Positions 1 through 56,547 of a DNA stretch of 56,547 nt are shown one piece after another. Position numbers and translations under genes: made by a program. This stretch comes from a virus: positions 1-56,547 of IMG/VR virus record IMGVR_UViG_3300010401_000040; one strand, written 5' to 3'. The notes below the pieces were generated by a model. It ran no database searches and was not told where the DNA came from. It saw only the letters and a program-made list of their open reading frames with translations. Positions within the stretch are counted from its first letter, which is position 1, and each line of letters opens with the position of its first letter.

Positions 1-123
1 GCCGAGGCTCTTATTCCTAGCTGGTGGTAGGTGCTCCAACAGGGGCGCCACTCGGCGATCGGTTTGATACCCCGACGCGCCGAGCGATGCCGAAATGCCG
101 CCGCTTCTCCCTTTTTCATTAGA
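1..123. repeat. Terminal direct repeat, left copy (circular assembly overlap)
   Basis: These 123 bases are identical to the last 123 bases of the window. They cover the last codon of the Sak4-like gene and the start of the 84-residue gene. That gene begins inside the repeat and continues without a break across the join, so the repeat most likely marks the overlap of a circular or permuted genome rather than a true packaging repeat. Confidence 0.95.
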
Positions 124-1552
124 ACGGTTTGACGCCTCCCAACTCTTTGCGGAATTGCAGGCAGGACTTGGCGTAGGTGCCCCAACTGTCAGCGACCGTC
201 TTTAAGAGGTCCGGCCTCAGCAGTGCCACCTGGTCCAGGTTATCCACACCGGGCTCCAGGCTCCCCAGGGCTATCAGTGTGGCGATAACCTCCCGCTCAG
301 TGACCTTGTCCGGGTTCTCGCCAATAAACCCGCGAATCCGGGCCAGAGGGGGTAATTCGCCACCGCCCTGGGGCGGAACGGGGGCTCCCTGAGGCGTTTG
401 GACGGCGGGTGGGGTGTTGAGACCAGTCAGATTGGCCTGGCCCGTCTGGGGCAGTTTCTCAAACGGCAGGTCGTCTTCTGTCTCATTACTAGAGACTGGT
501 CCAGGTGTAGCGATACCGAGGTGGGAACGCAACCGGATTAACCCATCGCGCAGCACGTCGGCCTGCATGTTCTCCACTTTGGTCCAGGACCTGGTCCCAA
601 AGATCTGGGAGATGAGGTCAGCCTTTGCCTTCTTCTCGTCGGCTGACTGGCCTGGGTATTTGGAGACAATGTCCCCCATGATCTCCTCGCAAAGGATGGT
701 GCGCTCGCGCCGTTCCCGTTCCCAGCCGGTGTTGCCTTCAATGTCGGCGCCGGTGGTGGTCTTGTTGGTTGTGTCCACCACGCTGTGGGCTCCAGCGCGA
801 AGCATCGCTACGTGCGGCTTGAAGAACTCGAAGGTGGGATTGACCGCCACCTGCCCATCCAGAATGGAGAAGCGATCGCCCAGCACGGTCGCAGTGTGGA
901 TCAGTTTGAAGCCGCCCTGTCCATCCGGCTGTTGGTCGCGTTCCATCTCCACTAGCAGTGAGGGTTCGAAGCCGAATTCACCTTCCACTTTCATTTTGGT
1001 CCCGGCTTTCACCAGTTCCTTGCGGCCACTCTCCTCGTTCTTTTCAAACTCCCAGATGGCCCCGGCTCGACCGCAGACGATCATGTGGAGTGGAGAATTT
1101 AGGAAGAACTCACTCCAGGGCTCCCACATCGCTTTGATGCTTGCCCAGTGTTGGAACTCTAACTTTTGGAGCGGGTAGAGCCGCTTCTCTTTTCGCCGGT
1201 CGTTGAGTTGGGCAAGGTAGGAGTCGCATAGCTCGCGCCAAGGATGCGTAACTGAATCCACAATGGCAACTGAGACACGCTCTTTAAGGCAATCGTTGGC
1301 GAACTCCATGAGGGAGGAGAAAGATCGCGCTCGAACGCCAAGCAGATCCATGCCGGTCTCTTTTCGAACCATCTCCGCCAGATAGCCCGAGCCAGCTTCA
1401 GTGTCATAGAAGGCGATAGGCCCCGGCAGTTTGAAGAACGATCGAACACCGATAGCCAGCTTGGTTGCGGTGTAAGACTTTCCTGATTTTTGGTAGCCGA
1501 GGAACCCGGCTTTGAGGAATCCCTGATCATTGCTTAATTTTGTTAACGGCAT
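119..1552 (-). CDS. Sak4-like RecA-fold ATPase (phage single-strand annealing/recombination)
   Basis: A 477-residue P-loop ATPase. The Walker A motif GYQKSGKS lies at residues 19-26, an acidic FYDTEAG strand near 48-54, and the Walker B strand VAIVDS ends near residue 100 with D99. The RecA-like core spans about residues 10-250. The rest is helical and then a proline/glycine-rich linker, as expected of Sak4/AAA_24 phage ATPases that work in single-strand annealing and recombination-dependent replication. The ATG at 1552 has GAAAGGACA 11 bases upstream, after a short hairpin. The stop codon overlaps the ATG of the next gene (84 residues, across the circular join) as TAATG. The fold is clear from the motifs. 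Assignment to Sak4 rather than another RecA-like phage ATPase is family-level inference. Confidence 0.75.
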   Translation of the reverse strand: MPLTKLSNDQGFLKAGFLGYQKSGKSYTATKLAIGVRSFFKLPGPIAFYDTEAGSGYLAEMVRKETGMDLLGVRARSFSSLMEFANDCLKERVSVAIVDSVTHPWRELCDSYLAQLNDRRKEKRLYPLQKLEFQHWASIKAMWEPWSEFFLNSPLHMIVCGRAGAIWEFEKNEESGRKELVKAGTKMKVEGEFGFEPSLLVEMERDQQPDGQGGFKLIHTATVLGDRFSILDGQVAVNPTFEFFKPHVAMLRAGAHSVVDTTNKTTTGADIEGNTGWERERRERTILCEEIMGDIVSKYPGQSADEKKAKADLISQIFGTRSWTKVENMQADVLRDGLIRLRSHLGIATPGPVSSNETEDDLPFEKLPQTGQANLTGLNTPPAVQTPQGAPVPPQGGGELPPLARIRGFIGENPDKVTEREVIATLIALGSLEPGVDNLDQVALLRPDLLKTVADSWGTYAKSCLQFRKELGGVKPF

Positions 1553-1591
1553 AACTGTCTCTTTGTCCTTTCACTGTTTTTGTTTACCAAC

Positions 1592-1606
1592 ACCCCGGTG
1601 CGGGGT
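1592..1606 (-). promoter_or_regulatory. Intercistronic hairpin before the ATPase gene
   Basis: ACCCCG and CGGGGT form a 6-bp stem with a 3-base loop. It lies between the 72-residue gene and the GAAAGGACA ribosome binding site (1564-1572) of the ATPase gene. It is one of several hairpin-plus-RBS units in this arm. Confidence 0.5.
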
Positions 1607-1615
1607 AAATCCTTT

Positions 1616-1834
1616 TTAATCCAGGCCGAAGTGATGCTCGATCCCATCAGCGGGAGGGCGCACCGCTCGGACCGCGAGCCAGTCTCCGGCGCTGTTTCTA
1701 ATTGCGATCAGGACGGCCTCCCCGCTCACCATGCGAGCCATCACCGGCAGTGGAAATATCCCCTCAGGGATCTTGAGTTCATCCAGTCGGCTGACCAGCA
1801 TCTCGCGCCTGCGGGTGTATTCATTAAGGGTCAT
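1616..1834 (-). CDS. Hypothetical protein, 72 residues
   Basis: Unrecognised. The N-terminal half is charged and helical (TRRREMLVSRLDEL) and the C-terminal half looks like beta strands (VLIAIRNSAGDWLAVRAV). The start overlaps the end of the upstream 157-residue gene by 11 bases, which supports it as a coupled gene in the leftward operon. Confidence 0.6.
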   Translation of the reverse strand: MTLNEYTRRREMLVSRLDELKIPEGIFPLPVMARMVSGEAVLIAIRNSAGDWLAVRAVRPPADGIEHHFGLD

Positions 1835-2297
1835 TTGCTATGTTCAGGAAATCCCTCACCCCCGCCGATCCACCCTCCCAGTGAGAGTCGAACTTTCCAA
1901 GATCGCGCATCTGACATGCGGTCTCCTGGGAGATGAAATACGCGAATGGTTGCGGCAGTTCGCAAGTGAACACCACGACATAGCCGTCGATACGCTTCAT
2001 CTCATCCAGCTGCCTGCTAGTTGTGTGCTTCCGCCCCATGCCCTTGGCTCCGGATGGTGCAAGGCTGAGTTTGTCGGTCCCGACGCGCAGGCGGTAGACC
2101 TTGCCGTCTTGAACGGTGACAATCAGCTTCCCACTGGCACCATCAGAGATGACCTCGAACCGCACATTGCTGTGTATCCACCCAGTAACCATCGGGTTGA
2201 GAATTCGACCATCACAGAGCATCTCCATGAACACCGGGAAGCGGATGCCAAGTGCTGCGCTCGCCGCCTCAAGGTTCCAGTCTATTTTTATTTTCAT
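1824..2297 (-). CDS. Hypothetical protein, 157 residues
   Basis: Unrecognised. The protein is beta-rich with several short hydrophobic strands and no evident cysteine motif or membrane segment. The ATG at 2297 lacks the GAAAGGACA site seen before other genes here, but a strong hairpin (2314-2347) lies just upstream. It overlaps the downstream 72-residue gene by 11 bases. Confidence 0.7.
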   Translation of the reverse strand: MKIKIDWNLEAASAALGIRFPVFMEMLCDGRILNPMVTGWIHSNVRFEVISDGASGKLIVTVQDGKVYRLRVGTDKLSLAPSGAKGMGRKHTTSRQLDEMKRIDGYVVVFTCELPQPFAYFISQETACQMRDLGKFDSHWEGGSAGVRDFLNIANDP

Positions 2298-2313
2298 AAT
2301 TTTAAGAAATTGT

Positions 2314-2347
2314 GCCCGGCCTCCCCACTCTCCAAGGGAGACCGGGC
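2314..2347 (-). promoter_or_regulatory. Intercistronic hairpin
   Basis: GCCCGG-C-CTCCC pairs with GGGAG-A-CCGGGC: an 11-bp stem with one internal mismatch and about a 10-base loop. It lies in the 139-base gap between the 63- and 157-residue genes. No T tract follows on the minus strand, so it looks like a stabilising or processing hairpin rather than an intrinsic terminator. Confidence 0.5.
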
Positions 2348-2436
2348 GTGCGCTAGTGGCTTTGCCGATAGGACAGTGGACGGTCGTGGTCGAAGAGTTA
2401 CTCGTTTAACCACGATGCTCACCAGCGCAGATTTGT

Positions 2437-2628
2437 TTAGTGCTCAGTTGCGTTGTAGACGATGGCGTATGCTAAATACTCAGGAAGCAGGCCAGCCTGC
2501 TGCAGCTGGCCTTCAAACTCGCGCAGATACTTCTTCAACTCGGGCACCGCATCAATCGGGTCCTCGTGTTTATCTAGAATCCGCGAGACTTCCTGGCACT
2601 GCCCTTCATTGAGCACATCGCCAATCAT
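2437..2628 (-). CDS. Hypothetical protein, 63 residues
   Basis: Unrecognised small helical, acidic protein. The ATG at 2628 is chosen because GGAGAG lies just upstream and it avoids overlap with the preceding gene. A TTG at about 2649 overlapping that gene's stop, with AGAAGG upstream, is an alternative. The open frame extends further upstream inside the 127-residue gene, but that part is unlikely to be used. Confidence 0.6.
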   Translation of the reverse strand: MIGDVLNEGQCQEVSRILDKHEDPIDAVPELKKYLREFEGQLQQAGLLPEYLAYAIVYNATEH

Positions 2629-2645
2629 CACTCTCCGCCAGTCGC

Positions 2646-3029
2646 TCAACTGACCTTCTCCTTGAGCATGATCCAGTTGCAGGAGACTGTGCCAGCGGGT
2701 GCGGTCTGCCAGCCCGTCACCTTCTTCCACATCCCTGACCACCAGAGTTTGATATCCTCTTTCATAGTGGAAGAGTTGATGAGGCGAGGTATCCATGTGG
2801 TGATGGGGTGAGCACTGCCAGCCTCAGCCAAGAAGATTTCGCCATCCGACAGTGTCCTATACCAACTCTTGGCGTGCTCCAGGTCGTCGAAGGCAAAACA
2901 GTTTCCCACTTCGGGCTTCACTGGTTTGCCAACGAGATACTCCAACTGCAGGTTCGGGTCGTAATACCCGACGACCGCACTGAAGTGACGCTCTCCTATT
3001 GTCTTAACTACCTTATAGACTCTAGCCAT
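2646..3029 (-). CDS. Hypothetical protein, 127 residues
   Basis: Unrecognised. A mixed alpha/beta protein rich in tryptophan and lysine in its C-terminal half. The start is supported by GAAAGGAC 11 bases upstream of the ATG and by the hairpin at 3081-3121 before it. No catalytic motif is visible. Confidence 0.7.
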   Translation of the reverse strand: MARVYKVVKTIGERHFSAVVGYYDPNLQLEYLVGKPVKPEVGNCFAFDDLEHAKSWYRTLSDGEIFLAEAGSAHPITTWIPRLINSSTMKEDIKLWWSGMWKKVTGWQTAPAGTVSCNWIMLKEKVS

Positions 3030-3080
3030 AACTGCTACTTGTCCTTTCTTTGGTTTGTTTTTGGCGCTTTTGTTTTGATG

Positions 3081-3121
3081 AGTCTCCAGGACAGGCTAGC
3101 GCCATTCCCATCCTGGAGACT
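3081..3121 (-). promoter_or_regulatory. Intercistronic 11-bp inverted repeat
   Basis: AGTCTCCAGGA and TCCTGGAGACT form a perfect 11-bp stem with a 19-base loop, just after the stop of the zinc-ribbon gene (minus strand) and before the GAAAGGAC site of the next gene. There is no T tract on the minus strand. It probably protects or defines mRNA ends; this is inference. Confidence 0.6.
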
Positions 3122-3128
3122 TGATTGT

Positions 3129-3575
3129 TTAGTAGAGCCTGAGGTGCCTGCGTCCGCAGTGACCACAGGTCCGGTTCTCGTCTTTAAGGGCACGACTGAT
3201 CCCGAAGTGGAGACAGTCCGTGCACATGTAGCGCTTGATGCGCTTCAACCGCTGGGCGCCCTTGTCAGTCAGCCGCAGTTTGTAGCCGCCACCCGCCGAG
3301 CTAGCCTGACCAATCGGGATGCTCCGCTCGATTATCCCGTTACGAATGGCGTAGCGGGTAATGCTGCCGATCCAGGTCACCATGTGGCCGCGCACCGTCG
3401 CGCGTCGGCCACGCTGGTTCCTCGGCGATATCTTGCGATAGATGGCGTGCGGTGGGATCATGGCCTCGAAGTTTTCCCACACCTCAAAGACGTGCTTCCA
3501 CTGCTCAGTGCCGATTGACATAACGATCAAGTCCAGCCAGTGGATCTCAGGATCGCGATTCTCACGCTTCTTCAT
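3129..3575 (-). CDS. Zinc-ribbon protein downstream of ParB, 148 residues
   Basis: The C-terminus carries two cysteine pairs, CTDC and CGHC, separated by about 18 residues, a likely zinc ribbon. The preceding segment (GGYKLRLTDKGAQRLKRI) resembles the end of a winged-helix domain. The ATG at 3575 overlaps the ParB stop by 14 bases; an upstream in-frame ATG at 3626 would sit deep inside parB and is not preferred. A DNA- or RNA-binding role is plausible but not shown. Confidence 0.65.
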   Translation of the reverse strand: MKKRENRDPEIHWLDLIVMSIGTEQWKHVFEVWENFEAMIPPHAIYRKISPRNQRGRRATVRGHMVTWIGSITRYAIRNGIIERSIPIGQASSAGGGYKLRLTDKGAQRLKRIKRYMCTDCLHFGISRALKDENRTCGHCGRRHLRLY

Positions 3576-4518
3576 TGGAAAGGGCGTGGAGTTTTTGCTC
3601 CAACGCGCGTTGAAGAACAATTCCACGCTGCCTCTCCGACTCCGACTTGCACCCCATCTGGCGCATGCTTTTCTTATTGCGCAGGAGAATGTCCAGGGTC
3701 TGGAGCATCCGCAGGTAACGCGCCCACAGGCGGTCCTGTTCAGTCCCCTTACTGAGCACCACCTTGGAGCCTGACTTGAGGCCTTGAGCGTATTCCTCGA
3801 TCACACCGATCTGGGCCTTCTCGGAAGCCTTTTCCTCGGTGATGGCATCCACCAGGGCGTGGACCTCGCCGCCTTTCATGCGCTCGCCTTCAGCCAGGCG
3901 CACCGCCCTCTCAACTACTGAGTCGATCGGGATCGTGTTTAACTTCACGATAGAAGTGCGGGGCAGGTTGTCGGCCTTAACTCCCAGGCTTTTGAAGCGC
4001 TGCAGCGCCAGCTTCACACGGTTGTTGACGTGCAAGGTGTGGACGTGGACGCCGAACTTGTCGGCGGCTTCATTGGGTGAGAGTTTGTAAATCGCCATCG
4101 CGTTAATGGCGTCCTGGATTGCCTCCTCTTTCCCTTTTCGCAGGCCGTGCTTGCGGTTGAGTGCCTTGGGCAGGAGATCGATCACCATCGGGTCTTTAGT
4201 CTCCACCACGTAGAAGCCCATGGATTTCTGGTTGAACTCCTCAGCCGCTTTGCGCGTGTGGTTTCCGCCTAGCACCAGGTATTTGCCGGTGCCGGGCTGC
4301 TTAACCGCCACCCCACAGGGGAAGTCATCCCCCGACTCCATGCTGGCCAGGTAGTCAGTGACCACCGTGTCATCCAGCCGCTGGCGCCGGGCGTGGTTGT
4401 TGGAACTCAATTGCTCATCGATCTGGTTGAAGTTTATCTCTTCAACCTCCCACTTGAGGCCCCACTCACGCAGGGTTTTTTCGATTGCATCCGATTTTAA
4501 CCATTGTATCTTTCGCAT
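3562..4518 (-). CDS. parB: ParB/Srx-fold nuclease-like protein (ParB)
   Basis: A 318-residue ParB family protein. The ParB/Srx core holds GGNHTRKAA at residues 84-92, the family phosphate/nucleotide-binding signature. A helix-turn-helix region follows (SPNEAADKFGVHVHTLH). The C-terminal third is charged and helical. The ATG at 4518 is chosen because GAAAGGACA lies 6 bases upstream; a longer frame reaches 4566 but runs through the hairpin at 4538-4581. No ParA ATPase is encoded in the window. It lies directly downstream of the JAMM/ThiF/ubiquitin-like genes, as in PRTRC cassettes where a ParB-related gene accompanies ThiF. The role may be DNA segregation or regulation of the cassette. Confidence 0.9.
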   Translation of the reverse strand: MRKIQWLKSDAIEKTLREWGLKWEVEEINFNQIDEQLSSNNHARRQRLDDTVVTDYLASMESGDDFPCGVAVKQPGTGKYLVLGGNHTRKAAEEFNQKSMGFYVVETKDPMVIDLLPKALNRKHGLRKGKEEAIQDAINAMAIYKLSPNEAADKFGVHVHTLHVNNRVKLALQRFKSLGVKADNLPRTSIVKLNTIPIDSVVERAVRLAEGERMKGGEVHALVDAITEEKASEKAQIGVIEEYAQGLKSGSKVVLSKGTEQDRLWARYLRMLQTLDILLRNKKSMRQMGCKSESERQRGIVLQRALEQKLHALSNEEA

Positions 4519-4537
4519 TGTAACTGTCCTTTCTGCT

Positions 4538-4581
4538 AAAGTCCGTGGCTCTCGCCTGGTGGGCAAAAAGCCACGGACTTT
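4538..4581 (-). promoter_or_regulatory. 13-bp perfect hairpin in the parB leader
   Basis: AAAGTCCGTGGCT and AGCCACGGACTTT form a 13-bp stem with an 18-base loop, between the JAMM gene stop and the parB ribosome binding site. The minus strand has only a short T run afterwards, so partial termination or mRNA processing between the cassette and parB is possible. Confidence 0.65.
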
Positions 4582-4597
4582 CTTTGTTTAGTGTTTA

Positions 4598-5716
4598 CTA
4601 ATCCATCATGTGCCCGTGCCAACCCAGTTGGCGGGCAGCTTCTTCTTCTTCCTCTGCCTTGGTCATCATCCGGCACTCCGCCTGGTAAGAGGCAATGAGC
4701 GGGGTCAAGTCCAGATCGGCGGGCACTTCCTCCCACATCTCCCCGACGCTGACGTCATACTTCTCGATCGCATCCAGCAGCAGCTTGGTGTGGTTCTGGC
4801 CGGTTATGTCTTCAGCCAGTTCGCCAATGAAGTTGGCAACCTGTCGCTGCGCGTTCTCGTTCTGGATTTCAGCACCCAGCACCTCGACAGCGAACATGCC
4901 TACGGCCCGGCGTGCCCGTTGCCAGGCAGGTATCGAATTCGCGTGTGACCGCCATTTGTCTGCACCACCTTGGTAACTGTGCCCCCCTGGGCCATACGAG
5001 CCATACGACGGCGAGCCCGTCGAGACAACCGAGCCGGGAAAGGTGGGTTGTTTAACCTCGATTAGGTTCTCTTTCCACTGGTCCGGGAAACCAGGGATGG
5101 GGTCAGGTTTAGTGGTCATTTGGAATCGCGCCACTTTGTCCCAAAGGTCAATCGGGATGATGCGCGAGATGTTCTCTCCTACATCCCAGAAGCGCGCCAG
5201 GTCGGGCTCAAAGCAGAACCCGCCCAGGTAGAACCGGGCATGCAGGTCGTAACGGGGCGAGCCCAGGCTGCCAATGGTGATGTGCAGCCCGTCGATTTTC
5301 TCCTCGTTGTTCTTGTCGGTGCCCGACTGAAAGGCACTCATTGAACAGTGATGGTGAACGGTGCCAAAGTAGACCCAGCCATCAGCGTCGCTAAACTGCG
5401 CCCGCTGTTTCTTGGTCTCGTCGGTGTCCAGTTCCTCGGCACTCATCCCCGTCTTAGCCTTCTGTGGGAAGGCCCAGGCTGCCCAGCGCCGCTCTTTCAT
5501 ATTAACAAAGAGCCGCACCTGGGACTCGCTGTGGGTGGTGTCGTAGGTCCATTGGAAGAACCTCAGGACCTGGCACCACACCTCGGGATCGATCCGCGGA
5601 CCCAGGTAGGACAATTCCGCTGTGGCGTTCTTAATCTCGTGCTTGAAGTTGCACGAAATTAAACCGGGGAACTGTTTACTGGTCGTTATCTCCGGCTGAT
5701 AGGTGAGTAGTTTCAT
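4598..5716 (-). CDS. JAMM/MPN+ isopeptidase-like metalloprotease (PRTRC protein A-like)
   Basis: A 372-residue protein with a full JAMM motif. E34 (AELSYLG) is the likely general base. H121, H123, S131 and D134 match H-x-H-x7-S-x2-D exactly (HHHCSMSAFQSGTD). Such enzymes remove ubiquitin-like proteins from targets or trim their C-termini using zinc. The MPN domain fills about residues 25-220. The remaining roughly 150 residues form a Gly/Ser/Tyr linker (SYGSYGPGGHS) and a helical C-terminal domain, longer than a minimal JAMM protein. Its ATG overlaps the stop of the upstream 196-residue gene by 4 bases, so it is translationally coupled to the ThiF/E1 operon. A catalytic role is inferred from the intact motif. 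Confidence 0.88.
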   Translation of the reverse strand: MKLLTYQPEITTSKQFPGLISCNFKHEIKNATAELSYLGPRIDPEVWCQVLRFFQWTYDTTHSESQVRLFVNMKERRWAAWAFPQKAKTGMSAEELDTDETKKQRAQFSDADGWVYFGTVHHHCSMSAFQSGTDKNNEEKIDGLHITIGSLGSPRYDLHARFYLGGFCFEPDLARFWDVGENISRIIPIDLWDKVARFQMTTKPDPIPGFPDQWKENLIEVKQPTFPGSVVSTGSPSYGSYGPGGHSYQGGADKWRSHANSIPAWQRARRAVGMFAVEVLGAEIQNENAQRQVANFIGELAEDITGQNHTKLLLDAIEKYDVSVGEMWEEVPADLDLTPLIASYQAECRMMTKAEEEEEAARQLGWHGHMMD

Positions 5717-6303
5717 CGTTCAAACTCTCCTCTCGCGTTAAGGTTGAGCCACGCTCGCAAGCGCAACCGCACCGAGGCGGTGTCGGCTACCGCGCACGCA
5801 TGGTCTTCGGGTTCACCATCGCAATGTTCGTAGGTGTCGTCTCTGCCCTCAGGGTCCATGTCCGGCCAGTCGTTTTCACGGGCGTCCTCGCGCAACTCTT
5901 CAAACACCCTGTTAGCCAGTTCGTCGAAGCCCTCCTGTTCCAACCGCGCCTCTTCGATTATCTGCAACATGCGCGCATTGCTGATGCTCTCTTGCGATGA
6001 GCCACGCCGTGATCGGCTGTAACGACAGTTGCCCGTCTCAATGTCGGTATGGATTATCGTCGCCGTGATGGCGTCGGCTTCATCCACTACCACGCTACTG
6101 GGCTTAAAGTTGGTCTCGATCCAATCTTTAATCTTTTCGTAGGTGTCGGCCTCGGGTGGCACCGGCTTTTTGACCGCGGCTAATACCAGCGCACGGTTGG
6201 TTTCGTTCTGCGGTGCTGCCTGGATCAGCGCTATTACTGAGCCTTTGAGCACCTGCTGTATTTGGCTAAGCCGCTTGGGCTCGGCTAGTTTCTCCATAAC
6301 CAT
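5713..6303 (-). CDS. Unknown acidic protein between E1-like and JAMM genes, 196 residues
   Basis: Unrecognised. The N-terminal half is mixed alpha/beta and the C-terminal half is strongly acidic (EELREDARENDWPDMDPEGRDD). The ATG at 6303 has GAAAGGACA close upstream; a second in-frame ATG at 6297 is possible. It overlaps the end of the ThiF gene by 38 bases and the JAMM gene by 4. Its fixed place between E1 and JAMM suggests an accessory or target subunit of the ubiquitin-like system; equivalence to PRTRC protein E or F cannot be shown here. Confidence 0.75.
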   Translation of the reverse strand: MVMEKLAEPKRLSQIQQVLKGSVIALIQAAPQNETNRALVLAAVKKPVPPEADTYEKIKDWIETNFKPSSVVVDEADAITATIIHTDIETGNCRYSRSRRGSSQESISNARMLQIIEEARLEQEGFDELANRVFEELREDARENDWPDMDPEGRDDTYEHCDGEPEDHACAVADTASVRLRLRAWLNLNARGEFER

Positions 6304-6976
6304 CTGTCCTTTCTAGTGCGTCCTTGATTCGGAAGGACTGCAATTTTGTGAGGTTTGCTACCAGTCGATAGGGGAGTGAGGGCAGCGTCTCACTCTCGAG
6401 TTTAGGCGCCTCCAAATGCCAGAGCACAAAGAGGTGCATAGCTAGTGAAGCGGCCAACGAATTGGCGCTTACTAGCTGCGGGTTTTCTTCCTGGGCCTCG
6501 CCGGTGCAGCCGATAGCTTCCCCCATCGGGTCGCCATCGGTGCCGGTCAGGATCTCTGGGAAGTAGGTTCTCGGGTCCAAGGAACCACCACGCCATTGTG
6601 GCTCGTAGTAGTAGGCCTCAGCCGAGTGTGTTTCATTGGCGGCAATCAGGACCCGGCAGCCGCGCATATCAGCCTCATTCAAGGCCGCGCGCCGTGCCGG
6701 GTGATTGTCCACCAGGGTGATGAGCCAGTCTTCAGGTTGCACCGTGAAGCGGCCCATGGCGAAGTATTCCGGACGCGACATGCAGCCATAGAGGCCAGCC
6801 AAGGCGATTGCCTTGTTCTGGCCCAGGTGCTCACGCCGGAATAACTGACGGTTCAGGTTCTTTTCCTCGAGCCTGTCCCCATCTACCACAACCACCTTTC
6901 GGGGTCCCAGTAGGAGGCATAGGGAGGGAGTAAGCCATGATCCGACGCCGCCTGCGCCGATAACGTAGGCATTCAT
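6266..6976 (-). CDS. ThiF/E1-like ubiquitin-like-protein activating enzyme (PRTRC ThiF family)
   Basis: A 236-residue adenylating enzyme of the E1/ThiF/MoeB superfamily. The Rossmann loop GAGGVG is at residues 7-12. The nucleotide-binding strand VDGDRLEEKNLNRQ (32-44) holds the conserved Asp and the N..RQ signature, followed by K55. LVDN near residue 90 supplies another conserved Asp. C157 in the segment IGCTGEAQEENPQ, just before a C-terminal helix, is in the position of the conserved Cys of PRTRC ThiF proteins and is the best candidate catalytic Cys. There is no CxxC zinc pair. The enzyme should adenylate the C-terminus of the small beta-grasp protein encoded upstream and perhaps form a thioester. 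It is coupled by ATGA to the 152-residue gene. Confidence 0.9.
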   Translation of the reverse strand: MNAYVIGAGGVGSWLTPSLCLLLGPRKVVVVDGDRLEEKNLNRQLFRREHLGQNKAIALAGLYGCMSRPEYFAMGRFTVQPEDWLITLVDNHPARRAALNEADMRGCRVLIAANETHSAEAYYYEPQWRGGSLDPRTYFPEILTGTDGDPMGEAIGCTGEAQEENPQLVSANSLAASLAMHLFVLWHLEAPKLESETLPSLPYRLVANLTKLQSFRIKDALERTDGYGETSRAQAA

Positions 6977-7431
6977 GGTTCTTCTTCCTCCTCCTCAGGC
7001 TCACGATCATCATCAGTCATCGCGATGTTTAACCCGGCAAGCAGTGGGTCCAGCCCCTCGGGTGGTGGGTTAGCAACATCCATTGAGTAGTGACCGCCGT
7101 GGATCATGTCCCAGGTGTTGCGGAACACCTCGCGAACCGGGTCGGCATCACCATTGATTCGCCGGTTGTAGTTGTCTCTGCACTCACAGCAGAGTTGCCT
7201 GAAGGCACGCTCGCTAGCCGAGCCGATCAGTTGGATAGCAAACTCCCGATCGACGATCATCATGTAAGCGGCGATATACTCGTCGATGCAGGCGTTGTGG
7301 TCATTTGGTGAACCAAGAACCAGTTGGCCGTTGGCCTGTTTGTGCAACTTGATTCTCTCAAAGAGGTTGTTGGCGGTGTTACGCAGCTGTGGGCAATCCG
7401 CCAGTGCCTCGAATAGTTCAGGGTGTCTCAT
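6973..7431 (-). CDS. Unknown protein with acidic tail in the ubiquitin-like cassette, 152 residues
   Basis: Unrecognised. Mostly helical, with a CCEC cluster (FRQLCCECRDNY) near the middle and an extremely acidic C-terminus ending in a run of Glu. It sits between the E2-like and E1-like genes with 4-base ATGA overlaps on both sides, so stoichiometric co-translation with them is likely. It may be an adaptor or substrate of the conjugation system (inference from position only). Confidence 0.8.
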   Translation of the reverse strand: MRHPELFEALADCPQLRNTANNLFERIKLHKQANGQLVLGSPNDHNACIDEYIAAYMMIVDREFAIQLIGSASERAFRQLCCECRDNYNRRINGDADPVREVFRNTWDMIHGGHYSMDVANPPPEGLDPLLAGLNIAMTDDDREPEEEEEEP

Positions 7432-8129
7432 ACAACAAGTGCTGAGATGTTGGTGGCCACCTTGGTGCAGTAGGTGGTCCAGGGTTTAGCTGGAGCCATG
7501 GTTTGGAACCCGTCCTTGTTTTGAGTGACCCGGAAGAAGTTCTGAGTCACTTCGACATTACGCCACAGATCGGCGTTGTATTGGGCCTGGTCGAAGTTCT
7601 GGAGGATCTTTGCGACCAGTTCGTGGCTGGTAGGTGCCGCCACTGCATTGCGCAGGCCAGTGCAGCACGAGCAATCCTCATGCACATTGGCAATGGGCAG
7701 GCGCCAGGCAATGCCTTTATCGTCGATGGCAAAGAGCCACGCACCGCCAAAGACTTGATCATTAGCAGCAGTCGACTGCACGCACAAGCGCAGGTTCATC
7801 AGTGGGGCCCAGCCTAAAGGGCTCCAGGTGACGGTCATCACCGGGTCAGTCCCTTGTGATCCGAAGTTGGGCACTAGAATTTGGTTTCCGTTCAAGTGCC
7901 ACGGCGCCCGAATCATCAGGCGGTTTAGTGCGATGGAGTAGATAGTGAGGCCCTGGCCAATGCCCAGGCCGACTTTCATTCCATCAATTTCAAAGACTGC
8001 CGGGGCCTTGAACTTCACATCCCGAGCGATCTTGGTGACCAGGTCGTTTCCGATCGCGACCTCGTATTCATTGATGTCCCTCCGCAAGACGGCTCCGTCG
8101 TTGCGGATGAGATATTCTCTGGTAGGCAT
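7428..8129 (-). CDS. Candidate E2-like protein (PRTRC protein B-like)
   Basis: A 233-residue protein encoded between the ubiquitin-like and E1 genes. Residues 70-110 give strands with WHLNG and VPNFG; residues 128-160 give a strand (GGAWLFAIDD) then WRLPIANVHEDCSCCTG. The last segment, with H150 and a C153/C155/C156 cluster, resembles the P-N-V-x-G-x-x-C active-site strip of E2-like PRTRC B proteins. Length and gene position also fit that family. The ATG at 8129 has GGAAAGGACA upstream, and the stop overlaps the next ATG. The E2 assignment rests on this local pattern plus context and needs profile or structural confirmation. Alternatively it is an unrelated cysteine-containing cassette protein. 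Confidence 0.6.
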   Translation of the reverse strand: MPTREYLIRNDGAVLRRDINEYEVAIGNDLVTKIARDVKFKAPAVFEIDGMKVGLGIGQGLTIYSIALNRLMIRAPWHLNGNQILVPNFGSQGTDPVMTVTWSPLGWAPLMNLRLCVQSTAANDQVFGGAWLFAIDDKGIAWRLPIANVHEDCSCCTGLRNAVAAPTSHELVAKILQNFDQAQYNADLWRNVEVTQNFFRVTQNKDGFQTMAPAKPWTTYCTKVATNISALVV

Positions 8130-8151
8130 ATGTTGTCCTTTCCAAACGAAA

Positions 8152-8181
8152 GTCTCCCACCCCTTCTACGGAGTGGGAGAC
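8152..8181 (-). promoter_or_regulatory. Hairpin between ubiquitin-like and E2-like genes
   Basis: GTCTCCCAC and GTGGGAGAC form a perfect 9-bp stem with a 12-base loop, just upstream of the GAAAGGACA site of the E2-like gene. It abuts the palindrome at 8182-8201. Confidence 0.6.
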
Positions 8182-8201
8182 AATCGTTAGGCCTAACGAT
8201 T
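8182..8201. repeat. 20-bp perfect palindrome overlapping the ubiquitin-like stop codon
   Basis: AATCGTTAGG is followed directly by its reverse complement CCTAACGATT. The palindrome includes part of the TAA stop of the ubiquitin-like gene. It could be a hairpin with no loop, an operator, or a ParB-binding (parS-like) site. No second copy was noticed in the window. Confidence 0.6.
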
Positions 8202-8421
8202 AGGCAGCTTTCTGGTTGCACCGGGTCTCAAAGACCACAGTGGCCCCGTTGGGGACCTCGACGTCGCTGCCCATCTCTACGCCGTTGATCAATGCACGGA
8301 CGTTGTCGCCCATGCCGAACACGGCCTTCACGTTGGAGTCACTGATCAGCTGTCCGATCTTGGTGCCCTCAGACACGGTTTTGGTGAGGGTCTCTACTCC
8401 GTAACGCAGTGTTACTTGCAT
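8200..8421 (-). CDS. Beta-grasp ubiquitin-like protein (PRTRC protein C-like)
   Basis: A 73-residue protein that reads as a minimal beta-grasp fold: strand (MQVTLRYGV), strand (LTKTV), helix (KIGQLISDSNVKAVF), strand (VRALINGVEM), then VPNGATVVFETR. The VNG/ING turn followed by a D-x-L/V-x-x-G-x-V strand is typical of ThiS/MoaD/ubiquitin-like proteins. The ATG at 8421 is preferred because GAAAGGACA lies upstream; a longer frame would extend through the leader. The C-terminus is CNQKAA, not Gly-Gly. It is the first gene of the cassette and the likely substrate of the ThiF/E1 enzyme. Confidence 0.78.
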   Translation of the reverse strand: MQVTLRYGVETLTKTVSEGTKIGQLISDSNVKAVFGMGDNVRALINGVEMGSDVEVPNGATVVFETRCNQKAA

Positions 8422-8485
8422 TTGTTTTGTCCTTTCAACTAACAGTCGTGTGCGTGGGTTTTTAATCCACATTTTGGTTTTGGTT

Positions 8486-8561
8486 CGTTCCCTGCACACG
8501 TAGGGAACGTCAGCACAACGCTGACTACTGCTGCCTGAAGGCACAGAACTCCAAGCAGCAG
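8486..8561 (-). promoter_or_regulatory. Three tandem hairpins in the leader of the ubiquitin-like operon
   Basis: The 178-base gap upstream of the ubiquitin-like gene holds three adjacent stems. CGTTCCCT/AGGGAACG spans 8486-8509, GTCAGC/GCTGAC spans 8509-8525 with a 5-base loop, and CTGCTG/CAGCAG spans 8528-8561 enclosing TGCC-TGAA-GGCA. They lie on the mRNA between the upstream gene and the ribosome binding site, so transcript processing, attenuation or translational control is plausible. Confidence 0.55.
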
Positions 8562-8599
8562 GTGTCAGAGTGTAGCAATATTGAGACGCAAGGCAAGCC

Positions 8600-8992
8600 C
8601 TATTTACGCGCCTTTCGCTTCTTTTTGAGCGGCTTCAGGGTGAAGTGGTAGTTGTCGGGGTCCCTGTAGTTGAGGATATTACCAGAGAGGTTGCCGTAGC
8701 ATTTTGGATTTGGTCGCCAGGGGCAGCGCGGGTGGCACTGTTTCTTATGGAGTCGCTTCAGTTCAGCAACGGTCTTATTGGAGATGTGGCTATCGCCCCA
8801 CTTCATCTCATCAGCCCGCATTTTGCGCTCCAATGCCTTCGGCAGTTTTGCGCGCTTTAGCAGTTTCAGCCGCAGCCATCGCTCAGCTGTGGGTTTGTTG
8901 TGTTTGATGTAGGTCTTGCGGTTGCCGATGGGCTCGGTGGCCATCTCGAACAGTCGTCCGTGGTGGATGTGCCAGTAGTATTTTGCTTTCAT
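8600..8992 (-). CDS. Hypothetical basic protein, 130 residues
   Basis: Unrecognised, very Lys/Arg-rich, ending in KPLKKKRKARK. It contains a C-x3-C-x8-C pattern (QCHPRCPWRPNPKC), possibly metal-binding. GGAAAGGACA precedes the ATG at 8992, and the ATG overlaps the upstream stop. A nucleic-acid-binding role is suggested by charge only. Confidence 0.7.
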   Translation of the reverse strand: MKAKYYWHIHHGRLFEMATEPIGNRKTYIKHNKPTAERWLRLKLLKRAKLPKALERKMRADEMKWGDSHISNKTVAELKRLHKKQCHPRCPWRPNPKCYGNLSGNILNYRDPDNYHFTLKPLKKKRKARK

Positions 8993-9345
8993 GCTGTCCT
9001 TTCCCTGGGGCTCCAGTCGAACACCCCTTTGTCACGCAGGATTTGGGCTGCGGTGTAGTAGGGCCTTTGCCCGGACCAGTTGATGCCAGCAGTGACCAGG
9101 AAGTCTCCCAGACCACCTGGGCTGATATATTCATGGGGCTCATTGCCGTAGCGCAGGCAGACCTCCAGTCCATGGAACTTCTGTGGAAAGAGGTGTAGGT
9201 CGTAACGCTGAATCTTCTGGCCGGGATGGAAGGGCACAGTGAAGCTGCACACGTAGCACTCCAGGCCGTGGCCGCACTCATCCACCCAATAGGGGACCAG
9301 GGTGTATTGGTCGTTGTCGCCCGGTGGGGGCAGTCGCTTGATCAT
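8989..9345 (-). CDS. Hypothetical protein, 118 residues
   Basis: Unrecognised. Beta-rich, with a C-x5-C-x2-C group (ECGHGLECYVC) in the first third that could bind a metal. It is coupled to both neighbours by ATGA overlaps. Confidence 0.7.
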   Translation of the reverse strand: MIKRLPPPGDNDQYTLVPYWVDECGHGLECYVCSFTVPFHPGQKIQRYDLHLFPQKFHGLEVCLRYGNEPHEYISPGGLGDFLVTAGINWSGQRPYYTAAQILRDKGVFDWSPRERTA

Positions 9346-9500
9346 AGCCTGTCCTCCGGTTCGATGAGCTCAGCCATACGGTCGCGCAAGTCCACCTCGA
9401 GCATCTCGTCGCGCTGGCGCCTGGAGTAGCCGTGTTGGTCGCCAAAGTGCCACGCCATGGTGGAACACAGGGCGGTGATGAAGGCGATGGTGAAGATCAT
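9342..9500 (-). CDS. Small membrane-anchored protein, 52 residues
   Basis: A short gene between two ATGA overlaps. The strong GGAGG four bases before the ATG at 9500 supports it. The N-terminus is one hydrophobic segment (MIFTIAFITALCSTMAW), followed by a charged helix (RRQRDEMLEVDLRDRMAELI). It is probably a single-pass inner-membrane protein with a cytoplasmic helix; function unknown. Confidence 0.7.
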   Translation of the reverse strand: MIFTIAFITALCSTMAWHFGDQHGYSRRQRDEMLEVDLRDRMAELIEPEDRL

Positions 9501-9904
9501 GGTGCCTCCTTGTAGATATCAGGCTCTTTGGTCCAGGGGATTTCTGGGTCTTTCATGACTTCAACCGTGCGGGATGCAGCGCAACAGAACCTGCGCCAAC
9601 AATAGCCATCAATGATCAACCCTTGCAGGTAGTTCACCAGCTTCTTGACCTCTTCCAGGGTGAGAGGGGTGTAGTCCTTGTCCTTATCAAAGGTGCGATT
9701 ACCTTGAGACAGCGTCCACTTGTCCTCGTCATAGGTATGGTCGCATGCCTTAACGATGGTCCAGAGTGGGACATTGTAGGCTGCACCCCAATCGCCCCTC
9801 TCGCCCCACCAGAAACCAATACAACCGCAGCTGACGCGGAAGAATGGCGTGTGGGACAGTAACAGGTTGCTGGGAACTACCGTGAGATGGTCCATGGAGA
9901 TCAT
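9497..9904 (-). CDS. Hypothetical protein, 135 residues
   Basis: Unrecognised. Contains GFWWGERGDWG and several scattered cysteines (SCGCIG, WRRFCC). It overlaps both neighbours by 4 bases. No known motif was recognised. Confidence 0.7.
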   Translation of the reverse strand: MISMDHLTVVPSNLLLSHTPFFRVSCGCIGFWWGERGDWGAAYNVPLWTIVKACDHTYDEDKWTLSQGNRTFDKDKDYTPLTLEEVKKLVNYLQGLIIDGYCWRRFCCAASRTVEVMKDPEIPWTKEPDIYKEAP

Positions 9905-10134
9905 GCTTCACCTCCCTCTTGCAGGTCAGTATTGATGTTTGGACGCGGTCGCACGTAGCTAGTGCGCGCCAGTCTTGTGGCCTTGCGTCCTGGGCTGGGT
10001 TTCTCGGCCTTGCGGCGTGCGATCCGGGTTTGGGCTGCGGCCTTATTCTTGGCCGTGCGGAAGAACTGCGCAGCATACATGCTTTTGTGCTTCGGGCCGC
10101 GGCGCAATTTGCGGCCACCTTTTGCTTGTGCCAT
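9901..10134 (-). CDS. Small basic protein, 77 residues
   Basis: A Lys/Arg-rich protein starting MAQAKGGRKLRRGPKHK. It resembles the short basic 'AKGGRK' proteins common in phages and may bind nucleic acid. The start at 10134 is chosen because a longer frame (10194) would begin inside the hairpin at 10161-10216; the alternative adds 20 residues. The stop overlaps the next ATG. Confidence 0.6.
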   Translation of the reverse strand: MAQAKGGRKLRRGPKHKSMYAAQFFRTAKNKAAAQTRIARRKAEKPSPGRKATRLARTSYVRPRPNINTDLQEGGEA

Positions 10135-10160
10135 AGAATTAGTAGGTAGGAAGGATAAAG

Positions 10161-10216
10161 GAGACGGGGCAGAGACAGGGCGCTTCGGTCGCATAACCCT
10201 GCTCTACCCCGTTCTC
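10161..10216 (-). terminator. Long imperfect hairpin, possible attenuator
   Basis: About 20 bases (10161-10180) are almost perfectly complementary to 10197-10216, with a 16-base loop. The stem lies between the 193-residue gene and the basic-protein gene. On the minus strand a short CTCCTTTATCC follows, a weak T tract. It may be a partial terminator or processing site. Confidence 0.45.
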
Positions 10217-10228
10217 TATCGGTTGGGG

Positions 10229-10810
10229 TTACTTCTTGGCTGCGGGTGCCGCCGGGGCCGGGCTAGCGGTAGTGGTCACGGTCGTTTCCACGTTCACCGC
10301 GGGTTTGGCACCATTGGCCTTTGCCAGCATGGCCTCAACCTCTTCCTCGCTGAACCCCATCGCCCTCGCGTATTTGAGGAACTGCGCCTTAGCGTCCTGT
10401 TTCATCTCGCGGGTTACCATGGTTTGCTGCTTGGTCCCGTCCGACAATTGCCGGGTTGTGAACTTGTGCAGCACCCAGTCTTGCGACAGCCCGGCGATAT
10501 GCTTTTTGACTGCGGTCATGGCTTCAGCCTTGATCTCGCGGGTCTTGGCATCCAGCGCATCGGCATTGGCTTTGCCTTCGAGTTGCAAGGCCTTGGCCAC
10601 GTCGCGCTTTTTGCCCATCGAGAAGTCGCCACCCACAACGACTCCTTTGGATACGACAGGTTTCAACCCGAACACCTTGGCAATGTCGGGGGAATTGTCG
10701 AATTGCGACACATTGAACAGGTCGCGGGTGACTACGTGTTGTTGGGGCTCTGCGACCACCACTTGGTTGGGGTTGGCTTGCGCAGTCGTTTGATCAACTG
10801 GTGTTGACAT
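10229..10810 (-). CDS. Hypothetical protein, 193 residues
   Basis: Unrecognised. The N-terminus is Gln/Val-rich and disordered-looking, the middle is charged and helical (residues about 70-165, including KQDAKAQFLKYARAMGF), and the C-terminus is an Ala/Pro/Thr tail. The ATG at 10810 follows GAAAGGAT. It opens a sub-operon downstream of the repeated dyad element at 10866-10892. Confidence 0.75.
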   Translation of the reverse strand: MSTPVDQTTAQANPNQVVVAEPQQHVVTRDLFNVSQFDNSPDIAKVFGLKPVVSKGVVVGGDFSMGKKRDVAKALQLEGKANADALDAKTREIKAEAMTAVKKHIAGLSQDWVLHKFTTRQLSDGTKQQTMVTREMKQDAKAQFLKYARAMGFSEEEVEAMLAKANGAKPAVNVETTVTTTASPAPAAPAAKK

Positions 10811-10865
10811 ATGTAACTATCCTTTCTTTGGTTGTATGTTTAACGGCCACAGCCGACTAGGCTGC

Positions 10866-10892
10866 TTCACTCTATGGTGGCGTGATGCTTGC
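10866..10892. repeat. Repeated dyad element, copy 1
   Basis: A 27-base element that recurs at 11595-11621 with four differences, all transitions. The core is TCAC-T-CTATGGTG. It lies about 60 bases upstream of the 193-residue gene on the minus strand. A shared promoter/operator or RNA element is possible. Confidence 0.55.
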
Positions 10893-10915
10893 ACTACCAC
10901 CACAGACTGAGACAG

Positions 10916-11119
10916 TCAGGTATGCACTTGGTCCCAAAGTTGGGTAACGTCGCAGGCCGGGAACCCGCCCTCGCTTATCACGTAGAAGCCGTCCTTTGGT
11001 GCCAGATGCAACACGGGGCACTCAAGGACTTCCCATGGCTCGAACATATTGAACGGAGCAAGGCGGATGATTCGACCGTCCTTAACGATCACTTGTTCAC
11101 GGATGATTTGCTCATTCAT
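10916..11119 (-). CDS. Hypothetical protein, 67 residues
   Basis: Unrecognised small beta-rich protein (VIVKDGRIIRLAPFN). The ATG at 11119 overlaps the upstream stop as ATGA and is preferred over an in-frame ATG at 11146. Confidence 0.6.
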   Translation of the reverse strand: MNEQIIREQVIVKDGRIIRLAPFNMFEPWEVLECPVLHLAPKDGFYVISEGGFPACDVTQLWDQVHT

Positions 11120-11364
11120 TCGATCTGCCCTCCCTGTTTGTTCCACGCCAGTAGCTCGGGCATGGACGGATTTGCCTGCTCCTTGTCGTAGAAGAGCTCC
11201 GCAATGGCGTCAAACCCCATCTCACCCCAGGATCGTTTGAACCTATCAGGTTGCTCAACCCTCAGCGTATCTGCCGCATGCAAGGCGACCGATAAGGTAT
11301 AGGCAACCTCGGTCCCCATCTCGCGTTCAATGCGAGCCACAAGTTTTACAATGTCCATGCTCAT
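11116..11364 (-). CDS. Hypothetical protein, 82 residues
   Basis: Unrecognised helical protein. The ATG at 11364 has GAAAGGGG upstream. An upstream in-frame ATG at 11436 would overlap the 58-residue gene and is not favoured. It is coupled to the 67-residue gene. Confidence 0.6.
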   Translation of the reverse strand: MSMDIVKLVARIEREMGTEVAYTLSVALHAADTLRVEQPDRFKRSWGEMGFDAIAELFYDKEQANPSMPELLAWNKQGGQIE

Positions 11365-11375
11365 ACGCACCCCTT

Positions 11376-11552
11376 TCACTTCTGGATTGCCACCTCGCGA
11401 GCACTCGCAGGACGCGAGAGCACTTCGGCCTTCCACTTCACGTCATCGAACTTCGGGCTCATCTTGGCCACGGTCCTAAACGTCCCGTCCTTCTCAACCA
11501 CGAACATATTCCCCTGCTCTGCTTCGAACTTGGCTTTTGCTGCTTTACTCAT
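11376..11552 (-). CDS. Hypothetical protein, 58 residues
   Basis: A short, Lys-rich gene preceded by a clear GGAAAGGACA site before the ATG at 11552. No motif recognised. The second copy of the repeated dyad (11595-11621) lies about 45 bases upstream. Confidence 0.65.
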   Translation of the reverse strand: MSKAAKAKFEAEQGNMFVVEKDGTFRTVAKMSPKFDDVKWKAEVLSRPASAREVAIQK

Positions 11553-11594
11553 TTGTTGTCCTTTCCACTTGACCGGAAGTTGTATCCGGTGCTA

Positions 11595-11621
11595 TTCACC
11601 CTATGGTGACATGATGCCTGC
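11595..11621. repeat. Repeated dyad element, copy 2
   Basis: Matches 10866-10892 at 23 of 27 positions. Here the core is a clean dyad, TCACC-CTAT-GGTGA. The element ends within the first codons of the plus-strand gene at 11611 and lies upstream of the minus-strand gene at 11552, so it is in a divergent regulatory position. Confidence 0.55.
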
Positions 11622-11895
11622 CTTCGTAGAACCAAAGCCTGCACTCCGGGGTAAGCCGAGACACTCGCGAGCGTTCACACAAGCCAAACAACTCCAGGAT
11701 CTTCTGTTTGACGACGCCTTCAAAGACGGGGTAAAGCCTCTAGAGCGTTCTTCCCTAGCTCGAGTCTGGTGTGAGCTCGAAGAAACCAAGCGTAAGCTGC
11801 GTATGCGACCTCTACCTAAGTCAGTGGACGTCAGTCACAACGGTAAGCCGCTGACCAAGGTCAAACCTCAGACGACGCCGACCTTTTCGGAGTGA
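11611..11895 (+). CDS. Hypothetical plus-strand protein, 94 residues
   Basis: The only gene-like rightward frame in this leftward arm. It has normal protein composition, with a helical middle (RSSLARVWCELEETKRKLRM). The start could be the ATG at 11611 or 11614; no clear ribosome binding site is seen. It is transcribed towards the hairpin-rich region 11896-12670 and may share a transcript with it. Function unknown. Confidence 0.5.
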   Translation: MMPAFVEPKPALRGKPRHSRAFTQAKQLQDLLFDDAFKDGVKPLERSSLARVWCELEETKRKLRMRPLPKSVDVSHNGKPLTKVKPQTTPTFSE

Positions 11896-12670
11896 GAATC
11901 GGTAAGGAATCTCTTTTCGGTCCCGACCGTCACGGCACCCCGTCCCGGTGAGGCCCCACGGCTGGGCGCCCCTGAGTCTGAGCCCCTCCTTCCGATAGAT
12001 ATGCAATTCCAAGAAAGGGGTGATGTGAAATGACTCCTGCACCGCAGTGGCCGCAGAGTTGGGCAGGGGTGCGACTGCCCTGAACAACGCACAATTGTTC
12101 TTCATGGAACAAAAAACCAATCGGTTGGGTTTTGCAGAGGTGAGAAGCCGCTGGTGGGGTTCGCCGCGCCGACTAGGTTTGAACTACCGTAGGGGGTATG
12201 GCTAAAAGGACGGCGCTGCGTGGGCTTGTGGGGATTGTCTTCCGATGTCTGGACACACCACCCCTCTACAGGTGGGGAGGTGCCTCGGAGAGCGTCCGAC
12301 TGCACGGGTGGCCAAACCGACTTCGGTCGTCGTCCCTAAGCCATTGCTTCGGGTTGTCGGGGGCCGGAACTGTTCAGTGACGATAGACCCACTGGGGTGG
12401 TTTTGGAGTCGCAAAGGCTCCCACCAAAGTGGGACGCGTTTTGGTTCCTAGCTGGTTTCTCTACCAGCGGAGACGGGGGACGGTCAACATCTGGGCGGCA
12501 TGAAGCGGCCACTGGACTCCCCGACCTGACGGAGGCGGTCTCCGCGAGGCGCGACCTACCCTTGCGGGCATCGTTATTTTGAGTCCTTAACTGAACTAAA
12601 AAAGAGTCCCCACCAGCGGCAAGCAGGTGGGGTGGTGTAGCCAGAGAATGACTCGAGCTACGGTTTTTTT
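11896..12670 (+). ncRNA. Candidate large structured non-coding RNA
   Basis: About 775 bases with no convincing coding but many stable hairpins. Examples are GGGCAG..CTGCCC (12061-12080), CGAC-TTCG-GTCG (12318-12329, a canonical UUCG tetraloop on the plus strand), GGAGTC-GCAAA-GGCTCC (12405-12421, with a U-G pair valid only on the plus strand), GCTGGT..ACCAGC (12451-12468) and CCCCACC..GGTGGGG (12608-12632). It ends in a hairpin followed by seven T. Size and architecture recall the giant phage RNAs such as GOLLD or ROOL, but I cannot assign it to either. Open frames here (up to 130 residues on the minus strand) are Ser/Arg/Pro-rich and look non-coding. Confidence 0.45.
12637..12670 (+). terminator. 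Intrinsic-terminator-like hairpin with T7 tract
   Basis: GTAGC (12637-12641) pairs with GCTAC (12657-12661), with an inner GAG/CTC pairing. GG and seven T follow at 12664-12670. It is oriented rightward and would end the transcript carrying the 94-residue gene and the structured region. Confidence 0.55.
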
Positions 12671-12775
12671 CGACATGGGAGGTCGAAATCCTTTGACCCA
12701 ACCCATGTCTGAACTTGCCGTTCATCATGGGCGTGACAATCGGCCCTCCACCCTAGTCCCGTCAACAAAAATCTT

Positions 12776-12880
12776 TCACCATCGCATTTTGGAGAAGACC
12801 CAAATGAAGTAGCAGACCGCCAAAAGTCCACCCACAATCACCCCCACTATGAAGCAAGCTATGACACCATCCCAGGACAT
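12776..12880 (-). CDS. Tiny single-pass membrane protein, 34 residues
   Basis: One hydrophobic helix (GVIACFIVGVIVGGLLAVCY) makes up most of the protein. The ATG at 12880 overlaps the stop of the lipoprotein gene as TGATG, preceded by GAGAAG. A small membrane protein next to a lipoprotein is a layout also seen in lysis modules, but the role is unknown. Confidence 0.55.
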   Translation of the reverse strand: MSWDGVIACFIVGVIVGGLLAVCYFIWVFSKMRW

Positions 12881-13167
12881 CACTTCTCCAAAAAATACGC
12901 CTTCGACCAGTTGGTGGAGGTCTCCCCATGGCCCCCGCCGTCGAGCCGGGTGATGGCGCAGCAGTTGTTCATAGCCCACTCGACCACCAGGTAATCGGTG
13001 CCATAGAGGGCGTCGTGGATCACAAAGAGGTCTGGGAAGTTCGGCGGGGTCTTCTCCCGGCTCACCTTAAAACGCGTCTGCTTGGCCTCAAAGAACCTGC
13101 CACCCGGATCGCTCTGGGAGCAACCGGCGAGTGTCATAAGTGTCACGAGGCTCAGTAGTCTTTTCAT
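12880..13167 (-). CDS. Predicted lipoprotein, 95 residues
   Basis: A type II signal peptide (MKRLLSLVTLMTLAGCS) with lipobox LAGC. The mature protein is polar with two adjacent Cys (NNCCAI). It should be lipid-anchored in the envelope. In a phage this could be an outer-membrane spanin-like protein or a superinfection-exclusion lipoprotein; neither can be proved here. Confidence 0.7.
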   Translation of the reverse strand: MKRLLSLVTLMTLAGCSQSDPGGRFFEAKQTRFKVSREKTPPNFPDLFVIHDALYGTDYLVVEWAMNNCCAITRLDGGGHGETSTNWSKAYFLEK

Positions 13168-13346
13168 CCCTTCCTCTCTTTTTTGATTTCAGCATCCAGC
13201 TGCTGGTGGGCCATGTCCAGAATCCGCATCAGGTGGTCACCGGCGGCGAACTTCATCAGCTTCACCTGGTGGTAGTCCACCACCCAGGTTTTGGTAAACA
13301 TCCGGTCTCCCACTTTCTCGGAGACAACAATTTGGGTCAGTCTCAT
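13164..13346 (-). CDS. Hypothetical protein, 60 residues
   Basis: Unrecognised. Starts MRLTQIVVSEK with an ATGA overlap with the upstream stop and ends in a charged helix (AEIKKERKG). An in-frame upstream ATG at 13406 would overlap the membrane-protein gene and is not preferred. Confidence 0.6.
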   Translation of the reverse strand: MRLTQIVVSEKVGDRMFTKTWVVDYHQVKLMKFAAGDHLMRILDMAHQQLDAEIKKERKG

Positions 13347-13489
13347 AACATCGGTCCAATTAGCGCCCCAAAGGAGCCCAGCAGCATTAGAATTGTCCCA
13401 ATCCACCGGTGCCCGTCGTGGTAGAGACCGTAGCCGATCATCACCACAGCCAGGCTCCAGATCAGGATTAAGAAGTTCCGCTTGCTCAT
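13343..13489 (-). CDS. Small membrane protein, 48 residues
   Basis: Two hydrophobic segments (FLILIWSLAVVMIGYGL and IGTILMLLGSFGALIGPML) separated by a short polar turn give a likely hairpin in the membrane. The ATG at 13489 overlaps the GroES-like stop as ATGA. Function unknown; holin-like size but no further evidence. Confidence 0.6.
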   Translation of the reverse strand: MSKRNFLILIWSLAVVMIGYGLYHDGHRWIGTILMLLGSFGALIGPML

Positions 13490-13758
13490 CGCGGTATCAC
13501 CAGCGAGAGGCTCGACTCCTGCACGAGCCACATGTCGTTGCCCGCCTCGACTTTGGAATTGATTCGAAACTGGTCGAGGACCGCCAGTGCCCCTGGCGTT
13601 ATGGCCGGGTCGCACTTGGGACCGACGGCAATAACGACGTAATCGATCGCCCCGCGGCTGTAGGGGTCGTAGGTCTCGGGGAACATTATCCCGCCGTCGG
13701 ACTTAGCTTTGGGCGGCAACTGCCCCAGGAGGACATTGTGGCCGGTTGGTCGGATCAT
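13486..13758 (-). CDS. GroES-like co-chaperonin
   Basis: A 90-residue protein that follows the GroES layout: IRPTGHNVLL at the start, a mobile-loop region with GGIMFPET, a central VVIAVGP, then strands ending SSLSLVI. Like T4 gp31, it could cap the host GroEL to fold phage proteins such as the capsid protein. The match to GroES in the mobile loop and the AVGP strand is visible by eye. The start is set at 13758 (MIRPTG); the frame is open further upstream. It overlaps the dehydratase gene by 56 bases. Confidence 0.72.
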   Translation of the reverse strand: MIRPTGHNVLLGQLPPKAKSDGGIMFPETYDPYSRGAIDYVVIAVGPKCDPAITPGALAVLDQFRINSKVEAGNDMWLVQESSLSLVIPR

Positions 13759-14791
13759 AGTGCACAAACTCACGTATTTGGTTAATGGTGAACTCCCGCA
13801 TGGACTCGTTCTTCTCAACATGACGCGCGATATACCAGTCTGCCGCTGCCCTCACAGCGGTCTTGGTGTCGTAACGAGGGGCCCATCCCAGTTTCTCCTT
13901 GGCCTTATCTGAACAGAGTGAAAGTGATCGGTCTTCCGGACAAATCTCGTCCCTCTTTAAGAGCGAGCAACCCAGTCTTCCGGGCCATCGTTCCTTGAAT
14001 TGGAGCGCCACCATGTAAACCTGAGCTAAGGGGCCGTCGGGCCCGAAGTTGAAGGCCTCGGGAATAAAATTCTCTCCCAGTTTCAGGTAGCCACAGATGC
14101 AATCCAGGACGTGCTGCCAGGGCCGCAAGTAAAACGGCTGGCGCAAGTCGACGTCCTTGCCTTCAGAGAAGGCCCGAAAGCAATCCGGGATCAACCGGTT
14201 CACTGCGTAGTCACCGCCGCCGATCACATTACCGGCGCGCGCGGTGGAGACGTTTAGTCCGTAGCTGTGGCGGTAGGCATCGCAGGCCAATTCCGCGGCC
14301 ACCTTGCTCATTGAGTAGGGGGTAGACCAGGAGAAATCGTCGGTCTCCTCGCAATTCTGGACGTGGGCGTCGTAGACCTTGTCGGTCGTTATTACCACCA
14401 CGGGAATCTTCAGCTTATGCCGACGCACCGACTCAAGGACACTCAAGGTCCCCATCGTATTGGTCTCAATCGTCGAGAGGGGAGATTCGAAGGCCTCACT
14501 CACGATCGGCTGGCCCGCCAGGTGGAAGATAATGTCGGGCATCACCTCCTCGATCTGGTAATAGACCGCGGCCAGGACGCGAACATCCATCCAGCCGTCG
14601 CGCTCAAAGGTCCCCTGCCCAATCACTTCAAATAGATTTGGTGAGGGGAACGGCGGGTGGGAGATCCCATAGACCCTGGCGCCAAGTTGGTTCAACCATA
14701 GCGAGAGCCATCCTCCCTTGAACCCTGTATGGCCCGTTACCATGACCTTTTTGCCCTCGTAGAAGCCGTTAAATAGGTCGAGCTCCCTCAT
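13703..14791 (-). CDS. rfbG: CDP-glucose 4,6-dehydratase-like NDP-sugar dehydratase
   Basis: A 362-residue short-chain dehydrogenase/reductase. The NAD-binding GHTGFKG is at residues 20-26 (GxxGxxG), TTDKVY at 135-140, and the catalytic YSMSK at 159-163. The sequence pattern (FKGGWL, LAGQPIVSEAFESP, STPYSMSK, GNVIGGGDYA) matches RfbG-type enzymes, which convert CDP-glucose to the 4-keto-6-deoxy sugar. It probably feeds glycan modification together with the glycosyltransferases encoded from 16193. It is on the opposite strand from those genes. Confidence 0.85.
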   Translation of the reverse strand: MRELDLFNGFYEGKKVMVTGHTGFKGGWLSLWLNQLGARVYGISHPPFPSPNLFEVIGQGTFERDGWMDVRVLAAVYYQIEEVMPDIIFHLAGQPIVSEAFESPLSTIETNTMGTLSVLESVRRHKLKIPVVVITTDKVYDAHVQNCEETDDFSWSTPYSMSKVAAELACDAYRHSYGLNVSTARAGNVIGGGDYAVNRLIPDCFRAFSEGKDVDLRQPFYLRPWQHVLDCICGYLKLGENFIPEAFNFGPDGPLAQVYMVALQFKERWPGRLGCSLLKRDEICPEDRSLSLCSDKAKEKLGWAPRYDTKTAVRAAADWYIARHVEKNESMREFTINQIREFVHYDPTNRPQCPPGAVAAQS

Positions 14792-14792
14792 G

Positions 14793-15206
14793 TCAGCAAG
14801 TCGGCACTGGGACGATTTGCCCGCCGTGCTTGCTCACCATGTGAGAACGCCACGGCCCCGGCCTGGTGCTGATTATTGAGGTGCAGAGCGGGCACTGGGC
14901 CTTGGCTGGAGGCGCAACCTGTGGCGGAGCCTGGACCTCAGCTGCCGCCACAGGGCCCTGCGTTACGGAATTGGTGACGCTACTCGTGACGCTCTTTAAT
15001 TGATCCTCTAACTCGCGGATGCGCTTCAAAAGATTGACTAGCTCGTGCTGCGCCTTCATCCCCTCCAAGGCCATCTGGCGAATCTCGGCCAGCTGCGTCC
15101 TGGCCAGGTGCGGGTCGGGCAGAGCCGACATAAACTCGTCCAGCGTCTGCTCGCGCAATCGCCCTGGAATTCCTGGCACCTCAATGGTCTTGGGTTCTTC
15201 GGTCAT
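14793..15206 (-). CDS. Coiled-coil protein with C-terminal C2H2-like zinc finger, 137 residues
   Basis: A helical region (about residues 35-75) with heptad-like Leu, a Thr/Ser/Pro-rich linker, then CPLC..WRSHMVSKH, a C-x2-C-x12-H-x4-H pattern. The architecture suggests a dimeric nucleic-acid-binding or regulatory protein. It is coupled to the HTH regulator gene by ATGA. Confidence 0.7.
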   Translation of the reverse strand: MTEEPKTIEVPGIPGRLREQTLDEFMSALPDPHLARTQLAEIRQMALEGMKAQHELVNLLKRIRELEDQLKSVTSSVTNSVTQGPVAAAEVQAPPQVAPPAKAQCPLCTSIISTRPGPWRSHMVSKHGGQIVPVPTC

Positions 15207-15388
15207 GTCTTTATTTGCGGGGTTTGGGTGAGCCAGATCATCAGCTTGTTAAACACACTCATACGCACGGGCTCGCCGTGGATCAGGCGGTGAAGGGTGG
15301 AGTGGTCGCAGCCTATCTCCCTGGCGACTGTCCGGTAGGACAAGCCGTTGACCTTCATGTAGGCCTCCAAGAGTTCACCAAGTTTCAT
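15203..15388 (-). CDS. XRE/Cro-like helix-turn-helix regulator
   Basis: A 61-residue protein made almost entirely of an HTH fold: LLEAYMKVNGLSYRTVAREIGCDHSTLHRLIHGE, with the turn at about residues 18-37. Small Cro/C1-type regulators of this size usually dimerise on a dyad operator. It is the first gene of the leftward arm, with a candidate operator (15400-15413) directly upstream. Confidence 0.8.
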   Translation of the reverse strand: MKLGELLEAYMKVNGLSYRTVAREIGCDHSTLHRLIHGEPVRMSVFNKLMIWLTQTPQIKT

Positions 15389-15391
15389 TGG

Positions 15392-15463
15392 TGCACTTTA
15401 GACACAGTTGTCTCAGAACGTCAACAGCAAATAATTGACTACCGGTTGGGGTATGGGTTAAAA
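15392..15463. promoter_or_regulatory. Divergent promoter/operator region
   Basis: Rightward: TTGACT (15435-15440), 17 bases, TTAAAA (15458-15463). Leftward: TTGACG, 17 bases, CTAAAG just before the HTH start. Within the leftward promoter AGACA-CAGT-TGTCT (15400-15413) is a dyad, a good candidate operator for the HTH protein. This would be the early/late switch point of the genome. Confidence 0.6.
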
Positions 15464-15470
15464 ACACCAC

Positions 15471-16142
15471 ATGCGATTGCGTGATAGGAACAAGTTCCCG
15501 CCGGGGGGCTTCCGCTTTTATGTCCCTGAGACGCGCTGGAGCATCCAGCCATGGGTGAGTTTCGATGTGGCAGTGCAACAGATTATCCAACACCGGCAGG
15601 CTAATCCCTTCCTCACCCAGAGCAAAGGCTGGAGCACTGACCCTGGCATCGTGGCCGACGAATTGGACGCCTTCAATGCCGCGGTCTGCGAGCAGATGCG
15701 GTGGATGGATTTTATCGGGGAGGGAGGTGGCCCTGCGGGCCCCCCAAAAGCGATGAGCCACCAGTCACCATCCAGCCGAAGCGCTCAAGTTGTTGCGGGC
15801 GTTAAGACGATTGCGGCCTGGGAGTTGGCCGGTGGCAACGTGGTCGATCGAGCTCTAGCTAACGCGCGCGCTAAGACCTGCTCAGCCTGCATCAAGAACG
15901 AGTCGGGCGACTTACTCTCCTTCTTCACCGAACAAGCGGCGCGGCTCATCAAACTCCAGCTAGAGACTAAGAACAACATGAAGCTATCGACTGACTTTGA
16001 TCCGCTGTTAGGCGTCTGCTCGGCCTGCGGCTGCGTCAATAAGCTGAAGGTGTGGGCGCCGCTGGACATAATCTTGAAAGAGATGAAGCCCGAGACCAAG
16101 GCAGCCCTGGCAGCCAACTGCTGGGTGCTGAACGAAAAATGA
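15471..16142 (+). CDS. Hypothetical protein with zinc-ribbon cysteines, 223 residues
   Basis: The first rightward gene. Residues 1-80 are aromatic-rich and residues 85-100 are low-complexity. The C-terminal half has CSAC (about 133-136), CSACGC (about 182-187) and a final Cys, suggesting a zinc ribbon. Function unknown; by position it precedes the glycosyltransferases. The stop overlaps an in-frame ATG of the next reading frame, but the strong ribosome binding site for that gene lies further on. Confidence 0.65.
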   Translation: MRLRDRNKFPPGGFRFYVPETRWSIQPWVSFDVAVQQIIQHRQANPFLTQSKGWSTDPGIVADELDAFNAAVCEQMRWMDFIGEGGGPAGPPKAMSHQSPSSRSAQVVAGVKTIAAWELAGGNVVDRALANARAKTCSACIKNESGDLLSFFTEQAARLIKLQLETKNNMKLSTDFDPLLGVCSACGCVNKLKVWAPLDIILKEMKPETKAALAANCWVLNEK

Positions 16143-16192
16143 CCCCACAATGCTGGATGTTTTCTTACACGCCCTACCAGGGTGGAGGTAAT

Positions 16193-17797
16193 ATGCGCAG
16201 CAACCCCAAGATCGTTGTGCGGCGCACTGCCGCCATTGGCGACGCGCTGGCGGCGACCTGTGTGGCCGACCGGCTCCACGAGCTAGGCTATGAATGCGAA
16301 TTCCAAACCCATACCAACATTCACTGCCTCCTGCGCTATTGCCCCAGCATCAGTTCGCTGGCGAATCCAGGCGGATATGCCCACGTTGACCTCGACCGGT
16401 CCTACGAAACCAACCCAGCGAGGAGGAATTTACATTTCAGCGAGATGTTTATGCAGCGAGCAGACGAGACTCTGCGACCTTACGGAATATCGCTTGGGGG
16501 CGCGCTTAATTGTCGTCCTAGCCTTCGAATACCTCGACAGCTAAACCAGACCGCCATTGCCAAGTTTAACTCCCATCCCCGGCCCTGGATCTTCTTTGTG
16601 CCCCGCTCCAACACCTACAACGTGCGGCAGGTCCCTGACACCTTCTGGTCGGCCTTGGCGGAGCAGTTGCCCGGCACCAAGTTCTGGCTAGGCACCCACG
16701 GCCCCTGCGCAGGGACAGTCGACTTGGAGGCGCGCCACTTGGACAACGTGATCACCTGGCTCTCGGCTGCCGACCTGGTCGTCTCGGTCGACACCGGTCC
16801 TTTGCACATCGCCGCGGCGTTAGGTAAACAGATCGTCGCCTTGGGCCAATCCTCGAGCCCCGACCTCCACATCTCCGACCAACGGGACTTTGAGACCGTA
16901 TGGCCGGAAGGGAATTTGAATTGCCTCAACTGCCAGGAGAACATTTGCAAGGTCAATTATTACATGCCCCCTTGCCAGAATTTCGACGCTGTTGCGGTAG
17001 CGGTGAAGGCGAACCAAAAAATAACAGGTAGACGGAATGACGACGTCTCTGCCGCTATCGCCATTTATCAACCTGAGGCCAACGTCCTCAACCGGTGCCT
17101 GGAGTGCCTCTTGGACCAGGTGCAGGAGATTGTCGTGTGCGTCGATAAGGCGGGGAAGATCCCCAGCAACGCGCTGCAGCACGGCAAGATCCGCTACGTT
17201 CACCATCGCCAGTTCAACGTCGGCTACGGGCGCAAGATGAACTTCGCCACTCGCCACACGAGCGGTCGCTACGTGCTGCAGGTTAATGACGACGTCTTCC
17301 TAAACCCAGGAGCAGTCGCCAAGATGAAGGAGTGCATGGCGCCAGGGATCGGCATTGTCAGCTGCTTGCTTCGATACCCTGATGGAACCATCCAGCATGC
17401 CGGTAAGGTGCGCTCTCCCGGCCAGCGCGGCTGGGGCCACATCAACCACAAGCAGCACCTGCCGGATTTCAAGGACGTGACTGAACAGGAGAACACCTGC
17501 GGGGCCTGCTGGCTGGTCGATCGCGACGCCCACTTCCAATCCGGCGGTTACGACGAGCGGTTCTTTATTTACGCCGAAGACGACGACTACTGCCTGCGGA
17601 TGCGCAAGACCGGTTACCGGATTCTCTTTACCCCGCACGCCTCGGGCGTCCACCTGGAACACCAGTCGACCACTAAGACCGGTCCTATCATCGATCACCT
17701 GAACAACTCCAACCGGGTCTTTGGTCAGCTGTGGGGCCCCTACCTGGAATGGAACAGCAACCGAATCCCTGGGAATTTTGACTATTGTAAGGTTTAA
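16193..17797 (+). CDS. Two-domain glycosyltransferase: GT9-like plus GT2-like
   Basis: A 534-residue fusion. Residues 1-280 resemble heptosyltransferase/GT9 enzymes: VRRTAAIGDALAATCVADRL at the start, and VVSVDTGPLHIAAALGK, the characteristic acceptor/donor loop. Residues about 285-534 are a GT-A (GT2) domain with the DxD-like VNDDVF and YAEDDDYCLRMRKTGY near the end. The ATG at 16193 is chosen for its ideal GGAGG-TAAT spacing; an upstream ATG at 16139 overlaps the preceding stop and would add 18 residues. Probably a bifunctional enzyme that transfers two sugars to an envelope or virion glycan. Confidence 0.8.
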   Translation: MRSNPKIVVRRTAAIGDALAATCVADRLHELGYECEFQTHTNIHCLLRYCPSISSLANPGGYAHVDLDRSYETNPARRNLHFSEMFMQRADETLRPYGISLGGALNCRPSLRIPRQLNQTAIAKFNSHPRPWIFFVPRSNTYNVRQVPDTFWSALAEQLPGTKFWLGTHGPCAGTVDLEARHLDNVITWLSAADLVVSVDTGPLHIAAALGKQIVALGQSSSPDLHISDQRDFETVWPEGNLNCLNCQENICKVNYYMPPCQNFDAVAVAVKANQKITGRRNDDVSAAIAIYQPEANVLNRCLECLLDQVQEIVVCVDKAGKIPSNALQHGKIRYVHHRQFNVGYGRKMNFATRHTSGRYVLQVNDDVFLNPGAVAKMKECMAPGIGIVSCLLRYPDGTIQHAGKVRSPGQRGWGHINHKQHLPDFKDVTEQENTCGACWLVDRDAHFQSGGYDERFFIYAEDDDYCLRMRKTGYRILFTPHASGVHLEHQSTTKTGPIIDHLNNSNRVFGQLWGPYLEWNSNRIPGNFDYCKV

Positions 17798-17819
17798 TAA
17801 TGTTACACAATCTCAATAT

Positions 17820-17846
17820 AAGGAGGGGGATACGTCTCCCCCTTTT
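17820..17846 (+). terminator. Intrinsic terminator after the GT9-GT2 gene
   Basis: AGGGGGA pairs with TCCCCCT (7 bp, 6-base loop), followed by TTT. It lies 25 bases after the stop codon and just before a new promoter. Confidence 0.7.
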
Positions 17847-17880
17847 GATGCTATGTATTGTGATTTTTTAGAATAACTTA
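17845..17880 (+). promoter_or_regulatory. Promoter abutting the start codon (possible leaderless mRNA)
   Basis: TTGATG (17845-17850), an 18-base AT-rich spacer, TAGAAT (17869-17874). The start codon of the next gene is at 17880, where transcription would be expected to begin, and no Shine-Dalgarno sequence is present. Confidence 0.5.
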
Positions 17881-18641
17881 TGACTACTCTTGGCGGAAAT
17901 ATCTGCATACGAAACGGGTTCCGGCTGGACTACTGCTGGCGTGAAACGGTCAAGTCGCTCCTGGAGGTGTGCGATAAGGTGGTCATTTGCGACTGCGATT
18001 CAGACGACGGGACACGCAAATGGATCGACGACTGGGCAGCGACTGAGTCGCGGATTGTCCCGGTCAACTTTCCCTGGACCAACCCCGAGCGCACCAACCA
18101 ATGGTGGCCCGAGTGGATCAATTACTCGCGGCAGCACCTGGACACCGACATGCACCTGCAGCTGGACGCCGACGAGCTAATCCACCCCGAGGACCACGAG
18201 CAAATACGCAATGCGCGCGACGCCAAGGCGACGCTCTACTTCCAGAGGCTCAACTTCTGGTCGGACCCCAAGCACTTGATACCGGAAGGCTATTGCTGCG
18301 GCACAAAGGTCCTCAAAATGGCCCCGGCCAATATGCCCATCCCGAGTGATTACCCCTACGAACCGGCTAACTCGACCTGCGCCCAGGCGGTCGATTCGAA
18401 CATCCGGGTATTCCACTACGGCTTTATCCGGCACCGCGAGCAGTTCTTTGAGAAGGCCAGGGAAGTCCACCGCATCTGGAGCGGCGCCATGGACGAGCGC
18501 CTGGCGCGCGCTGAAAAGTTTGAAGGCAACTGGGCGACCATGCCGGGAGTAACCGGCTGGGAAGATCGCATCGTTGACTACACGGGAAACCATCCGCCAC
18601 TCATTCACCAGTGGCTAAGAGAGAGGGGATATGAAATATAA
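17880..18641 (+). CDS. GT2-like glycosyltransferase, 253 residues
   Basis: A GT-A fold. The first strand is followed by VVICDCDSDDGT (nucleotide-binding) and the metal-binding LDADE is near residue 100. The overall pattern matches the small 'glycosyltransferase family 2' proteins found in polysaccharide loci. It overlaps the methyltransferase gene by 11 bases, suggesting that glycan transfer and methylation are co-produced. Confidence 0.8.
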   Translation: MTTLGGNICIRNGFRLDYCWRETVKSLLEVCDKVVICDCDSDDGTRKWIDDWAATESRIVPVNFPWTNPERTNQWWPEWINYSRQHLDTDMHLQLDADELIHPEDHEQIRNARDAKATLYFQRLNFWSDPKHLIPEGYCCGTKVLKMAPANMPIPSDYPYEPANSTCAQAVDSNIRVFHYGFIRHREQFFEKAREVHRIWSGAMDERLARAEKFEGNWATMPGVTGWEDRIVDYTGNHPPLIHQWLRERGYEI

Positions 18642-19158
18642 GTCGCACGTCCGCGTTGCCAAAGATATCTGCTTTACCTGGACTGAAGATGAGGTGCTCA
18701 ACTATCTATGCGAGCTAGCCTCTAACTCCAGGGTGATGGTTGAGTCGGGAACCTACATGGGAGCCAGCGCCTACGCGATGCTCTCCGCCGCCCCGCGCGA
18801 CGCGCACCTGTGGTGCATCGACAAGTTCATGGTGCCCGGCACCGAGCACGTCACACGGCGCAACCTCAAGTTCTGGATCGACCACGGCCAGTGCGAACTG
18901 ATCATTGGCGATTCGGAGCGCGGCGCCGACATGTTGAAACACATGCTCGGACAAGTGGACCTGATCTTTGTTGACGACGGCCACGCCGAAGAGGACGTGA
19001 TGCGCGACATTCGCTGCCTCCAGCCGCTCCTTAAGCGCGGCGGCATTATGGTCGGCCACGACTTCGACGTCCCGCACAACGACGTGGCCCGTGGGGTGAT
19101 TCGCAGCGGCATCCCTTACGACGTTCCCATTCCCAGGCTCTGGCGCTACATCCGGTGA
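18631..19158 (+). CDS. Class I SAM-dependent methyltransferase
   Basis: A 175-residue methyltransferase of the Methyltransf_24 type. The SAM-binding loop VESGTYMGASA is near residues 37-47, the acidic WCIDKF strand near 61-66, and the catalytic-face motif IFVDDGH near 111-117. Within the glycosyltransferase cluster it most likely methylates a sugar or glycopeptide. Confidence 0.8.
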   Translation: MKYKSHVRVAKDICFTWTEDEVLNYLCELASNSRVMVESGTYMGASAYAMLSAAPRDAHLWCIDKFMVPGTEHVTRRNLKFWIDHGQCELIIGDSERGADMLKHMLGQVDLIFVDDGHAEEDVMRDIRCLQPLLKRGGIMVGHDFDVPHNDVARGVIRSGIPYDVPIPRLWRYIR

Positions 19159-19907
19159 CCATCAAAGTCGTCTACCCCGTCCCCAACGATAACCCGGAGG
19201 TCTGGGCTCTCTTCCGCGACAAGGTCGTGCGTTTCACCGATAGCTGGCGCCAATTTGGACCAGGCTTCCAGTGCGATCTGGTGCCGGTGTTATTTGCTGA
19301 TGACCCTACCGGCAAGGTGACCAATCTATTTCACGGACTGCCCATCGAACAGTTCGAGCAGTATGACGGGGCGGGCTGCGATATCGGCGCCGCGCAGTGG
19401 GTGGCTGAGGCCTCTGAGCCCGACGACTTCATTGTGGCCCTGACCAGCCGGGTTTACTTCCATCGCTCTGGCTGGCTTAATCACTTGAAGGAAGCCAGGG
19501 AACTCTACGGGCCGGGCCTCTATGGAACCTCAGCTAGCCTGGAAGGAGGTCGGCTCCATTGCTGCACGCGCTGCTACTCTATGGATGCCGAAATCTGGAA
19601 CGCCTACCCGACTGTCATCCACAGCCGAGACTTAGGCACTTACTTTGAGGTAGGACATAATAACCCACTGGGTCCACTAAGTGATTGGGTGGAGTCCATT
19701 GGCCGACCGGCCTACATGGTCTATTGGTCAGGCGTCCGCAGAAAGCCGCACTGGACCACTCCAGATAACATCTTCCGAAAGGGAAACCAGGAGGACTTAC
19801 TGGTGTGGGACAAGCACACCGACGCCTACCGTGACGCCGATCACGCAGAGAAGGAGCGGCTCCACGCCATGGCATATGGTGTTGCAAACCCGGTGGCTGA
19901 AGCGTAA
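19155..19907 (+). CDS. Putative glycosyltransferase-like protein, 250 residues
   Basis: Starts with GTG overlapping the methyltransferase stop (GTGA). The pattern PDDFIVALTSRVYFHRSGW resembles a GT-A 'D-D ... fate' core, and there is a Cys pair in LHCCTRC. The family is not certain. Context in the glycosylation cluster supports a sugar transfer role. An alternative is a nucleotide-sugar-binding accessory protein. Confidence 0.55.
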   Translation: MTIKVVYPVPNDNPEVWALFRDKVVRFTDSWRQFGPGFQCDLVPVLFADDPTGKVTNLFHGLPIEQFEQYDGAGCDIGAAQWVAEASEPDDFIVALTSRVYFHRSGWLNHLKEARELYGPGLYGTSASLEGGRLHCCTRCYSMDAEIWNAYPTVIHSRDLGTYFEVGHNNPLGPLSDWVESIGRPAYMVYWSGVRRKPHWTTPDNIFRKGNQEDLLVWDKHTDAYRDADHAEKERLHAMAYGVANPVAEA

Positions 19908-19917
19908 AAGGCTAGCT

Positions 19918-22245
19918 ATGGAATTTAAGAACGCCGAGCAGGTGCAGCAGATCTGTTGGGAGATGAGATGCGCCGACTGGCCCAGGGACGCAAACCGCGC
20001 CCGCATCAACGACCTGTTCAACGGCGTTCCACCCTACAGCCAGGACGAGGTTCGCGATAACAACATCAACGTGAACGTGAACTTCCTGGAGGCGACGCGC
20101 TTGGGGCACGACGCCCGGATGCAAGGCCAGCAGGGGATCTTAAAGCCGGGCAACTATTTTGTAGCGCGCACCGACGCCGGGCCTTCGAGCAAGCGGGTTA
20201 ACTGGGGCAACCTCTCTACCTCGGTGGTCAATAAGACCATGAAGCGGTCATTGTCGTATTACGAAAATATCCGCTCCAAGATAGGCTCTAACGTCCTGCA
20301 TGGCATTGGCCCTTCCTGCTGGGAGAACTCGGATGTGTGGCTGGCCGACCCGCTTGGGGTTGAGGACCTGTTGATACCGGCTAGCACCTACGTCACCTTC
20401 AAGAACCTCCCCTTCTTCTGCATCCTGAGATCCTTCACCGCGCCGGAGTTAATCAAGATCTCGCGCGCCAAGAAAGTCGATAAGGCCTGGAACAAGGACC
20501 TAATCGAGTCCTGCCTCAAATGGATCGATCGCGAGAGCATGGCGCTCATGGGCTCCAACTGGCCCGACACCTGGTCCCCTTCGAAGGTCGAGGAGCGCGT
20601 TAAGGGCGATGGCGGCTACTACATGGGCGACCAGGTCCCCACCATCGACGTGTTCGATTTCTACTACTGGAGTGATGAGAATGATGAAGAAGGCTGGCGG
20701 CGCAGAATCGTCCTGGACGACTGGTCAACCCCCGCATCAGCGGGCACCGGCTACCAGTTCTCGCGCAACTCCGCTGTGGATTTTGGTCGCAATCAATGGC
20801 TCTACAACTCGGGCGCGCGGGTCATCGCCCAGAGGCGCGAGGAGATATTTACTTGTGCCTTCGCCGACCTATCCGCGGTTACCCCCTTCCGCTATCACTC
20901 GGTAAGGTCGCTGGGATTCCTGCTCTATGCCGTGTGCCACTTGCAAAACCGGTTGCGCTGCTCCTTCTCCAAGTCTGTGTTCGAATCGCTCCTGATGTAT
21001 TTCCAGGTCGGCAACATGGACGAAGCCGAACGCGCGCTGAAGCTGGAACTGGCCGACAAAGGCTTCATCGACGAGGGGCTCAAGTTTGTTAAGAACGCCG
21101 ATCGCTACCAGGTCAACGCGGGCCTGGTGGAGCTAGGGCTGGGTGAGAACCAGAAATTGATCAGCCAGAACTCGTCCTCATTCTCCTCAGCCAGCCAGTT
21201 CTCCTCAGACCGCGATCGCAAGACCAAGTTCCAGGTGCAGGCTGAACTGCAGCAATCCCAGACGCTCATCAGCGCTGCCCTGGCCCAGTTCTTCACCTAC
21301 CAGGAAGTCGAGTATCGCGAGATATTCCGCCGGTTCCTAAACCCCAAGAGCCGCGACGTTGAGGTGCAGAACGTCCGTAAGCGACTGCTGCGTGAGATCC
21401 CGGAAAAATACCTGGTCCCCGAGGCGTGGGAAATCGAAGCCGAACGCACGCTGGGTGCTGGCAATAAGACTTTGGAAATGGTCCAAGCCGAACAGCTGAT
21501 GCAGTATCGCCCGCTCTATGATCCGGAGGCTCAGCGCCAGATCTTGAGAGATGTAACCTTAGCGATTACAGATGACCCTGGCCGCGCCAATGCCTACGTG
21601 CCAGAGCAGCCGCACATCAGCGACTCGATCCACGACACGCAGCTGGCCTTTGGTTCGCTCATGCAAGGCGCTCAAGTCAACGTCCGGCCCGGTCTCAACA
21701 ACGTGGAAGTGATCGGCACGATGCTGCAGCTGATGGACAATAAGATTAAGCAGCTGGGACCGATGGGCAGCCCTGCCGACCTGGCGGGAATCCAGAACTG
21801 CGCCCAATACACGCAGGGATTCATTCAGCTGCTGGAACAGGACGAGGCGATGAAGTCCACTGCCAAGGCCTTTGCGCAGGTGCTCTCCAAACTCATGAAC
21901 CTGGTGCGGGCAATGGCTCAGCGCTTGCAGCAGGCCCAGGAGAAGGCCGCACAGGCCAACGGCAATGGCAACGGCGAGGCCGCAGCCAAGATCCAATCCA
22001 TCATGATGCAGGCGCAGGTGAAGCAGCAGAACGCCAAGCAGAGCCACGCCCAGAAGACGGCCCAGCGCCAGATCCAGTTTGAGCAACAGCTAAAGCAGGA
22101 CCAGGCCAAGGCGGCATTGGACATGCAGATTAAGGCGCGCGAACGCGGCCTGGACCTGCAGACAAGGGCGATCGAGAAACACCTCGACCTGAATAACGAG
22201 AAGATTAAGCAGCGCATGAAATCAACCCAGGAGAGTGAAGAATGA
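19918..22245 (+). CDS. Portal protein
   Basis: A 775-residue protein at the start of the head-assembly module. The first 400 residues show the mixed alpha/beta pattern of podovirus-type portals (DNNINVNVNFLEATRLGHDARMQ, then Trp-rich and Tyr-rich strands). The last 170 residues are a long helical, Gln/Lys-rich barrel/crown-like tail (QAQEKAAQANGNGNGEA). The ATG at 19918 overlaps no stop and starts after AAAAGG. Size and neighbours (scaffold, capsid downstream) support the portal call, although the fold is assigned by context more than by motif. Confidence 0.72.
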   Translation: MEFKNAEQVQQICWEMRCADWPRDANRARINDLFNGVPPYSQDEVRDNNINVNVNFLEATRLGHDARMQGQQGILKPGNYFVARTDAGPSSKRVNWGNLSTSVVNKTMKRSLSYYENIRSKIGSNVLHGIGPSCWENSDVWLADPLGVEDLLIPASTYVTFKNLPFFCILRSFTAPELIKISRAKKVDKAWNKDLIESCLKWIDRESMALMGSNWPDTWSPSKVEERVKGDGGYYMGDQVPTIDVFDFYYWSDENDEEGWRRRIVLDDWSTPASAGTGYQFSRNSAVDFGRNQWLYNSGARVIAQRREEIFTCAFADLSAVTPFRYHSVRSLGFLLYAVCHLQNRLRCSFSKSVFESLLMYFQVGNMDEAERALKLELADKGFIDEGLKFVKNADRYQVNAGLVELGLGENQKLISQNSSSFSSASQFSSDRDRKTKFQVQAELQQSQTLISAALAQFFTYQEVEYREIFRRFLNPKSRDVEVQNVRKRLLREIPEKYLVPEAWEIEAERTLGAGNKTLEMVQAEQLMQYRPLYDPEAQRQILRDVTLAITDDPGRANAYVPEQPHISDSIHDTQLAFGSLMQGAQVNVRPGLNNVEVIGTMLQLMDNKIKQLGPMGSPADLAGIQNCAQYTQGFIQLLEQDEAMKSTAKAFAQVLSKLMNLVRAMAQRLQQAQEKAAQANGNGNGEAAAKIQSIMMQAQVKQQNAKQSHAQKTAQRQIQFEQQLKQDQAKAALDMQIKARERGLDLQTRAIEKHLDLNNEKIKQRMKSTQESEE

Positions 22246-22661
22246 AGATCGTCATAGAGACCATCCCCCACCAGGATCAGCGATATCCAACTTGCGGCGA
22301 TTGGTTTTATGGCCCTGACGGAACTCTCCACATCAAGGTGACCCAACTCTCTGACTGGCGACACGAGGCGCTGATCGCCGTGCATGAATTGGTCGAAGTC
22401 CTTTGCTGTAAGCATCGCGGGATTTCCCAGGAGCAAGTCGACGCGTTCGATATGGCCTACGAGGCCAAACGGGATAATAAGTTAAAAGATCCAGATTACC
22501 CAGAAGAGGCGAAGTGGATTTTGACAGCAGAGGAGCCGGGCGACCATCCTGATGCCCCTTACCGATCGGAGCATTGCGCGGCCACCGGAGTTGAGAGGAT
22601 GCTCGCCTCCCTGATGGAAGTCCCGTGGAGCCTTTACGAGAACGAGATTCTGGCCCAATGA
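22242..22661 (+). CDS. Zincin-like conserved phage protein, 139 residues
   Basis: Contains HELVEVLCCKHRGISQ, with H48-E49 and E52 in an HExxE arrangement on a helix, then SEHCAATG near residue 110 as a possible third ligand. Short proteins with this HELVE helix are widespread next to phage head genes. A metal-binding or protease role is possible, but no function is known. Confidence 0.6.
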   Translation: MKIVIETIPHQDQRYPTCGDWFYGPDGTLHIKVTQLSDWRHEALIAVHELVEVLCCKHRGISQEQVDAFDMAYEAKRDNKLKDPDYPEEAKWILTAEEPGDHPDAPYRSEHCAATGVERMLASLMEVPWSLYENEILAQ

Positions 22662-23947
22662 AGTCGATATCAGACGTAACGGTCTGCGTGATCGATACAG
22701 GCCTGTTCCTAAACTTCGCCCGCACGATGGCTCGCAAGGCCAAGCGTGTCCTCTACTTTAATCCTGAGGTGCGCTCCTATCCGTCACTCCACCAGCATTG
22801 TGTCGGCGATGGGTTCCCTGAACTGGAAGTGGTGCGTGAGTTCTGGTCCCAGTTCGAGGAGATAGACCTGTTCTGTTTCCCTGACGTCGGCCAGGGTCCC
22901 TTGCAGCAATACCTCCGAGCAGTCGGAAAGCTGGTCTGGGGCGCTGGCGCCGGTGAGCAACTCGAATTAAAGCGCCAGATGTTTCTGGACATGTTGGGAA
23001 AACTAGGCCTGGAGGTTCCCGAGTATCACGTTTGCGCCGGGCTCTCCGAACTACGCCACTACCTGCACGACAAGGAGGACCAGTATGTCAAAATATCCCG
23101 CTACCGTGGGGACATGGAGACGCACCATTACCGGAATTATCGGATGGACCAGACGTGGCTGGATACGCTGGCAATTCAGTTTGGACCACTCCAGGACCGA
23201 ATCTCCTTCCTGGTGTTCCCGGCGATCGATTGCGAGATAGAAATTGGCGGGGACACCTACTGCGTCGATGGGCAATGGCCGAAGCTGATGCTGAACGGCG
23301 TCGAGGGCAAGGACAAATCCTACTTCAGCTGCGTGACCCGGTGGGAGGATATGCCGCCCATGGTGACCGAGGTGATGGAGGCCTTTAGCCCTATCCTCTC
23401 CCGCACCCGCTACCGCCAGCAATGGAGCTCGGAGATCCGGGTTACTGACGAGGGCAAGGCCTTCTTCATTGACCCAACCTGCCGCGGCGGCATGCCCTCC
23501 AGCGGCTCCCAACAACTGCTCTGGGAGAACTTCCCGGAGATTGTGCTGGCCGGGGCGCACGGCGAGCTACTGGACCCTGAGCCCATCGCCAGGTATTCCA
23601 TCGAGACCATGATCACCGCCAAGGACGAGGACAACCAATGGTGCTCGGCGGAGATCCCTGAGGAACTGGAAGGTAAGGCCCTATTCTATCGCTGCTGCAA
23701 AGTGGACGGGCTCTACGCCTTTCCGCCAGCTGAGTATGGCCACCGCGACTTAGGCTGGCTCGTAGCCACCGGCAACACGCCAGAGGAAGTGCTCCAGAAC
23801 CAGAAGGACGCTGCTGACTTGCTTCCGGACGGACTTAACGCCGACGTCGAGGCGCTGGCCTCAGTGATCCAGGATATTGACAAAGCAGAGAAGGATGGTG
23901 TCTCATTTGGCCAACATGAAATGCCGGAAGCGGCGTCAGTCCTTTAG
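22658..23947 (+). CDS. ATP-grasp enzyme resembling phosphoribosylamine-glycine ligase
   Basis: A 429-residue ATP-grasp protein. Residues about 100-300 form the ATP-grasp domain (QYVKISRYRGDMETH; FLVFPAIDCEIEIGGD; IDPTCRGGMPSSG, including metal-binding acidic strands). The C-terminal third with GNTPEEVLQNQKDAADLLPDG matches the closing domain of PurD-like enzymes. The ATG at 22658 overlaps the previous stop. It is unlikely to serve purine synthesis, being encoded between portal and scaffold. A role in joining amino acids or small molecules to virion proteins is conceivable but unproven. Confidence 0.7.
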   Translation: MKSISDVTVCVIDTGLFLNFARTMARKAKRVLYFNPEVRSYPSLHQHCVGDGFPELEVVREFWSQFEEIDLFCFPDVGQGPLQQYLRAVGKLVWGAGAGEQLELKRQMFLDMLGKLGLEVPEYHVCAGLSELRHYLHDKEDQYVKISRYRGDMETHHYRNYRMDQTWLDTLAIQFGPLQDRISFLVFPAIDCEIEIGGDTYCVDGQWPKLMLNGVEGKDKSYFSCVTRWEDMPPMVTEVMEAFSPILSRTRYRQQWSSEIRVTDEGKAFFIDPTCRGGMPSSGSQQLLWENFPEIVLAGAHGELLDPEPIARYSIETMITAKDEDNQWCSAEIPEELEGKALFYRCCKVDGLYAFPPAEYGHRDLGWLVATGNTPEEVLQNQKDAADLLPDGLNADVEALASVIQDIDKAEKDGVSFGQHEMPEAASVL

Positions 23948-23987
23948 TCGGGAAGTGGGGCTGATGCTCTTCCATGAAAGTGAAGAT

Positions 23988-24137
23988 ATGAATGGTTGTA
24001 ACTCACCGCAGGCGATGGTAGACCGCACTCCACGCTTTGAAGGCCAGCGCAGCAAAGGCAGACGAGAGAACCAAGTCGTAGGAAAAAAGAGCGGGATCAT
24101 CCGCCCTGACAAGCGAAAGAAAGCGAAGTATCTATGA
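23988..24137 (+). CDS. Small basic protein, 49 residues
   Basis: Lys/Arg-rich. The phrase MVDRTPRFE near its start resembles MVDQTPRFD near the start of the major capsid protein. Start at 23988 (with GAAAGTGAAG upstream) or at the in-frame ATG 23964. The stop overlaps the next ATG. Confidence 0.5.
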   Translation: MNGCNSPQAMVDRTPRFEGQRSKGRRENQVVGKKSGIIRPDKRKKAKYL

Positions 24138-24289
24138 AAGAGATGAAACCCAAGGTAGTAACTCACATGCCGTCCACCAAGGCGAGCATACCCACCGCAG
24201 TGTCCAAGACCTACAAGTCCAAGATTGGAGTTGAGTCCGGGATACCGCCGATTGGATGCCCTCAGCCAAAGTCGAAGGTCGGGCTGTGA
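24134..24289 (+). CDS. Small basic protein, 51 residues
   Basis: Short, Lys/Ser-rich, Pro-containing. ATGA overlap with the preceding gene and GTGA overlap with the next show tight coupling. No recognised family. Confidence 0.5.
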   Translation: MKEMKPKVVTHMPSTKASIPTAVSKTYKSKIGVESGIPPIGCPQPKSKVGL

Positions 24290-24507
24290 TTCCAGTAAAA
24301 CCTGGAGATAGGGTTCTCATACCGATGAAGCTGGTTCGACCAGCCGATCACGGAGAGAAACTGTTGGATCAAAAAGGCGCCACGTTCGAGTTGTTCAACC
24401 TAAGGGCCGATAAGTGGTGGGCTAAGACACACGACGATGGCCCTGAGATCCTAGTCTGTATTTGCGATCTGAATCACATCGAGTCGGGTATTTTTATTGG
24501 ACAATGA
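24286..24507 (+). CDS. Beta-barrel-like small protein (GroES-fold-like), 73 residues
   Basis: A GTG start overlapping the previous stop is chosen over an upstream in-frame ATG at 24256. VKPGDRVLIPMKLVRP followed by acidic and beta segments reads like a small SH3-type or GroES-type barrel. No function assigned. Confidence 0.5.
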   Translation: MIPVKPGDRVLIPMKLVRPADHGEKLLDQKGATFELFNLRADKWWAKTHDDGPEILVCICDLNHIESGIFIGQ

Positions 24508-24695
24508 GCGCCGAGACCGACAATTTCCCGGTGTATCAACCGCCGGGGATACCGCACATCGATCCCAAGGATCAGAAGGGGATCGTCAAAATGATCAACA
24601 AGGCCCTCAAGCCTAAGTTGAGGACGCCCAAGATGAAGGGCCTCCAGTCCGACCAGTCAGTCCACGTTAAGCACAAAAAGGTTAAGTTCTATTAG
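24504..24695 (+). CDS. Hypothetical protein, 63 residues
   Basis: ATG overlaps the previous stop (ATGA). Pro-rich start (VYQPPGIPHIDPKDQ) and very basic C-terminus. Unrecognised small head-module protein. Confidence 0.55.
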   Translation: MSAETDNFPVYQPPGIPHIDPKDQKGIVKMINKALKPKLRTPKMKGLQSDQSVHVKHKKVKFY

Positions 24696-24697
24696 TT

Positions 24698-24997
24698 ATG
24701 AGTAGCGTCATCAAAAATCCCAGTCCCAAAACGCGCTTCCAGGAGAGCGCCGATAACGTCAAACGCCACCGCGACCTGATCGCCTTGCGCGAGTTTGAGC
24801 GAGCAGCCGACATGTCTCTGCTGCAATACCAGAAGGATGTAACCCTCCAGGTCGATGCCAACCCGCAGATGGCCGGAGCCGCCTCCTTCAAAATGCAAGG
24901 GGCCCAGGAATTCCTCTGGACCTTTCGCAACCTCGCCGAGTCCTTTGAATTACCCAAGGGCCGAGTCGCTGAGGGGAACCTAGACCACGCAACATAA
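24698..24997 (+). CDS. Hypothetical head-module protein, 99 residues
   Basis: Helical and charged (KRHRDLIALREFERAADMSLLQYQK). Encoded immediately upstream of the scaffold gene. A minor head or head-tail joining role is plausible from position only. Confidence 0.55.
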   Translation: MSSVIKNPSPKTRFQESADNVKRHRDLIALREFERAADMSLLQYQKDVTLQVDANPQMAGAASFKMQGAQEFLWTFRNLAESFELPKGRVAEGNLDHAT

Positions 24998-24998
24998 T

Positions 24999-26324
24999 AT
25001 GCCTGCAGAAGCACCCCCAGCACCCACGGCTTTGCCACCGCCCACGACCAGTGCGGCGGTCGATAACGGTCCCGGTTCAGAGATCCACGTCACACAGGCG
25101 ACGGTCGACAGCGGTCCCAAACAGGTCCCACCCAAGAAGGGTGGGGCAATGGATCGGCTGTTCAAAGATCTCCGCGCCAAGGCGAAACCCAATTTTTACG
25201 AATCTGCTCCGGAACCAAGCACACCTCCGGAGCAGGGCGGCTCGACTGAGGCTGTTAGCACCCCACCTACTGAACAGCCAACTCCTGATAAGTCGACGCA
25301 GCCCGCTAAGGCTGGTGTTGGTGAAACTCCTACGCCAGCACCAGCTACGCAGGAGGGCAAGAAGGAGCGCGCTAATCCCTGGAAGCTAGTCGACGAATAC
25401 AAGGCCAAGGCGAGCAAGGCGGAGACTGAGCTAGCCGAAGTCCGAAAGAGCGGCATCGATCCCGCCGCCAAAAAGGCCTACGACGAGCAGGTGGCGCAAC
25501 TGCGCACCCAGAACGAGGAACTGGAAAAGGAAATCCGTTTTGTTAACTACGCCAAGAGCGCCGAGTTTAAGAGCAAATACCAGGAGCCTTACGAGAAGGC
25601 CTGGCACCGCGCGGCCCAGGAGATAAGCGAGATCCAGGTGACTGACCCGGCCACCAACGAGGTGCGTCCAGCGACCGTGAACGACCTGGCCGAGATCGTA
25701 AACCTGCCACTGGGCAAGGCGCGCGACGTCGCTGACCAGGTCTTTGGAAAGTTCGCCGATGATATCATGGCCTACCGAAAGGAAATCCAGCAGCTGTTCC
25801 AGGCGCAGGAATCGGCCTTGAAGGATGCCAAGGAGAGCGCCACTAGGCGCGATAAGGAACGCTCCGAGCAACAGCAGCATTTCCAGACTAAGACGGCAGA
25901 CGAGATCAAGGCGGCATGGGAAAAGGCCAACGCCGAGTTCATCGAGAAGCCTGAGCTAGCTGACGTGTTCAAGCCTGCTGAGGGCGATGAGGAAGGCCGC
26001 ACCCGGCTCACTAAGGGCTACGAGTTAGTCGACAAGGCATTCTCGGTAAACTCAGCTGACCCGGCATTAAGTCCGGAGGACCGGGCCAAGGCTGTGCGGA
26101 TGCATGCGGCAGTAAGGATGCGCGCGGCGGGATTTGGCGTGGTGAAGCACCGTCTGGATAAAGCTACTAAGCGCATTACTGAACTCGAAAAAGAGTTATC
26201 CCAATACAAGGAGACCTCCCCTCCGACCGGAGGAACATCCGGACCCTCCACCACGCCAGTTCAGACTGGCAAGGCCTGGGATTCCATCAGATCGGGCTTG
26301 CAGAAAATAGCAAGGCCCGCGTAG
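24999..26324 (+). CDS. Capsid scaffolding-like protein, 441 residues
   Basis: The N-terminal 130 residues are Pro/Thr-rich and disordered-looking (QPTPDKSTQP). Residues about 130-420 are long charged coiled coils (KAKASKAETELAEVRKSG; AQESALKDAKESATRRDKER), typical of phage scaffolds. It lies between portal and major capsid genes, the usual scaffold position. A tail chaperone or internal protein is less likely. A terminator follows at 26371-26411. Confidence 0.72.
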   Translation: MPAEAPPAPTALPPPTTSAAVDNGPGSEIHVTQATVDSGPKQVPPKKGGAMDRLFKDLRAKAKPNFYESAPEPSTPPEQGGSTEAVSTPPTEQPTPDKSTQPAKAGVGETPTPAPATQEGKKERANPWKLVDEYKAKASKAETELAEVRKSGIDPAAKKAYDEQVAQLRTQNEELEKEIRFVNYAKSAEFKSKYQEPYEKAWHRAAQEISEIQVTDPATNEVRPATVNDLAEIVNLPLGKARDVADQVFGKFADDIMAYRKEIQQLFQAQESALKDAKESATRRDKERSEQQQHFQTKTADEIKAAWEKANAEFIEKPELADVFKPAEGDEEGRTRLTKGYELVDKAFSVNSADPALSPEDRAKAVRMHAAVRMRAAGFGVVKHRLDKATKRITELEKELSQYKETSPPTGGTSGPSTTPVQTGKAWDSIRSGLQKIARPA

Positions 26325-26370
26325 GATTCGAACTCGAGGACCATTGGGAAGTGGTCAATCATAGGTTAGG

Positions 26371-26411
26371 CGAGCGGCTGATCTTTTTGAGGGGACAGCC
26401 GCTCGTTTCTT
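26371..26411 (+). terminator. Intrinsic terminator between scaffold and capsid genes
   Basis: CGAGCGGCTG and CAGCCGCTCG form a 10-bp stem with a 15-base loop, followed by TTTCTTTTA. It would reduce read-through from the portal-scaffold operon into the capsid gene, which then needs its own promoter. Confidence 0.75.
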
Positions 26412-26593
26412 TTAGTTGACAGGTATCCACCACCTGTAGTAGGAGGTTGTCCAGGACGTAGCAGTGGCTGGTAGTCCTCAGCCAAAGAGTCTAGCCCGAC
26501 TCATCTTACGGGCATGGCGGTCGGTGACCCTCTTCGCCGCAAATCAATCACGCAGTCCGTGTAACTAACAACATAAACAGATAACAAATTTCT
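26412..26593 (+). promoter_or_regulatory. Capsid gene leader (intergenic)
   Basis: The remainder of the 269-base gap. It contains TTGACA at 26416-26421 and an inverted repeat ACAGGT..ACCTGT around it, then an AT-rich stretch up to the capsid ATG. No Shine-Dalgarno sequence is seen. A promoter is likely, but the -10 element is not clear. Confidence 0.4.
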
Positions 26594-28096
26594 ATGAGTT
26601 GCCCAACAGGCGTAATTCAAGCGTGCGATTTCGGCCAGTTCATGGTTGACCAGACGCCGCGCTTCGATGAGTTGATCATGGAGGATATTCGTCCTACCGA
26701 TGGTTGGCTCTATAACATCTCCACCGGCACGACCCCCATGGGGACACCGGTGCAAATCACCCAGGATAGGTTCCGCTCGGTTTGGCCGAACACCACCAAG
26801 AAGTGGAATCAGGTGGTAGCTAACGGCCCCGGTTGCAGCGGTAACCCTTGCGACCTTACCGAGAACCAAATCGGCTGGGGCGCGGATCGGCTGACCTACT
26901 TTGCCGAGCAACAGACCTGGGGCACCCCGCTCATCTGCTACGACCAGGACATGCACATCACGCATGCTGAGCAGCACATCGCCCAGATCATCAACGAAAT
27001 CCTTCGACCGGCGACGACGGCCATCTCGAGCAACTTCCTGCGCAAGCGCGCCCTGCAATGGGCCCGTTTCAAATACCAGGCGGCTTCCGGACTGCCGCAG
27101 TTCACTTTCCAGTGGACGCTCGGTGGCGCTAACCTGGACGAGGAAATCTATTTTGATTGCTCGGCCAACCCCAACCAGGTGTTCCTCTTAGCCCCGCAGA
27201 TGCTGCAGAGCCAGTTCTCTCCGCTGATGCGTAACGGCTACGGTGGCAAGAACCCCTTCAAGGACACGGCCCCTTTCATCGAGCTCGTGACCGACATGGA
27301 CACCTGCTGGCTGCTCGACAAACTCGGCGGCGCTCAGGGCCAAGGCGGAGTTCCCTCGGTCAGCGGCAACTGGCGCTTCACTGAATGGAGCGCGGCCAAT
27401 GAGTATTGGCGCTATGGCTTCTCTGGCCAGGTCGGCAACTTCATGGTGCGCGTCGACGAGATGGGACTGCGGTTCAACTTCGTCCAGGACATGGGTGCCT
27501 CGGCCAACGGCGGCAATGGCAACCGTTACCGCTACCAGATCGTTCTGCCCTACCGCAACGGCGTAACCTCGGGCGCAGGCGGCGCCTCGGGTATCGGCTC
27601 CTTCGAGAACCCCGACTACGACGCTGCCCAATTCCGGCTCTCCTTCATCATGCACAAAAAGGGCATGGAATTGCTGGTGCCGGATGCCCGCCCGCTCAAC
27701 CCGGAGATGCCTTTCGGTCACCGCGATTTCGGTGGCAAGTGGCGGTTTGCGATGCACGACCTGGGGGCTGACTCCAACGGTGTCGCCATCACCAACAAGT
27801 GGGAAAACAAAGGTCAGTTCATCTCATGGTTCAAATACTATGTGCGACCTCTCCACTACGAATTCATGCAAGCCTGGTTCCACAAGAGCGAGCAGCAATG
27901 CATCCCGAACATCAATACGTGCCACGCCGATCCCGGCTACCCGGCGCAGTATTACAATTCGGCGCTGCCGACCTGCCCGTTGCCCGCTGGCTTTGTCCCG
28001 GCTGGCACCACGACACCTCCAGCTCTGCCTCCGGGCAGCGCAGTGGCGGGAACATTCCCGGTCGACTCATTCGCACCGGAGACTCCGAACCAATAA
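26594..28096 (+). CDS. Major capsid protein (predicted)
   Basis: A 500-residue protein directly after the scaffold and terminator. Composition is even and beta-rich, with a Gly/Ala patch (GAGGASGIGSF) and unusually many Cys (GCSGNPCDLT; CIPNINTC). The C-terminal about 40 residues are Pro/Ala/Thr-rich, a possible decoration or linker. It has its own leader and is followed by a strong hairpin, in line with high expression. The fold is inferred from position and size. Confidence 0.72.
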   Translation: MSCPTGVIQACDFGQFMVDQTPRFDELIMEDIRPTDGWLYNISTGTTPMGTPVQITQDRFRSVWPNTTKKWNQVVANGPGCSGNPCDLTENQIGWGADRLTYFAEQQTWGTPLICYDQDMHITHAEQHIAQIINEILRPATTAISSNFLRKRALQWARFKYQAASGLPQFTFQWTLGGANLDEEIYFDCSANPNQVFLLAPQMLQSQFSPLMRNGYGGKNPFKDTAPFIELVTDMDTCWLLDKLGGAQGQGGVPSVSGNWRFTEWSAANEYWRYGFSGQVGNFMVRVDEMGLRFNFVQDMGASANGGNGNRYRYQIVLPYRNGVTSGAGGASGIGSFENPDYDAAQFRLSFIMHKKGMELLVPDARPLNPEMPFGHRDFGGKWRFAMHDLGADSNGVAITNKWENKGQFISWFKYYVRPLHYEFMQAWFHKSEQQCIPNINTCHADPGYPAQYYNSALPTCPLPAGFVPAGTTTPPALPPGSAVAGTFPVDSFAPETPNQ

Positions 28097-28113
28097 CATT
28101 GGTGACGCTACTC

Positions 28114-28147
28114 GCGGGTTCCCGGTCGGGATTGGCCGGGGACCCGC
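28114..28147 (+). terminator. Strong hairpin after the capsid gene
   Basis: GCGGGTTCCCGG and CCGGGGACCCGC form a 12-bp stem (one G-T pair) with a 10-base loop. No poly-T follows, so it may block 3' exonucleases or act as an attenuator rather than a full terminator. Confidence 0.55.
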
Positions 28148-28189
28148 TTATGCGATCCCAATTCAATGGACCCAAACCGAATTTGACGT

Positions 28190-28489
28190 ATGGATTACCC
28201 ATCCAACCCCGGCGGTGGAGAAGAGGACATGTTCCACGACGGTCCGCCCGCCCCGAAGGAAGCAGAAGCCAAACCGGAAAGTTCGACGGGCATCCTGCCC
28301 AAGAGCATTCTTGCGGGAAAGGACTTCAAAGTCGGGGACGAGGTGGTTCTGAAAATCGTTGCCCTTCACGACAACGACGTGGAAGTGGAATACGCCTCTG
28401 AAAAGGGCGGTGAAGAAGAAGGTGGCGGCTACCAGGAAGAGATGCCCGCAGCCGCACCCAGCAACGACATGGCATCCATGATGGAATAA
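28190..28489 (+). CDS. Hypothetical acidic protein, 99 residues
   Basis: Acidic, Gly/Glu-rich, with a central SH3-like strand set (GKDFKVGDEVVLKIVALHDNDVEVEY). Encoded after the capsid gene; could be a head decoration or a small assembly factor. Unrecognised. Confidence 0.55.
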   Translation: MDYPSNPGGGEEDMFHDGPPAPKEAEAKPESSTGILPKSILAGKDFKVGDEVVLKIVALHDNDVEVEYASEKGGEEEGGGYQEEMPAAAPSNDMASMME

Positions 28490-28491
28490 TT

Positions 28492-28887
28492 ATGCGCAGC
28501 GACCTACAAACCATTTTGAACATCCCACCGGTCTCCGCCGGTCACGAGTTGCAGAACAAGCAGATGGTCCTGGCGTGGCTCTACATGATCAAGTTCGCGC
28601 CCAATGTGAACTTCAACCTGCCGACCCTGACGACCAAGATCGCCGGGCTGCAGGGGGTAAACGATCAGAACATGATCGACCTGCAGATCTACGGCCTCTC
28701 CCGCTACCTGGGTTATGGCAACAACACCTGGGCCCAGCTAGTCGCCACAGCCCGTGCCGCCATTAACGGCCAGGGTATTCAGCAGCTGGGAGTGCAATCG
28801 CAGACGGCGGTCACACAGGCTGATTTCCAGACGCTCATCAACTACGCCGTGCTGACCGACACCAAGGTGCTATCGGACGCCTCCTAA
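28492..28887 (+). CDS. Hypothetical structural protein, 131 residues
   Basis: Alpha-helical with Asn/Gln/Ala bias (NHNT-type loops absent). Ends in TAATG overlap with the next gene. Probably a small head or neck protein, from position only. Confidence 0.5.
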   Translation: MRSDLQTILNIPPVSAGHELQNKQMVLAWLYMIKFAPNVNFNLPTLTTKIAGLQGVNDQNMIDLQIYGLSRYLGYGNNTWAQLVATARAAINGQGIQQLGVQSQTAVTQADFQTLINYAVLTDTKVLSDAS

Positions 28888-29129
28888 TGTCTGTATCCAC
28901 AGACCCATCTGATTTGGCCAACGCCGCGCGCTGCATCTCCTGCGTGATACCGCCAGGGGATCAACTCGCGGTGCAGACCTACCTACTGGCGATCATCGCC
29001 GGGGTGGACACCAGTTCCAGCGGAATTCAAACACTGGTAAATGCCGCCCGCTGTTTCTCCTCCTGCATCCCGCCTGGGGACCAGTTGGCCGTCCAGAACT
29101 ATCTGCTCACTCAGATTGTGAATGCATGA
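28887..29129 (+). CDS. Cys-containing repeat protein, 80 residues
   Basis: Two copies of a roughly 29-residue motif, NAARCxSxxIPPGDQLAVQxYLL, one in each half. A third copy occurs in the downstream fibre protein. Short Cys-containing repeats of this type are seen in phage fibre regions. The gene is coupled to that downstream protein by ATGA. Confidence 0.65.
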   Translation: MSVSTDPSDLANAARCISCVIPPGDQLAVQTYLLAIIAGVDTSSSGIQTLVNAARCFSSCIPPGDQLAVQNYLLTQIVNA

Positions 29130-30757
29130 CCGTAGTCACCATCTATGACGAGAACGTTGAATGGGTCTTCAGCGGGGCGGGAACTTTTAACCCGGCTGAC
29201 GTCTCCCTTCCGCACACTGGTGTCATAGATCTCAAGGCGACCGCCTCCCTGGCGGCAGACGAGGGAAAGTGGAAGTCCCCCGTCGGTTACGCCGCTAACC
29301 TTTTAGTTAGCCTCTCGATATGGATAGCCAAGTCGGGCATCTGGTCGAGCACCACTTCGCTCGTCAACGTCTACTTCCTGGACGAGTCACTGAACGTGGT
29401 CGGCTCCCCGATCGTCATCAAGGACGGGGCCTACGGCTTTAGCAGCAGCACGTCCGGCTACCAGAACGTGGTCGTGCCGATCGCCGACTTTGCCCTGCCG
29501 GACTCCTCGATTGTCCGGTATCTGGCCTTCAGCACCGGCACCCACACGACCCTCAGCTACTTCCTGGACACTATCCAGCTTACTGTTATGGCAGTATCCA
29601 CAGACCCATCCACTCTAGCCAATGCCGCTCGTTGTTTTTCCTCCTGCATCCCGGATGGCATGGCAGTGAAATCTTACCTGCTGCTTAATTACGCGAACCT
29701 CCCGACCTGCTCGACGCCCACTTCCCCGGACAACGCCGCCGCGGCTAACGTCACCACGACCACGATGGACCTCTCCTGGACCGAAGGGGCAAGCCCCTCG
29801 GCGCCGGTTACCGGTTTCCGAGTGATCTGGGGGACCTCAGTGGGCAGCAGCAACCTGGGCGACGTGACGATCCCTGCTGCTCCCTTGAGTTACACCCTCA
29901 CGGGGCTGCCGACTGGCACTCAGATATTCTTTGCCATCTACGCGCTCTCTGGGGCCTGCCAGAGCGCCAACTCGACTGGCGGCAGTGCCACGACCCAGAC
30001 CCCCAACGGGCTCTTAAACAGCCTCGGCCACTTCTACCGGTTCCAGGAGGCGGCTGCGTTGTTCGCCGACGTTGGGTCCTCCGCCAGTAACACGCCGCTT
30101 AACTACACCAATGCGGGCCTGGACTTCAGTCGTGTGGCAGGTCACGTCGAAACCTTTGCCGGTAATTACGACGGTAGCAACGGGTTCAACTGCGTCGGGA
30201 CACTGGGTGCGGCTGCACCACAAGACTTTGGTGGCGGTGGGCTAGGCACAACGCCGGTCACCTTTGCGATCTGGTTCAAGCCGAGCAACACGCAGCCCAA
30301 CAACGCCCGCACTTGCATCATCATCGGGACCTGGGACGACGACAGCAACGCGGCGCGCGAGTCGTGGGTGGTGACCTTAAACGCCGCGGATAATACCAAG
30401 TGCCAGATGTTTACGCGGGACAATCTCAATAACCTTCACTTCACTGCGCTGGTGGGGAATATTTCACTGAACAACTGGAACTTCCTTTGCGGTGGATGGG
30501 ACAGCGGCAGCAACACGGCCTGGCTCTCGCTCAACGGCGGGGCACGAGTGACGGTGGCGCAGACCTCCATCAACACCACGGTCGGCGGCGCGCGATTCAA
30601 CGTCGCCAACATGTTCGGTCCGCAGCGCGAGACCAACATGTCCTTTGAATCTGTCGGGGTGTGGCAGCGCAACTTCACTGGCCCCGGCGTGGGCACCGAT
30701 ATCGACAACCTCTACAACGGAGGGGCGGGGCTCCCGTTTGGGTCCTTCACGGTATGA
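29126..30757 (+). CDS. Fibre/adhesin with NAARC repeat, fibronectin III and LamG-like domains
   Basis: A 543-residue protein. Residues 1-150 form a beta domain. Residues about 155-185 repeat the NAARC motif after an internal Met (MAVSTDPSTLANAARC), so the N-terminal part looks fused to a former gene start. Residues about 190-290 are a fibronectin type III domain (TMDLSWTEGASPSAPVTGF). Residues about 350-540 are concanavalin/LamG-like (TFAIWFKPSN; FLCGGWDSGSNTAWLSLNGG). Together this is typical of a surface-binding tail fibre. Confidence 0.72.
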   Translation: MTVVTIYDENVEWVFSGAGTFNPADVSLPHTGVIDLKATASLAADEGKWKSPVGYAANLLVSLSIWIAKSGIWSSTTSLVNVYFLDESLNVVGSPIVIKDGAYGFSSSTSGYQNVVVPIADFALPDSSIVRYLAFSTGTHTTLSYFLDTIQLTVMAVSTDPSTLANAARCFSSCIPDGMAVKSYLLLNYANLPTCSTPTSPDNAAAANVTTTTMDLSWTEGASPSAPVTGFRVIWGTSVGSSNLGDVTIPAAPLSYTLTGLPTGTQIFFAIYALSGACQSANSTGGSATTQTPNGLLNSLGHFYRFQEAAALFADVGSSASNTPLNYTNAGLDFSRVAGHVETFAGNYDGSNGFNCVGTLGAAAPQDFGGGGLGTTPVTFAIWFKPSNTQPNNARTCIIIGTWDDDSNAARESWVVTLNAADNTKCQMFTRDNLNNLHFTALVGNISLNNWNFLCGGWDSGSNTAWLSLNGGARVTVAQTSINTTVGGARFNVANMFGPQRETNMSFESVGVWQRNFTGPGVGTDIDNLYNGGAGLPFGSFTV

Positions 30758-31176
30758 AATACGTAATTTCCATATCCGCCATTACAGCCAGCGCTTACAT
30801 GCTTTTTTTAGTGTGGACGGCCTCGATGCTGGTAGAGACTCGGGTCCGAGCCGTGCAGCCGCCGATCGGGATACTGGCCTACTCGAACATCAACAATAAG
30901 TTCGCCCAGGCGACGATCGTCTGGGACCCAGTTGGCGGCGTGGCTAATGCCTATCTGCTGCAGTGGGGGACCAATGCCGGAAAATACTCCTTTGGCAAGG
31001 TGGTGAAAACCAACCAGTGCGTGGTGCAGTTGCCTTACGGACCTGGATACTACTTCCAAGCCGTTTCTCTGAACGTGCAGTGGCCGAGCCTCATCCTGCC
31101 TTCCGGTCAATCGCAGCGCCTCTATTTCAAGCCGACGACAACCGGCCCAATCAATCAATCCGTAACCAAGTTCTAA
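30754..31176 (+). CDS. Membrane-anchored or exported Fn3-like protein, 140 residues
   Basis: An N-terminal hydrophobic segment (ISISAITASAYMLFLVW) then one beta-sandwich resembling fibronectin III (AQATIVWDPVGGVANAYLLQW). The ATG overlaps the fibre gene stop. It may be exported and attached to the cell surface or to the fibre. Confidence 0.6.
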   Translation: MKYVISISAITASAYMLFLVWTASMLVETRVRAVQPPIGILAYSNINNKFAQATIVWDPVGGVANAYLLQWGTNAGKYSFGKVVKTNQCVVQLPYGPGYYFQAVSLNVQWPSLILPSGQSQRLYFKPTTTGPINQSVTKF

Positions 31177-31224
31177 AACCAAACGATGCCACCAGCCCAC
31201 AAGTGAACCAAACCCAAGGGGCAA

Positions 31225-31491
31225 ATGACATTTAATTCACTAATAAAATCCATCCGATACATGAGAGACAAAGGCGTAAATTTGAACACTCTCCTGTTGG
31301 GGATCTTGCTGGCTTTAGGAAAGTTCGGCGGGTCAGAGTTGTTCGCGGAGATCAAAACCGTTCACGACTCTATGATAGGGATAAAGGCTGAGATCAGCAT
31401 TATCCAGAGTTACAGCCTGGACACTCGCACCCGGCTTGCCGCCGTGGAGGCCGATATTATCAAAATCAAATTGGACAACAATCTGCGGTGA
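31225..31491 (+). CDS. Membrane protein with coiled-coil tail, 88 residues (holin-like)
   Basis: One hydrophobic helix (NTLLLGILLALGKFGG) followed by a charged coiled-coil (KTVHDSMIGIKAEISIIQ). This layout is common in phage holins and in pinholin-like proteins. The stop overlaps the next gene start as GTGA. Confidence 0.55.
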   Translation: MTFNSLIKSIRYMRDKGVNLNTLLLGILLALGKFGGSELFAEIKTVHDSMIGIKAEISIIQSYSLDTRTRLAAVEADIIKIKLDNNLR

Positions 31492-31787
31492 ACTTCCTGT
31501 CGCGAGTAACCTTCCGGATGGCGGTGGCGTGGGGAGTTCTGTTCTCACTCAACTCGCTGGGCACCTGCCTCATGGTGGCTCTCAACAACACCGTTTGGGT
31601 GGAACTTACCGCCCAGAAGAAATTCGTCCTGGTGTTAGGCGTTATGGTCAACTGGACCGGAGTGATCATGGCCTTCGTGTCCAAAACGGTCGCTCGCCTG
31701 GAGGCGGGGAAGCTACCACCTACCAACGGAGATACTTCATTCTTGACTAAGGACGAGGTCCCTACGACAACTCAACCTACAAAATGA
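31488..31787 (+). CDS. Two-helix membrane protein, 99 residues (holin candidate)
   Basis: Two hydrophobic segments (about residues 10-30 and 45-65: WGVLFSLNSLGTCLMVAL; FVLVLGVMVNWTGVIMAF) and a polar Thr/Pro-rich tail. Starts with GTG overlapping the previous stop. Two adjacent membrane proteins plus the lipoprotein downstream suggest a lysis cassette without a recognised endolysin. Confidence 0.55.
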   Translation: MNFLSRVTFRMAVAWGVLFSLNSLGTCLMVALNNTVWVELTAQKKFVLVLGVMVNWTGVIMAFVSKTVARLEAGKLPPTNGDTSFLTKDEVPTTTQPTK

Positions 31788-32134
31788 AACGATCAATCAT
31801 CACGCTGGCATTACTGCTGGCAATCGTCGGCTGCTCCAAGTTCGCGAACAACGTGTTCCGAACTGAGCAAGCCATCACTGGGGTCGCCTACACGGCTTAC
31901 GTAGGCTATACGAACGGCCTGGCCAGCGGCGCCATCAAGGTGAGCGTCGATGAGAGCAACGCCGTTAAGTCCGCCCGGCTCAAGCTGGCAGCCAGCCTCG
32001 CTACCGTGGACAGCTGGATGGATGTTTACCAAACCAACGCCACCGTTGAACCGCAGGTGCAGGCTGCACTGGATGCCGCCATCGCCAACAGTTCTAACGT
32101 GGTCTACCTCATCAACCTGTTCAAAAACAAATGA
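31784..32134 (+). CDS. Predicted lipoprotein, 116 residues
   Basis: A signal peptide with lipobox (MKRSIITLALLLAIVGCS). The mature part is an Ala/Asn-rich helix (ARLKLAASLATVDSWMDVY). Adjacent to the two membrane proteins, so an outer-membrane spanin-like role is possible; this cannot be proven from the sequence. Confidence 0.65.
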   Translation: MKRSIITLALLLAIVGCSKFANNVFRTEQAITGVAYTAYVGYTNGLASGAIKVSVDESNAVKSARLKLAASLATVDSWMDVYQTNATVEPQVQAALDAAIANSSNVVYLINLFKNK

Positions 32135-32379
32135 CTTCCACTGAAATCAAAACACTACTGGATACCGTCGTAACCGACCTTAATAGCGCCGCTGACTTTG
32201 CCGGTATTATTGACCCAGCCCTGGTTCCCTTCATTGCCATCGGTAAAGCGGTGGACAAGATGATACCGGGATTGGCGAGCGGCGTAGCTGGCTGGATTGA
32301 GGGCAACGCCCCAACCGATCAAGAGAAGGCTGAAAAGGCCGCTCAGCTGGCGGTTCTGGGCAACCCCAATCTTCCGTGA
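32131..32379 (+). CDS. Hypothetical protein, 82 residues
   Basis: Helical, with a hydrophobic central part (DKMIPGLASGVAGWIEGN). ATGA overlaps with both neighbours. Perhaps a further small membrane-interacting lysis or fibre-assembly protein. Confidence 0.5.
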   Translation: MTSTEIKTLLDTVVTDLNSAADFAGIIDPALVPFIAIGKAVDKMIPGLASGVAGWIEGNAPTDQEKAEKAAQLAVLGNPNLP

Positions 32380-34940
32380 GGCTGTTCCTTAAGACGCTGC
32401 TCCTTTGTGGGATTGTCTGCGCCGCCTCCGCCCAGACAATCTCCTATTTCAACTACGGATTCCTGAGGCAACCCAGCGCGGCTGCTGATCGGGCTTACCT
32501 CGGTATCAATGGGACCAACTCCGGAGGCACGGAGGTCTCAGTGAGTTGGCCGCTGTTAGCCTCCACCAACGGAACGGACCCGATCCTTGTCTCGCTCTCA
32601 TTCGACCAGGGGTTTACCAACGGCCTCGCTACGATTTCCTACGTCGATGCCAGCGGGACGATTATCAGCAACGCCCTGTTCGCGCTCATCCCCTCATCAT
32701 CAGGGGCTCTATGGGCGACCGTGGTGTCGGCAGGAACTAACGTCTTAGTGCTCACCAACTCGGCGAGTGGGACCAACAACTACACGGTGAACGGACTCAC
32801 GGATACCAACGTGGTAAACAGCCTTGCCGCAGTTCAGGCCACGAACTCATTAGTTTTGGCCACCAACAACGACATTGCTGTAAGCAACAACATTTACCCA
32901 CAGATTGTGGCAGCGACGAACGGGTGGGGAGTGAACAATTTTTCTTGGATGTTTGGCGATGGGAGCGATGGTGGTGTGACTTTTGATGGGAGTTCGGTTG
33001 TGTTAGGGCTTACGCCATCAGGGAGCATTTACACACTCACTAGATCGATTTACTGCACGTCGATAACCATAAATAATGGAGTGACCGTCAAGCCGGTTGG
33101 ATTCAGGATTTTTTGCACAGGCACGCTGACGAACAACGGCACGATTTCAAACAATGGAACTGACGCAACCACTAGGGTAACGGCTGGCGCTGCTGGCGGT
33201 CCCGGATCGGAACTTTTAGCCGGACAGACAGCAAGTGCCGGGGCGAGTTCTGGTAATAATTCAGGGTCCATATCCAGTTCGTTGACCATAAACGCTGGTT
33301 GGGGTGGTGCTGGCGGACGGGGCGGTTCTGGTGGTAACGGCAGCGGAAGTCCTGGCACAGGTGGCTCTGCTGGGACGGTTAGTTTTACCCAAAGAGTAAC
33401 CAGATTTCTAACCGATTTCATAATTTCAAGCGTTGGTAATAATCAGGCTATGGGTGGTGGCGGGACGGGTGGTGGCGGTGCTTCTGGAAATGGAAGCCAG
33501 TCCGGAAATGGAAACGGCGGAGACGCTGGCGGCGGCGGTGGCGCGGTTATGATATTTGCCAACTCCATAAGCAATGCCAACGGAACGATTAGCGCAAAAG
33601 GAGGAAATGGATTCTCTGGTGGCAGCGGTGGCCTCAGTGGGCTTGGGGGCGGCGGAGGCGGGGGTGGTGGGGGTGGTGGTCTGATATATCTGGTCTATAA
33701 TTCGATAATCCCTGGGACGCTAAATGTCGCAGGCGGCACCAAAGGTGTTAAGGGAATCGGAGGTGGTGGCGGGGGATTGGACGGTTCTGACGGGAGTGAT
33801 GGTAGCGTGGGGACAATCCTTCAATTTCAGCTTTCTTCCCCATCAGGCGGCGGGCCTCCTGGCCCAATCGGCGCGACGGGTCCACAAGGACCGACTGGCC
33901 CTGTGAGTAGCGTTGCCGTTGCAGTCGGCCAAGGATTAACCGTTTCAGGCTCCCCGATTACCAGCAGTGGAACGATCACCGTAGGGGCACAAGGAAACAT
34001 CGTCACCAATGGGATGAGTCTAACCACGACCGTCAGCAACGTCCTGACAATTGATGCAACGCACTACATTTCTGGACCTGCAAGTCATTCGACAATCACC
34101 AACACAGGTTTGACGAGTGCTGATGCGATCGCGACCGACAGTAACGGGAAACAGATCCAAGCGACGGCGATCACCATTGCCCACATCGCACAGCCGGGAG
34201 TAATAGTCACCAACGGGGAAACTCAAGTGATCACAGTCAGTAACACCTTTGGTGCTGACGCGGCCCATTACCTCACTGGACCCGCAAGCCACAGCACGAT
34301 TACAAACACAGGACTCACCTCGGCAGACGCAGTGGCTACCGACTCAAACGGAAAACTTATCGGCGCAACCGCCGTCCTAATGAGCCACATAGCTCAGCCT
34401 GGGATAATCGTTACCAACGGAGAAACCCAAGTCATAACCGTCAGCAACACCTTCGGTGCGGATGCAGCCCACTTTATGAATGGACCGATGAGCCCAACAC
34501 TGCTGACGAACGGGGCGAGCGGTGGATCAAAGATTCAACTCACCGATTCAAACAAAAAGGTGATTGATGCCGCAGCTTCCGGTTCGGTCCCGATTGACGC
34601 GGATGGAAGCGCGACTACAGCAGCGCAAATCTCCGCGCTCGTCACGATCAACTCCAGCGGCTTCACGAACAACGTCAACTCGCAGTCGGCAAACTATGCA
34701 CTGCTATCGACTGATTGGCTCGTGCTTCTGACGGGGGCCCACACCGCCACACTCCCTACGGCGGTCGGCATAGGAGGTAGATCCTACATCATCAAGTGCA
34801 GCAGCGCGGGCACGAACGCCATCCTGACCACTTCTTCTCAGACGATTGACGGAGCGGCGAAGTGGACTAACACCGCGATCAACAAATTTACCTGGGTGAT
34901 CAGTGACAACGCCAACTGGCGGGTGATTGGCCAGAACTAA
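32376..34940 (+). CDS. Large glycine-rich fibre/adhesin with signal peptide
   Basis: An 854-residue protein. GTG start, then a Sec-type signal peptide (MRLFLKTLLLCGIVCAASA). Residues about 50-250 are Thr/Asn-rich. Residues about 265-450 are extremely Gly-rich (GGGGGGGG stretches), and a collagen-like G-x-y segment (GPPGPIGATGPQGPTGP) lies near residue 495. Then come two or three copies of a repeat of about 65 residues (AHIAQPGVIVTNGETQ; ASHSTITNTGLTSADA). The C-terminal 130 residues are a compact beta domain. The signal peptide suggests export to the cell envelope before, or instead of, incorporation into the virion. Confidence 0.65.
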   Translation: MRLFLKTLLLCGIVCAASAQTISYFNYGFLRQPSAAADRAYLGINGTNSGGTEVSVSWPLLASTNGTDPILVSLSFDQGFTNGLATISYVDASGTIISNALFALIPSSSGALWATVVSAGTNVLVLTNSASGTNNYTVNGLTDTNVVNSLAAVQATNSLVLATNNDIAVSNNIYPQIVAATNGWGVNNFSWMFGDGSDGGVTFDGSSVVLGLTPSGSIYTLTRSIYCTSITINNGVTVKPVGFRIFCTGTLTNNGTISNNGTDATTRVTAGAAGGPGSELLAGQTASAGASSGNNSGSISSSLTINAGWGGAGGRGGSGGNGSGSPGTGGSAGTVSFTQRVTRFLTDFIISSVGNNQAMGGGGTGGGGASGNGSQSGNGNGGDAGGGGGAVMIFANSISNANGTISAKGGNGFSGGSGGLSGLGGGGGGGGGGGGLIYLVYNSIIPGTLNVAGGTKGVKGIGGGGGGLDGSDGSDGSVGTILQFQLSSPSGGGPPGPIGATGPQGPTGPVSSVAVAVGQGLTVSGSPITSSGTITVGAQGNIVTNGMSLTTTVSNVLTIDATHYISGPASHSTITNTGLTSADAIATDSNGKQIQATAITIAHIAQPGVIVTNGETQVITVSNTFGADAAHYLTGPASHSTITNTGLTSADAVATDSNGKLIGATAVLMSHIAQPGIIVTNGETQVITVSNTFGADAAHFMNGPMSPTLLTNGASGGSKIQLTDSNKKVIDAAASGSVPIDADGSATTAAQISALVTINSSGFTNNVNSQSANYALLSTDWLVLLTGAHTATLPTAVGIGGRSYIIKCSSAGTNAILTTSSQTIDGAAKWTNTAINKFTWVISDNANWRVIGQN

Positions 34941-36763
34941 GTGTAGGTCAATTCCTTGCCGTGCCAGTGGTTGTCTGACCTCTCGCGTAGCCTCTTCTTC
35001 CAGGTCCTATCGACGCGCTTGTGAGCCACGCTGCGCTGCACCTTTACCACAAACCCACGGCGTATCGCACCCTCCACGCCGCAGACCAGGGCGTCGAATA
35101 AGTCGGGAGAGCGACCGCTCTTAATCTTCATCTTCTCCTTGGGCTCAATCTGGATCTTCTTAGCCTGCCAGCCCCACTCGCGCATTGCCCCCTCGGCCAT
35201 AACCTCCTCCGTCATGCCGCGGAACTGACCAGCCTGGATGGCGTAGCTCACGTTGAACCACAACTCTGAGACCATGTTGAAGTAGTAGTCCTTGCAGTAG
35301 ACGTCGATATCGCTCGACACCTTGCGGTCGTTGTGGGGTAGACCGCCAAACTCAACGCCCTGCACCAGCGGCGACCAGATGCGGCCAAAGGCGTTCATGA
35401 GCGAGCCGCGACCGGTTGAGTCAAAGAAGAAGTTGTCCGGTGATATACCGCGCCGCTCGCATTGGTCCTTCACGAAGGTGGCGATCTGATCCTCTGGCAT
35501 GTCGTTGATGTTATCCGAGACTGGCACGAGCAGTGTGTCGACCAGGGCGAGAATCTGGTTATTGGGAAGAGAGTCCACTTTCTGGGTCATGATCGCCGAG
35601 ACTATCTGCTCGCCGGTTGGGGTCACTGATTCGAGTCCAAACTCCAGAACTCCAAAGACGCAACGGTCGCCACCAACGCCGCGGTAGGCTGCGTCGAGGA
35701 ACCCAATCTTTACGCGCTGCGTGTCCTTCCAGGAAGGCTCCTCCATTGCGTGGAACTTGAAGCACATCTGGCGTGTGATCACCCGTCGGATAGCAGTGCC
35801 GCGTGGCATGCGGCCCAGGTCCATCATGGAGAACTGGAGGCTGTCCTGGCCGTAGAAGGCGATGTCGGCGTCGATCTGTGCCTGCGTAATAAGCGGGATG
35901 CCTAGCTTGCCATCGAGGTTGGGAGAGTCAGTCCCCACTAGCTGTATGCAAACACCATTGGGGAATCGCGTCTCCCAGGACTTGGTCCCACCGGTCTGGT
36001 CAATGCCCCCATCCCATCCGCCGAGGTGCGCGGCGGGCTCGCAGATAACACCCAGCGCGTCGGTGATATCCTTGGGGTTACCCGAGAAGACACCCTTGAA
36101 GTCTGCGTTCTTGTTGAGGTTGGAGATCGAGTCGACAAACTGACGCGGCAGGAACTGGCACTCATCGCCCAGCATCCGCAGGCGCTTGTTCTTGATGCCG
36201 ACATACTCCTCGATGCCCTGGAAGGATTGGCCCTTCTTGCAGGCCACACCGACAATGCCGTTGCGGAAGTCTCTACCCTCAGCCGCGACACTGCGATCGT
36301 CGCTGACGATGCGCTGGCGCCCCTCTATCAGGTTGCCTGGAAGCCACGCGAAGCTCGCCTTGGCTGTGCGGTGCAGCTTCTTTATCTCACCCAGAATACG
36401 CATCTCTAAAGACTCCCTGGTGGTGCTGGAGACTAGCACCGTGGTGCACCAGAAATAGGCGTAGTAATCCATGAGCACGCACGCCGCAGGGATGAAGGTC
36501 TTCCCAGTGGAAGCCGGTCCTATCTGGCCGATGATGCGATACTTAAGGTATAGCTTCACCTGCATGTCGGCCCACTCGTGCCACTTGATCCAGGGCCAGG
36601 CGATCTGCATCGCTCTCTTGAAGTGGAACTCCAGGCCCTCCCCGGCCATCTCCCCGTTGCTCTTCTTCCACCTACCTCCGTGACGATACATGTCCAACTC
36701 GATAGAAAGTGCGTCAACGCTCCAGGGCCACTTCAGGTTATAGATGACTCTTGGCTCAGGCAT
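34937..36763 (-). CDS. terL: Large terminase subunit (TerL)
   Basis: A 608-residue packaging motor. Walker A GPASTGKT at residues 82-89, Walker B LRMLGDE at 195-201 with catalytic E201, and the nuclease strand GFLDAAYRGVGGDRC with D357. Further acidic residues (FFFDSTGRG) complete the RNase-H-like nuclease. The ATG at 36763 is chosen because an upstream in-frame start at 36850 would overlap the divergent gene at 36813. It is read leftward while its neighbours are read rightward, and its last bases overlap the end of the Gly-rich fibre gene. No small terminase gene was recognised. Confidence 0.9.
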   Translation of the reverse strand: MPEPRVIYNLKWPWSVDALSIELDMYRHGGRWKKSNGEMAGEGLEFHFKRAMQIAWPWIKWHEWADMQVKLYLKYRIIGQIGPASTGKTFIPAACVLMDYYAYFWCTTVLVSSTTRESLEMRILGEIKKLHRTAKASFAWLPGNLIEGRQRIVSDDRSVAAEGRDFRNGIVGVACKKGQSFQGIEEYVGIKNKRLRMLGDECQFLPRQFVDSISNLNKNADFKGVFSGNPKDITDALGVICEPAAHLGGWDGGIDQTGGTKSWETRFPNGVCIQLVGTDSPNLDGKLGIPLITQAQIDADIAFYGQDSLQFSMMDLGRMPRGTAIRRVITRQMCFKFHAMEEPSWKDTQRVKIGFLDAAYRGVGGDRCVFGVLEFGLESVTPTGEQIVSAIMTQKVDSLPNNQILALVDTLLVPVSDNINDMPEDQIATFVKDQCERRGISPDNFFFDSTGRGSLMNAFGRIWSPLVQGVEFGGLPHNDRKVSSDIDVYCKDYYFNMVSELWFNVSYAIQAGQFRGMTEEVMAEGAMREWGWQAKKIQIEPKEKMKIKSGRSPDLFDALVCGVEGAIRRGFVVKVQRSVAHKRVDRTWKKRLRERSDNHWHGKELTYT

Positions 36764-36812
36764 TTGTTGTTGAATTAGTAAGGCAAAGCCATACTGTTGG
36801 GCCAGAAGATTT

Positions 36813-38636
36813 ATGCCGGTATCCGATGTAACTATTGTCGATGGCAGCATGGATTGGGCAGGCGGAGTGGACAGCGTTCGAGTTCCTACTATTCAGAGTT
36901 CACTCAACCCCAACGGCCTTGCGCGAAACCAGCTGGCGTGGTTGGACAATGCTACAGTGCGGGATGGCGGCATAACTCCTCGCGGCGGCTACGTCGACAT
37001 AGGCCAAATCCACGATGGCAGCGGACTCTTCCAGGGGAAGTTCATGTATGACCCGATCAATGCCGACCCCTACATCATCGCTGCCATCTCCGGTCGAATC
37101 TATAAGGTCACCATCACGCCATCGCTCACAGTTACCGACTTAAGCGCTGCGTTCAATTTGTTCATGCCTGCGTCTCAGGTCTACTTCTTCTTCTGCCAGG
37201 CTGAACAGTTCCTGGTCATCCAGGCCGGGGACAATGTGACGCTGCCGCTCTTTTGGGATGGCGCAACACTGAGGCGATCCAAGGGCATCACCAACACAGC
37301 GGTGGCGCCTGGCACTCCCGGCATCAACGAGATACCCGCAGCGACTGCCATGGATTATTACATGGGTCGCCTGTGGTATGCGACCGGGCGCACGGGCAAC
37401 GCCGGTGACATGGTGTTTGGTCCTAGCGGGACGGCAGCCTACCGGTTTACTGACGCTGTGCTCAATGTAACCGAGAACCCGTTGGTCGTTGGTGGTGACG
37501 GCTTCGCGGTCCCCAGCCAGTCGGGAAATATCCGAGCCATCTTCCACAACGCGAATCTCAATTCACAGCTAGGCCAGGGGAACCTGTTCTTTGGAACCCG
37601 CCGCGCGGTCTACTCGCTCAACGTCCCTATCACCCGAACGGATTGGATTGGTGCCACGAACCAGAACCAGCCGCTCATGACCGTGGTGCAGTTAGTCAAC
37701 GGCCCGGTTAACGACCGATCGGTAGTGCAGGTGAACGGAGATGTTTACTACCAATCGCTAGAGCCCTCCGTGCGCTCGCTGCTCTCCTCGCTGCGCTACT
37801 GGAACCAGCCGGGAAATATTGAGATCAGCGCCCAGGAAAACCGGGTGCTCCAATTCAACGACCGGGCGCTCTTGCGCTTTGGCAGCGGGATTGAGTTTGG
37901 CTCGCGCCTATACCAAACGGCGCTGCCTCGTCAGTTACCCCAGGGTGTGGTGCACGACGCCTTGATGCCGTTAGACTTTATTCCCATGTCCACCTTCGGC
38001 GCTAACCAGGCACCGATATGGGAAGGGATGCAGGAGGGGCTAGCCATCCTGCAGATGACCACCGGCGACTTTGGCGGAAACCAGCGCAGCTTCGCCATGG
38101 CGGTATCGCCGTTGGACTCCACGATCCGGCTCTGGGAGTTAACCGAGTTCAACCGATTCGACACCGACCGGCTGGACCCCTCCGCGCGCATAGATTGGTA
38201 TGCGGAATTCCCTGCGCTTACCTGGGGCGATGCCTTCATGTCCAAGAAGCTGGTCAGCCTGGAGCTCTGGGTGGACCGGGTATTTGGCACCGTCCTATTC
38301 AAGGTCCAATACCGTCCTGACGGAGAGACTTGCTGGATCGATTGGCACACCTGGAAGATCTGCTCGGCTAAGAACAGCTGCGAGGACGCCAACAATCCCA
38401 TCTGCTATCCGATTAAGGAATTTGGCGAGGGCTACCGCGCGACCATGACCTTGCCGGTGCCGCCGGTGAAGTGCGAGGCTGCCAACCATCGCCCCTCCAA
38501 TATCGGCTACCAGTTCCAGACCAAACTGATTGTGAAGGGCTACTGCCGTGTGCGCGGCCACCTTCTCCATGCTGAAAAACAGGATCGCCAGCTTTACCAG
38601 AACCTGGTGTGCGGTCAGGAGTTTCAAGTGCCATGA
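36813..38636 (+). CDS. Neck/tail structural protein (stabilisation-protein-like), 607 residues
   Basis: Beta-rich and Cys-containing. The start (ITPRGGYVDIGQIHDGSGLFQGKFMYDP) and the repeated strand pattern resemble phage packaged-DNA-stabilisation or neck proteins that form beta-propeller-like plugs. The C-terminal part has several Cys (CSAKNSCEDANNPICY). It overlaps the next gene by 4 bases. Assigned by composition and place, not by a strict motif. Confidence 0.5.
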   Translation: MPVSDVTIVDGSMDWAGGVDSVRVPTIQSSLNPNGLARNQLAWLDNATVRDGGITPRGGYVDIGQIHDGSGLFQGKFMYDPINADPYIIAAISGRIYKVTITPSLTVTDLSAAFNLFMPASQVYFFFCQAEQFLVIQAGDNVTLPLFWDGATLRRSKGITNTAVAPGTPGINEIPAATAMDYYMGRLWYATGRTGNAGDMVFGPSGTAAYRFTDAVLNVTENPLVVGGDGFAVPSQSGNIRAIFHNANLNSQLGQGNLFFGTRRAVYSLNVPITRTDWIGATNQNQPLMTVVQLVNGPVNDRSVVQVNGDVYYQSLEPSVRSLLSSLRYWNQPGNIEISAQENRVLQFNDRALLRFGSGIEFGSRLYQTALPRQLPQGVVHDALMPLDFIPMSTFGANQAPIWEGMQEGLAILQMTTGDFGGNQRSFAMAVSPLDSTIRLWELTEFNRFDTDRLDPSARIDWYAEFPALTWGDAFMSKKLVSLELWVDRVFGTVLFKVQYRPDGETCWIDWHTWKICSAKNSCEDANNPICYPIKEFGEGYRATMTLPVPPVKCEAANHRPSNIGYQFQTKLIVKGYCRVRGHLLHAEKQDRQLYQNLVCGQEFQVP

Positions 38637-40471
38637 ACTTTCCTTGCAAGTTTAACTCGCCCTGCATCGACCCCGCCAATCCACTGGCCAACACCACGGT
38701 GGAGCGTCCCGACTTTGACGTCTTTATCGGATTTAACTCCGACTGGGCTGGGCTGCCGCCGATTGGATCGCTGTGGACCAGCACCGGGTGCAAGAGCCAG
38801 TGCCTCTCCGAGGTGAGCCAGGAGGCTGCTGATATCTGTGCGGCTAACCAGCAATACCTTTGCACCACGACCAACAACGACGGGGGCGGACCTGACGACC
38901 CAGGATGGCACGACCCAAACAACGGCGGCAGGGCCTACCCGGAGTTTGTCAATGACGCCGAGAGTTGCGACGCGCATTGCCCTGATGGCCTGGTATTCAC
39001 CTACACGGTTCCCGCTGGAACAATCCTGGGAACCGACAAGGGCCGAGTTAATGGCGCCGCGATTTCACTGGCCTGCCGCAACGCCCGCAGGCACCAGGTC
39101 TGCCTGAGCTCCCTATTGCCTACCGTTGGCACGACCGGCATTGCCTACAGTGGCACCATCACCGCCAGCGGTCCCACGGTGAGCTCGACCAGTAATTTGT
39201 GGACCAATCCCGGCGGTGGCTTGCCGCCCGGCATCACGCTCGCCTTCAATGTCGGTGGGGCAACGCTGACTCTCTCGGGGACACCGACAGTGGCGGGGAC
39301 CTATTCGTTCCTCATCAGCGTGCTCACGACTGCTGGTGATTTCATGAGCAAGCTGTTCACGATCGTGGTCTCGGGCCCGACCTGCTCGGCGGCTCCGGCC
39401 AAGGTCTGGAGTAACGCGAGTCCCACCGGTCAAACGATGGACACTTTCTTTAGCGGTGTGGGAACCATCGACGGGCTGGCCCTGGTCACCGACCAGAGCA
39501 GGCTGTTCATGAATGAGTCCTCGACTCCAGCCAGCTGGTTCTTTGACACCTACGATATCACGGCCTCAAGTCCCATTGCCAAGCTGGGGCTATTTGCCAC
39601 TGACGGCGGATTCCCCGCGTGCACCTCGGCCATCTATGTTACTGGCTACAACCGCCTGGTCTGCGTGTGCCAGCACTTCAACGGGGCGACCTACGACCTG
39701 TGGCTCTATTTTATCAACAGCGATGGGACCGTCCTATCGCACATCACAGGCCTCACCACCGAGACAGTCAATAACCCGTTCTGCGCTACGGACAATAACC
39801 CCAGCGGGATACCCTTCATCGGCTGGATCAGCAGCAACGGTTCGTTGGGATCAATGTCCAAGATATTCCTAATTAACCCTGTCACTCAGACCGTGGTGAC
39901 AAGTGCCAGCCTGCCCGCCACTCACTGCTTTGGCCTTTGCTACAGCTGCGTCACGGACAGCTTCTTCACCACTCTATCGGGCAATCTCCTGGAGTATGAC
40001 CGGGCCACACTCGCGCTCAAGAACACCTACGTCGGCGTAGCTACAGGGAAGGATCGCGTGGAGTATATCAAGAGCACAAAAGAATTGTGGCTCTGGCCCA
40101 GTGCCTCGGGTGGCCCGATGAACGTGCCGATCGTTGACCCGACTAACGGCACAGTAAAAACCACTCTGGTCCTGGTCGATGGGTTCACCGGCTTTACCAG
40201 CTACTCCCCGGCCTACAATGAAAAGCTGGACGCCTTCTGCATCCCCGGACCTATCTCCGGGTTCAGTGGCAACCCTTACATCTACTACTTCTACGACTGC
40301 CAAACCCGGCTGCTCAAGAAGCAGGTCGACATTACCGCGCAATACAATCTGTTCTCCTTCTCCCAATGGCAGGCGCAGGCGTTCAACCCAGCCACCGGCA
40401 GCGTGTATCTGGCGGGTGCACCCTACAATGGGACCTCCAACAAGGGCATCATCGAGATCGGCACAACCTAG
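38633..40471 (+). CDS. Cys-rich tail protein with Ig-like domain, 612 residues
   Basis: The N-terminal 110 residues are Cys-rich (CKFNSPC; CKSQC; CAANQQYLC). Residues about 165-260 read as a putative Ig domain of the He_PIG type (GTTGIAYSGTITASG; GGGLPPGITLAFN; GTPTVAGTYSF). The rest looks like a beta-propeller (repeated strand-turn units with FIGWIS, FCIPGPISG). It is probably a tail-tip or fibre protein with host-binding surfaces. Confidence 0.6.
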   Translation: MNFPCKFNSPCIDPANPLANTTVERPDFDVFIGFNSDWAGLPPIGSLWTSTGCKSQCLSEVSQEAADICAANQQYLCTTTNNDGGGPDDPGWHDPNNGGRAYPEFVNDAESCDAHCPDGLVFTYTVPAGTILGTDKGRVNGAAISLACRNARRHQVCLSSLLPTVGTTGIAYSGTITASGPTVSSTSNLWTNPGGGLPPGITLAFNVGGATLTLSGTPTVAGTYSFLISVLTTAGDFMSKLFTIVVSGPTCSAAPAKVWSNASPTGQTMDTFFSGVGTIDGLALVTDQSRLFMNESSTPASWFFDTYDITASSPIAKLGLFATDGGFPACTSAIYVTGYNRLVCVCQHFNGATYDLWLYFINSDGTVLSHITGLTTETVNNPFCATDNNPSGIPFIGWISSNGSLGSMSKIFLINPVTQTVVTSASLPATHCFGLCYSCVTDSFFTTLSGNLLEYDRATLALKNTYVGVATGKDRVEYIKSTKELWLWPSASGGPMNVPIVDPTNGTVKTTLVLVDGFTGFTSYSPAYNEKLDAFCIPGPISGFSGNPYIYYFYDCQTRLLKKQVDITAQYNLFSFSQWQAQAFNPATGSVYLAGAPYNGTSNKGIIEIGTT

Positions 40472-40513
40472 AGGACCCTTGACCTATCCCTCACAGAGGA
40501 GTAAAAGCACGCT

Positions 40514-41590
40514 ATGCAGCGCCTGAGACTTTACGATTGTCGGGTCAGCAGCCTGCCCACGTCGGTTGGCCTGTGTCAATCGGACAAGGCGGGTGTGGCT
40601 GAGGTGGTAAACTCGGCGCAGCGGCGTCTGCTCTACTGTAAGGAGGCAGGAGAAGAGTCTTGGTGGGGCACCTGGGCTGAGGTCCAGTTCACCGTCTCGC
40701 GCACCAATCCCTACGTCACCCTGGACAACACCATCGCGCGTATCGAGTATGCCGACGTTTGCACTCGACCCGTTGAAGTGAATAACCAGTTCGTAGAGTT
40801 CCTGCGCTTTGGCAATGGCAGGCTGCCCAAGCTATTCCGGCAGGGTCATTGCGGATGCTTCAGGCCTGCTCTCTACTCGAGGAACAACTCGCCCACCTTC
40901 ACCGACCTATCGAGCCCGCCGCAGTATCTGCGCGCCTATGCCACCGACTCCAGTGACTACGGCAAGCGCGTGATGATCTCGGGCACCGACAGCAACGATA
41001 ACAAGATTTACACGCAGGACTTCTTTGAGAGGGCGCAAGGACAGTTCGAGGTGTTGGCTAATCCATTCACGCAGTGGCCGATGACGTTCAATAGCATCAC
41101 GGGCATCCAGAAGGACGTCACCAATTTCCCCGTCCAGATCTTCCAGGCCGACCCCACGACGGGAGAACAGGTGCTGTTAGTCACGATGCAGCCCAACGAG
41201 ACCACGGCGTGGTATCGGCGTTACTACTTCAACAATCTGCCGTTCAACTGCTGCACCTTCACTGGCCCCAACCCTTGCTCGCCGGTAACGCCAGCTGAGA
41301 GCGTCCAGATTAACGCCATCGTGAAGCTGGAGTTTCAACCGGTGGTAGCTGACACCGACTATTGCCTCATCCAAAACCTGGAGGCGCTGAAGGAAGAGGC
41401 GATGGCCGTGCGATACTCGACAATGGACAGCGCTGAGTCCAAGCAGCTGGCGGCAATAAAGCACAAGGAAGCAGTGCGCTACCTTAACGGAGAGCTAGCC
41501 CATTACCTCGGTATCGACTCGCCCGCCATCAACGTCGCCGTGTTTGGCTCCGCCCGTCTGGAGAAGCAGGGCATTGGAACCATGATCTAG
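40514..41590 (+). CDS. Hypothetical tail structural protein, 358 residues
   Basis: A clear ribosome binding site (AGAGGAG) precedes the ATG. Beta-rich with conserved-looking aromatic patches (WYRRYYFNNLPFNCCTF) and a helical C-terminal third (LEALKEEAMAVRYSTMDSAES). Context suggests a tail or nozzle component. Confidence 0.6.
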   Translation: MQRLRLYDCRVSSLPTSVGLCQSDKAGVAEVVNSAQRRLLYCKEAGEESWWGTWAEVQFTVSRTNPYVTLDNTIARIEYADVCTRPVEVNNQFVEFLRFGNGRLPKLFRQGHCGCFRPALYSRNNSPTFTDLSSPPQYLRAYATDSSDYGKRVMISGTDSNDNKIYTQDFFERAQGQFEVLANPFTQWPMTFNSITGIQKDVTNFPVQIFQADPTTGEQVLLVTMQPNETTAWYRRYYFNNLPFNCCTFTGPNPCSPVTPAESVQINAIVKLEFQPVVADTDYCLIQNLEALKEEAMAVRYSTMDSAESKQLAAIKHKEAVRYLNGELAHYLGIDSPAINVAVFGSARLEKQGIGTMI

Positions 41591-41592
41591 CT

Positions 41593-42546
41593 ATGCCAGG
41601 CACTAATTACTTAGCCCAATACAATTTCGGACACGCTTGGGGAGATGCCTCCGGGGCACCGTCAAGCGCGCCCACAGCGACTCCGGGAAATATACAAGGC
41701 GCACCAGGTCAACCAGGCCAGGGCGCCTTCGGTAAAGTCCCGCAGGTCCCCGACCCGTTCAATACCCAGAAGGGAGCCATAGGCGGCAACATGGGAAACC
41801 TGGGATCGCTCTACGGCCTGGGCAACAGCCTCAACACCGAGATAGCGCACGAAGCGGCTCTGCCATACCAACTCAATCTCCCCAACTACGGCGCGATGAC
41901 CGGCCAATCATCCAACAACATCCTGTCGCTGCTCAAGGGCCAGGTCCCGCCCGACGTTCTGGCGCAGATCGGACAGATGGCAGCCGAGCGTGGTGTGGCT
42001 ACTGGTTCCATTGGCTCTCCCAATTCCAACGCGGCATTGTTGAGGGCGCTGGGTCAGACCTCTCTGGGGTTGCAGCAGCAAGGCGAGACTGAACTCACTG
42101 GCGCCATCAACCGCACGCCAACCGGCAAACAATTTGATCCCACCTCATTCCTGGTGAACCCATCGCAATACCAGGACTCGCGGTATCTGGCTAACGTGCT
42201 CTCCTCGGCCCCAGACCCATCCGCGGCAGGCCTGGCTGGGCTTAACGCTGCGCTCTCAGGCCTTGGCGCTGGCAGTGCATTGGGGCGCTACAACCCTCCG
42301 GCCTCCTACACGCCAACGCTCGGCGGAGGCATGCCGTTTAATAGCGGCGGCGGCATAACGCCAGGGTTCGGCCAGGGCGGAGTTCCCAACCCAACCGGAC
42401 AGGGTTACGCGAGCACGACCGACACTCCCTTTGGACCGCCGAACAGTTTTCAACCGGGAGACTTTGAGTCGATGGGGTTCTTCGATGACCAGTCGATGGA
42501 CTACGGAAACTCCGACGCCTTCAACACCGATTACATGTTTGGATAA
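41593..42546 (+). CDS. Gly/Pro/Asn-rich structural protein, 317 residues
   Basis: Low-complexity Gly/Ala/Pro/Asn segments around a short helical core (about residues 115-165: ILSLLKGQVPPDVLAQIGQ). Likely an internal virion or tail-fibre-associated protein. No motif recognised. Confidence 0.55.
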   Translation: MPGTNYLAQYNFGHAWGDASGAPSSAPTATPGNIQGAPGQPGQGAFGKVPQVPDPFNTQKGAIGGNMGNLGSLYGLGNSLNTEIAHEAALPYQLNLPNYGAMTGQSSNNILSLLKGQVPPDVLAQIGQMAAERGVATGSIGSPNSNAALLRALGQTSLGLQQQGETELTGAINRTPTGKQFDPTSFLVNPSQYQDSRYLANVLSSAPDPSAAGLAGLNAALSGLGAGSALGRYNPPASYTPTLGGGMPFNSGGGITPGFGQGGVPNPTGQGYASTTDTPFGPPNSFQPGDFESMGFFDDQSMDYGNSDAFNTDYMFG

Positions 42547-42548
42547 TT

Positions 42549-43925
42549 GTGGCTTTAGAAATTCCTCCATGGCTTAGGCCGCCCGAAGATTTGGGTGCGC
42601 AGTATCTGGGTGGCGTTCGCGCGGGTGCCGCTATCCAGCAGGAACAGGCACGCCTCACTCAGGAGACCAACCTGGCCAACATGCGCGCCGCCCTGCAGGC
42701 CCAGGAGTCCGAGCGGCAGAACATGCTGGAGCAGCAGCGCATGGCACAGCAGCACGCCTATCAGCAACAGCAGCTGGGCATCCAGCAACAGGAACTGGCG
42801 CAGGCCCAGCAGTTGAACCAGATCAAGGTTAAGGACGCCGCACAGCGTTTCCAGGCCCAACAGCAGTTCCAGAATTGGCTGCAGCTAAACCCTGACAAGG
42901 ACCCCAGCGAAGGCATCCTCAAGTTCTTTCCCGGAACCGACGAATCCATGCAGGGCTACGGCACGCTGGCTCACAACCTTTTCCTGAGCAAACGCCGCAT
43001 CGAGCCGCCGACCGTCGTCAACATGGACGTCAACGGTCGCGCTGTTCCTTTCCTGCAGATACCTGAGGCCTCCGGTAATTACCGCATGCAAGCTGTCCGG
43101 GATGAGCGCTCCGACGTTGAGGGCCGCATGATGCGGATGCACGAACTCTCTGAACTGGAACGTCGCCGCGACCGCCTGCAGGCCGAACTGGACAAGGACC
43201 CAATGGCCGCGCGCTTCCTTGATGCTGACCCATCAAAGCTGACCAAGGAACAGCTGCCGATGTATAACGCACTCCAGAAGCGCAAGCAGATGGTCGATGA
43301 TTACGACCGGCGTATTGAGGAGGCTTACAAGCGCCGTGGTCAATCCTACGACGACGAAGATAATTTCCCTGAGCCTGGCGACAAATCCTCCGCACCGTCC
43401 ACCGGAGTCAAGGTTGTCTCCATCCGCCAGAAGGGGGCACCTGAGGCTAACCAGGCCGCAGCCCAAGTCCCCGCCGGTCCCACCGACACCATTAGGCCAC
43501 AGCTTGGAGTTGTTGGAGATTACGGGTTGAGGGCACTTAGTCCTCCTCAGGCCGCACCACAGGCTGAGCCACCACCGCCACAGGCACCGTCCGCACCGAG
43601 CGTCCCTGGGCCAGCGTTCCGGCCTTACGAACCAACTCCAAAGGCTACGCCACCACAGGAAACCCTACCTACGACGCACGCCTCCAAGCCGCTCTACGAG
43701 AAGAGCGACTACAAGGACAAGTCCTATAATGACCTGGTAAAGTCCATGCACGCGCTGAGTCCCGCTGACCTGGTCCGCGCCGCCAAACGCATGGGGGTGG
43801 AGAAGACGACTTACGATTCTAACTCTGGTGTCTATTACATTCCGGGGGACAGCATGAGCAAAGATGAATTCATCGACTGGATAGCAGACCTTGCTTTTAA
43901 GACCAATTTGTCTCCTATTAAGTAA
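42549..43925 (+). CDS. Coiled-coil internal virion-like protein, 458 residues
   Basis: GTG start directly after the previous stop. Residues about 25-110 are a Gln-rich coiled coil (EQQRMAQQHAYQQQQLGIQQ), and another helical region spans about 195-265. A Pro/Ala linker (about 290-390) precedes a C-terminal helix. In the place of podovirus DNA-ejection proteins, upstream of the very large protein. Confidence 0.6.
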   Translation: MALEIPPWLRPPEDLGAQYLGGVRAGAAIQQEQARLTQETNLANMRAALQAQESERQNMLEQQRMAQQHAYQQQQLGIQQQELAQAQQLNQIKVKDAAQRFQAQQQFQNWLQLNPDKDPSEGILKFFPGTDESMQGYGTLAHNLFLSKRRIEPPTVVNMDVNGRAVPFLQIPEASGNYRMQAVRDERSDVEGRMMRMHELSELERRRDRLQAELDKDPMAARFLDADPSKLTKEQLPMYNALQKRKQMVDDYDRRIEEAYKRRGQSYDDEDNFPEPGDKSSAPSTGVKVVSIRQKGAPEANQAAAQVPAGPTDTIRPQLGVVGDYGLRALSPPQAAPQAEPPPPQAPSAPSVPGPAFRPYEPTPKATPPQETLPTTHASKPLYEKSDYKDKSYNDLVKSMHALSPADLVRAAKRMGVEKTTYDSNSGVYYIPGDSMSKDEFIDWIADLAFKTNLSPIK

Positions 43926-46900
43926 GTGCCGACTTTTGAAGCCGAATTGTCTGATGGCCGGGTTGTAACAGTTGAGTCCGATCATGAGCCAACTGAAAAA
44001 GAAATCCTATCGGCGGTCGGCAGCCAAGGCGCGGCGCCACAAGAGAACCAAGCGCAAGATCCAACCTCGGCAGTTGGTGCCGGACTACGGTCCGCGGCTG
44101 AAGGCATTGCACCAGGCGCAGCTGCGGCGGCGGCGTTTGCACCGTCTGCGGCGGTTGGGGCTCCTTTTGCGCCAGAAACGTTCGGAATTGCGCCGCTTGC
44201 TACTGGGGTCGTAGGTTCGGCCCTGGCGGGTGGCGCGGTAGCACTGGGACAGCGGAAGCTGCTGGAGTATCTGGCTCCGGGATTTCTGCAGAAACTGGAG
44301 CAGGGTCAGAAGGAACACCCGCTAGCTTCCGGAGTGGGTCGAGTCGCCTCGGCCCTGCCCAGTTTTGAGTTTTCCCCCGGTCAGACCATTCGCGGCGTTG
44401 CGGCCCTGCCTAAGATCATCAGAGGCACCGCCGAGGCCGCTGAGAAGAAGGCTGCCACTTCGCTTGCCGCCCAGATTGGTGCGCAGACTGGCATCACTGC
44501 CGCCCAGACCGGCGTCCTGGAACACCGGCTGCCCACACCGACCGAGTTGCTGGAGGCTGCCGCTACCGCCGCTACGTTCGGCCACCCGAGATTTTCCTTC
44601 CCCATACCGCAATCACTACAACGACCATATGCCCGCCAAAACCAAGAAGCAGCAGCGCTACATGGGAATGTGCGCTCACAGCAAGAATCCACCGGCCAGT
44701 TGCCCGCCCAAGAAGGTGGCGCGGGAGTTCAGCCACGCCCCGAAAAGCTGGCCAAAGCAACACAAATACCACTGAGCGGTGCTGAGCCACCACCGGTCGC
44801 CGGTCAGGGCATCCCGCGGATCACCGGCACCGACGAGCTAGGTTATACCCTTCACTTCCAGGGCAAGAGCGAGGCTGGGTTCCCTAGCCGCGCTGAGGCC
44901 GAGAAGGCGGCCCAAGAGATCTGGGATGGCGTTCGACCCATGGCCGGGGACGTCAGTGACGACCTGGCTGAGAAGATGGAACGCGAGGCCATCAGCGAAG
45001 GCGAGAGGCAGGGTGCCCCAGTTAAGTCCGTGGAGAAGTTCGGAGACGAGGACGCCAACGTCCCCTTCAGCCCGTTCTTTATGAAGGCGACGGGGACCGG
45101 TGTTGAACTGAAACGCTCCACCTTCCGCGAGTGGATTCAGGACCTGGTCAACGACGGATTGAATGAGGACCAGATCCGGTTGGCAGTCCACAGCCGCATT
45201 GGTGAGGAGAAATTCCACAACGACGTGATGGCGGTGGCCAGCGATAAGGAGATCGCCCAATACTCCCAGGACCTTACCGCCGCCGAGAAGGCGATCGAGC
45301 GCCGCATCTATGGCGTGCGCAACCTGACCGACCTGCAGCTGGGACACGAGGCGATACGCCGCCGGTTGCAGCAGGCTCACGGCATGACGCCCAGCGAGTT
45401 TGCTGAGACTGTGGGCAAGGAGCACGTCACTATCCGAACGTTGGACGCACTAGGCCGAATCATCCGACGTTCGCGTGAGGCGTTGGGGACCAAGGCGGCG
45501 GGACGCCAGGGAGTGCTCTACAAACGCGCACTGACTAATATTGAGTATGCCAAAGCGGCGGTCTCGGGACGCCAACAGCCCGGCGCAGCCAGGCGTGAGC
45601 GAGAGACAACTCCACCTGAGTTAGCTGACCTGGAGGGGGCAAGGAAGGTTCCACTAAACCTTGGATCTTCCGAATATTTCAAACTGATAGACCAGATGGA
45701 GAAGCGAGGTGTGTCCGTTGACGGATCTCCCCTGAAGCGAGAGGACATGCCTGCGTTTTACGAGGCTGCTGAGGAGATACTTCTCAATGGATACGACTAC
45801 GCCCTTGAGATGGCTAGGGTCCAGGCCGATAACTACCCAACGGAGCCTACTCCTCAAGGAAACTCCACCCGAGATCTTGTCCACGCGATCGAACTGCTCA
45901 AAGGAAAGGACGTCAGGCTCGGCCCACTCATCCCATTCCCTGGATGGAAGAGCGAGACTCAGTTGCGGCTGGATTTGCCGAGTGCCGCGCGCCGCCGCAA
46001 AGACGAGCCCGGCCAGGGCGAGATGTTCGGCAAGCAACCACTCTCAGCCCCGCGCCTGATTAAGGCCAGCGACCCCGAGGCCCGGAAGATTCCCGAAGGC
46101 ACCACGCTGCCGCAGTATAACGCGAACCAGATTGCTGAGATGGCCCAGCGCGTGCTCCAGAGCGAGAAGCCCAGCTTCCGTTCCTTCTACGGATGGGCCC
46201 GGCGCAACCTCGGAGACGTGCCTACTGGACCGATGTTCAGTGTCTGGATTGATGCGGTAAATAATAACCTCCAAGGAAAGCCTGGCGCTGAACTCAATAA
46301 GATGGTGGAGCAGCTGGGGCTCCAGCACCGGGTCTACCCGTTCCAGAAACGTGTTGGCACTAAGCCGCTGGAGGGCACCTCGACTGAGTTTACGCCTGAG
46401 CAACTGAAGGCTGCTGGTCCCCTGCCGGGCGTCGTTTACAATCGCGTTGATATCCCCGACAGCCAGGCCGTGCCGCATGACCCGCGTGATCTGCCGCCGC
46501 AGATGGTGACCGACATTCGCAAGGGGGTTGAAGAGAAGTGGAAGAAAGAGAACCTGCTCCAGGATGAGCGGCTGATTGAGGCTGAGAAGAATAAGGCGGT
46601 GGAGCAGGCCCGAAAGGATTTCATGAAGGCCTTCCCGCCTGAGTTGCGGGACGCGATCATTGACCGTCGCGAGGCCATCAAGCGGGGCCAGAAGCTGCGC
46701 ATGAAGGCCATCAGCGCCATTTTCCAGAAGCTGATTGAGGAGGGCTACCCTGACACCTCCGACCTGTTACGCAAGGAGATTGCAATCGACGACCTGGACT
46801 GGTCCAACCCCAACGCCAAGGAAGGCGTGTGGCGGGATATCAGAGGCGATGAGGCTAAGAACGTTGATAAGCTAAACGAAATTTTCAGGGACGAGGCGCG

Positions 46901-49900
46901 CCGCTCCAGCTTTGACAACGTGAGCCACACCAAGCGCGTGGCGGTCATGCTGAACAAAAACGACAGCACCGTTGCCATTGTCTCAGCCTATCCCCACGGT
47001 CGAAGTGGCACCATGGTCTTTGAACCCTCTGGTGCTACCGGAATAAAGGGTAAGCCCAGCGTCCCGATTGGTTCGGTGCTGCACCGCTGGCGCCCGATCG
47101 CCTCGATGCTGCTCAAGGAGCCGGTGAAGGACTTCTATAAGAAGTTCGAGAACATCGAGAAATTCAACGACTACATCGGCAAGGCCGCCCAGGAAACCGA
47201 GCGCAGCTTTAGCTATGACCCAATAGGGGAGGAGCCTGGTGAGCATTGGCGCAATGTGCCCGAGTGGTTGCGTTCCGACTACGAGTCAGGCCAGATCGCC
47301 CACTCCGCTACGGACGTCCAGCTGGATGAGTTGAAGGCGATGGCTGCTGAGGCAGGTGTCCGCGAGCAGGACGTTGTCTCCCAAGGGGGAGAGACCACAG
47401 AGCGCTTTGGCACCATGGTCACCGAGCCGGGTAAGGGTATTGAGTATGAGCGGCGTGGCGGGCAACTCACCAAAGACAACCCGCTCTCTACGCGCGAGGC
47501 GCTGGAGTTGCAGGACTTCATCTTGGATGAAGCACCCGCAATACGATCCAAGGAAGACCTATCCAAAGTGATTGAAGAGTTGGCCAGCCGGGCTCAGACC
47601 GGAAGATTAAAGCCGCGCGAGTGGCTGGCAATATCGGCCCTGCGCAAGGCAGCCAGCGAAACCTACGTCCGCGAGAACGCCAAGGTCCGGGCATTGCGCT
47701 CCGAACTGCGTGGCAGGAACCTGCCTGCGGACATACCTTATATCAGCCGTGAAACAGCCTACAAAATTGCCCTCGACCGGTTCTACGACCTCACGCAAAG
47801 CACCGAAACGCGCGCCGACTTCCTCGCTGGAGCCATGGAACAATTCAGCCGCCCAGCTGCTGAGGCTCGAGTCCAAGCGCCCGGTATTCCGGTCACGTCA
47901 CCCAGTGCGAAAGGCGTCAGTCGCGAACTGACGATGCGGTCGCGCAGGCCTCCGACCTCCACCAACTGGCAAGGGCCACCGTTGCCGACTGGAGAGGCTC
48001 GCACTGAGCCTGCCGATCCCGAACTGCTTTCTCCTGAAGGCCAGGAACTGGCACGCAAACGCGCTGAGGCCCAGTTCCCTTACGAGCCCACCGAAGGCGA
48101 GCCGCCTGAGTTCAAACTGCCAACTGGGAAAGGTGAGGTGGTTCAGTATCGCAGCCGTCCTGGGTTCCTGATGAAACGCACTGGTGCTGAGGGTGGCTAC
48201 ACCCTGGGCCCGCTGGAGCGCCGCAGGCTGCCTGGTGCTGCCATTCGTGGCGCGGAGAATGTTCGCCAGCGCTGGGAGGAGATGCGCGAGTATAGCACCA
48301 AATACACGGCGCAACTGACCCGCTCCAACACGATGCGGGATATCAATTCCACCGCCGATGGCGCCGACCGCCAGGTGGAGACTTATTCCAATCGCGCGTC
48401 CAACGACATTCGGCTCGCGTCAGTGAAACCCTCCGAGCAGCCGCGCAAGGCGACGCTCAAGGAACGGTTGCTGGGCGGGGTTATCCACTCACCAGAAGCC
48501 GTGAAGGTGCGCAAGGCTGCTAAGGCGGTCATGGCCGCACTGCAGATTGCCACCGACGAAGAGTGGATTCGGGTCTACAACGAGCGCCAGGCACTCAAGG
48601 CTGAGTTTGAACCGTTATTCGAAGAGGCCGAGCGGCAGCACAAGAAGCGGCCTGTTATCCCTGAGGAACGCAAGCCGAAGTTCAAGCAGCCTGAGTGGGT
48701 GGAGGCCAAGCATTTCGAGAAGCTGATCGCTCAGGCCGACAAAGCCATCCGCGAGTCTGACGATTGGATGAAGGCCGTTAACCCCATCCGCCGCATCCAG
48801 GGGCGCAAGTGGAACCGCGCAGCCAGGGCGCTCAAAGAGGAAGCCCTCTACGCCCAGGAGCACTACAACGACCCGGAGATGCTGGCGACCGTCAGCACCT
48901 ACCAGTCGATCATGGACGCGCACTTGAACAACATGAACCGGTCCGGGTTCAAGATTCAGGGGCGCGACTTCTACGTGCCAGGCCGCTACGACGGGGAGAT
49001 CTGGAACGACTACCGATTGACCTGGGGCGACATGAGGATACTGGGCCGGAACTACCGGATGCCAAAATCCTTCCGAAATTATTACGAAGCAATTTCCAAC
49101 GGGCCCTACATTCCAGCCAACGGCGATATTGCCGACCTGGCCCAGCACTCCCTGGCCGCCGGTGGCCGCGTGATGATGCGCGATATCTGGCTGCGCGGGC
49201 TAAAGGAATTCACTGACCCGGTCAGCAAGCAACCGGTGGCTATTGAGCCGCAGTGGACTCGAGTCTCCGATTCGAAAGTGGACCCTGAAAAGATCCAGTC
49301 ACTCAACCCGGAACTCCAGCCGGTGTTTGAGGAACTGAACAACTTGATCGCGACACACGACCCCGATTCCCGGACTGGCAAAGAGGCGCGCAGGCGGCTT
49401 GAGTCTTTCCAGAAGGCGCTGGCCGCAGGCAGTCACTTTGAGTGGCAGGTCCCCAAGGGTAAGCTGGAATACAGCCTGGTTCATCCTTCCCATAGCTCGA
49501 AGCCGATCGCCGTGCGTGAGGGTTACAAGGCGGCAGTGGAGTCAGCAATGGCCCGCAGCGTGATTCACGATATCCCCGTCCTGGGTGATGCCCTGCGCGT
49601 ATCACAGATGTTGAAGCACGGGCTCATCCTGATCATGGACACCTTCCATCCCGGACGCCTGGCGCAATACGGTGCCGCCCTGGCGGGGAAGAACATCTGG
49701 GACATACAAAAGCCGGGGTTCCATTCCGGGCTGCATGCGCTGATGTATAACCCCGAGTCGCTGGAGCACGCGGTGAAGATTGGGGCGGTGAGCAAGAAGG
49801 CCGCAGACTGGGCCTTGGAGCCGGTGAAACTCTACGACCGTGGCCGTATCATGCGGATGAGTCGGCAGAAGCTGCTGGATTACCTGGTGAAGAATGGGCT

Positions 49901-51185
49901 CAATGCGACCCAGACCGCCGACACGATCTACCGCAACTCGATCCAACGCATCCCCTTCATTGGCGAGCGCTGGAACCAGATGCTCTCCCCTGCCAATAAG
50001 TGGATCTTCGATCGCATTACACCCGGCCTCATCGCTGAGTCAGCGGTTAAGAACCTGGAGCGCATTAACCCCAAGAACCGGCACCTCTCTTTGCAGCAGC
50101 AGGCGCGGGAGGTGGTGCGGGACATGAACGTGTTCTACGGCAACGTGGGGCGCAACGGCATCTTCAAGAACCCCAACACTCGGGACCTGGCGCAGATATT
50201 CCTACTGGCCCCGCTTTGGCAGGAAGGTTTGATAGGAAAAGAATTACGGACCTTGTCCCGACTTACCGGTGTATCCTATGCGCTAGGTCGCCGGGGCCTC
50301 GGCGCGGACGTCTACTTAGGGCCGTTAACGCGCGGTGTTGTGAGGGGCCTCGGCGCCTACTTCGTCCTGACCCAGATGGCCAATCTGATCAGCCGTGGCA
50401 AGTGGACCTGGGAGAATGAGGAGCCCGATCACAAGATGGACGCCTGGCTGCCGATTGGACCGGAAGGGATTTGGGTCTCGCCCATGTCGGTCTTTGGGGA
50501 AGTGGCTCACGACCTGGTTCGACTGGCTGAATCCAAGAGCAAGAATTGGGATGCCATCACGCAGTTTGGGATGAACAAGCTGGGCCCGATCGGACGGCTG
50601 GGGGTTATTCTGGGGTCGGGCAAGACGCCTGCAGGTGAAGATATTTCCACGACCGGCGGGGTGCTCTCGCGAGCGGCCAGCGAACTGGCTCCGGCGCCAA
50701 TATCGATCGGCACCTTTGCCAAGGCCGCAGCGCCGGGTTTGCTCGGTGCGCCCAGGCCGGGCCGGGTGGGACAGCGGCTGCTCTCCTCGGTGGGAATTAA
50801 GGCGCAGCTTCCAACCCGTTCAGAGTCGGATATCCGGAAGCTGTCGGAGAGATTCCTGGAGCGGGAAGGGCTCAAGTATGAGCCACTCAAGTTCAGCCCG
50901 ACCGATGAAGCCAGCTACGCTAAGCTGAGGGCTGCGGTGAGGAACGATGATGAGTCCGGTGCCGCGCAGCTGCTCACTGAGCTACGCAAACACCGGACTG
51001 ATGCACAGATCTTAAAGGCCATGCGGGAAGCATCCCAGCGCCCCTACACGGGGAGCCAGGCTAATGAGCGGATGTTCCTCTACAGCTTGAGCGATCGAGA
51101 CCTGGACCTCTACTACAAGGCCAATATCGAACGCGCTGAACTTTACCAAAAGTTCATTGAGTGGTTCACTCGGCAGCCTCTATGA
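43926..51185 (+). CDS. Very large internal virion / DNA-ejection-associated protein, 2419 residues
   Basis: GTG start immediately after the preceding stop. Long helical, charged stretches alternate with Pro-rich linkers. An Ala-rich hydrophobic segment lies near residues 45-105, and the last third contains long amphipathic helices (LKHGLILIMDTFHPGRLAQYGAALAGKN; QMLSPANKWIFDRITPG). Such giant 'polyvalent' proteins are ejected with DNA in several phage groups and may carry enzymatic domains. I see no clear lysozyme, transglycosylase or polymerase motif. A small alternative frame overlaps residues about 235-284 (44629-44775). Confidence 0.65.
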   Translation: MPTFEAELSDGRVVTVESDHEPTEKEILSAVGSQGAAPQENQAQDPTSAVGAGLRSAAEGIAPGAAAAAAFAPSAAVGAPFAPETFGIAPLATGVVGSALAGGAVALGQRKLLEYLAPGFLQKLEQGQKEHPLASGVGRVASALPSFEFSPGQTIRGVAALPKIIRGTAEAAEKKAATSLAAQIGAQTGITAAQTGVLEHRLPTPTELLEAAATAATFGHPRFSFPIPQSLQRPYARQNQEAAALHGNVRSQQESTGQLPAQEGGAGVQPRPEKLAKATQIPLSGAEPPPVAGQGIPRITGTDELGYTLHFQGKSEAGFPSRAEAEKAAQEIWDGVRPMAGDVSDDLAEKMEREAISEGERQGAPVKSVEKFGDEDANVPFSPFFMKATGTGVELKRSTFREWIQDLVNDGLNEDQIRLAVHSRIGEEKFHNDVMAVASDKEIAQYSQDLTAAEKAIERRIYGVRNLTDLQLGHEAIRRRLQQAHGMTPSEFAETVGKEHVTIRTLDALGRIIRRSREALGTKAAGRQGVLYKRALTNIEYAKAAVSGRQQPGAARRERETTPPELADLEGARKVPLNLGSSEYFKLIDQMEKRGVSVDGSPLKREDMPAFYEAAEEILLNGYDYALEMARVQADNYPTEPTPQGNSTRDLVHAIELLKGKDVRLGPLIPFPGWKSETQLRLDLPSAARRRKDEPGQGEMFGKQPLSAPRLIKASDPEARKIPEGTTLPQYNANQIAEMAQRVLQSEKPSFRSFYGWARRNLGDVPTGPMFSVWIDAVNNNLQGKPGAELNKMVEQLGLQHRVYPFQKRVGTKPLEGTSTEFTPEQLKAAGPLPGVVYNRVDIPDSQAVPHDPRDLPPQMVTDIRKGVEEKWKKENLLQDERLIEAEKNKAVEQARKDFMKAFPPELRDAIIDRREAIKRGQKLRMKAISAIFQKLIEEGYPDTSDLLRKEIAIDDLDWSNPNAKEGVWRDIRGDEAKNVDKLNEIFRDEARRSSFDNVSHTKRVAVMLNKNDSTVAIVSAYPHGRSGTMVFEPSGATGIKGKPSVPIGSVLHRWRPIASMLLKEPVKDFYKKFENIEKFNDYIGKAAQETERSFSYDPIGEEPGEHWRNVPEWLRSDYESGQIAHSATDVQLDELKAMAAEAGVREQDVVSQGGETTERFGTMVTEPGKGIEYERRGGQLTKDNPLSTREALELQDFILDEAPAIRSKEDLSKVIEELASRAQTGRLKPREWLAISALRKAASETYVRENAKVRALRSELRGRNLPADIPYISRETAYKIALDRFYDLTQSTETRADFLAGAMEQFSRPAAEARVQAPGIPVTSPSAKGVSRELTMRSRRPPTSTNWQGPPLPTGEARTEPADPELLSPEGQELARKRAEAQFPYEPTEGEPPEFKLPTGKGEVVQYRSRPGFLMKRTGAEGGYTLGPLERRRLPGAAIRGAENVRQRWEEMREYSTKYTAQLTRSNTMRDINSTADGADRQVETYSNRASNDIRLASVKPSEQPRKATLKERLLGGVIHSPEAVKVRKAAKAVMAALQIATDEEWIRVYNERQALKAEFEPLFEEAERQHKKRPVIPEERKPKFKQPEWVEAKHFEKLIAQADKAIRESDDWMKAVNPIRRIQGRKWNRAARALKEEALYAQEHYNDPEMLATVSTYQSIMDAHLNNMNRSGFKIQGRDFYVPGRYDGEIWNDYRLTWGDMRILGRNYRMPKSFRNYYEAISNGPYIPANGDIADLAQHSLAAGGRVMMRDIWLRGLKEFTDPVSKQPVAIEPQWTRVSDSKVDPEKIQSLNPELQPVFEELNNLIATHDPDSRTGKEARRRLESFQKALAAGSHFEWQVPKGKLEYSLVHPSHSSKPIAVREGYKAAVESAMARSVIHDIPVLGDALRVSQMLKHGLILIMDTFHPGRLAQYGAALAGKNIWDIQKPGFHSGLHALMYNPESLEHAVKIGAVSKKAADWALEPVKLYDRGRIMRMSRQKLLDYLVKNGLNATQTADTIYRNSIQRIPFIGERWNQMLSPANKWIFDRITPGLIAESAVKNLERINPKNRHLSLQQQAREVVRDMNVFYGNVGRNGIFKNPNTRDLAQIFLLAPLWQEGLIGKELRTLSRLTGVSYALGRRGLGADVYLGPLTRGVVRGLGAYFVLTQMANLISRGKWTWENEEPDHKMDAWLPIGPEGIWVSPMSVFGEVAHDLVRLAESKSKNWDAITQFGMNKLGPIGRLGVILGSGKTPAGEDISTTGGVLSRAASELAPAPISIGTFAKAAAPGLLGAPRPGRVGQRLLSSVGIKAQLPTRSESDIRKLSERFLEREGLKYEPLKFSPTDEASYAKLRAAVRNDDESGAAQLLTELRKHRTDAQILKAMREASQRPYTGSQANERMFLYSLSDRDLDLYYKANIERAELYQKFIEWFTRQPL
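44629..44775 (+). CDS. Embedded small basic protein, 48 residues (overprinted frame)
   Basis: Lies in a different frame inside the 2419-residue gene. It begins MPAKTKKQQRYMGMCAHSK, close to the 'MPAKSKKQQRFMG' small phage proteins. It also has a CPPKK core. An accidental match of this length is unlikely, but expression is not demonstrated and no ribosome binding site is obvious. Confidence 0.45.
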   Translation: MPAKTKKQQRYMGMCAHSKNPPASCPPKKVAREFSHAPKSWPKQHKYH

Positions 51186-51546
51186 CGATCTCGGTGTGCT
51201 CGTCTATCCGATGATGCACCTGCACCTGGCGCACGGTAAGATCGATATCAGCTGCGGTGTCGTTAGGTATCACCCCCAGGTATCTTAGGGCATCTACAAA
51301 CCATTTAACGCATGGGTTGTCGGGGTCTAGGAGGCGGCAGCGGTAGCTAGTGACAGTGACCTTGCTACGGCCTCGTGGGTTCTGGACTTTTCCCGCATCC
51401 GCTCTTTGAGGCTCATTGCAAAGAGGGCGTTCAAGGACGGAACTGGATAGTCCACAATCAGTCGGAGAGGCAGGCTTATACCACTCTCCCTTGGAGTTGA
51501 TTCGGTATCCTTTGGTCCAAAGAATGGAGGTTGTTTCATTTGTCAT
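51166..51546 (-). CDS. RusA-like Holliday-junction resolvase
   Basis: A 126-residue protein with the RusA pattern: LDPDNPCVK (D74, D76, N77, K81), then FVDAL (D85) and GVIPNDTAADID (D96, D100). These acidic residues coordinate catalytic magnesium in RusA dimers. It ends 20 bases inside the opposite-strand 2419-residue gene. Its ATG overlaps the primase stop. It should resolve branched DNA before packaging. Confidence 0.8.
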   Translation of the reverse strand: MTNETTSILWTKGYRINSKGEWYKPASPTDCGLSSSVLERPLCNEPQRADAGKVQNPRGRSKVTVTSYRCRLLDPDNPCVKWFVDALRYLGVIPNDTAADIDLTVRQVQVHHRIDEHTEIVIEAAE

Positions 51547-52355
51547 TCACTTCTCCAAACGGAGGTTTCTATGTAGGTGGTCATCAGTTCAGAGTCGCCG
51601 CCTGAGCGGACAAACTCTCGGAGGTCTTTGGTAGGCAGCACCACCAGGCAGGAGCCCACACCGATGTGGGTAGCCAGCATTTGGGCGCCGCGTATTCCCG
51701 GCTCGTCATTGTCACAGATGATGGCCGCGCGTCTTACGCCAATTCGGTTGAAGAGGTGCTTGAGTTGGTCCATGCCCCCGGAACAGGAGGGCCTGCCGAC
51801 CGTATAAAAACCCATGTCCAGTCCGGCGCAAGTGTCTGTTGGCCCCTCGGCCACCAGCGCCAGCGGTTGGGAATTGGATGTTTGTGGAATAAAGCAGCCA
51901 TTGTGGCTCCCTCGGACGGCGAATTTATCGCCAGTCTCCGATCGGAGCCGAATGCCAACCATATTGTTGTAGCCATCTCTCATAGGGAAGGCCCACGCTC
52001 TGTGTTCAGCCGACCAGCACGTATCCAGACACATAAGGCTGCTTGGCCTTACACCCAGCTGTGCTGACAGCTTTACCACCCACGCGGGGTCAGTTGCTTT
52101 TTTCCAGGTTTCAATCAACTGTCGAGAGTTGATCGTCGGTAGGTCTTGGACTCTCGGGTCCAATGAAGTCTTGGGTTTGACGTTGGGGTCCAGCGGGTGA
52201 ATCCACCCCACCTCCCCTCCCATCATCGTTTTCATGCGCGGGCTGGTCTCCCGCATGCAGATCACTATCCCCGCCTTGCTGTTGATGATGCACCACGAAT
52301 CCTTCTGGCACACGGGGCATCGGTTGGCCTTTGTCGTCCTGATCCAGTCGGTCAT
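51543..52355 (-). CDS. TOPRIM DNA primase (short, zinc-binding N-terminus)
   Basis: A 270-residue primase-like protein. The N-terminal zinc site uses C13, C16, C22 and C33 (CPVC...WC...C). TOPRIM motifs follow: LALVAEGPTDTCAG for the catalytic Glu strand and RRAAIICDNDEPG for the DxD strand. It is shorter than bacterial DnaG and lacks a visible helicase-binding domain. Encoded next to the DEAH helicase and RusA, it is likely the replication primase. Confidence 0.82.
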   Translation of the reverse strand: MTDWIRTTKANRCPVCQKDSWCIINSKAGIVICMRETSPRMKTMMGGEVGWIHPLDPNVKPKTSLDPRVQDLPTINSRQLIETWKKATDPAWVVKLSAQLGVRPSSLMCLDTCWSAEHRAWAFPMRDGYNNMVGIRLRSETGDKFAVRGSHNGCFIPQTSNSQPLALVAEGPTDTCAGLDMGFYTVGRPSCSGGMDQLKHLFNRIGVRRAAIICDNDEPGIRGAQMLATHIGVGSCLVVLPTKDLREFVRSGGDSELMTTYIETSVWRSE

Positions 52356-52533
52356 AGAATAGGTTCAGTTCTAGTTGTGGTTTAGCATACTGAAGCAGGC
52401 GTGGGAACGAGATCTTGCACTCATCCTTGTAATGTAACTGGCGCACATAGAGACCGTCCTCGCGTAGCTCGATGACGTAGCTTTGATCGTCAAACTGAGC
52501 ACGCCTGCGACCGAATACTTTTCGCTTTGCCAT
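52111..52533 (-). CDS. Hypothetical protein overlapping the primase gene, 140 residues
   Basis: Residues 1-59 are unique; the rest is read in another frame through the primase start (245-base overlap). The ATG at 52533 has GAAGGTG upstream. The N-terminal part is compact (QSYVIELREDGLYVRQLHYK). The overlapping C-terminal tail is Asp/Gln/His-rich and low-complexity. Confidence 0.55.
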   Translation of the reverse strand: MAKRKVFGRRRAQFDDQSYVIELREDGLYVRQLHYKDECKISFPRLLQYAKPQLELNLFYDRLDQDDKGQPMPRVPEGFVVHHQQQGGDSDLHAGDQPAHENDDGRGGGVDSPAGPQRQTQDFIGPESPRPTDDQLSTVD

Positions 52534-52559
52534 ACTACACCTTCACTTTCTGGAACTTA

Positions 52560-54188
52560 CTAGCGTCCATTTTTTGTCCTTTCTGCTTTGTTACCCCATC
52601 CTTCCCTCTTTGCTATGACAGCGATCGCCTGGACCGCCTGCCAATAGCTCATCGAGTCGGGGTTCTTGCCCCGGCTAGTGAGCACTCTCCTCTGTTTCTC
52701 CGACAGGGTCTTTTTGCCCCGCCAGAAAGTGTTCTTGTCCTGTGTTGGATGCGGGCCGCGGTGGCTGAAGGGGCTCACGTCCTGCGTGTCGTAGCGGCTG
52801 CGAGCTATCAGGTGGTTCTTGCGGGCCTCCACTTCGCGCCGGGCCCTATCTGCGGCCTCGCGCACCTCGCGTTTCATGTCCACCTCTTCCTTGGTCAGCG
52901 TGCGGCACACCCGCACGGGCTTGCCTTCCTTCTGCACCCGTTTCAAGGCGCGCTCCACGGCCTTGTCACTTACCTTGCCGCCCAAGATATCCAGCGCGGT
53001 CATTAGTTTGTGCTTACCGCTATTGCCGACAAAGTCAATGATGCGGCAGTAGGGCTTGGTGCTGGCCTTGATAGCTGAGAGCCGCTCCTCCTTTGAGCCT
53101 AACCCATCGACAACTCCAGGCAGCGGCCTAGTGGATCGTCCTACCATCTGGGCATAGAGCGAGCGGGACTTGGTGGGCCGCGCCATGATGATGACTTCCA
53201 CCCCTGGGTTATCAAATCCCTCAGTTAGGACGCCGCAGTTACAAACGACAGCAGTCCGGCCATGGGCAAAGCGCTCAAGTATCTCCGCCCGCTTTTTCTT
53301 CTCGGTAGCACCACAGACCCACTCAGCCATCCCCGGCACTGCCCGGTTCAAAATGTTGCAGCAGGCCTCAGCCTGAACCACTGAGGCCGTAAACACGATC
53401 GTGCGGCGCGGCTTTATCTTCTTCAGCACCTGGCCCCAATCACCCACCGGAGTTTTATCCAGGCTGTGGGGCACGAGGCCATGCATCACTTCCAGTGTGG
53501 GTTGGCACACCCCCTGGATATTATCTTCGGCCTCCATCACCTCGGCCAAATCCGATCCATTCAGGTCCCCGCAGGTCGTGCGGACATGGGAGAAGTCGAG
53601 GCTCTTAACCGTGCAGAATTGCTGCGTCACATCAACTAACCACCCGTTCTCTACTCCGGAGAGAATGTCATACTCAAAAGCTACCGATTGGAATACCTGT
53701 CCTAGCGCCTCCTCGTCGGCTCGGTCTGGGGTAGCGGTAACACCCAGCACGCGTATCTGGTCGTTGCACTTGAAGTAGTCGATGATGCGGCGATAGGTGG
53801 CCGCGGTGCCGTGGTGTGCCTCGTCGATCACAATGACGCCAAAGTCCTGCGGCTTGAAGCGCTCCAGGCGACCCTTGCTCATCATCGTCTGCACTGTAGC
53901 GACCACTACCGGCGTGCGGTGGAACAGGCTCGTCGAGGCGACCTGGTCGGCCATCTCGATCTCGCAGTGAACCCCGACCGCCTTCTCAATCTTCTCCCTG
54001 GCCTGGTAAATTAACTCGGCACGGTGCGCTATCACGAGCGTCCGCTTGGGTAGCATCGTCTTGATGATATGGGCGAAGATCACCGTCTTACCTAGCCCAG
54101 TGGCTAGCACTGCCAGGGTTGATGTATGGGACCTCCACTTTTCAATAATCTCATCGTGGCACTTCTGCTGATAATCACGTAATCTCAC
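52560..54188 (-). CDS. DEAH-box superfamily 2 helicase
   Basis: A 542-residue SF2 helicase. Motif I ATGLGKT (29-35), motif Ia IAHRAEL, motif II DEAH (122-125), motif III TATP, and the second RecA domain with a QMVGRSTRP-like motif VI. The GTG start overlaps the upstream stop (GTGA). It is related to RecG/UvrB-like phage helicases that open replication or recombination structures. Confidence 0.88.
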   Translation of the reverse strand: MRLRDYQQKCHDEIIEKWRSHTSTLAVLATGLGKTVIFAHIIKTMLPKRTLVIAHRAELIYQAREKIEKAVGVHCEIEMADQVASTSLFHRTPVVVATVQTMMSKGRLERFKPQDFGVIVIDEAHHGTAATYRRIIDYFKCNDQIRVLGVTATPDRADEEALGQVFQSVAFEYDILSGVENGWLVDVTQQFCTVKSLDFSHVRTTCGDLNGSDLAEVMEAEDNIQGVCQPTLEVMHGLVPHSLDKTPVGDWGQVLKKIKPRRTIVFTASVVQAEACCNILNRAVPGMAEWVCGATEKKKRAEILERFAHGRTAVVCNCGVLTEGFDNPGVEVIIMARPTKSRSLYAQMVGRSTRPLPGVVDGLGSKEERLSAIKASTKPYCRIIDFVGNSGKHKLMTALDILGGKVSDKAVERALKRVQKEGKPVRVCRTLTKEEVDMKREVREAADRARREVEARKNHLIARSRYDTQDVSPFSHRGPHPTQDKNTFWRGKKTLSEKQRRVLTSRGKNPDSMSYWQAVQAIAVIAKREGWGNKAERTKNGR

Positions 54189-55018
54189 TTTGCCTTTCGT
54201 AGTTCGATCCCCCTGGCTCGGATCTTTTGTTTCTCCTCGGGCACCAGCCGATCATATTGCTCGCGCGACATGAGCCCGGTTGAGTTGCAGCTGCGGCAGG
54301 CCTTGCCCGGCAGTATCTCCAGGCGTCCCTCGCATACCCCGCACACAACCGATGGCATCGCGTTGGATAAGAGGTGGTGCAACTGCTCGGCGCGCATGAT
54401 GGCCGACTGGTCCACCTTCATGAAGAGTGGGTCCTCTTCCTTGCGTCTCTCCTCCATCAGGCACTTGATGCGCGAGACTTCAGTCATCAGCTGGCGCAAT
54501 TCCTGGCGCCTCTCCCAGATCGGCAGGATGGGTTCTGGGATTATGACACCCATATCATCCTGCACTTTTGGCTTGGATGATGAGGGTTTCTTATTTGTTT
54601 GTGGGAGGTCTATAACCACCCCGTCCCTGGGGACTGGGTTGGCTAAGGCCTTCTGGATCTTGCTGACTTCCAGCTTCCGGTTCTCCTCCTTCTTTTCTTC
54701 GAACACGGCCTTCCAGCCCTTGTCCGGCGTGGTGGAAACCTCTCCAGTGGTTGCTTCAATGAGGGCCTGAGCGTCCTTAAAACGGGCAAGACGCCTCAAC
54801 TTCTCCACGTATTGGGTCTTCCGATTGAGGTGATCAGTGCAGAACTGATCGATGGTTTTACATACGGCCAGGTATGCCTTGGACTCGAAGAATGTGTTGC
54901 ACAATCTCCCGAGTTGAATCCCCGCCATGGCGCCGTTCTCAAACGAGTGGGCCAGGGCGTTGAATTGCTTAACGAAGTTGTCGCATACCGTCTTTTGCTG
55001 TGTTGGTGTGAGGTCCAT
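54185..55018 (-). CDS. Hypothetical protein with C-terminal zinc ribbon, 277 residues
   Basis: The first gene of the replication block. Helical for about 200 residues with a Lys/Ser-rich linker, then CGVC...CRSC (two Cys pairs about 15 residues apart), a zinc ribbon. The region upstream of the ATG (55019-55244) has paired inverted repeats. A replication-initiation or single-strand-binding role is possible from position. Confidence 0.6.
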   Translation of the reverse strand: MDLTPTQQKTVCDNFVKQFNALAHSFENGAMAGIQLGRLCNTFFESKAYLAVCKTIDQFCTDHLNRKTQYVEKLRRLARFKDAQALIEATTGEVSTTPDKGWKAVFEEKKEENRKLEVSKIQKALANPVPRDGVVIDLPQTNKKPSSSKPKVQDDMGVIIPEPILPIWERRQELRQLMTEVSRIKCLMEERRKEEDPLFMKVDQSAIMRAEQLHHLLSNAMPSVVCGVCEGRLEILPGKACRSCNSTGLMSREQYDRLVPEEKQKIRARGIELRKAK

Positions 55019-55041
55019 GTGGTGATCTTCCTAAAGAAATA

Positions 55042-55157
55042 GGCCCCGCCCCCAGGCGTGCATTGCGACCGACCTTGCGCCAGTCTTCAAAAACTAGGGA
55101 CGGGGCCAAATAGCTCGAACAGTGCACGGATGAATGGTGTATCACTTTTCCACCATT
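55042..55157. promoter_or_regulatory. Divergent intergenic region with two inverted repeats
   Basis: Between the leftward replication block and a rightward small membrane gene. GGCCCCG (55042-55048) pairs with CGGGGCC (55101-55107), and AATGGTG (55133-55139) with CACCATT (55151-55157). The whole gap (55019-55244) has no gene. Promoters in both directions or a replication origin are possible; no DnaA-box array is evident. Confidence 0.45.
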
Positions 55158-55244
55158 TCCGTCAATGCCTACTTACTAACAAGTTATTGGTGGGGTTAGA
55201 CCCCCTGGGAGTGGGGGTGAGTTTGGGGTGATGATGCAGGAATT

Positions 55245-55472
55245 ATGATCCCTATGCTGATGGACGTTTCAATCGGTTCTGGTGGTATTGGCCAAGCCCT
55301 TATTTTGCTGGTGGTGGCAGTCATCGTGCTCGGCTTCCTTTGGTGGGTAAACGGCAATTACGTGCCTGAACCGATGCGGAAATTTGGGGTGTTAGTGATC
55401 GTGCTGATGTGCGTCATCTGCTTGATCAACTTTGCCTTGTCGTTGGGTGGGCACGGCTTTATCCACTGGTAG
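55245..55472 (+). CDS. Two-helix membrane protein, 75 residues (holin-like)
   Basis: Two strong hydrophobic helices (ALILLVVAVIVLGFLWWV and FGVLVIVLMCVICLINFAL) with a short polar loop. AGGA precedes the ATG. It is a lone rightward gene in a leftward arm. A holin or small envelope protein is plausible. Confidence 0.6.
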   Translation: MIPMLMDVSIGSGGIGQALILLVVAVIVLGFLWWVNGNYVPEPMRKFGVLVIVLMCVICLINFALSLGGHGFIHW

Positions 55473-55475
55473 GTC

Positions 55476-55727
55476 CTATTCCCTGGTGCGGACGCTTGGC
55501 AACGGTGGCGGGTTTTGCGGCAGGCGCCATTGCAGGACACCATTGGTCCCGCTGTCACTGCGTTTGATCAAGGTCAGGTTTGTGCAAAGCGTAATTTCCA
55601 CAACGTAAATGTTGGTCTCGATGACCGCTCGCTGCCGCACGTAATTGGTCCCGTCCTCACGCTTGAAGTCCGGCGTATTGACCCAGTTGGTTACGATCAG
55701 GGTGATCAGGAAAAGGTTGGTGTTCAT
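55476..55727 (-). CDS. Hypothetical exported-looking protein, 83 residues
   Basis: Short N-terminal hydrophobic stretch (NLFLITLIVTNWV) then beta/Thr-rich sequence. Convergent with the small membrane gene, with 3 bases between stops. Unrecognised. Confidence 0.5.
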   Translation of the reverse strand: MNTNLFLITLIVTNWVNTPDFKREDGTNYVRQRAVIETNIYVVEITLCTNLTLIKRSDSGTNGVLQWRLPQNPPPLPSVRTRE

Positions 55728-55729
55728 TG

Positions 55730-56026
55730 TCAGGGGTTCAGGTAGTCATCGATCGCTTTATCCCGCATCGCCGCGCACTTCTTTTCAAGGGCTTCGGTTT
55801 GCAAATGCACATCGAGCGCGGTGGCATCAAAGTGCTCGATGACGTGCTTTAACTCATCACGCTCTCTCTCAAGCGCCTTCACCTGATCCCTCAGTCGGTT
55901 GCACTCATCCATCAGGTCGTTTGCCCGCTTGTTGTGGAATTGCCAGCCCTCATCCGAGATCCGGCATTGCTCCCTCAGTAGGGCGATCTCATCAAGGGAC
56001 TCCTGGGATTGATTCTCGTTTGCCAT
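55730..56026 (-). CDS. Coiled-coil protein, 98 residues (MANEN family member)
   Basis: Starts MANENQSQ; residues about 10-90 form one long charged coiled coil (NRLRDQVKALERERDELKHV). The initiation region shares a 22-base repeat with the upstream gene (56034-56285), so both likely arose by duplication of their start region. The role is unknown. Confidence 0.65.
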   Translation of the reverse strand: MANENQSQESLDEIALLREQCRISDEGWQFHNKRANDLMDECNRLRDQVKALERERDELKHVIEHFDATALDVHLQTEALEKKCAAMRDKAIDDYLNP

Positions 56027-56033
56027 AGGTCAG
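56012..56033 (-). repeat. Repeated initiation region, copy 1
   Basis: 22 bases covering the first codons of the coiled-coil gene (ATTCTCGTTTGCCATAGGTC followed by AG on the plus strand) recur exactly at 56271-56292 over the start of the next gene. Confidence 0.8.
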
Positions 56034-56285
56034 TCAGTTTGATGGTGTGTAGGCTTCTACCTCTGAGCCGCAGTGCGAGCCGTGCATGTGCGCCACTTGA
56101 AACACATTGACCAGTGGATACTTAATAATCAGATCGCCGGGCGTCTGGATGCAAAGTAGGGCGTCCTTGGTGTAAACCGCTACGGCGCGGATGCGCTTGG
56201 GTGACGAGGATGTGTGGAACAGGATTTCCACTTCAAACGCTTTGCGGGTCGATTTCTTACTCTGGGGTTTATTCTCGTTTGCCAT
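56034..56285 (-). CDS. Hypothetical protein, 83 residues (MANEN family member)
   Basis: Starts MANENKPQSKK like the neighbouring coiled-coil protein, but its body is beta-rich (AFEVEILFHTSSSP; LLCIQTPGDLII). GAAAGGA lies upstream of the ATG. The shared start suggests the two genes exchange or duplicate their 5' ends. Confidence 0.6.
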   Translation of the reverse strand: MANENKPQSKKSTRKAFEVEILFHTSSSPKRIRAVAVYTKDALLCIQTPGDLIIKYPLVNVFQVAHMHGSHCGSEVEAYTPSN

Positions 56286-56292
56286 AGGTCAG
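56271..56292 (-). repeat. Repeated initiation region, copy 2
   Basis: Exact match to 56012-56033, at the start of the 83-residue gene. Confidence 0.8.
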
Positions 56293-56543
56293 ATTTTTCC
56301 TTTCAATTTGCGGAACTCGAACACCACTTTGCCCAGCGCTACCATGCACTCGTGGTAGACGTTCTGTTTGCTGGTCTTGAAGTGGCGCCCGATCACATCA
56401 AAGGTTTCGTTTGGTTCAAGGTGAGCCGAGGCTCTTATTCCTAGCTGGTGGTAGGTGCTCCAACAGGGGCGCCACTCGGCGATCGGTTTGATACCCCGAC
56501 GCGCCGAGCGATGCCGAAATGCCGCCGCTTCTCCCTTTTTCAT
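56289..56543 (-). CDS. Hypothetical helix-turn-helix-like basic protein, 84 residues, spans the circular join
   Basis: Begins inside the terminal repeat (equivalent to base 119) directly after the Sak4-like gene (TAATG overlap) and runs past the join. FDVIGRHFKTSKQNVYHECMVAL resembles a helix-turn-helix of an RNA polymerase sigma-like region 4 or a small regulator. Not certain. Confidence 0.6.
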   Translation of the reverse strand: MKKGEAAAFRHRSARRGIKPIAEWRPCWSTYHQLGIRASAHLEPNETFDVIGRHFKTSKQNVYHECMVALGKVVFEFRKLKGKI

Positions 56544-56547
56544 TAGA
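56425..56547. repeat. Terminal direct repeat, right copy
   Basis: Identical to bases 1-123. See the left copy. Confidence 0.95.

Follow-up and report, generated by a model that had tools for sequence, protein, structure and literature searches.

The closest described counterparts of the locus analysed here are operons of the PRTRC type. The plasmid PRTRC set (A, B, C, ThiF, ParB, E, F), a poorly understood system, is by content the counterpart of class 6d in the operon classification by Iyer et al. 2006 (PMC1779556). Sequence-based prediction of such operons dates from 2006 (PMC1779556), and the literature searched offered no function for them. Phage-borne pairs of a ubiquitin-like protein (Ubl) and a JAB protein are represented by the lambda-type tail proteins I and K (PMC1779556), which come without E1 or E2 and belong to the tail module, whereas the cassette described here lies in the early/recombination arm. 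The systems Bil, Bub and CBASS Cap2 follow a similar E1/E2/protease logic.

A six-gene cassette in a phage contig

We analysed positions 1–56,547 of the IMG/VR virus contig IMGVR_UViG_3300010401_000040; this whole stretch of 56,547 nt is called the window. The cassette and its neighbours are:

8200..8421, minus strand: Ubl, 73 aa, predicted beta-grasp ubiquitin-like modifier (AlphaFold2, Foldseek, 22-domain alignment)
8152..8181, minus strand: terminator-like hairpin of 12 bp between the Ubl and E2 genes (intergenic folding)
7428..8129, minus strand: E2-like candidate, 233 aa, similar to PRTRC-B/Prok-E2_D (hhalign, Pfam matches of family members, invariant residues)
6973..7431, minus strand: U152, 152 aa, accessory protein that evolves fast, encoded between E2 and E1; most cassettes have a homologue or a counterpart by position
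6266..6976, minus strand: ThiF/E1-like activating enzyme, 236 aa (Pfam ThiF, hhalign to PRTRC-ThiF, invariant residues)
5713..6303, minus strand: U196, 196 aa, accessory protein, acidic, encoded between E1 and JAMM; the cassettes have a homologue at the same position
4598..5716, minus strand: JAMM/MPN+ metalloprotease, 372 aa (Prok-JAB matches of family members, hhalign to PRTRC-A, invariant residues)
3562..4521, minus strand: downstream gene for a ParB-like protein, which does not belong to the conserved cassette
119..1552, minus strand: Sak4-type AAA_24 ATPase, recombination neighbour of the cassette (phrog_1366, 8e-34; Pfam AAA_24, 6.7e-4, below cut-off)

A sequence-only reading of this DNA had described six coupled minus-strand genes. 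All six reading frames, their lengths and the strand were confirmed, but coupling holds for five of the six: neighbouring genes overlap by 4 nt at three junctions and by 38 nt at ThiF/U196, while a 70-nt gap holding the hairpin separates the Ubl and E2 genes. A strong hairpin was found at this place in all 18 intergenic regions folded (z of −6.1 in the window). It is a candidate attenuator that would give an excess of the modifier.

Enzymes and modifier compared with known systems

The window ThiF protein matched Pfam ThiF at 3.7e-13, and single-sequence comparisons gave 6.6e-8 for MoeB and 4.8e-10 for ThiF. The E1 and JAMM motifs proved complete, as had been claimed (GAGGVG, NLNRQ and C157 in E1; H121xH123x7S131x2D134 in JAMM), and none of their catalytic residues varies among the 21 aligned sequences. 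Invariant in E1 are G7, G9, G10, G12, D32, D34, N40, R43, Q44, K55 and C157, the last being the putative catalytic cysteine within GCTGEAQ; in JAMM they are E64, H121, H123, S131 and D134. Prok-JAB was matched by 13 of the 21 JAMM family members. That the cassette is an inactive or structural remnant, with genes kept and conjugation lost, is hardly credible; a truncated JAMM frame occurs in one MAG contig (L078), but the intact copies keep the catalytic residues invariant despite low overall identity.

For the Ubl, E2, U152 and U196 of the window, Pfam, PHROGs and NCBIfam provided no usable annotation. The view that the 233-aa protein is E2-like is supported by its profile match to PRTRC-B (hhalign E 3.1e-7) and by the motif P145..N148.......C156.G158 with the putative catalytic Cys156; its UBC fold is putative. 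P145, N148, C156, G158 and W102 are invariant in the family, the histidine of the classical HPN motif is absent from it, and 12 of 19 members matched Prok-E2_D (PF14460), the best at 3e-4. A structure search did not confirm the E2 fold: although the AlphaFold2 model reached a pLDDT of 85, Foldseek against PDB returned no E2 structure and no other match, and the matches in BFVD were uncharacterised phage proteins only. An Interfer-bind match of the window E2 (0.0041) was seen for this one family member only and was dismissed as chance.

The 73-aa protein is indeed predicted to be a beta-grasp protein: its AlphaFold2 model (pLDDT 89.2) has the ubiquitin fold and resembles ubiquitin, NEDD8 and BfUbb (Foldseek, TM ~0.74, E 1.5e-4). 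The window Ubl ends with ...ETRCNQKAA, and the tail ET.AN.KA is conserved in the 22-domain alignment. The core mostly ends with K-A (K-N or K-Q in L008 and L015), an uncommon ending for a modifier that is adenylated; a K-G ending was found only in L079 among the cassette relatives. Some phages encode tandem di-Ubls. Since the tails are variable and Ubls occur in tandem, processing of the Ubl is suggested. Should the usual absence of a terminal glycine be confirmed, it would widen the range of tags that E1 enzymes activate.

The Ubl of one relative (L020) matched Pfam ThiS at 4e-4, and E1-like proteins act in sulfur-carrier pathways elsewhere. We nevertheless consider it highly improbable that E1 and a ThiS/MoaD-like Ubl supply a small molecule or a tRNA with sulfur and that the JAMM matures the carrier: the E2-like protein has an invariant Cys in the aligned cassettes, a C-terminal GG is absent from the aligned Ubls, no rhodanese or other sulfurtransferase lies within the cassette, and the phage E1s grouped with PRTRC E1s, apart from E. 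coli ThiF, MoeB and TcdA (100/98).

The proposal that the cassette follows PRTRC logic stood for the Ubl/E1/E2/JAMM set and for the enzyme profiles, and failed for the remaining components. By hhalign, the ThiF profile matched PRTRC ThiF with E 2e-21 in an alignment of 179 columns that takes in the Cys region, and the JAMM profile matched PRTRC-A with E 1.1e-5; these, like the E2 value, are single-pair values without database correction, and mismatched-pair controls gave E of at least 0.2. The likeness of the Ubl to PRTRC-C is partial, as fold and K-A/K-G tail fit but hhalign gave no profile match. Assignment of the two acidic proteins U152 and U196 to PRTRC E or F was rejected (hhalign E at least 0.78), and so was ParB as a part of the cassette: the adjoining gene, which had been read as parB, matched the PHROG ParB only with E 0.11, lacks a Pfam ParB_N match, gave 1% in hhalign to PRTRC ParB and has a homologue in 1 of 21 relatives.

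Both PRTRC and the phage cassette combine a small beta-grasp Ubl, an E2-D-type E2, a JAB protein with HxH...AFxSxTD and a stand-alone E1 with its Cys in the C-terminal half, in a compact operon on mobile DNA that is sometimes near DNA-processing genes. The phage cassette differs by lacking PRTRC-type ParB, E and F, by its gene order, by E1s that form their own clade and by a Ubl core mostly ending in K-A instead of K-G. DUF2016 (JAB-N) was matched by none of the 21 JAMM members but by both PRTRC-A references tested, and the phage E2 alignment shows no conserved His downstream of the Cys, where PRTRC-B has the nearly invariant H188; an absolutely conserved His at this place is part of the definition of class 6d. 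The cassette is therefore PRTRC-like and not a PRTRC member. The operons of B. velezensis pAD3 and Nostoc pNPM2 (L063, L065) share with it a tandem or tailed Ubl (..TKG/..KKG), the E2 motif (PNIGVSHGICWG / PNVYSSGQVCWG), a JAMM with HSHxxxxAFFSxTD and an E1, but are plasmid-borne, and their E1s group with PRTRC outside the phage clade.

The E1 profile also reached BubCD (4e-8) and Cap2 (6e-7) in PDB. Bil, Bub and CBASS Cap2 differ from the phage cassette in that no specific family match was obtained, the phage genes are unfused and the genomic context is another one. Matches to PADLOC E1-E2 models span only about residues 2–61, the nucleotide-binding region of some 60 residues, and NCBIfam matches stayed below every cut-off.

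Co-conservation and genomic neighbourhood

Scanning viral contigs with the single ThiF sequence gave zero matches; finding relatives required the JAMM and, after it, profiles made from alignments. Co-conservation in related phages, which the sequence-only reading had put forward as a check, is strong. The E1 profile led to 21 viral contigs, in which the order Ubl, E2, U152, ThiF/E1, U196, JAMM is constant; the cassette is uncut in 19 and cut by contig ends in two. As the same order recurs at E1 identities down to ~40%, it is not due to chance. A MAG contig outside the profiles (L079) was matched independently by Ubl (2.7e-9), E2 (8.6e-15), ThiF (6.9e-57) and JAMM (1.8e-43). With genes co-encoded, order kept and catalytic residues invariant, the claim that a phage carries the full set of Ubl, E1, E2 and JAMM is supported. 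Among phages with a common major virion-type protein, presence is all-or-none: all six genes are missing from six contigs (40–56 kb) that share this protein, an absence from some structural relatives that may be due to the contigs being fragments. Neither the JAMM nor the major virion-type protein had a match in 50,697 phage records at the limits used.

Downstream of the cassette, 19 of the 21 contigs carry a single-strand-annealing recombinase gene (all except L013 and L020), encoding RecT, Mgm101/Rad52 or Sak4 in cassettes other than that of the window. In several PRTRC plasmids, dnaN, exonuclease or SSB genes also lie close by. The Ubl-E2 hairpin, the tandem di-tags and the adjoining annealing recombinase genes are new in this analysis.

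This position bears on two further explanations. Bil tags phage tail proteins and has the same component classes (Ubl, E1, E2, JAB), so that the cassette might similarly tag virion proteins of competing phages in superinfection exclusion or inter-phage defence. We judge this rather improbable, since the matches to defence E1 families are not specific and a position in the recombination module is atypical of exclusion genes. Early tagging of host defence proteins, or of the host transcription or protease machinery, by the infecting phage would fit a cassette that lies in the early/DNA-metabolism arm and is present in some phages and missing from structural relatives, as is often seen with accessory host-interaction genes. 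Such counter-defence or host takeover is nevertheless unlikely: unlike in most anti-defence genes, the order is kept over diverged backbones and residues are invariant, and the kind of neighbourhood resembles that of plasmid PRTRC, for which we know of no role in host takeover.

A proposed tagging pathway

We consider it highly probable that this family of uncultured phages has, in the cassette, the genes for a complete ubiquitin-like tagging pathway that is reversible. The hairpin would end many transcripts after the Ubl gene, resulting in Ubl in excess of the enzymes. The JAMM would trim the Ubl, or split di-Ubl, after the conserved N-x-K-A (K-G in one relative), generating the mature C-terminus, which the ThiF-like E1 would adenylate before accepting the Ubl on Cys157. 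After transfer to Cys156 of the E2-like protein, the Ubl would be joined to target proteins, perhaps with U196 and U152 as adaptors (a possible role for U152), and the JAMM may also take it off again.

The cassette's place in the recombination module makes phage or host DNA replication/recombination proteins the likeliest targets. Gene neighbourhood indicates targets only weakly, and their assignment to DNA metabolism is tentative. Taken as a whole, reversible Ubl conjugation directed most likely at DNA replication/recombination proteins is the best explanation and, in our view, probably correct. It would add protein conjugation to phage-encoded functions, and a conserved viral version adjoining annealing recombinases offers a defined setting for finding substrates. 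Possibly, the cassettes form a phage-specific class of complete conjugation pathways, marked by a tag that ends in K-A instead of glycine, by tandem tags and by attenuation of the tag gene; this class would modify replication/recombination proteins in infection and have a diverged form in crAss-like phages. A candidate counterpart of the cassette is present in the cultured Bacteroides phage crAss001 and could make the pathway testable in a real infection.

The cassette and its co-occurrence in viral relatives

The window is an IMG/VR virus record of 56.5 kb, and the six-gene list of the sequence-only reading was recovered in it exactly:

8421-4598, minus strand: cassette of a 73-aa ubiquitin-like protein (Ubl), 233-aa E2 candidate, U152, ThiF-like E1, U196 and JAMM protease (U152 and U196 being accessory proteins of 152 and 196 aa)

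Neighbouring genes overlap at four of its five junctions, by 4 nt at three of them and by 38 nt at the other; the Ubl and E2 genes alone are separated, by a 70-nt gap. Two relatives were found with JAMM. The E1 profile had nearly full-length E1 matches in 21 viral contigs (L004-L024, 27-72 kb), besides weaker, partial E1 matches. The expected co-occurrence was confirmed: the cassette is uncut and in the same order in 19 of the 21, the L004 contig beginning within the E2 gene and L018 ending within or after the E1 gene. Since the U152 profile had no match in L015 and L016, membership is least certain for U152. Sequence identity to the window drops to as little as 40% for ThiF, 27% for JAMM, about 33% for Ubl and 14% for E2, but the aligned relatives retain the active-site residues of E1 (Gly motif, D32, N40, R43, K55, C157), the E2 candidate (P145, N148, C156, G158) and JAMM (E64, H121, H123, S131, D134). 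L079, a MAG contig left out of the profiles, has Ubl, JAMM, E1 and E2 in a different gene order, and all four profiles match it.

HNH-like endonuclease genes (by eye) lie between the E1 and U196 genes of three loci (L003 8126-9328, L022 10726-11577, L023 10762-11868); homing endonucleases insert likewise in conserved phage genes. Cassette-bearing contigs, which may be misbinned phage, occur in MAG bins of Verrucomicrobia (two), Geobacteraceae (one) and Cloacimonadota (one). A Verrucomicrobia MAG contig (L078 528-2344) holds a cassette piece with intact E1, in which the JAMM frame diverges past the HxH...S motif; this may be a decayed prophage, an assembly error or a hint to the host.

Protein identity and relation to PRTRC

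The AlphaFold2 model of the Ubl (pLDDT 89) resembles ubiquitin, NEDD8 and Bacteroides BfUbb (Foldseek, TM about 0.74), supporting the predicted beta-grasp fold. E1 matches Pfam ThiF, and 13/21 JAMM family members match Prok-JAB. For the 233-aa protein, Prok-E2_D was the only recurrent Pfam match (12/19 members, best 3e-4). Its model had no match among solved structures and, among viral models, matched uncharacterised phage proteins only, so the assignment as a candidate E2 draws on sequence, namely Prok-E2_D and the profile of PRTRC-B.

We compared the phage profiles by hhalign with reference alignments of the plasmid PRTRC system, built from 5 to 11 plasmids. E1 (2e-21), E2 (3.1e-7) and JAMM (1.1e-5) matched their counterparts (single-pair E-values, not database-corrected), with mismatched-pair controls at 0.2 or worse. 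The proposed PRTRC match thus holds for these three proteins and fails for the Ubl, which did not match PRTRC-C, and for PRTRC E, F and ParB, which the phage set lacks. In the E1 tree, phage, PRTRC, Bacillus and Nostoc sequences group apart from E. coli ThiF, MoeB and TcdA (100/98), the phage sequences forming a single clade (100/99) separate from the PRTRC clade. In the operon class described in 2006 (PMC1779556), the Ubl carries a C-terminal Gly and the E2 a downstream histidine, and JAB-N and an alpha-helical partner are present; in contrast, phage Ubls mostly lack the C-terminal Gly, the phage E2 candidate lacks the histidine, and the phage JAMM gives no DUF2016 match. These comparisons indicate that the phage cassette is a separate variant, presumably PRTRC-like in working.

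In the cultured Bacteroides phage crAss001 (NC_049977), gp79-gp76 (loci L119 477-4148 and L120 228-905) are a possible diverged Ubl-E2-JAMM-E1 cassette, near Sak4, primase and helicase. Gp76 is a ThiF E1 (8e-16), gp77 carries HSHNNMATFFSGTD, a JAMM motif, and hits Prok-JAB below cut-off (4.9e-4), PINNFENFQTPCTG in gp78 is E2-D-like (motif only), and the N-terminus of gp79 is beta-grasp-like by eye; the E2 and Ubl profiles did not match the gp78 and gp79 candidates.

Tag ends, tandem tags and a conserved stem

In the Ubl alignment the core ends in ET.AN.KA (exceptions: KNN in L008, KQN in L015, Q in place of N in L020), and a variable stretch of zero to about 30 residues comes after it. Most PRTRC-C proteins end in GxKG, both L079 Ubls in HDKG, and a Nostoc plasmid Ubl in GKKG plus a tail. 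Tandem di-Ubls occur in L003/L018/L019, L020, L022, L023 and L079. Variable tails and tandem Ubls imply processing by a protease, and JAMM is the candidate for this step. Bacillus velezensis pAD3 encodes a tetra-ubiquitin-like protein (L063 967-1704), its four repeats each ending in AGTKG, next to E2_D, JAMM and E1 genes.

The region between the Ubl and E2 genes was folded for 18 genomes, and every one has a strong stem there (z -2.6 to -7.3); its sequence is dissimilar between genomes, and a U tract is often present. We read the stem as an attenuator, which would keep the tag in excess over the enzymes.

Neighbouring genes and phage backbones

In 19 of 21 cassettes (the window plus 20 loci that include JAMM), a single-strand annealing gene is found no more than about 4 kb downstream of the JAMM gene: RecT in nine, Mgm101/Rad52-like in four and Sak4 AAA_24 in six (Pfam for representatives, BLAST clustering for the remainder). 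L013 and L020 have no annealing gene in reach, and a tyrosine-recombinase-like gene (by eye) in its place. Some PRTRC plasmids carry dnaN, exonuclease or SSB genes in the vicinity of their operons. Together, these neighbourhoods provide a modest basis for proposing DNA-metabolism proteins as targets. Near several cassettes are ParB-like proteins of another kind (DGQHR/INGQHT motif, by eye; L002 3572-4573, L016 11677-12624, L008 10629-11555), without BLAST relation to the window's ParB-like gene.

Further genes of the window are:

13486-13821: GroES-like co-chaperonin (by eye)
13703-14791: sugar-nucleotide dehydratase-like protein (by eye)
17880-18641, 18631-19158: glycosyltransferase and methyltransferase
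26594-28096: major virion-type protein, 500 aa
43926-51185: 2419-aa open frame, no Pfam match

The virion-type protein is 66-90% identical in 15/21 relatives and was not found in six, all bearing a whole or partial cassette; the cassette is therefore not confined to one phage backbone. Searching with this protein gave ten further contigs, in which neither E1 nor JAMM was found. None of the six cassette genes was found in six contigs of 40-56 kb sharing it, some of them fragments; the E1 search matched 0/6 while detecting 4/4 known positives. Their entire early arm differs, and in one (G030) the virion-type gene is split across both contig ends, as expected of a circular genome. The cassette genes thus appear to come and go together.

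The dehydratase-like, glycosyltransferase and methyltransferase genes probably form a surface-sugar or glycosylation module. A GroES-like gene (by eye) is also present in L079 (7770-8159), shortly past the E2 gene.
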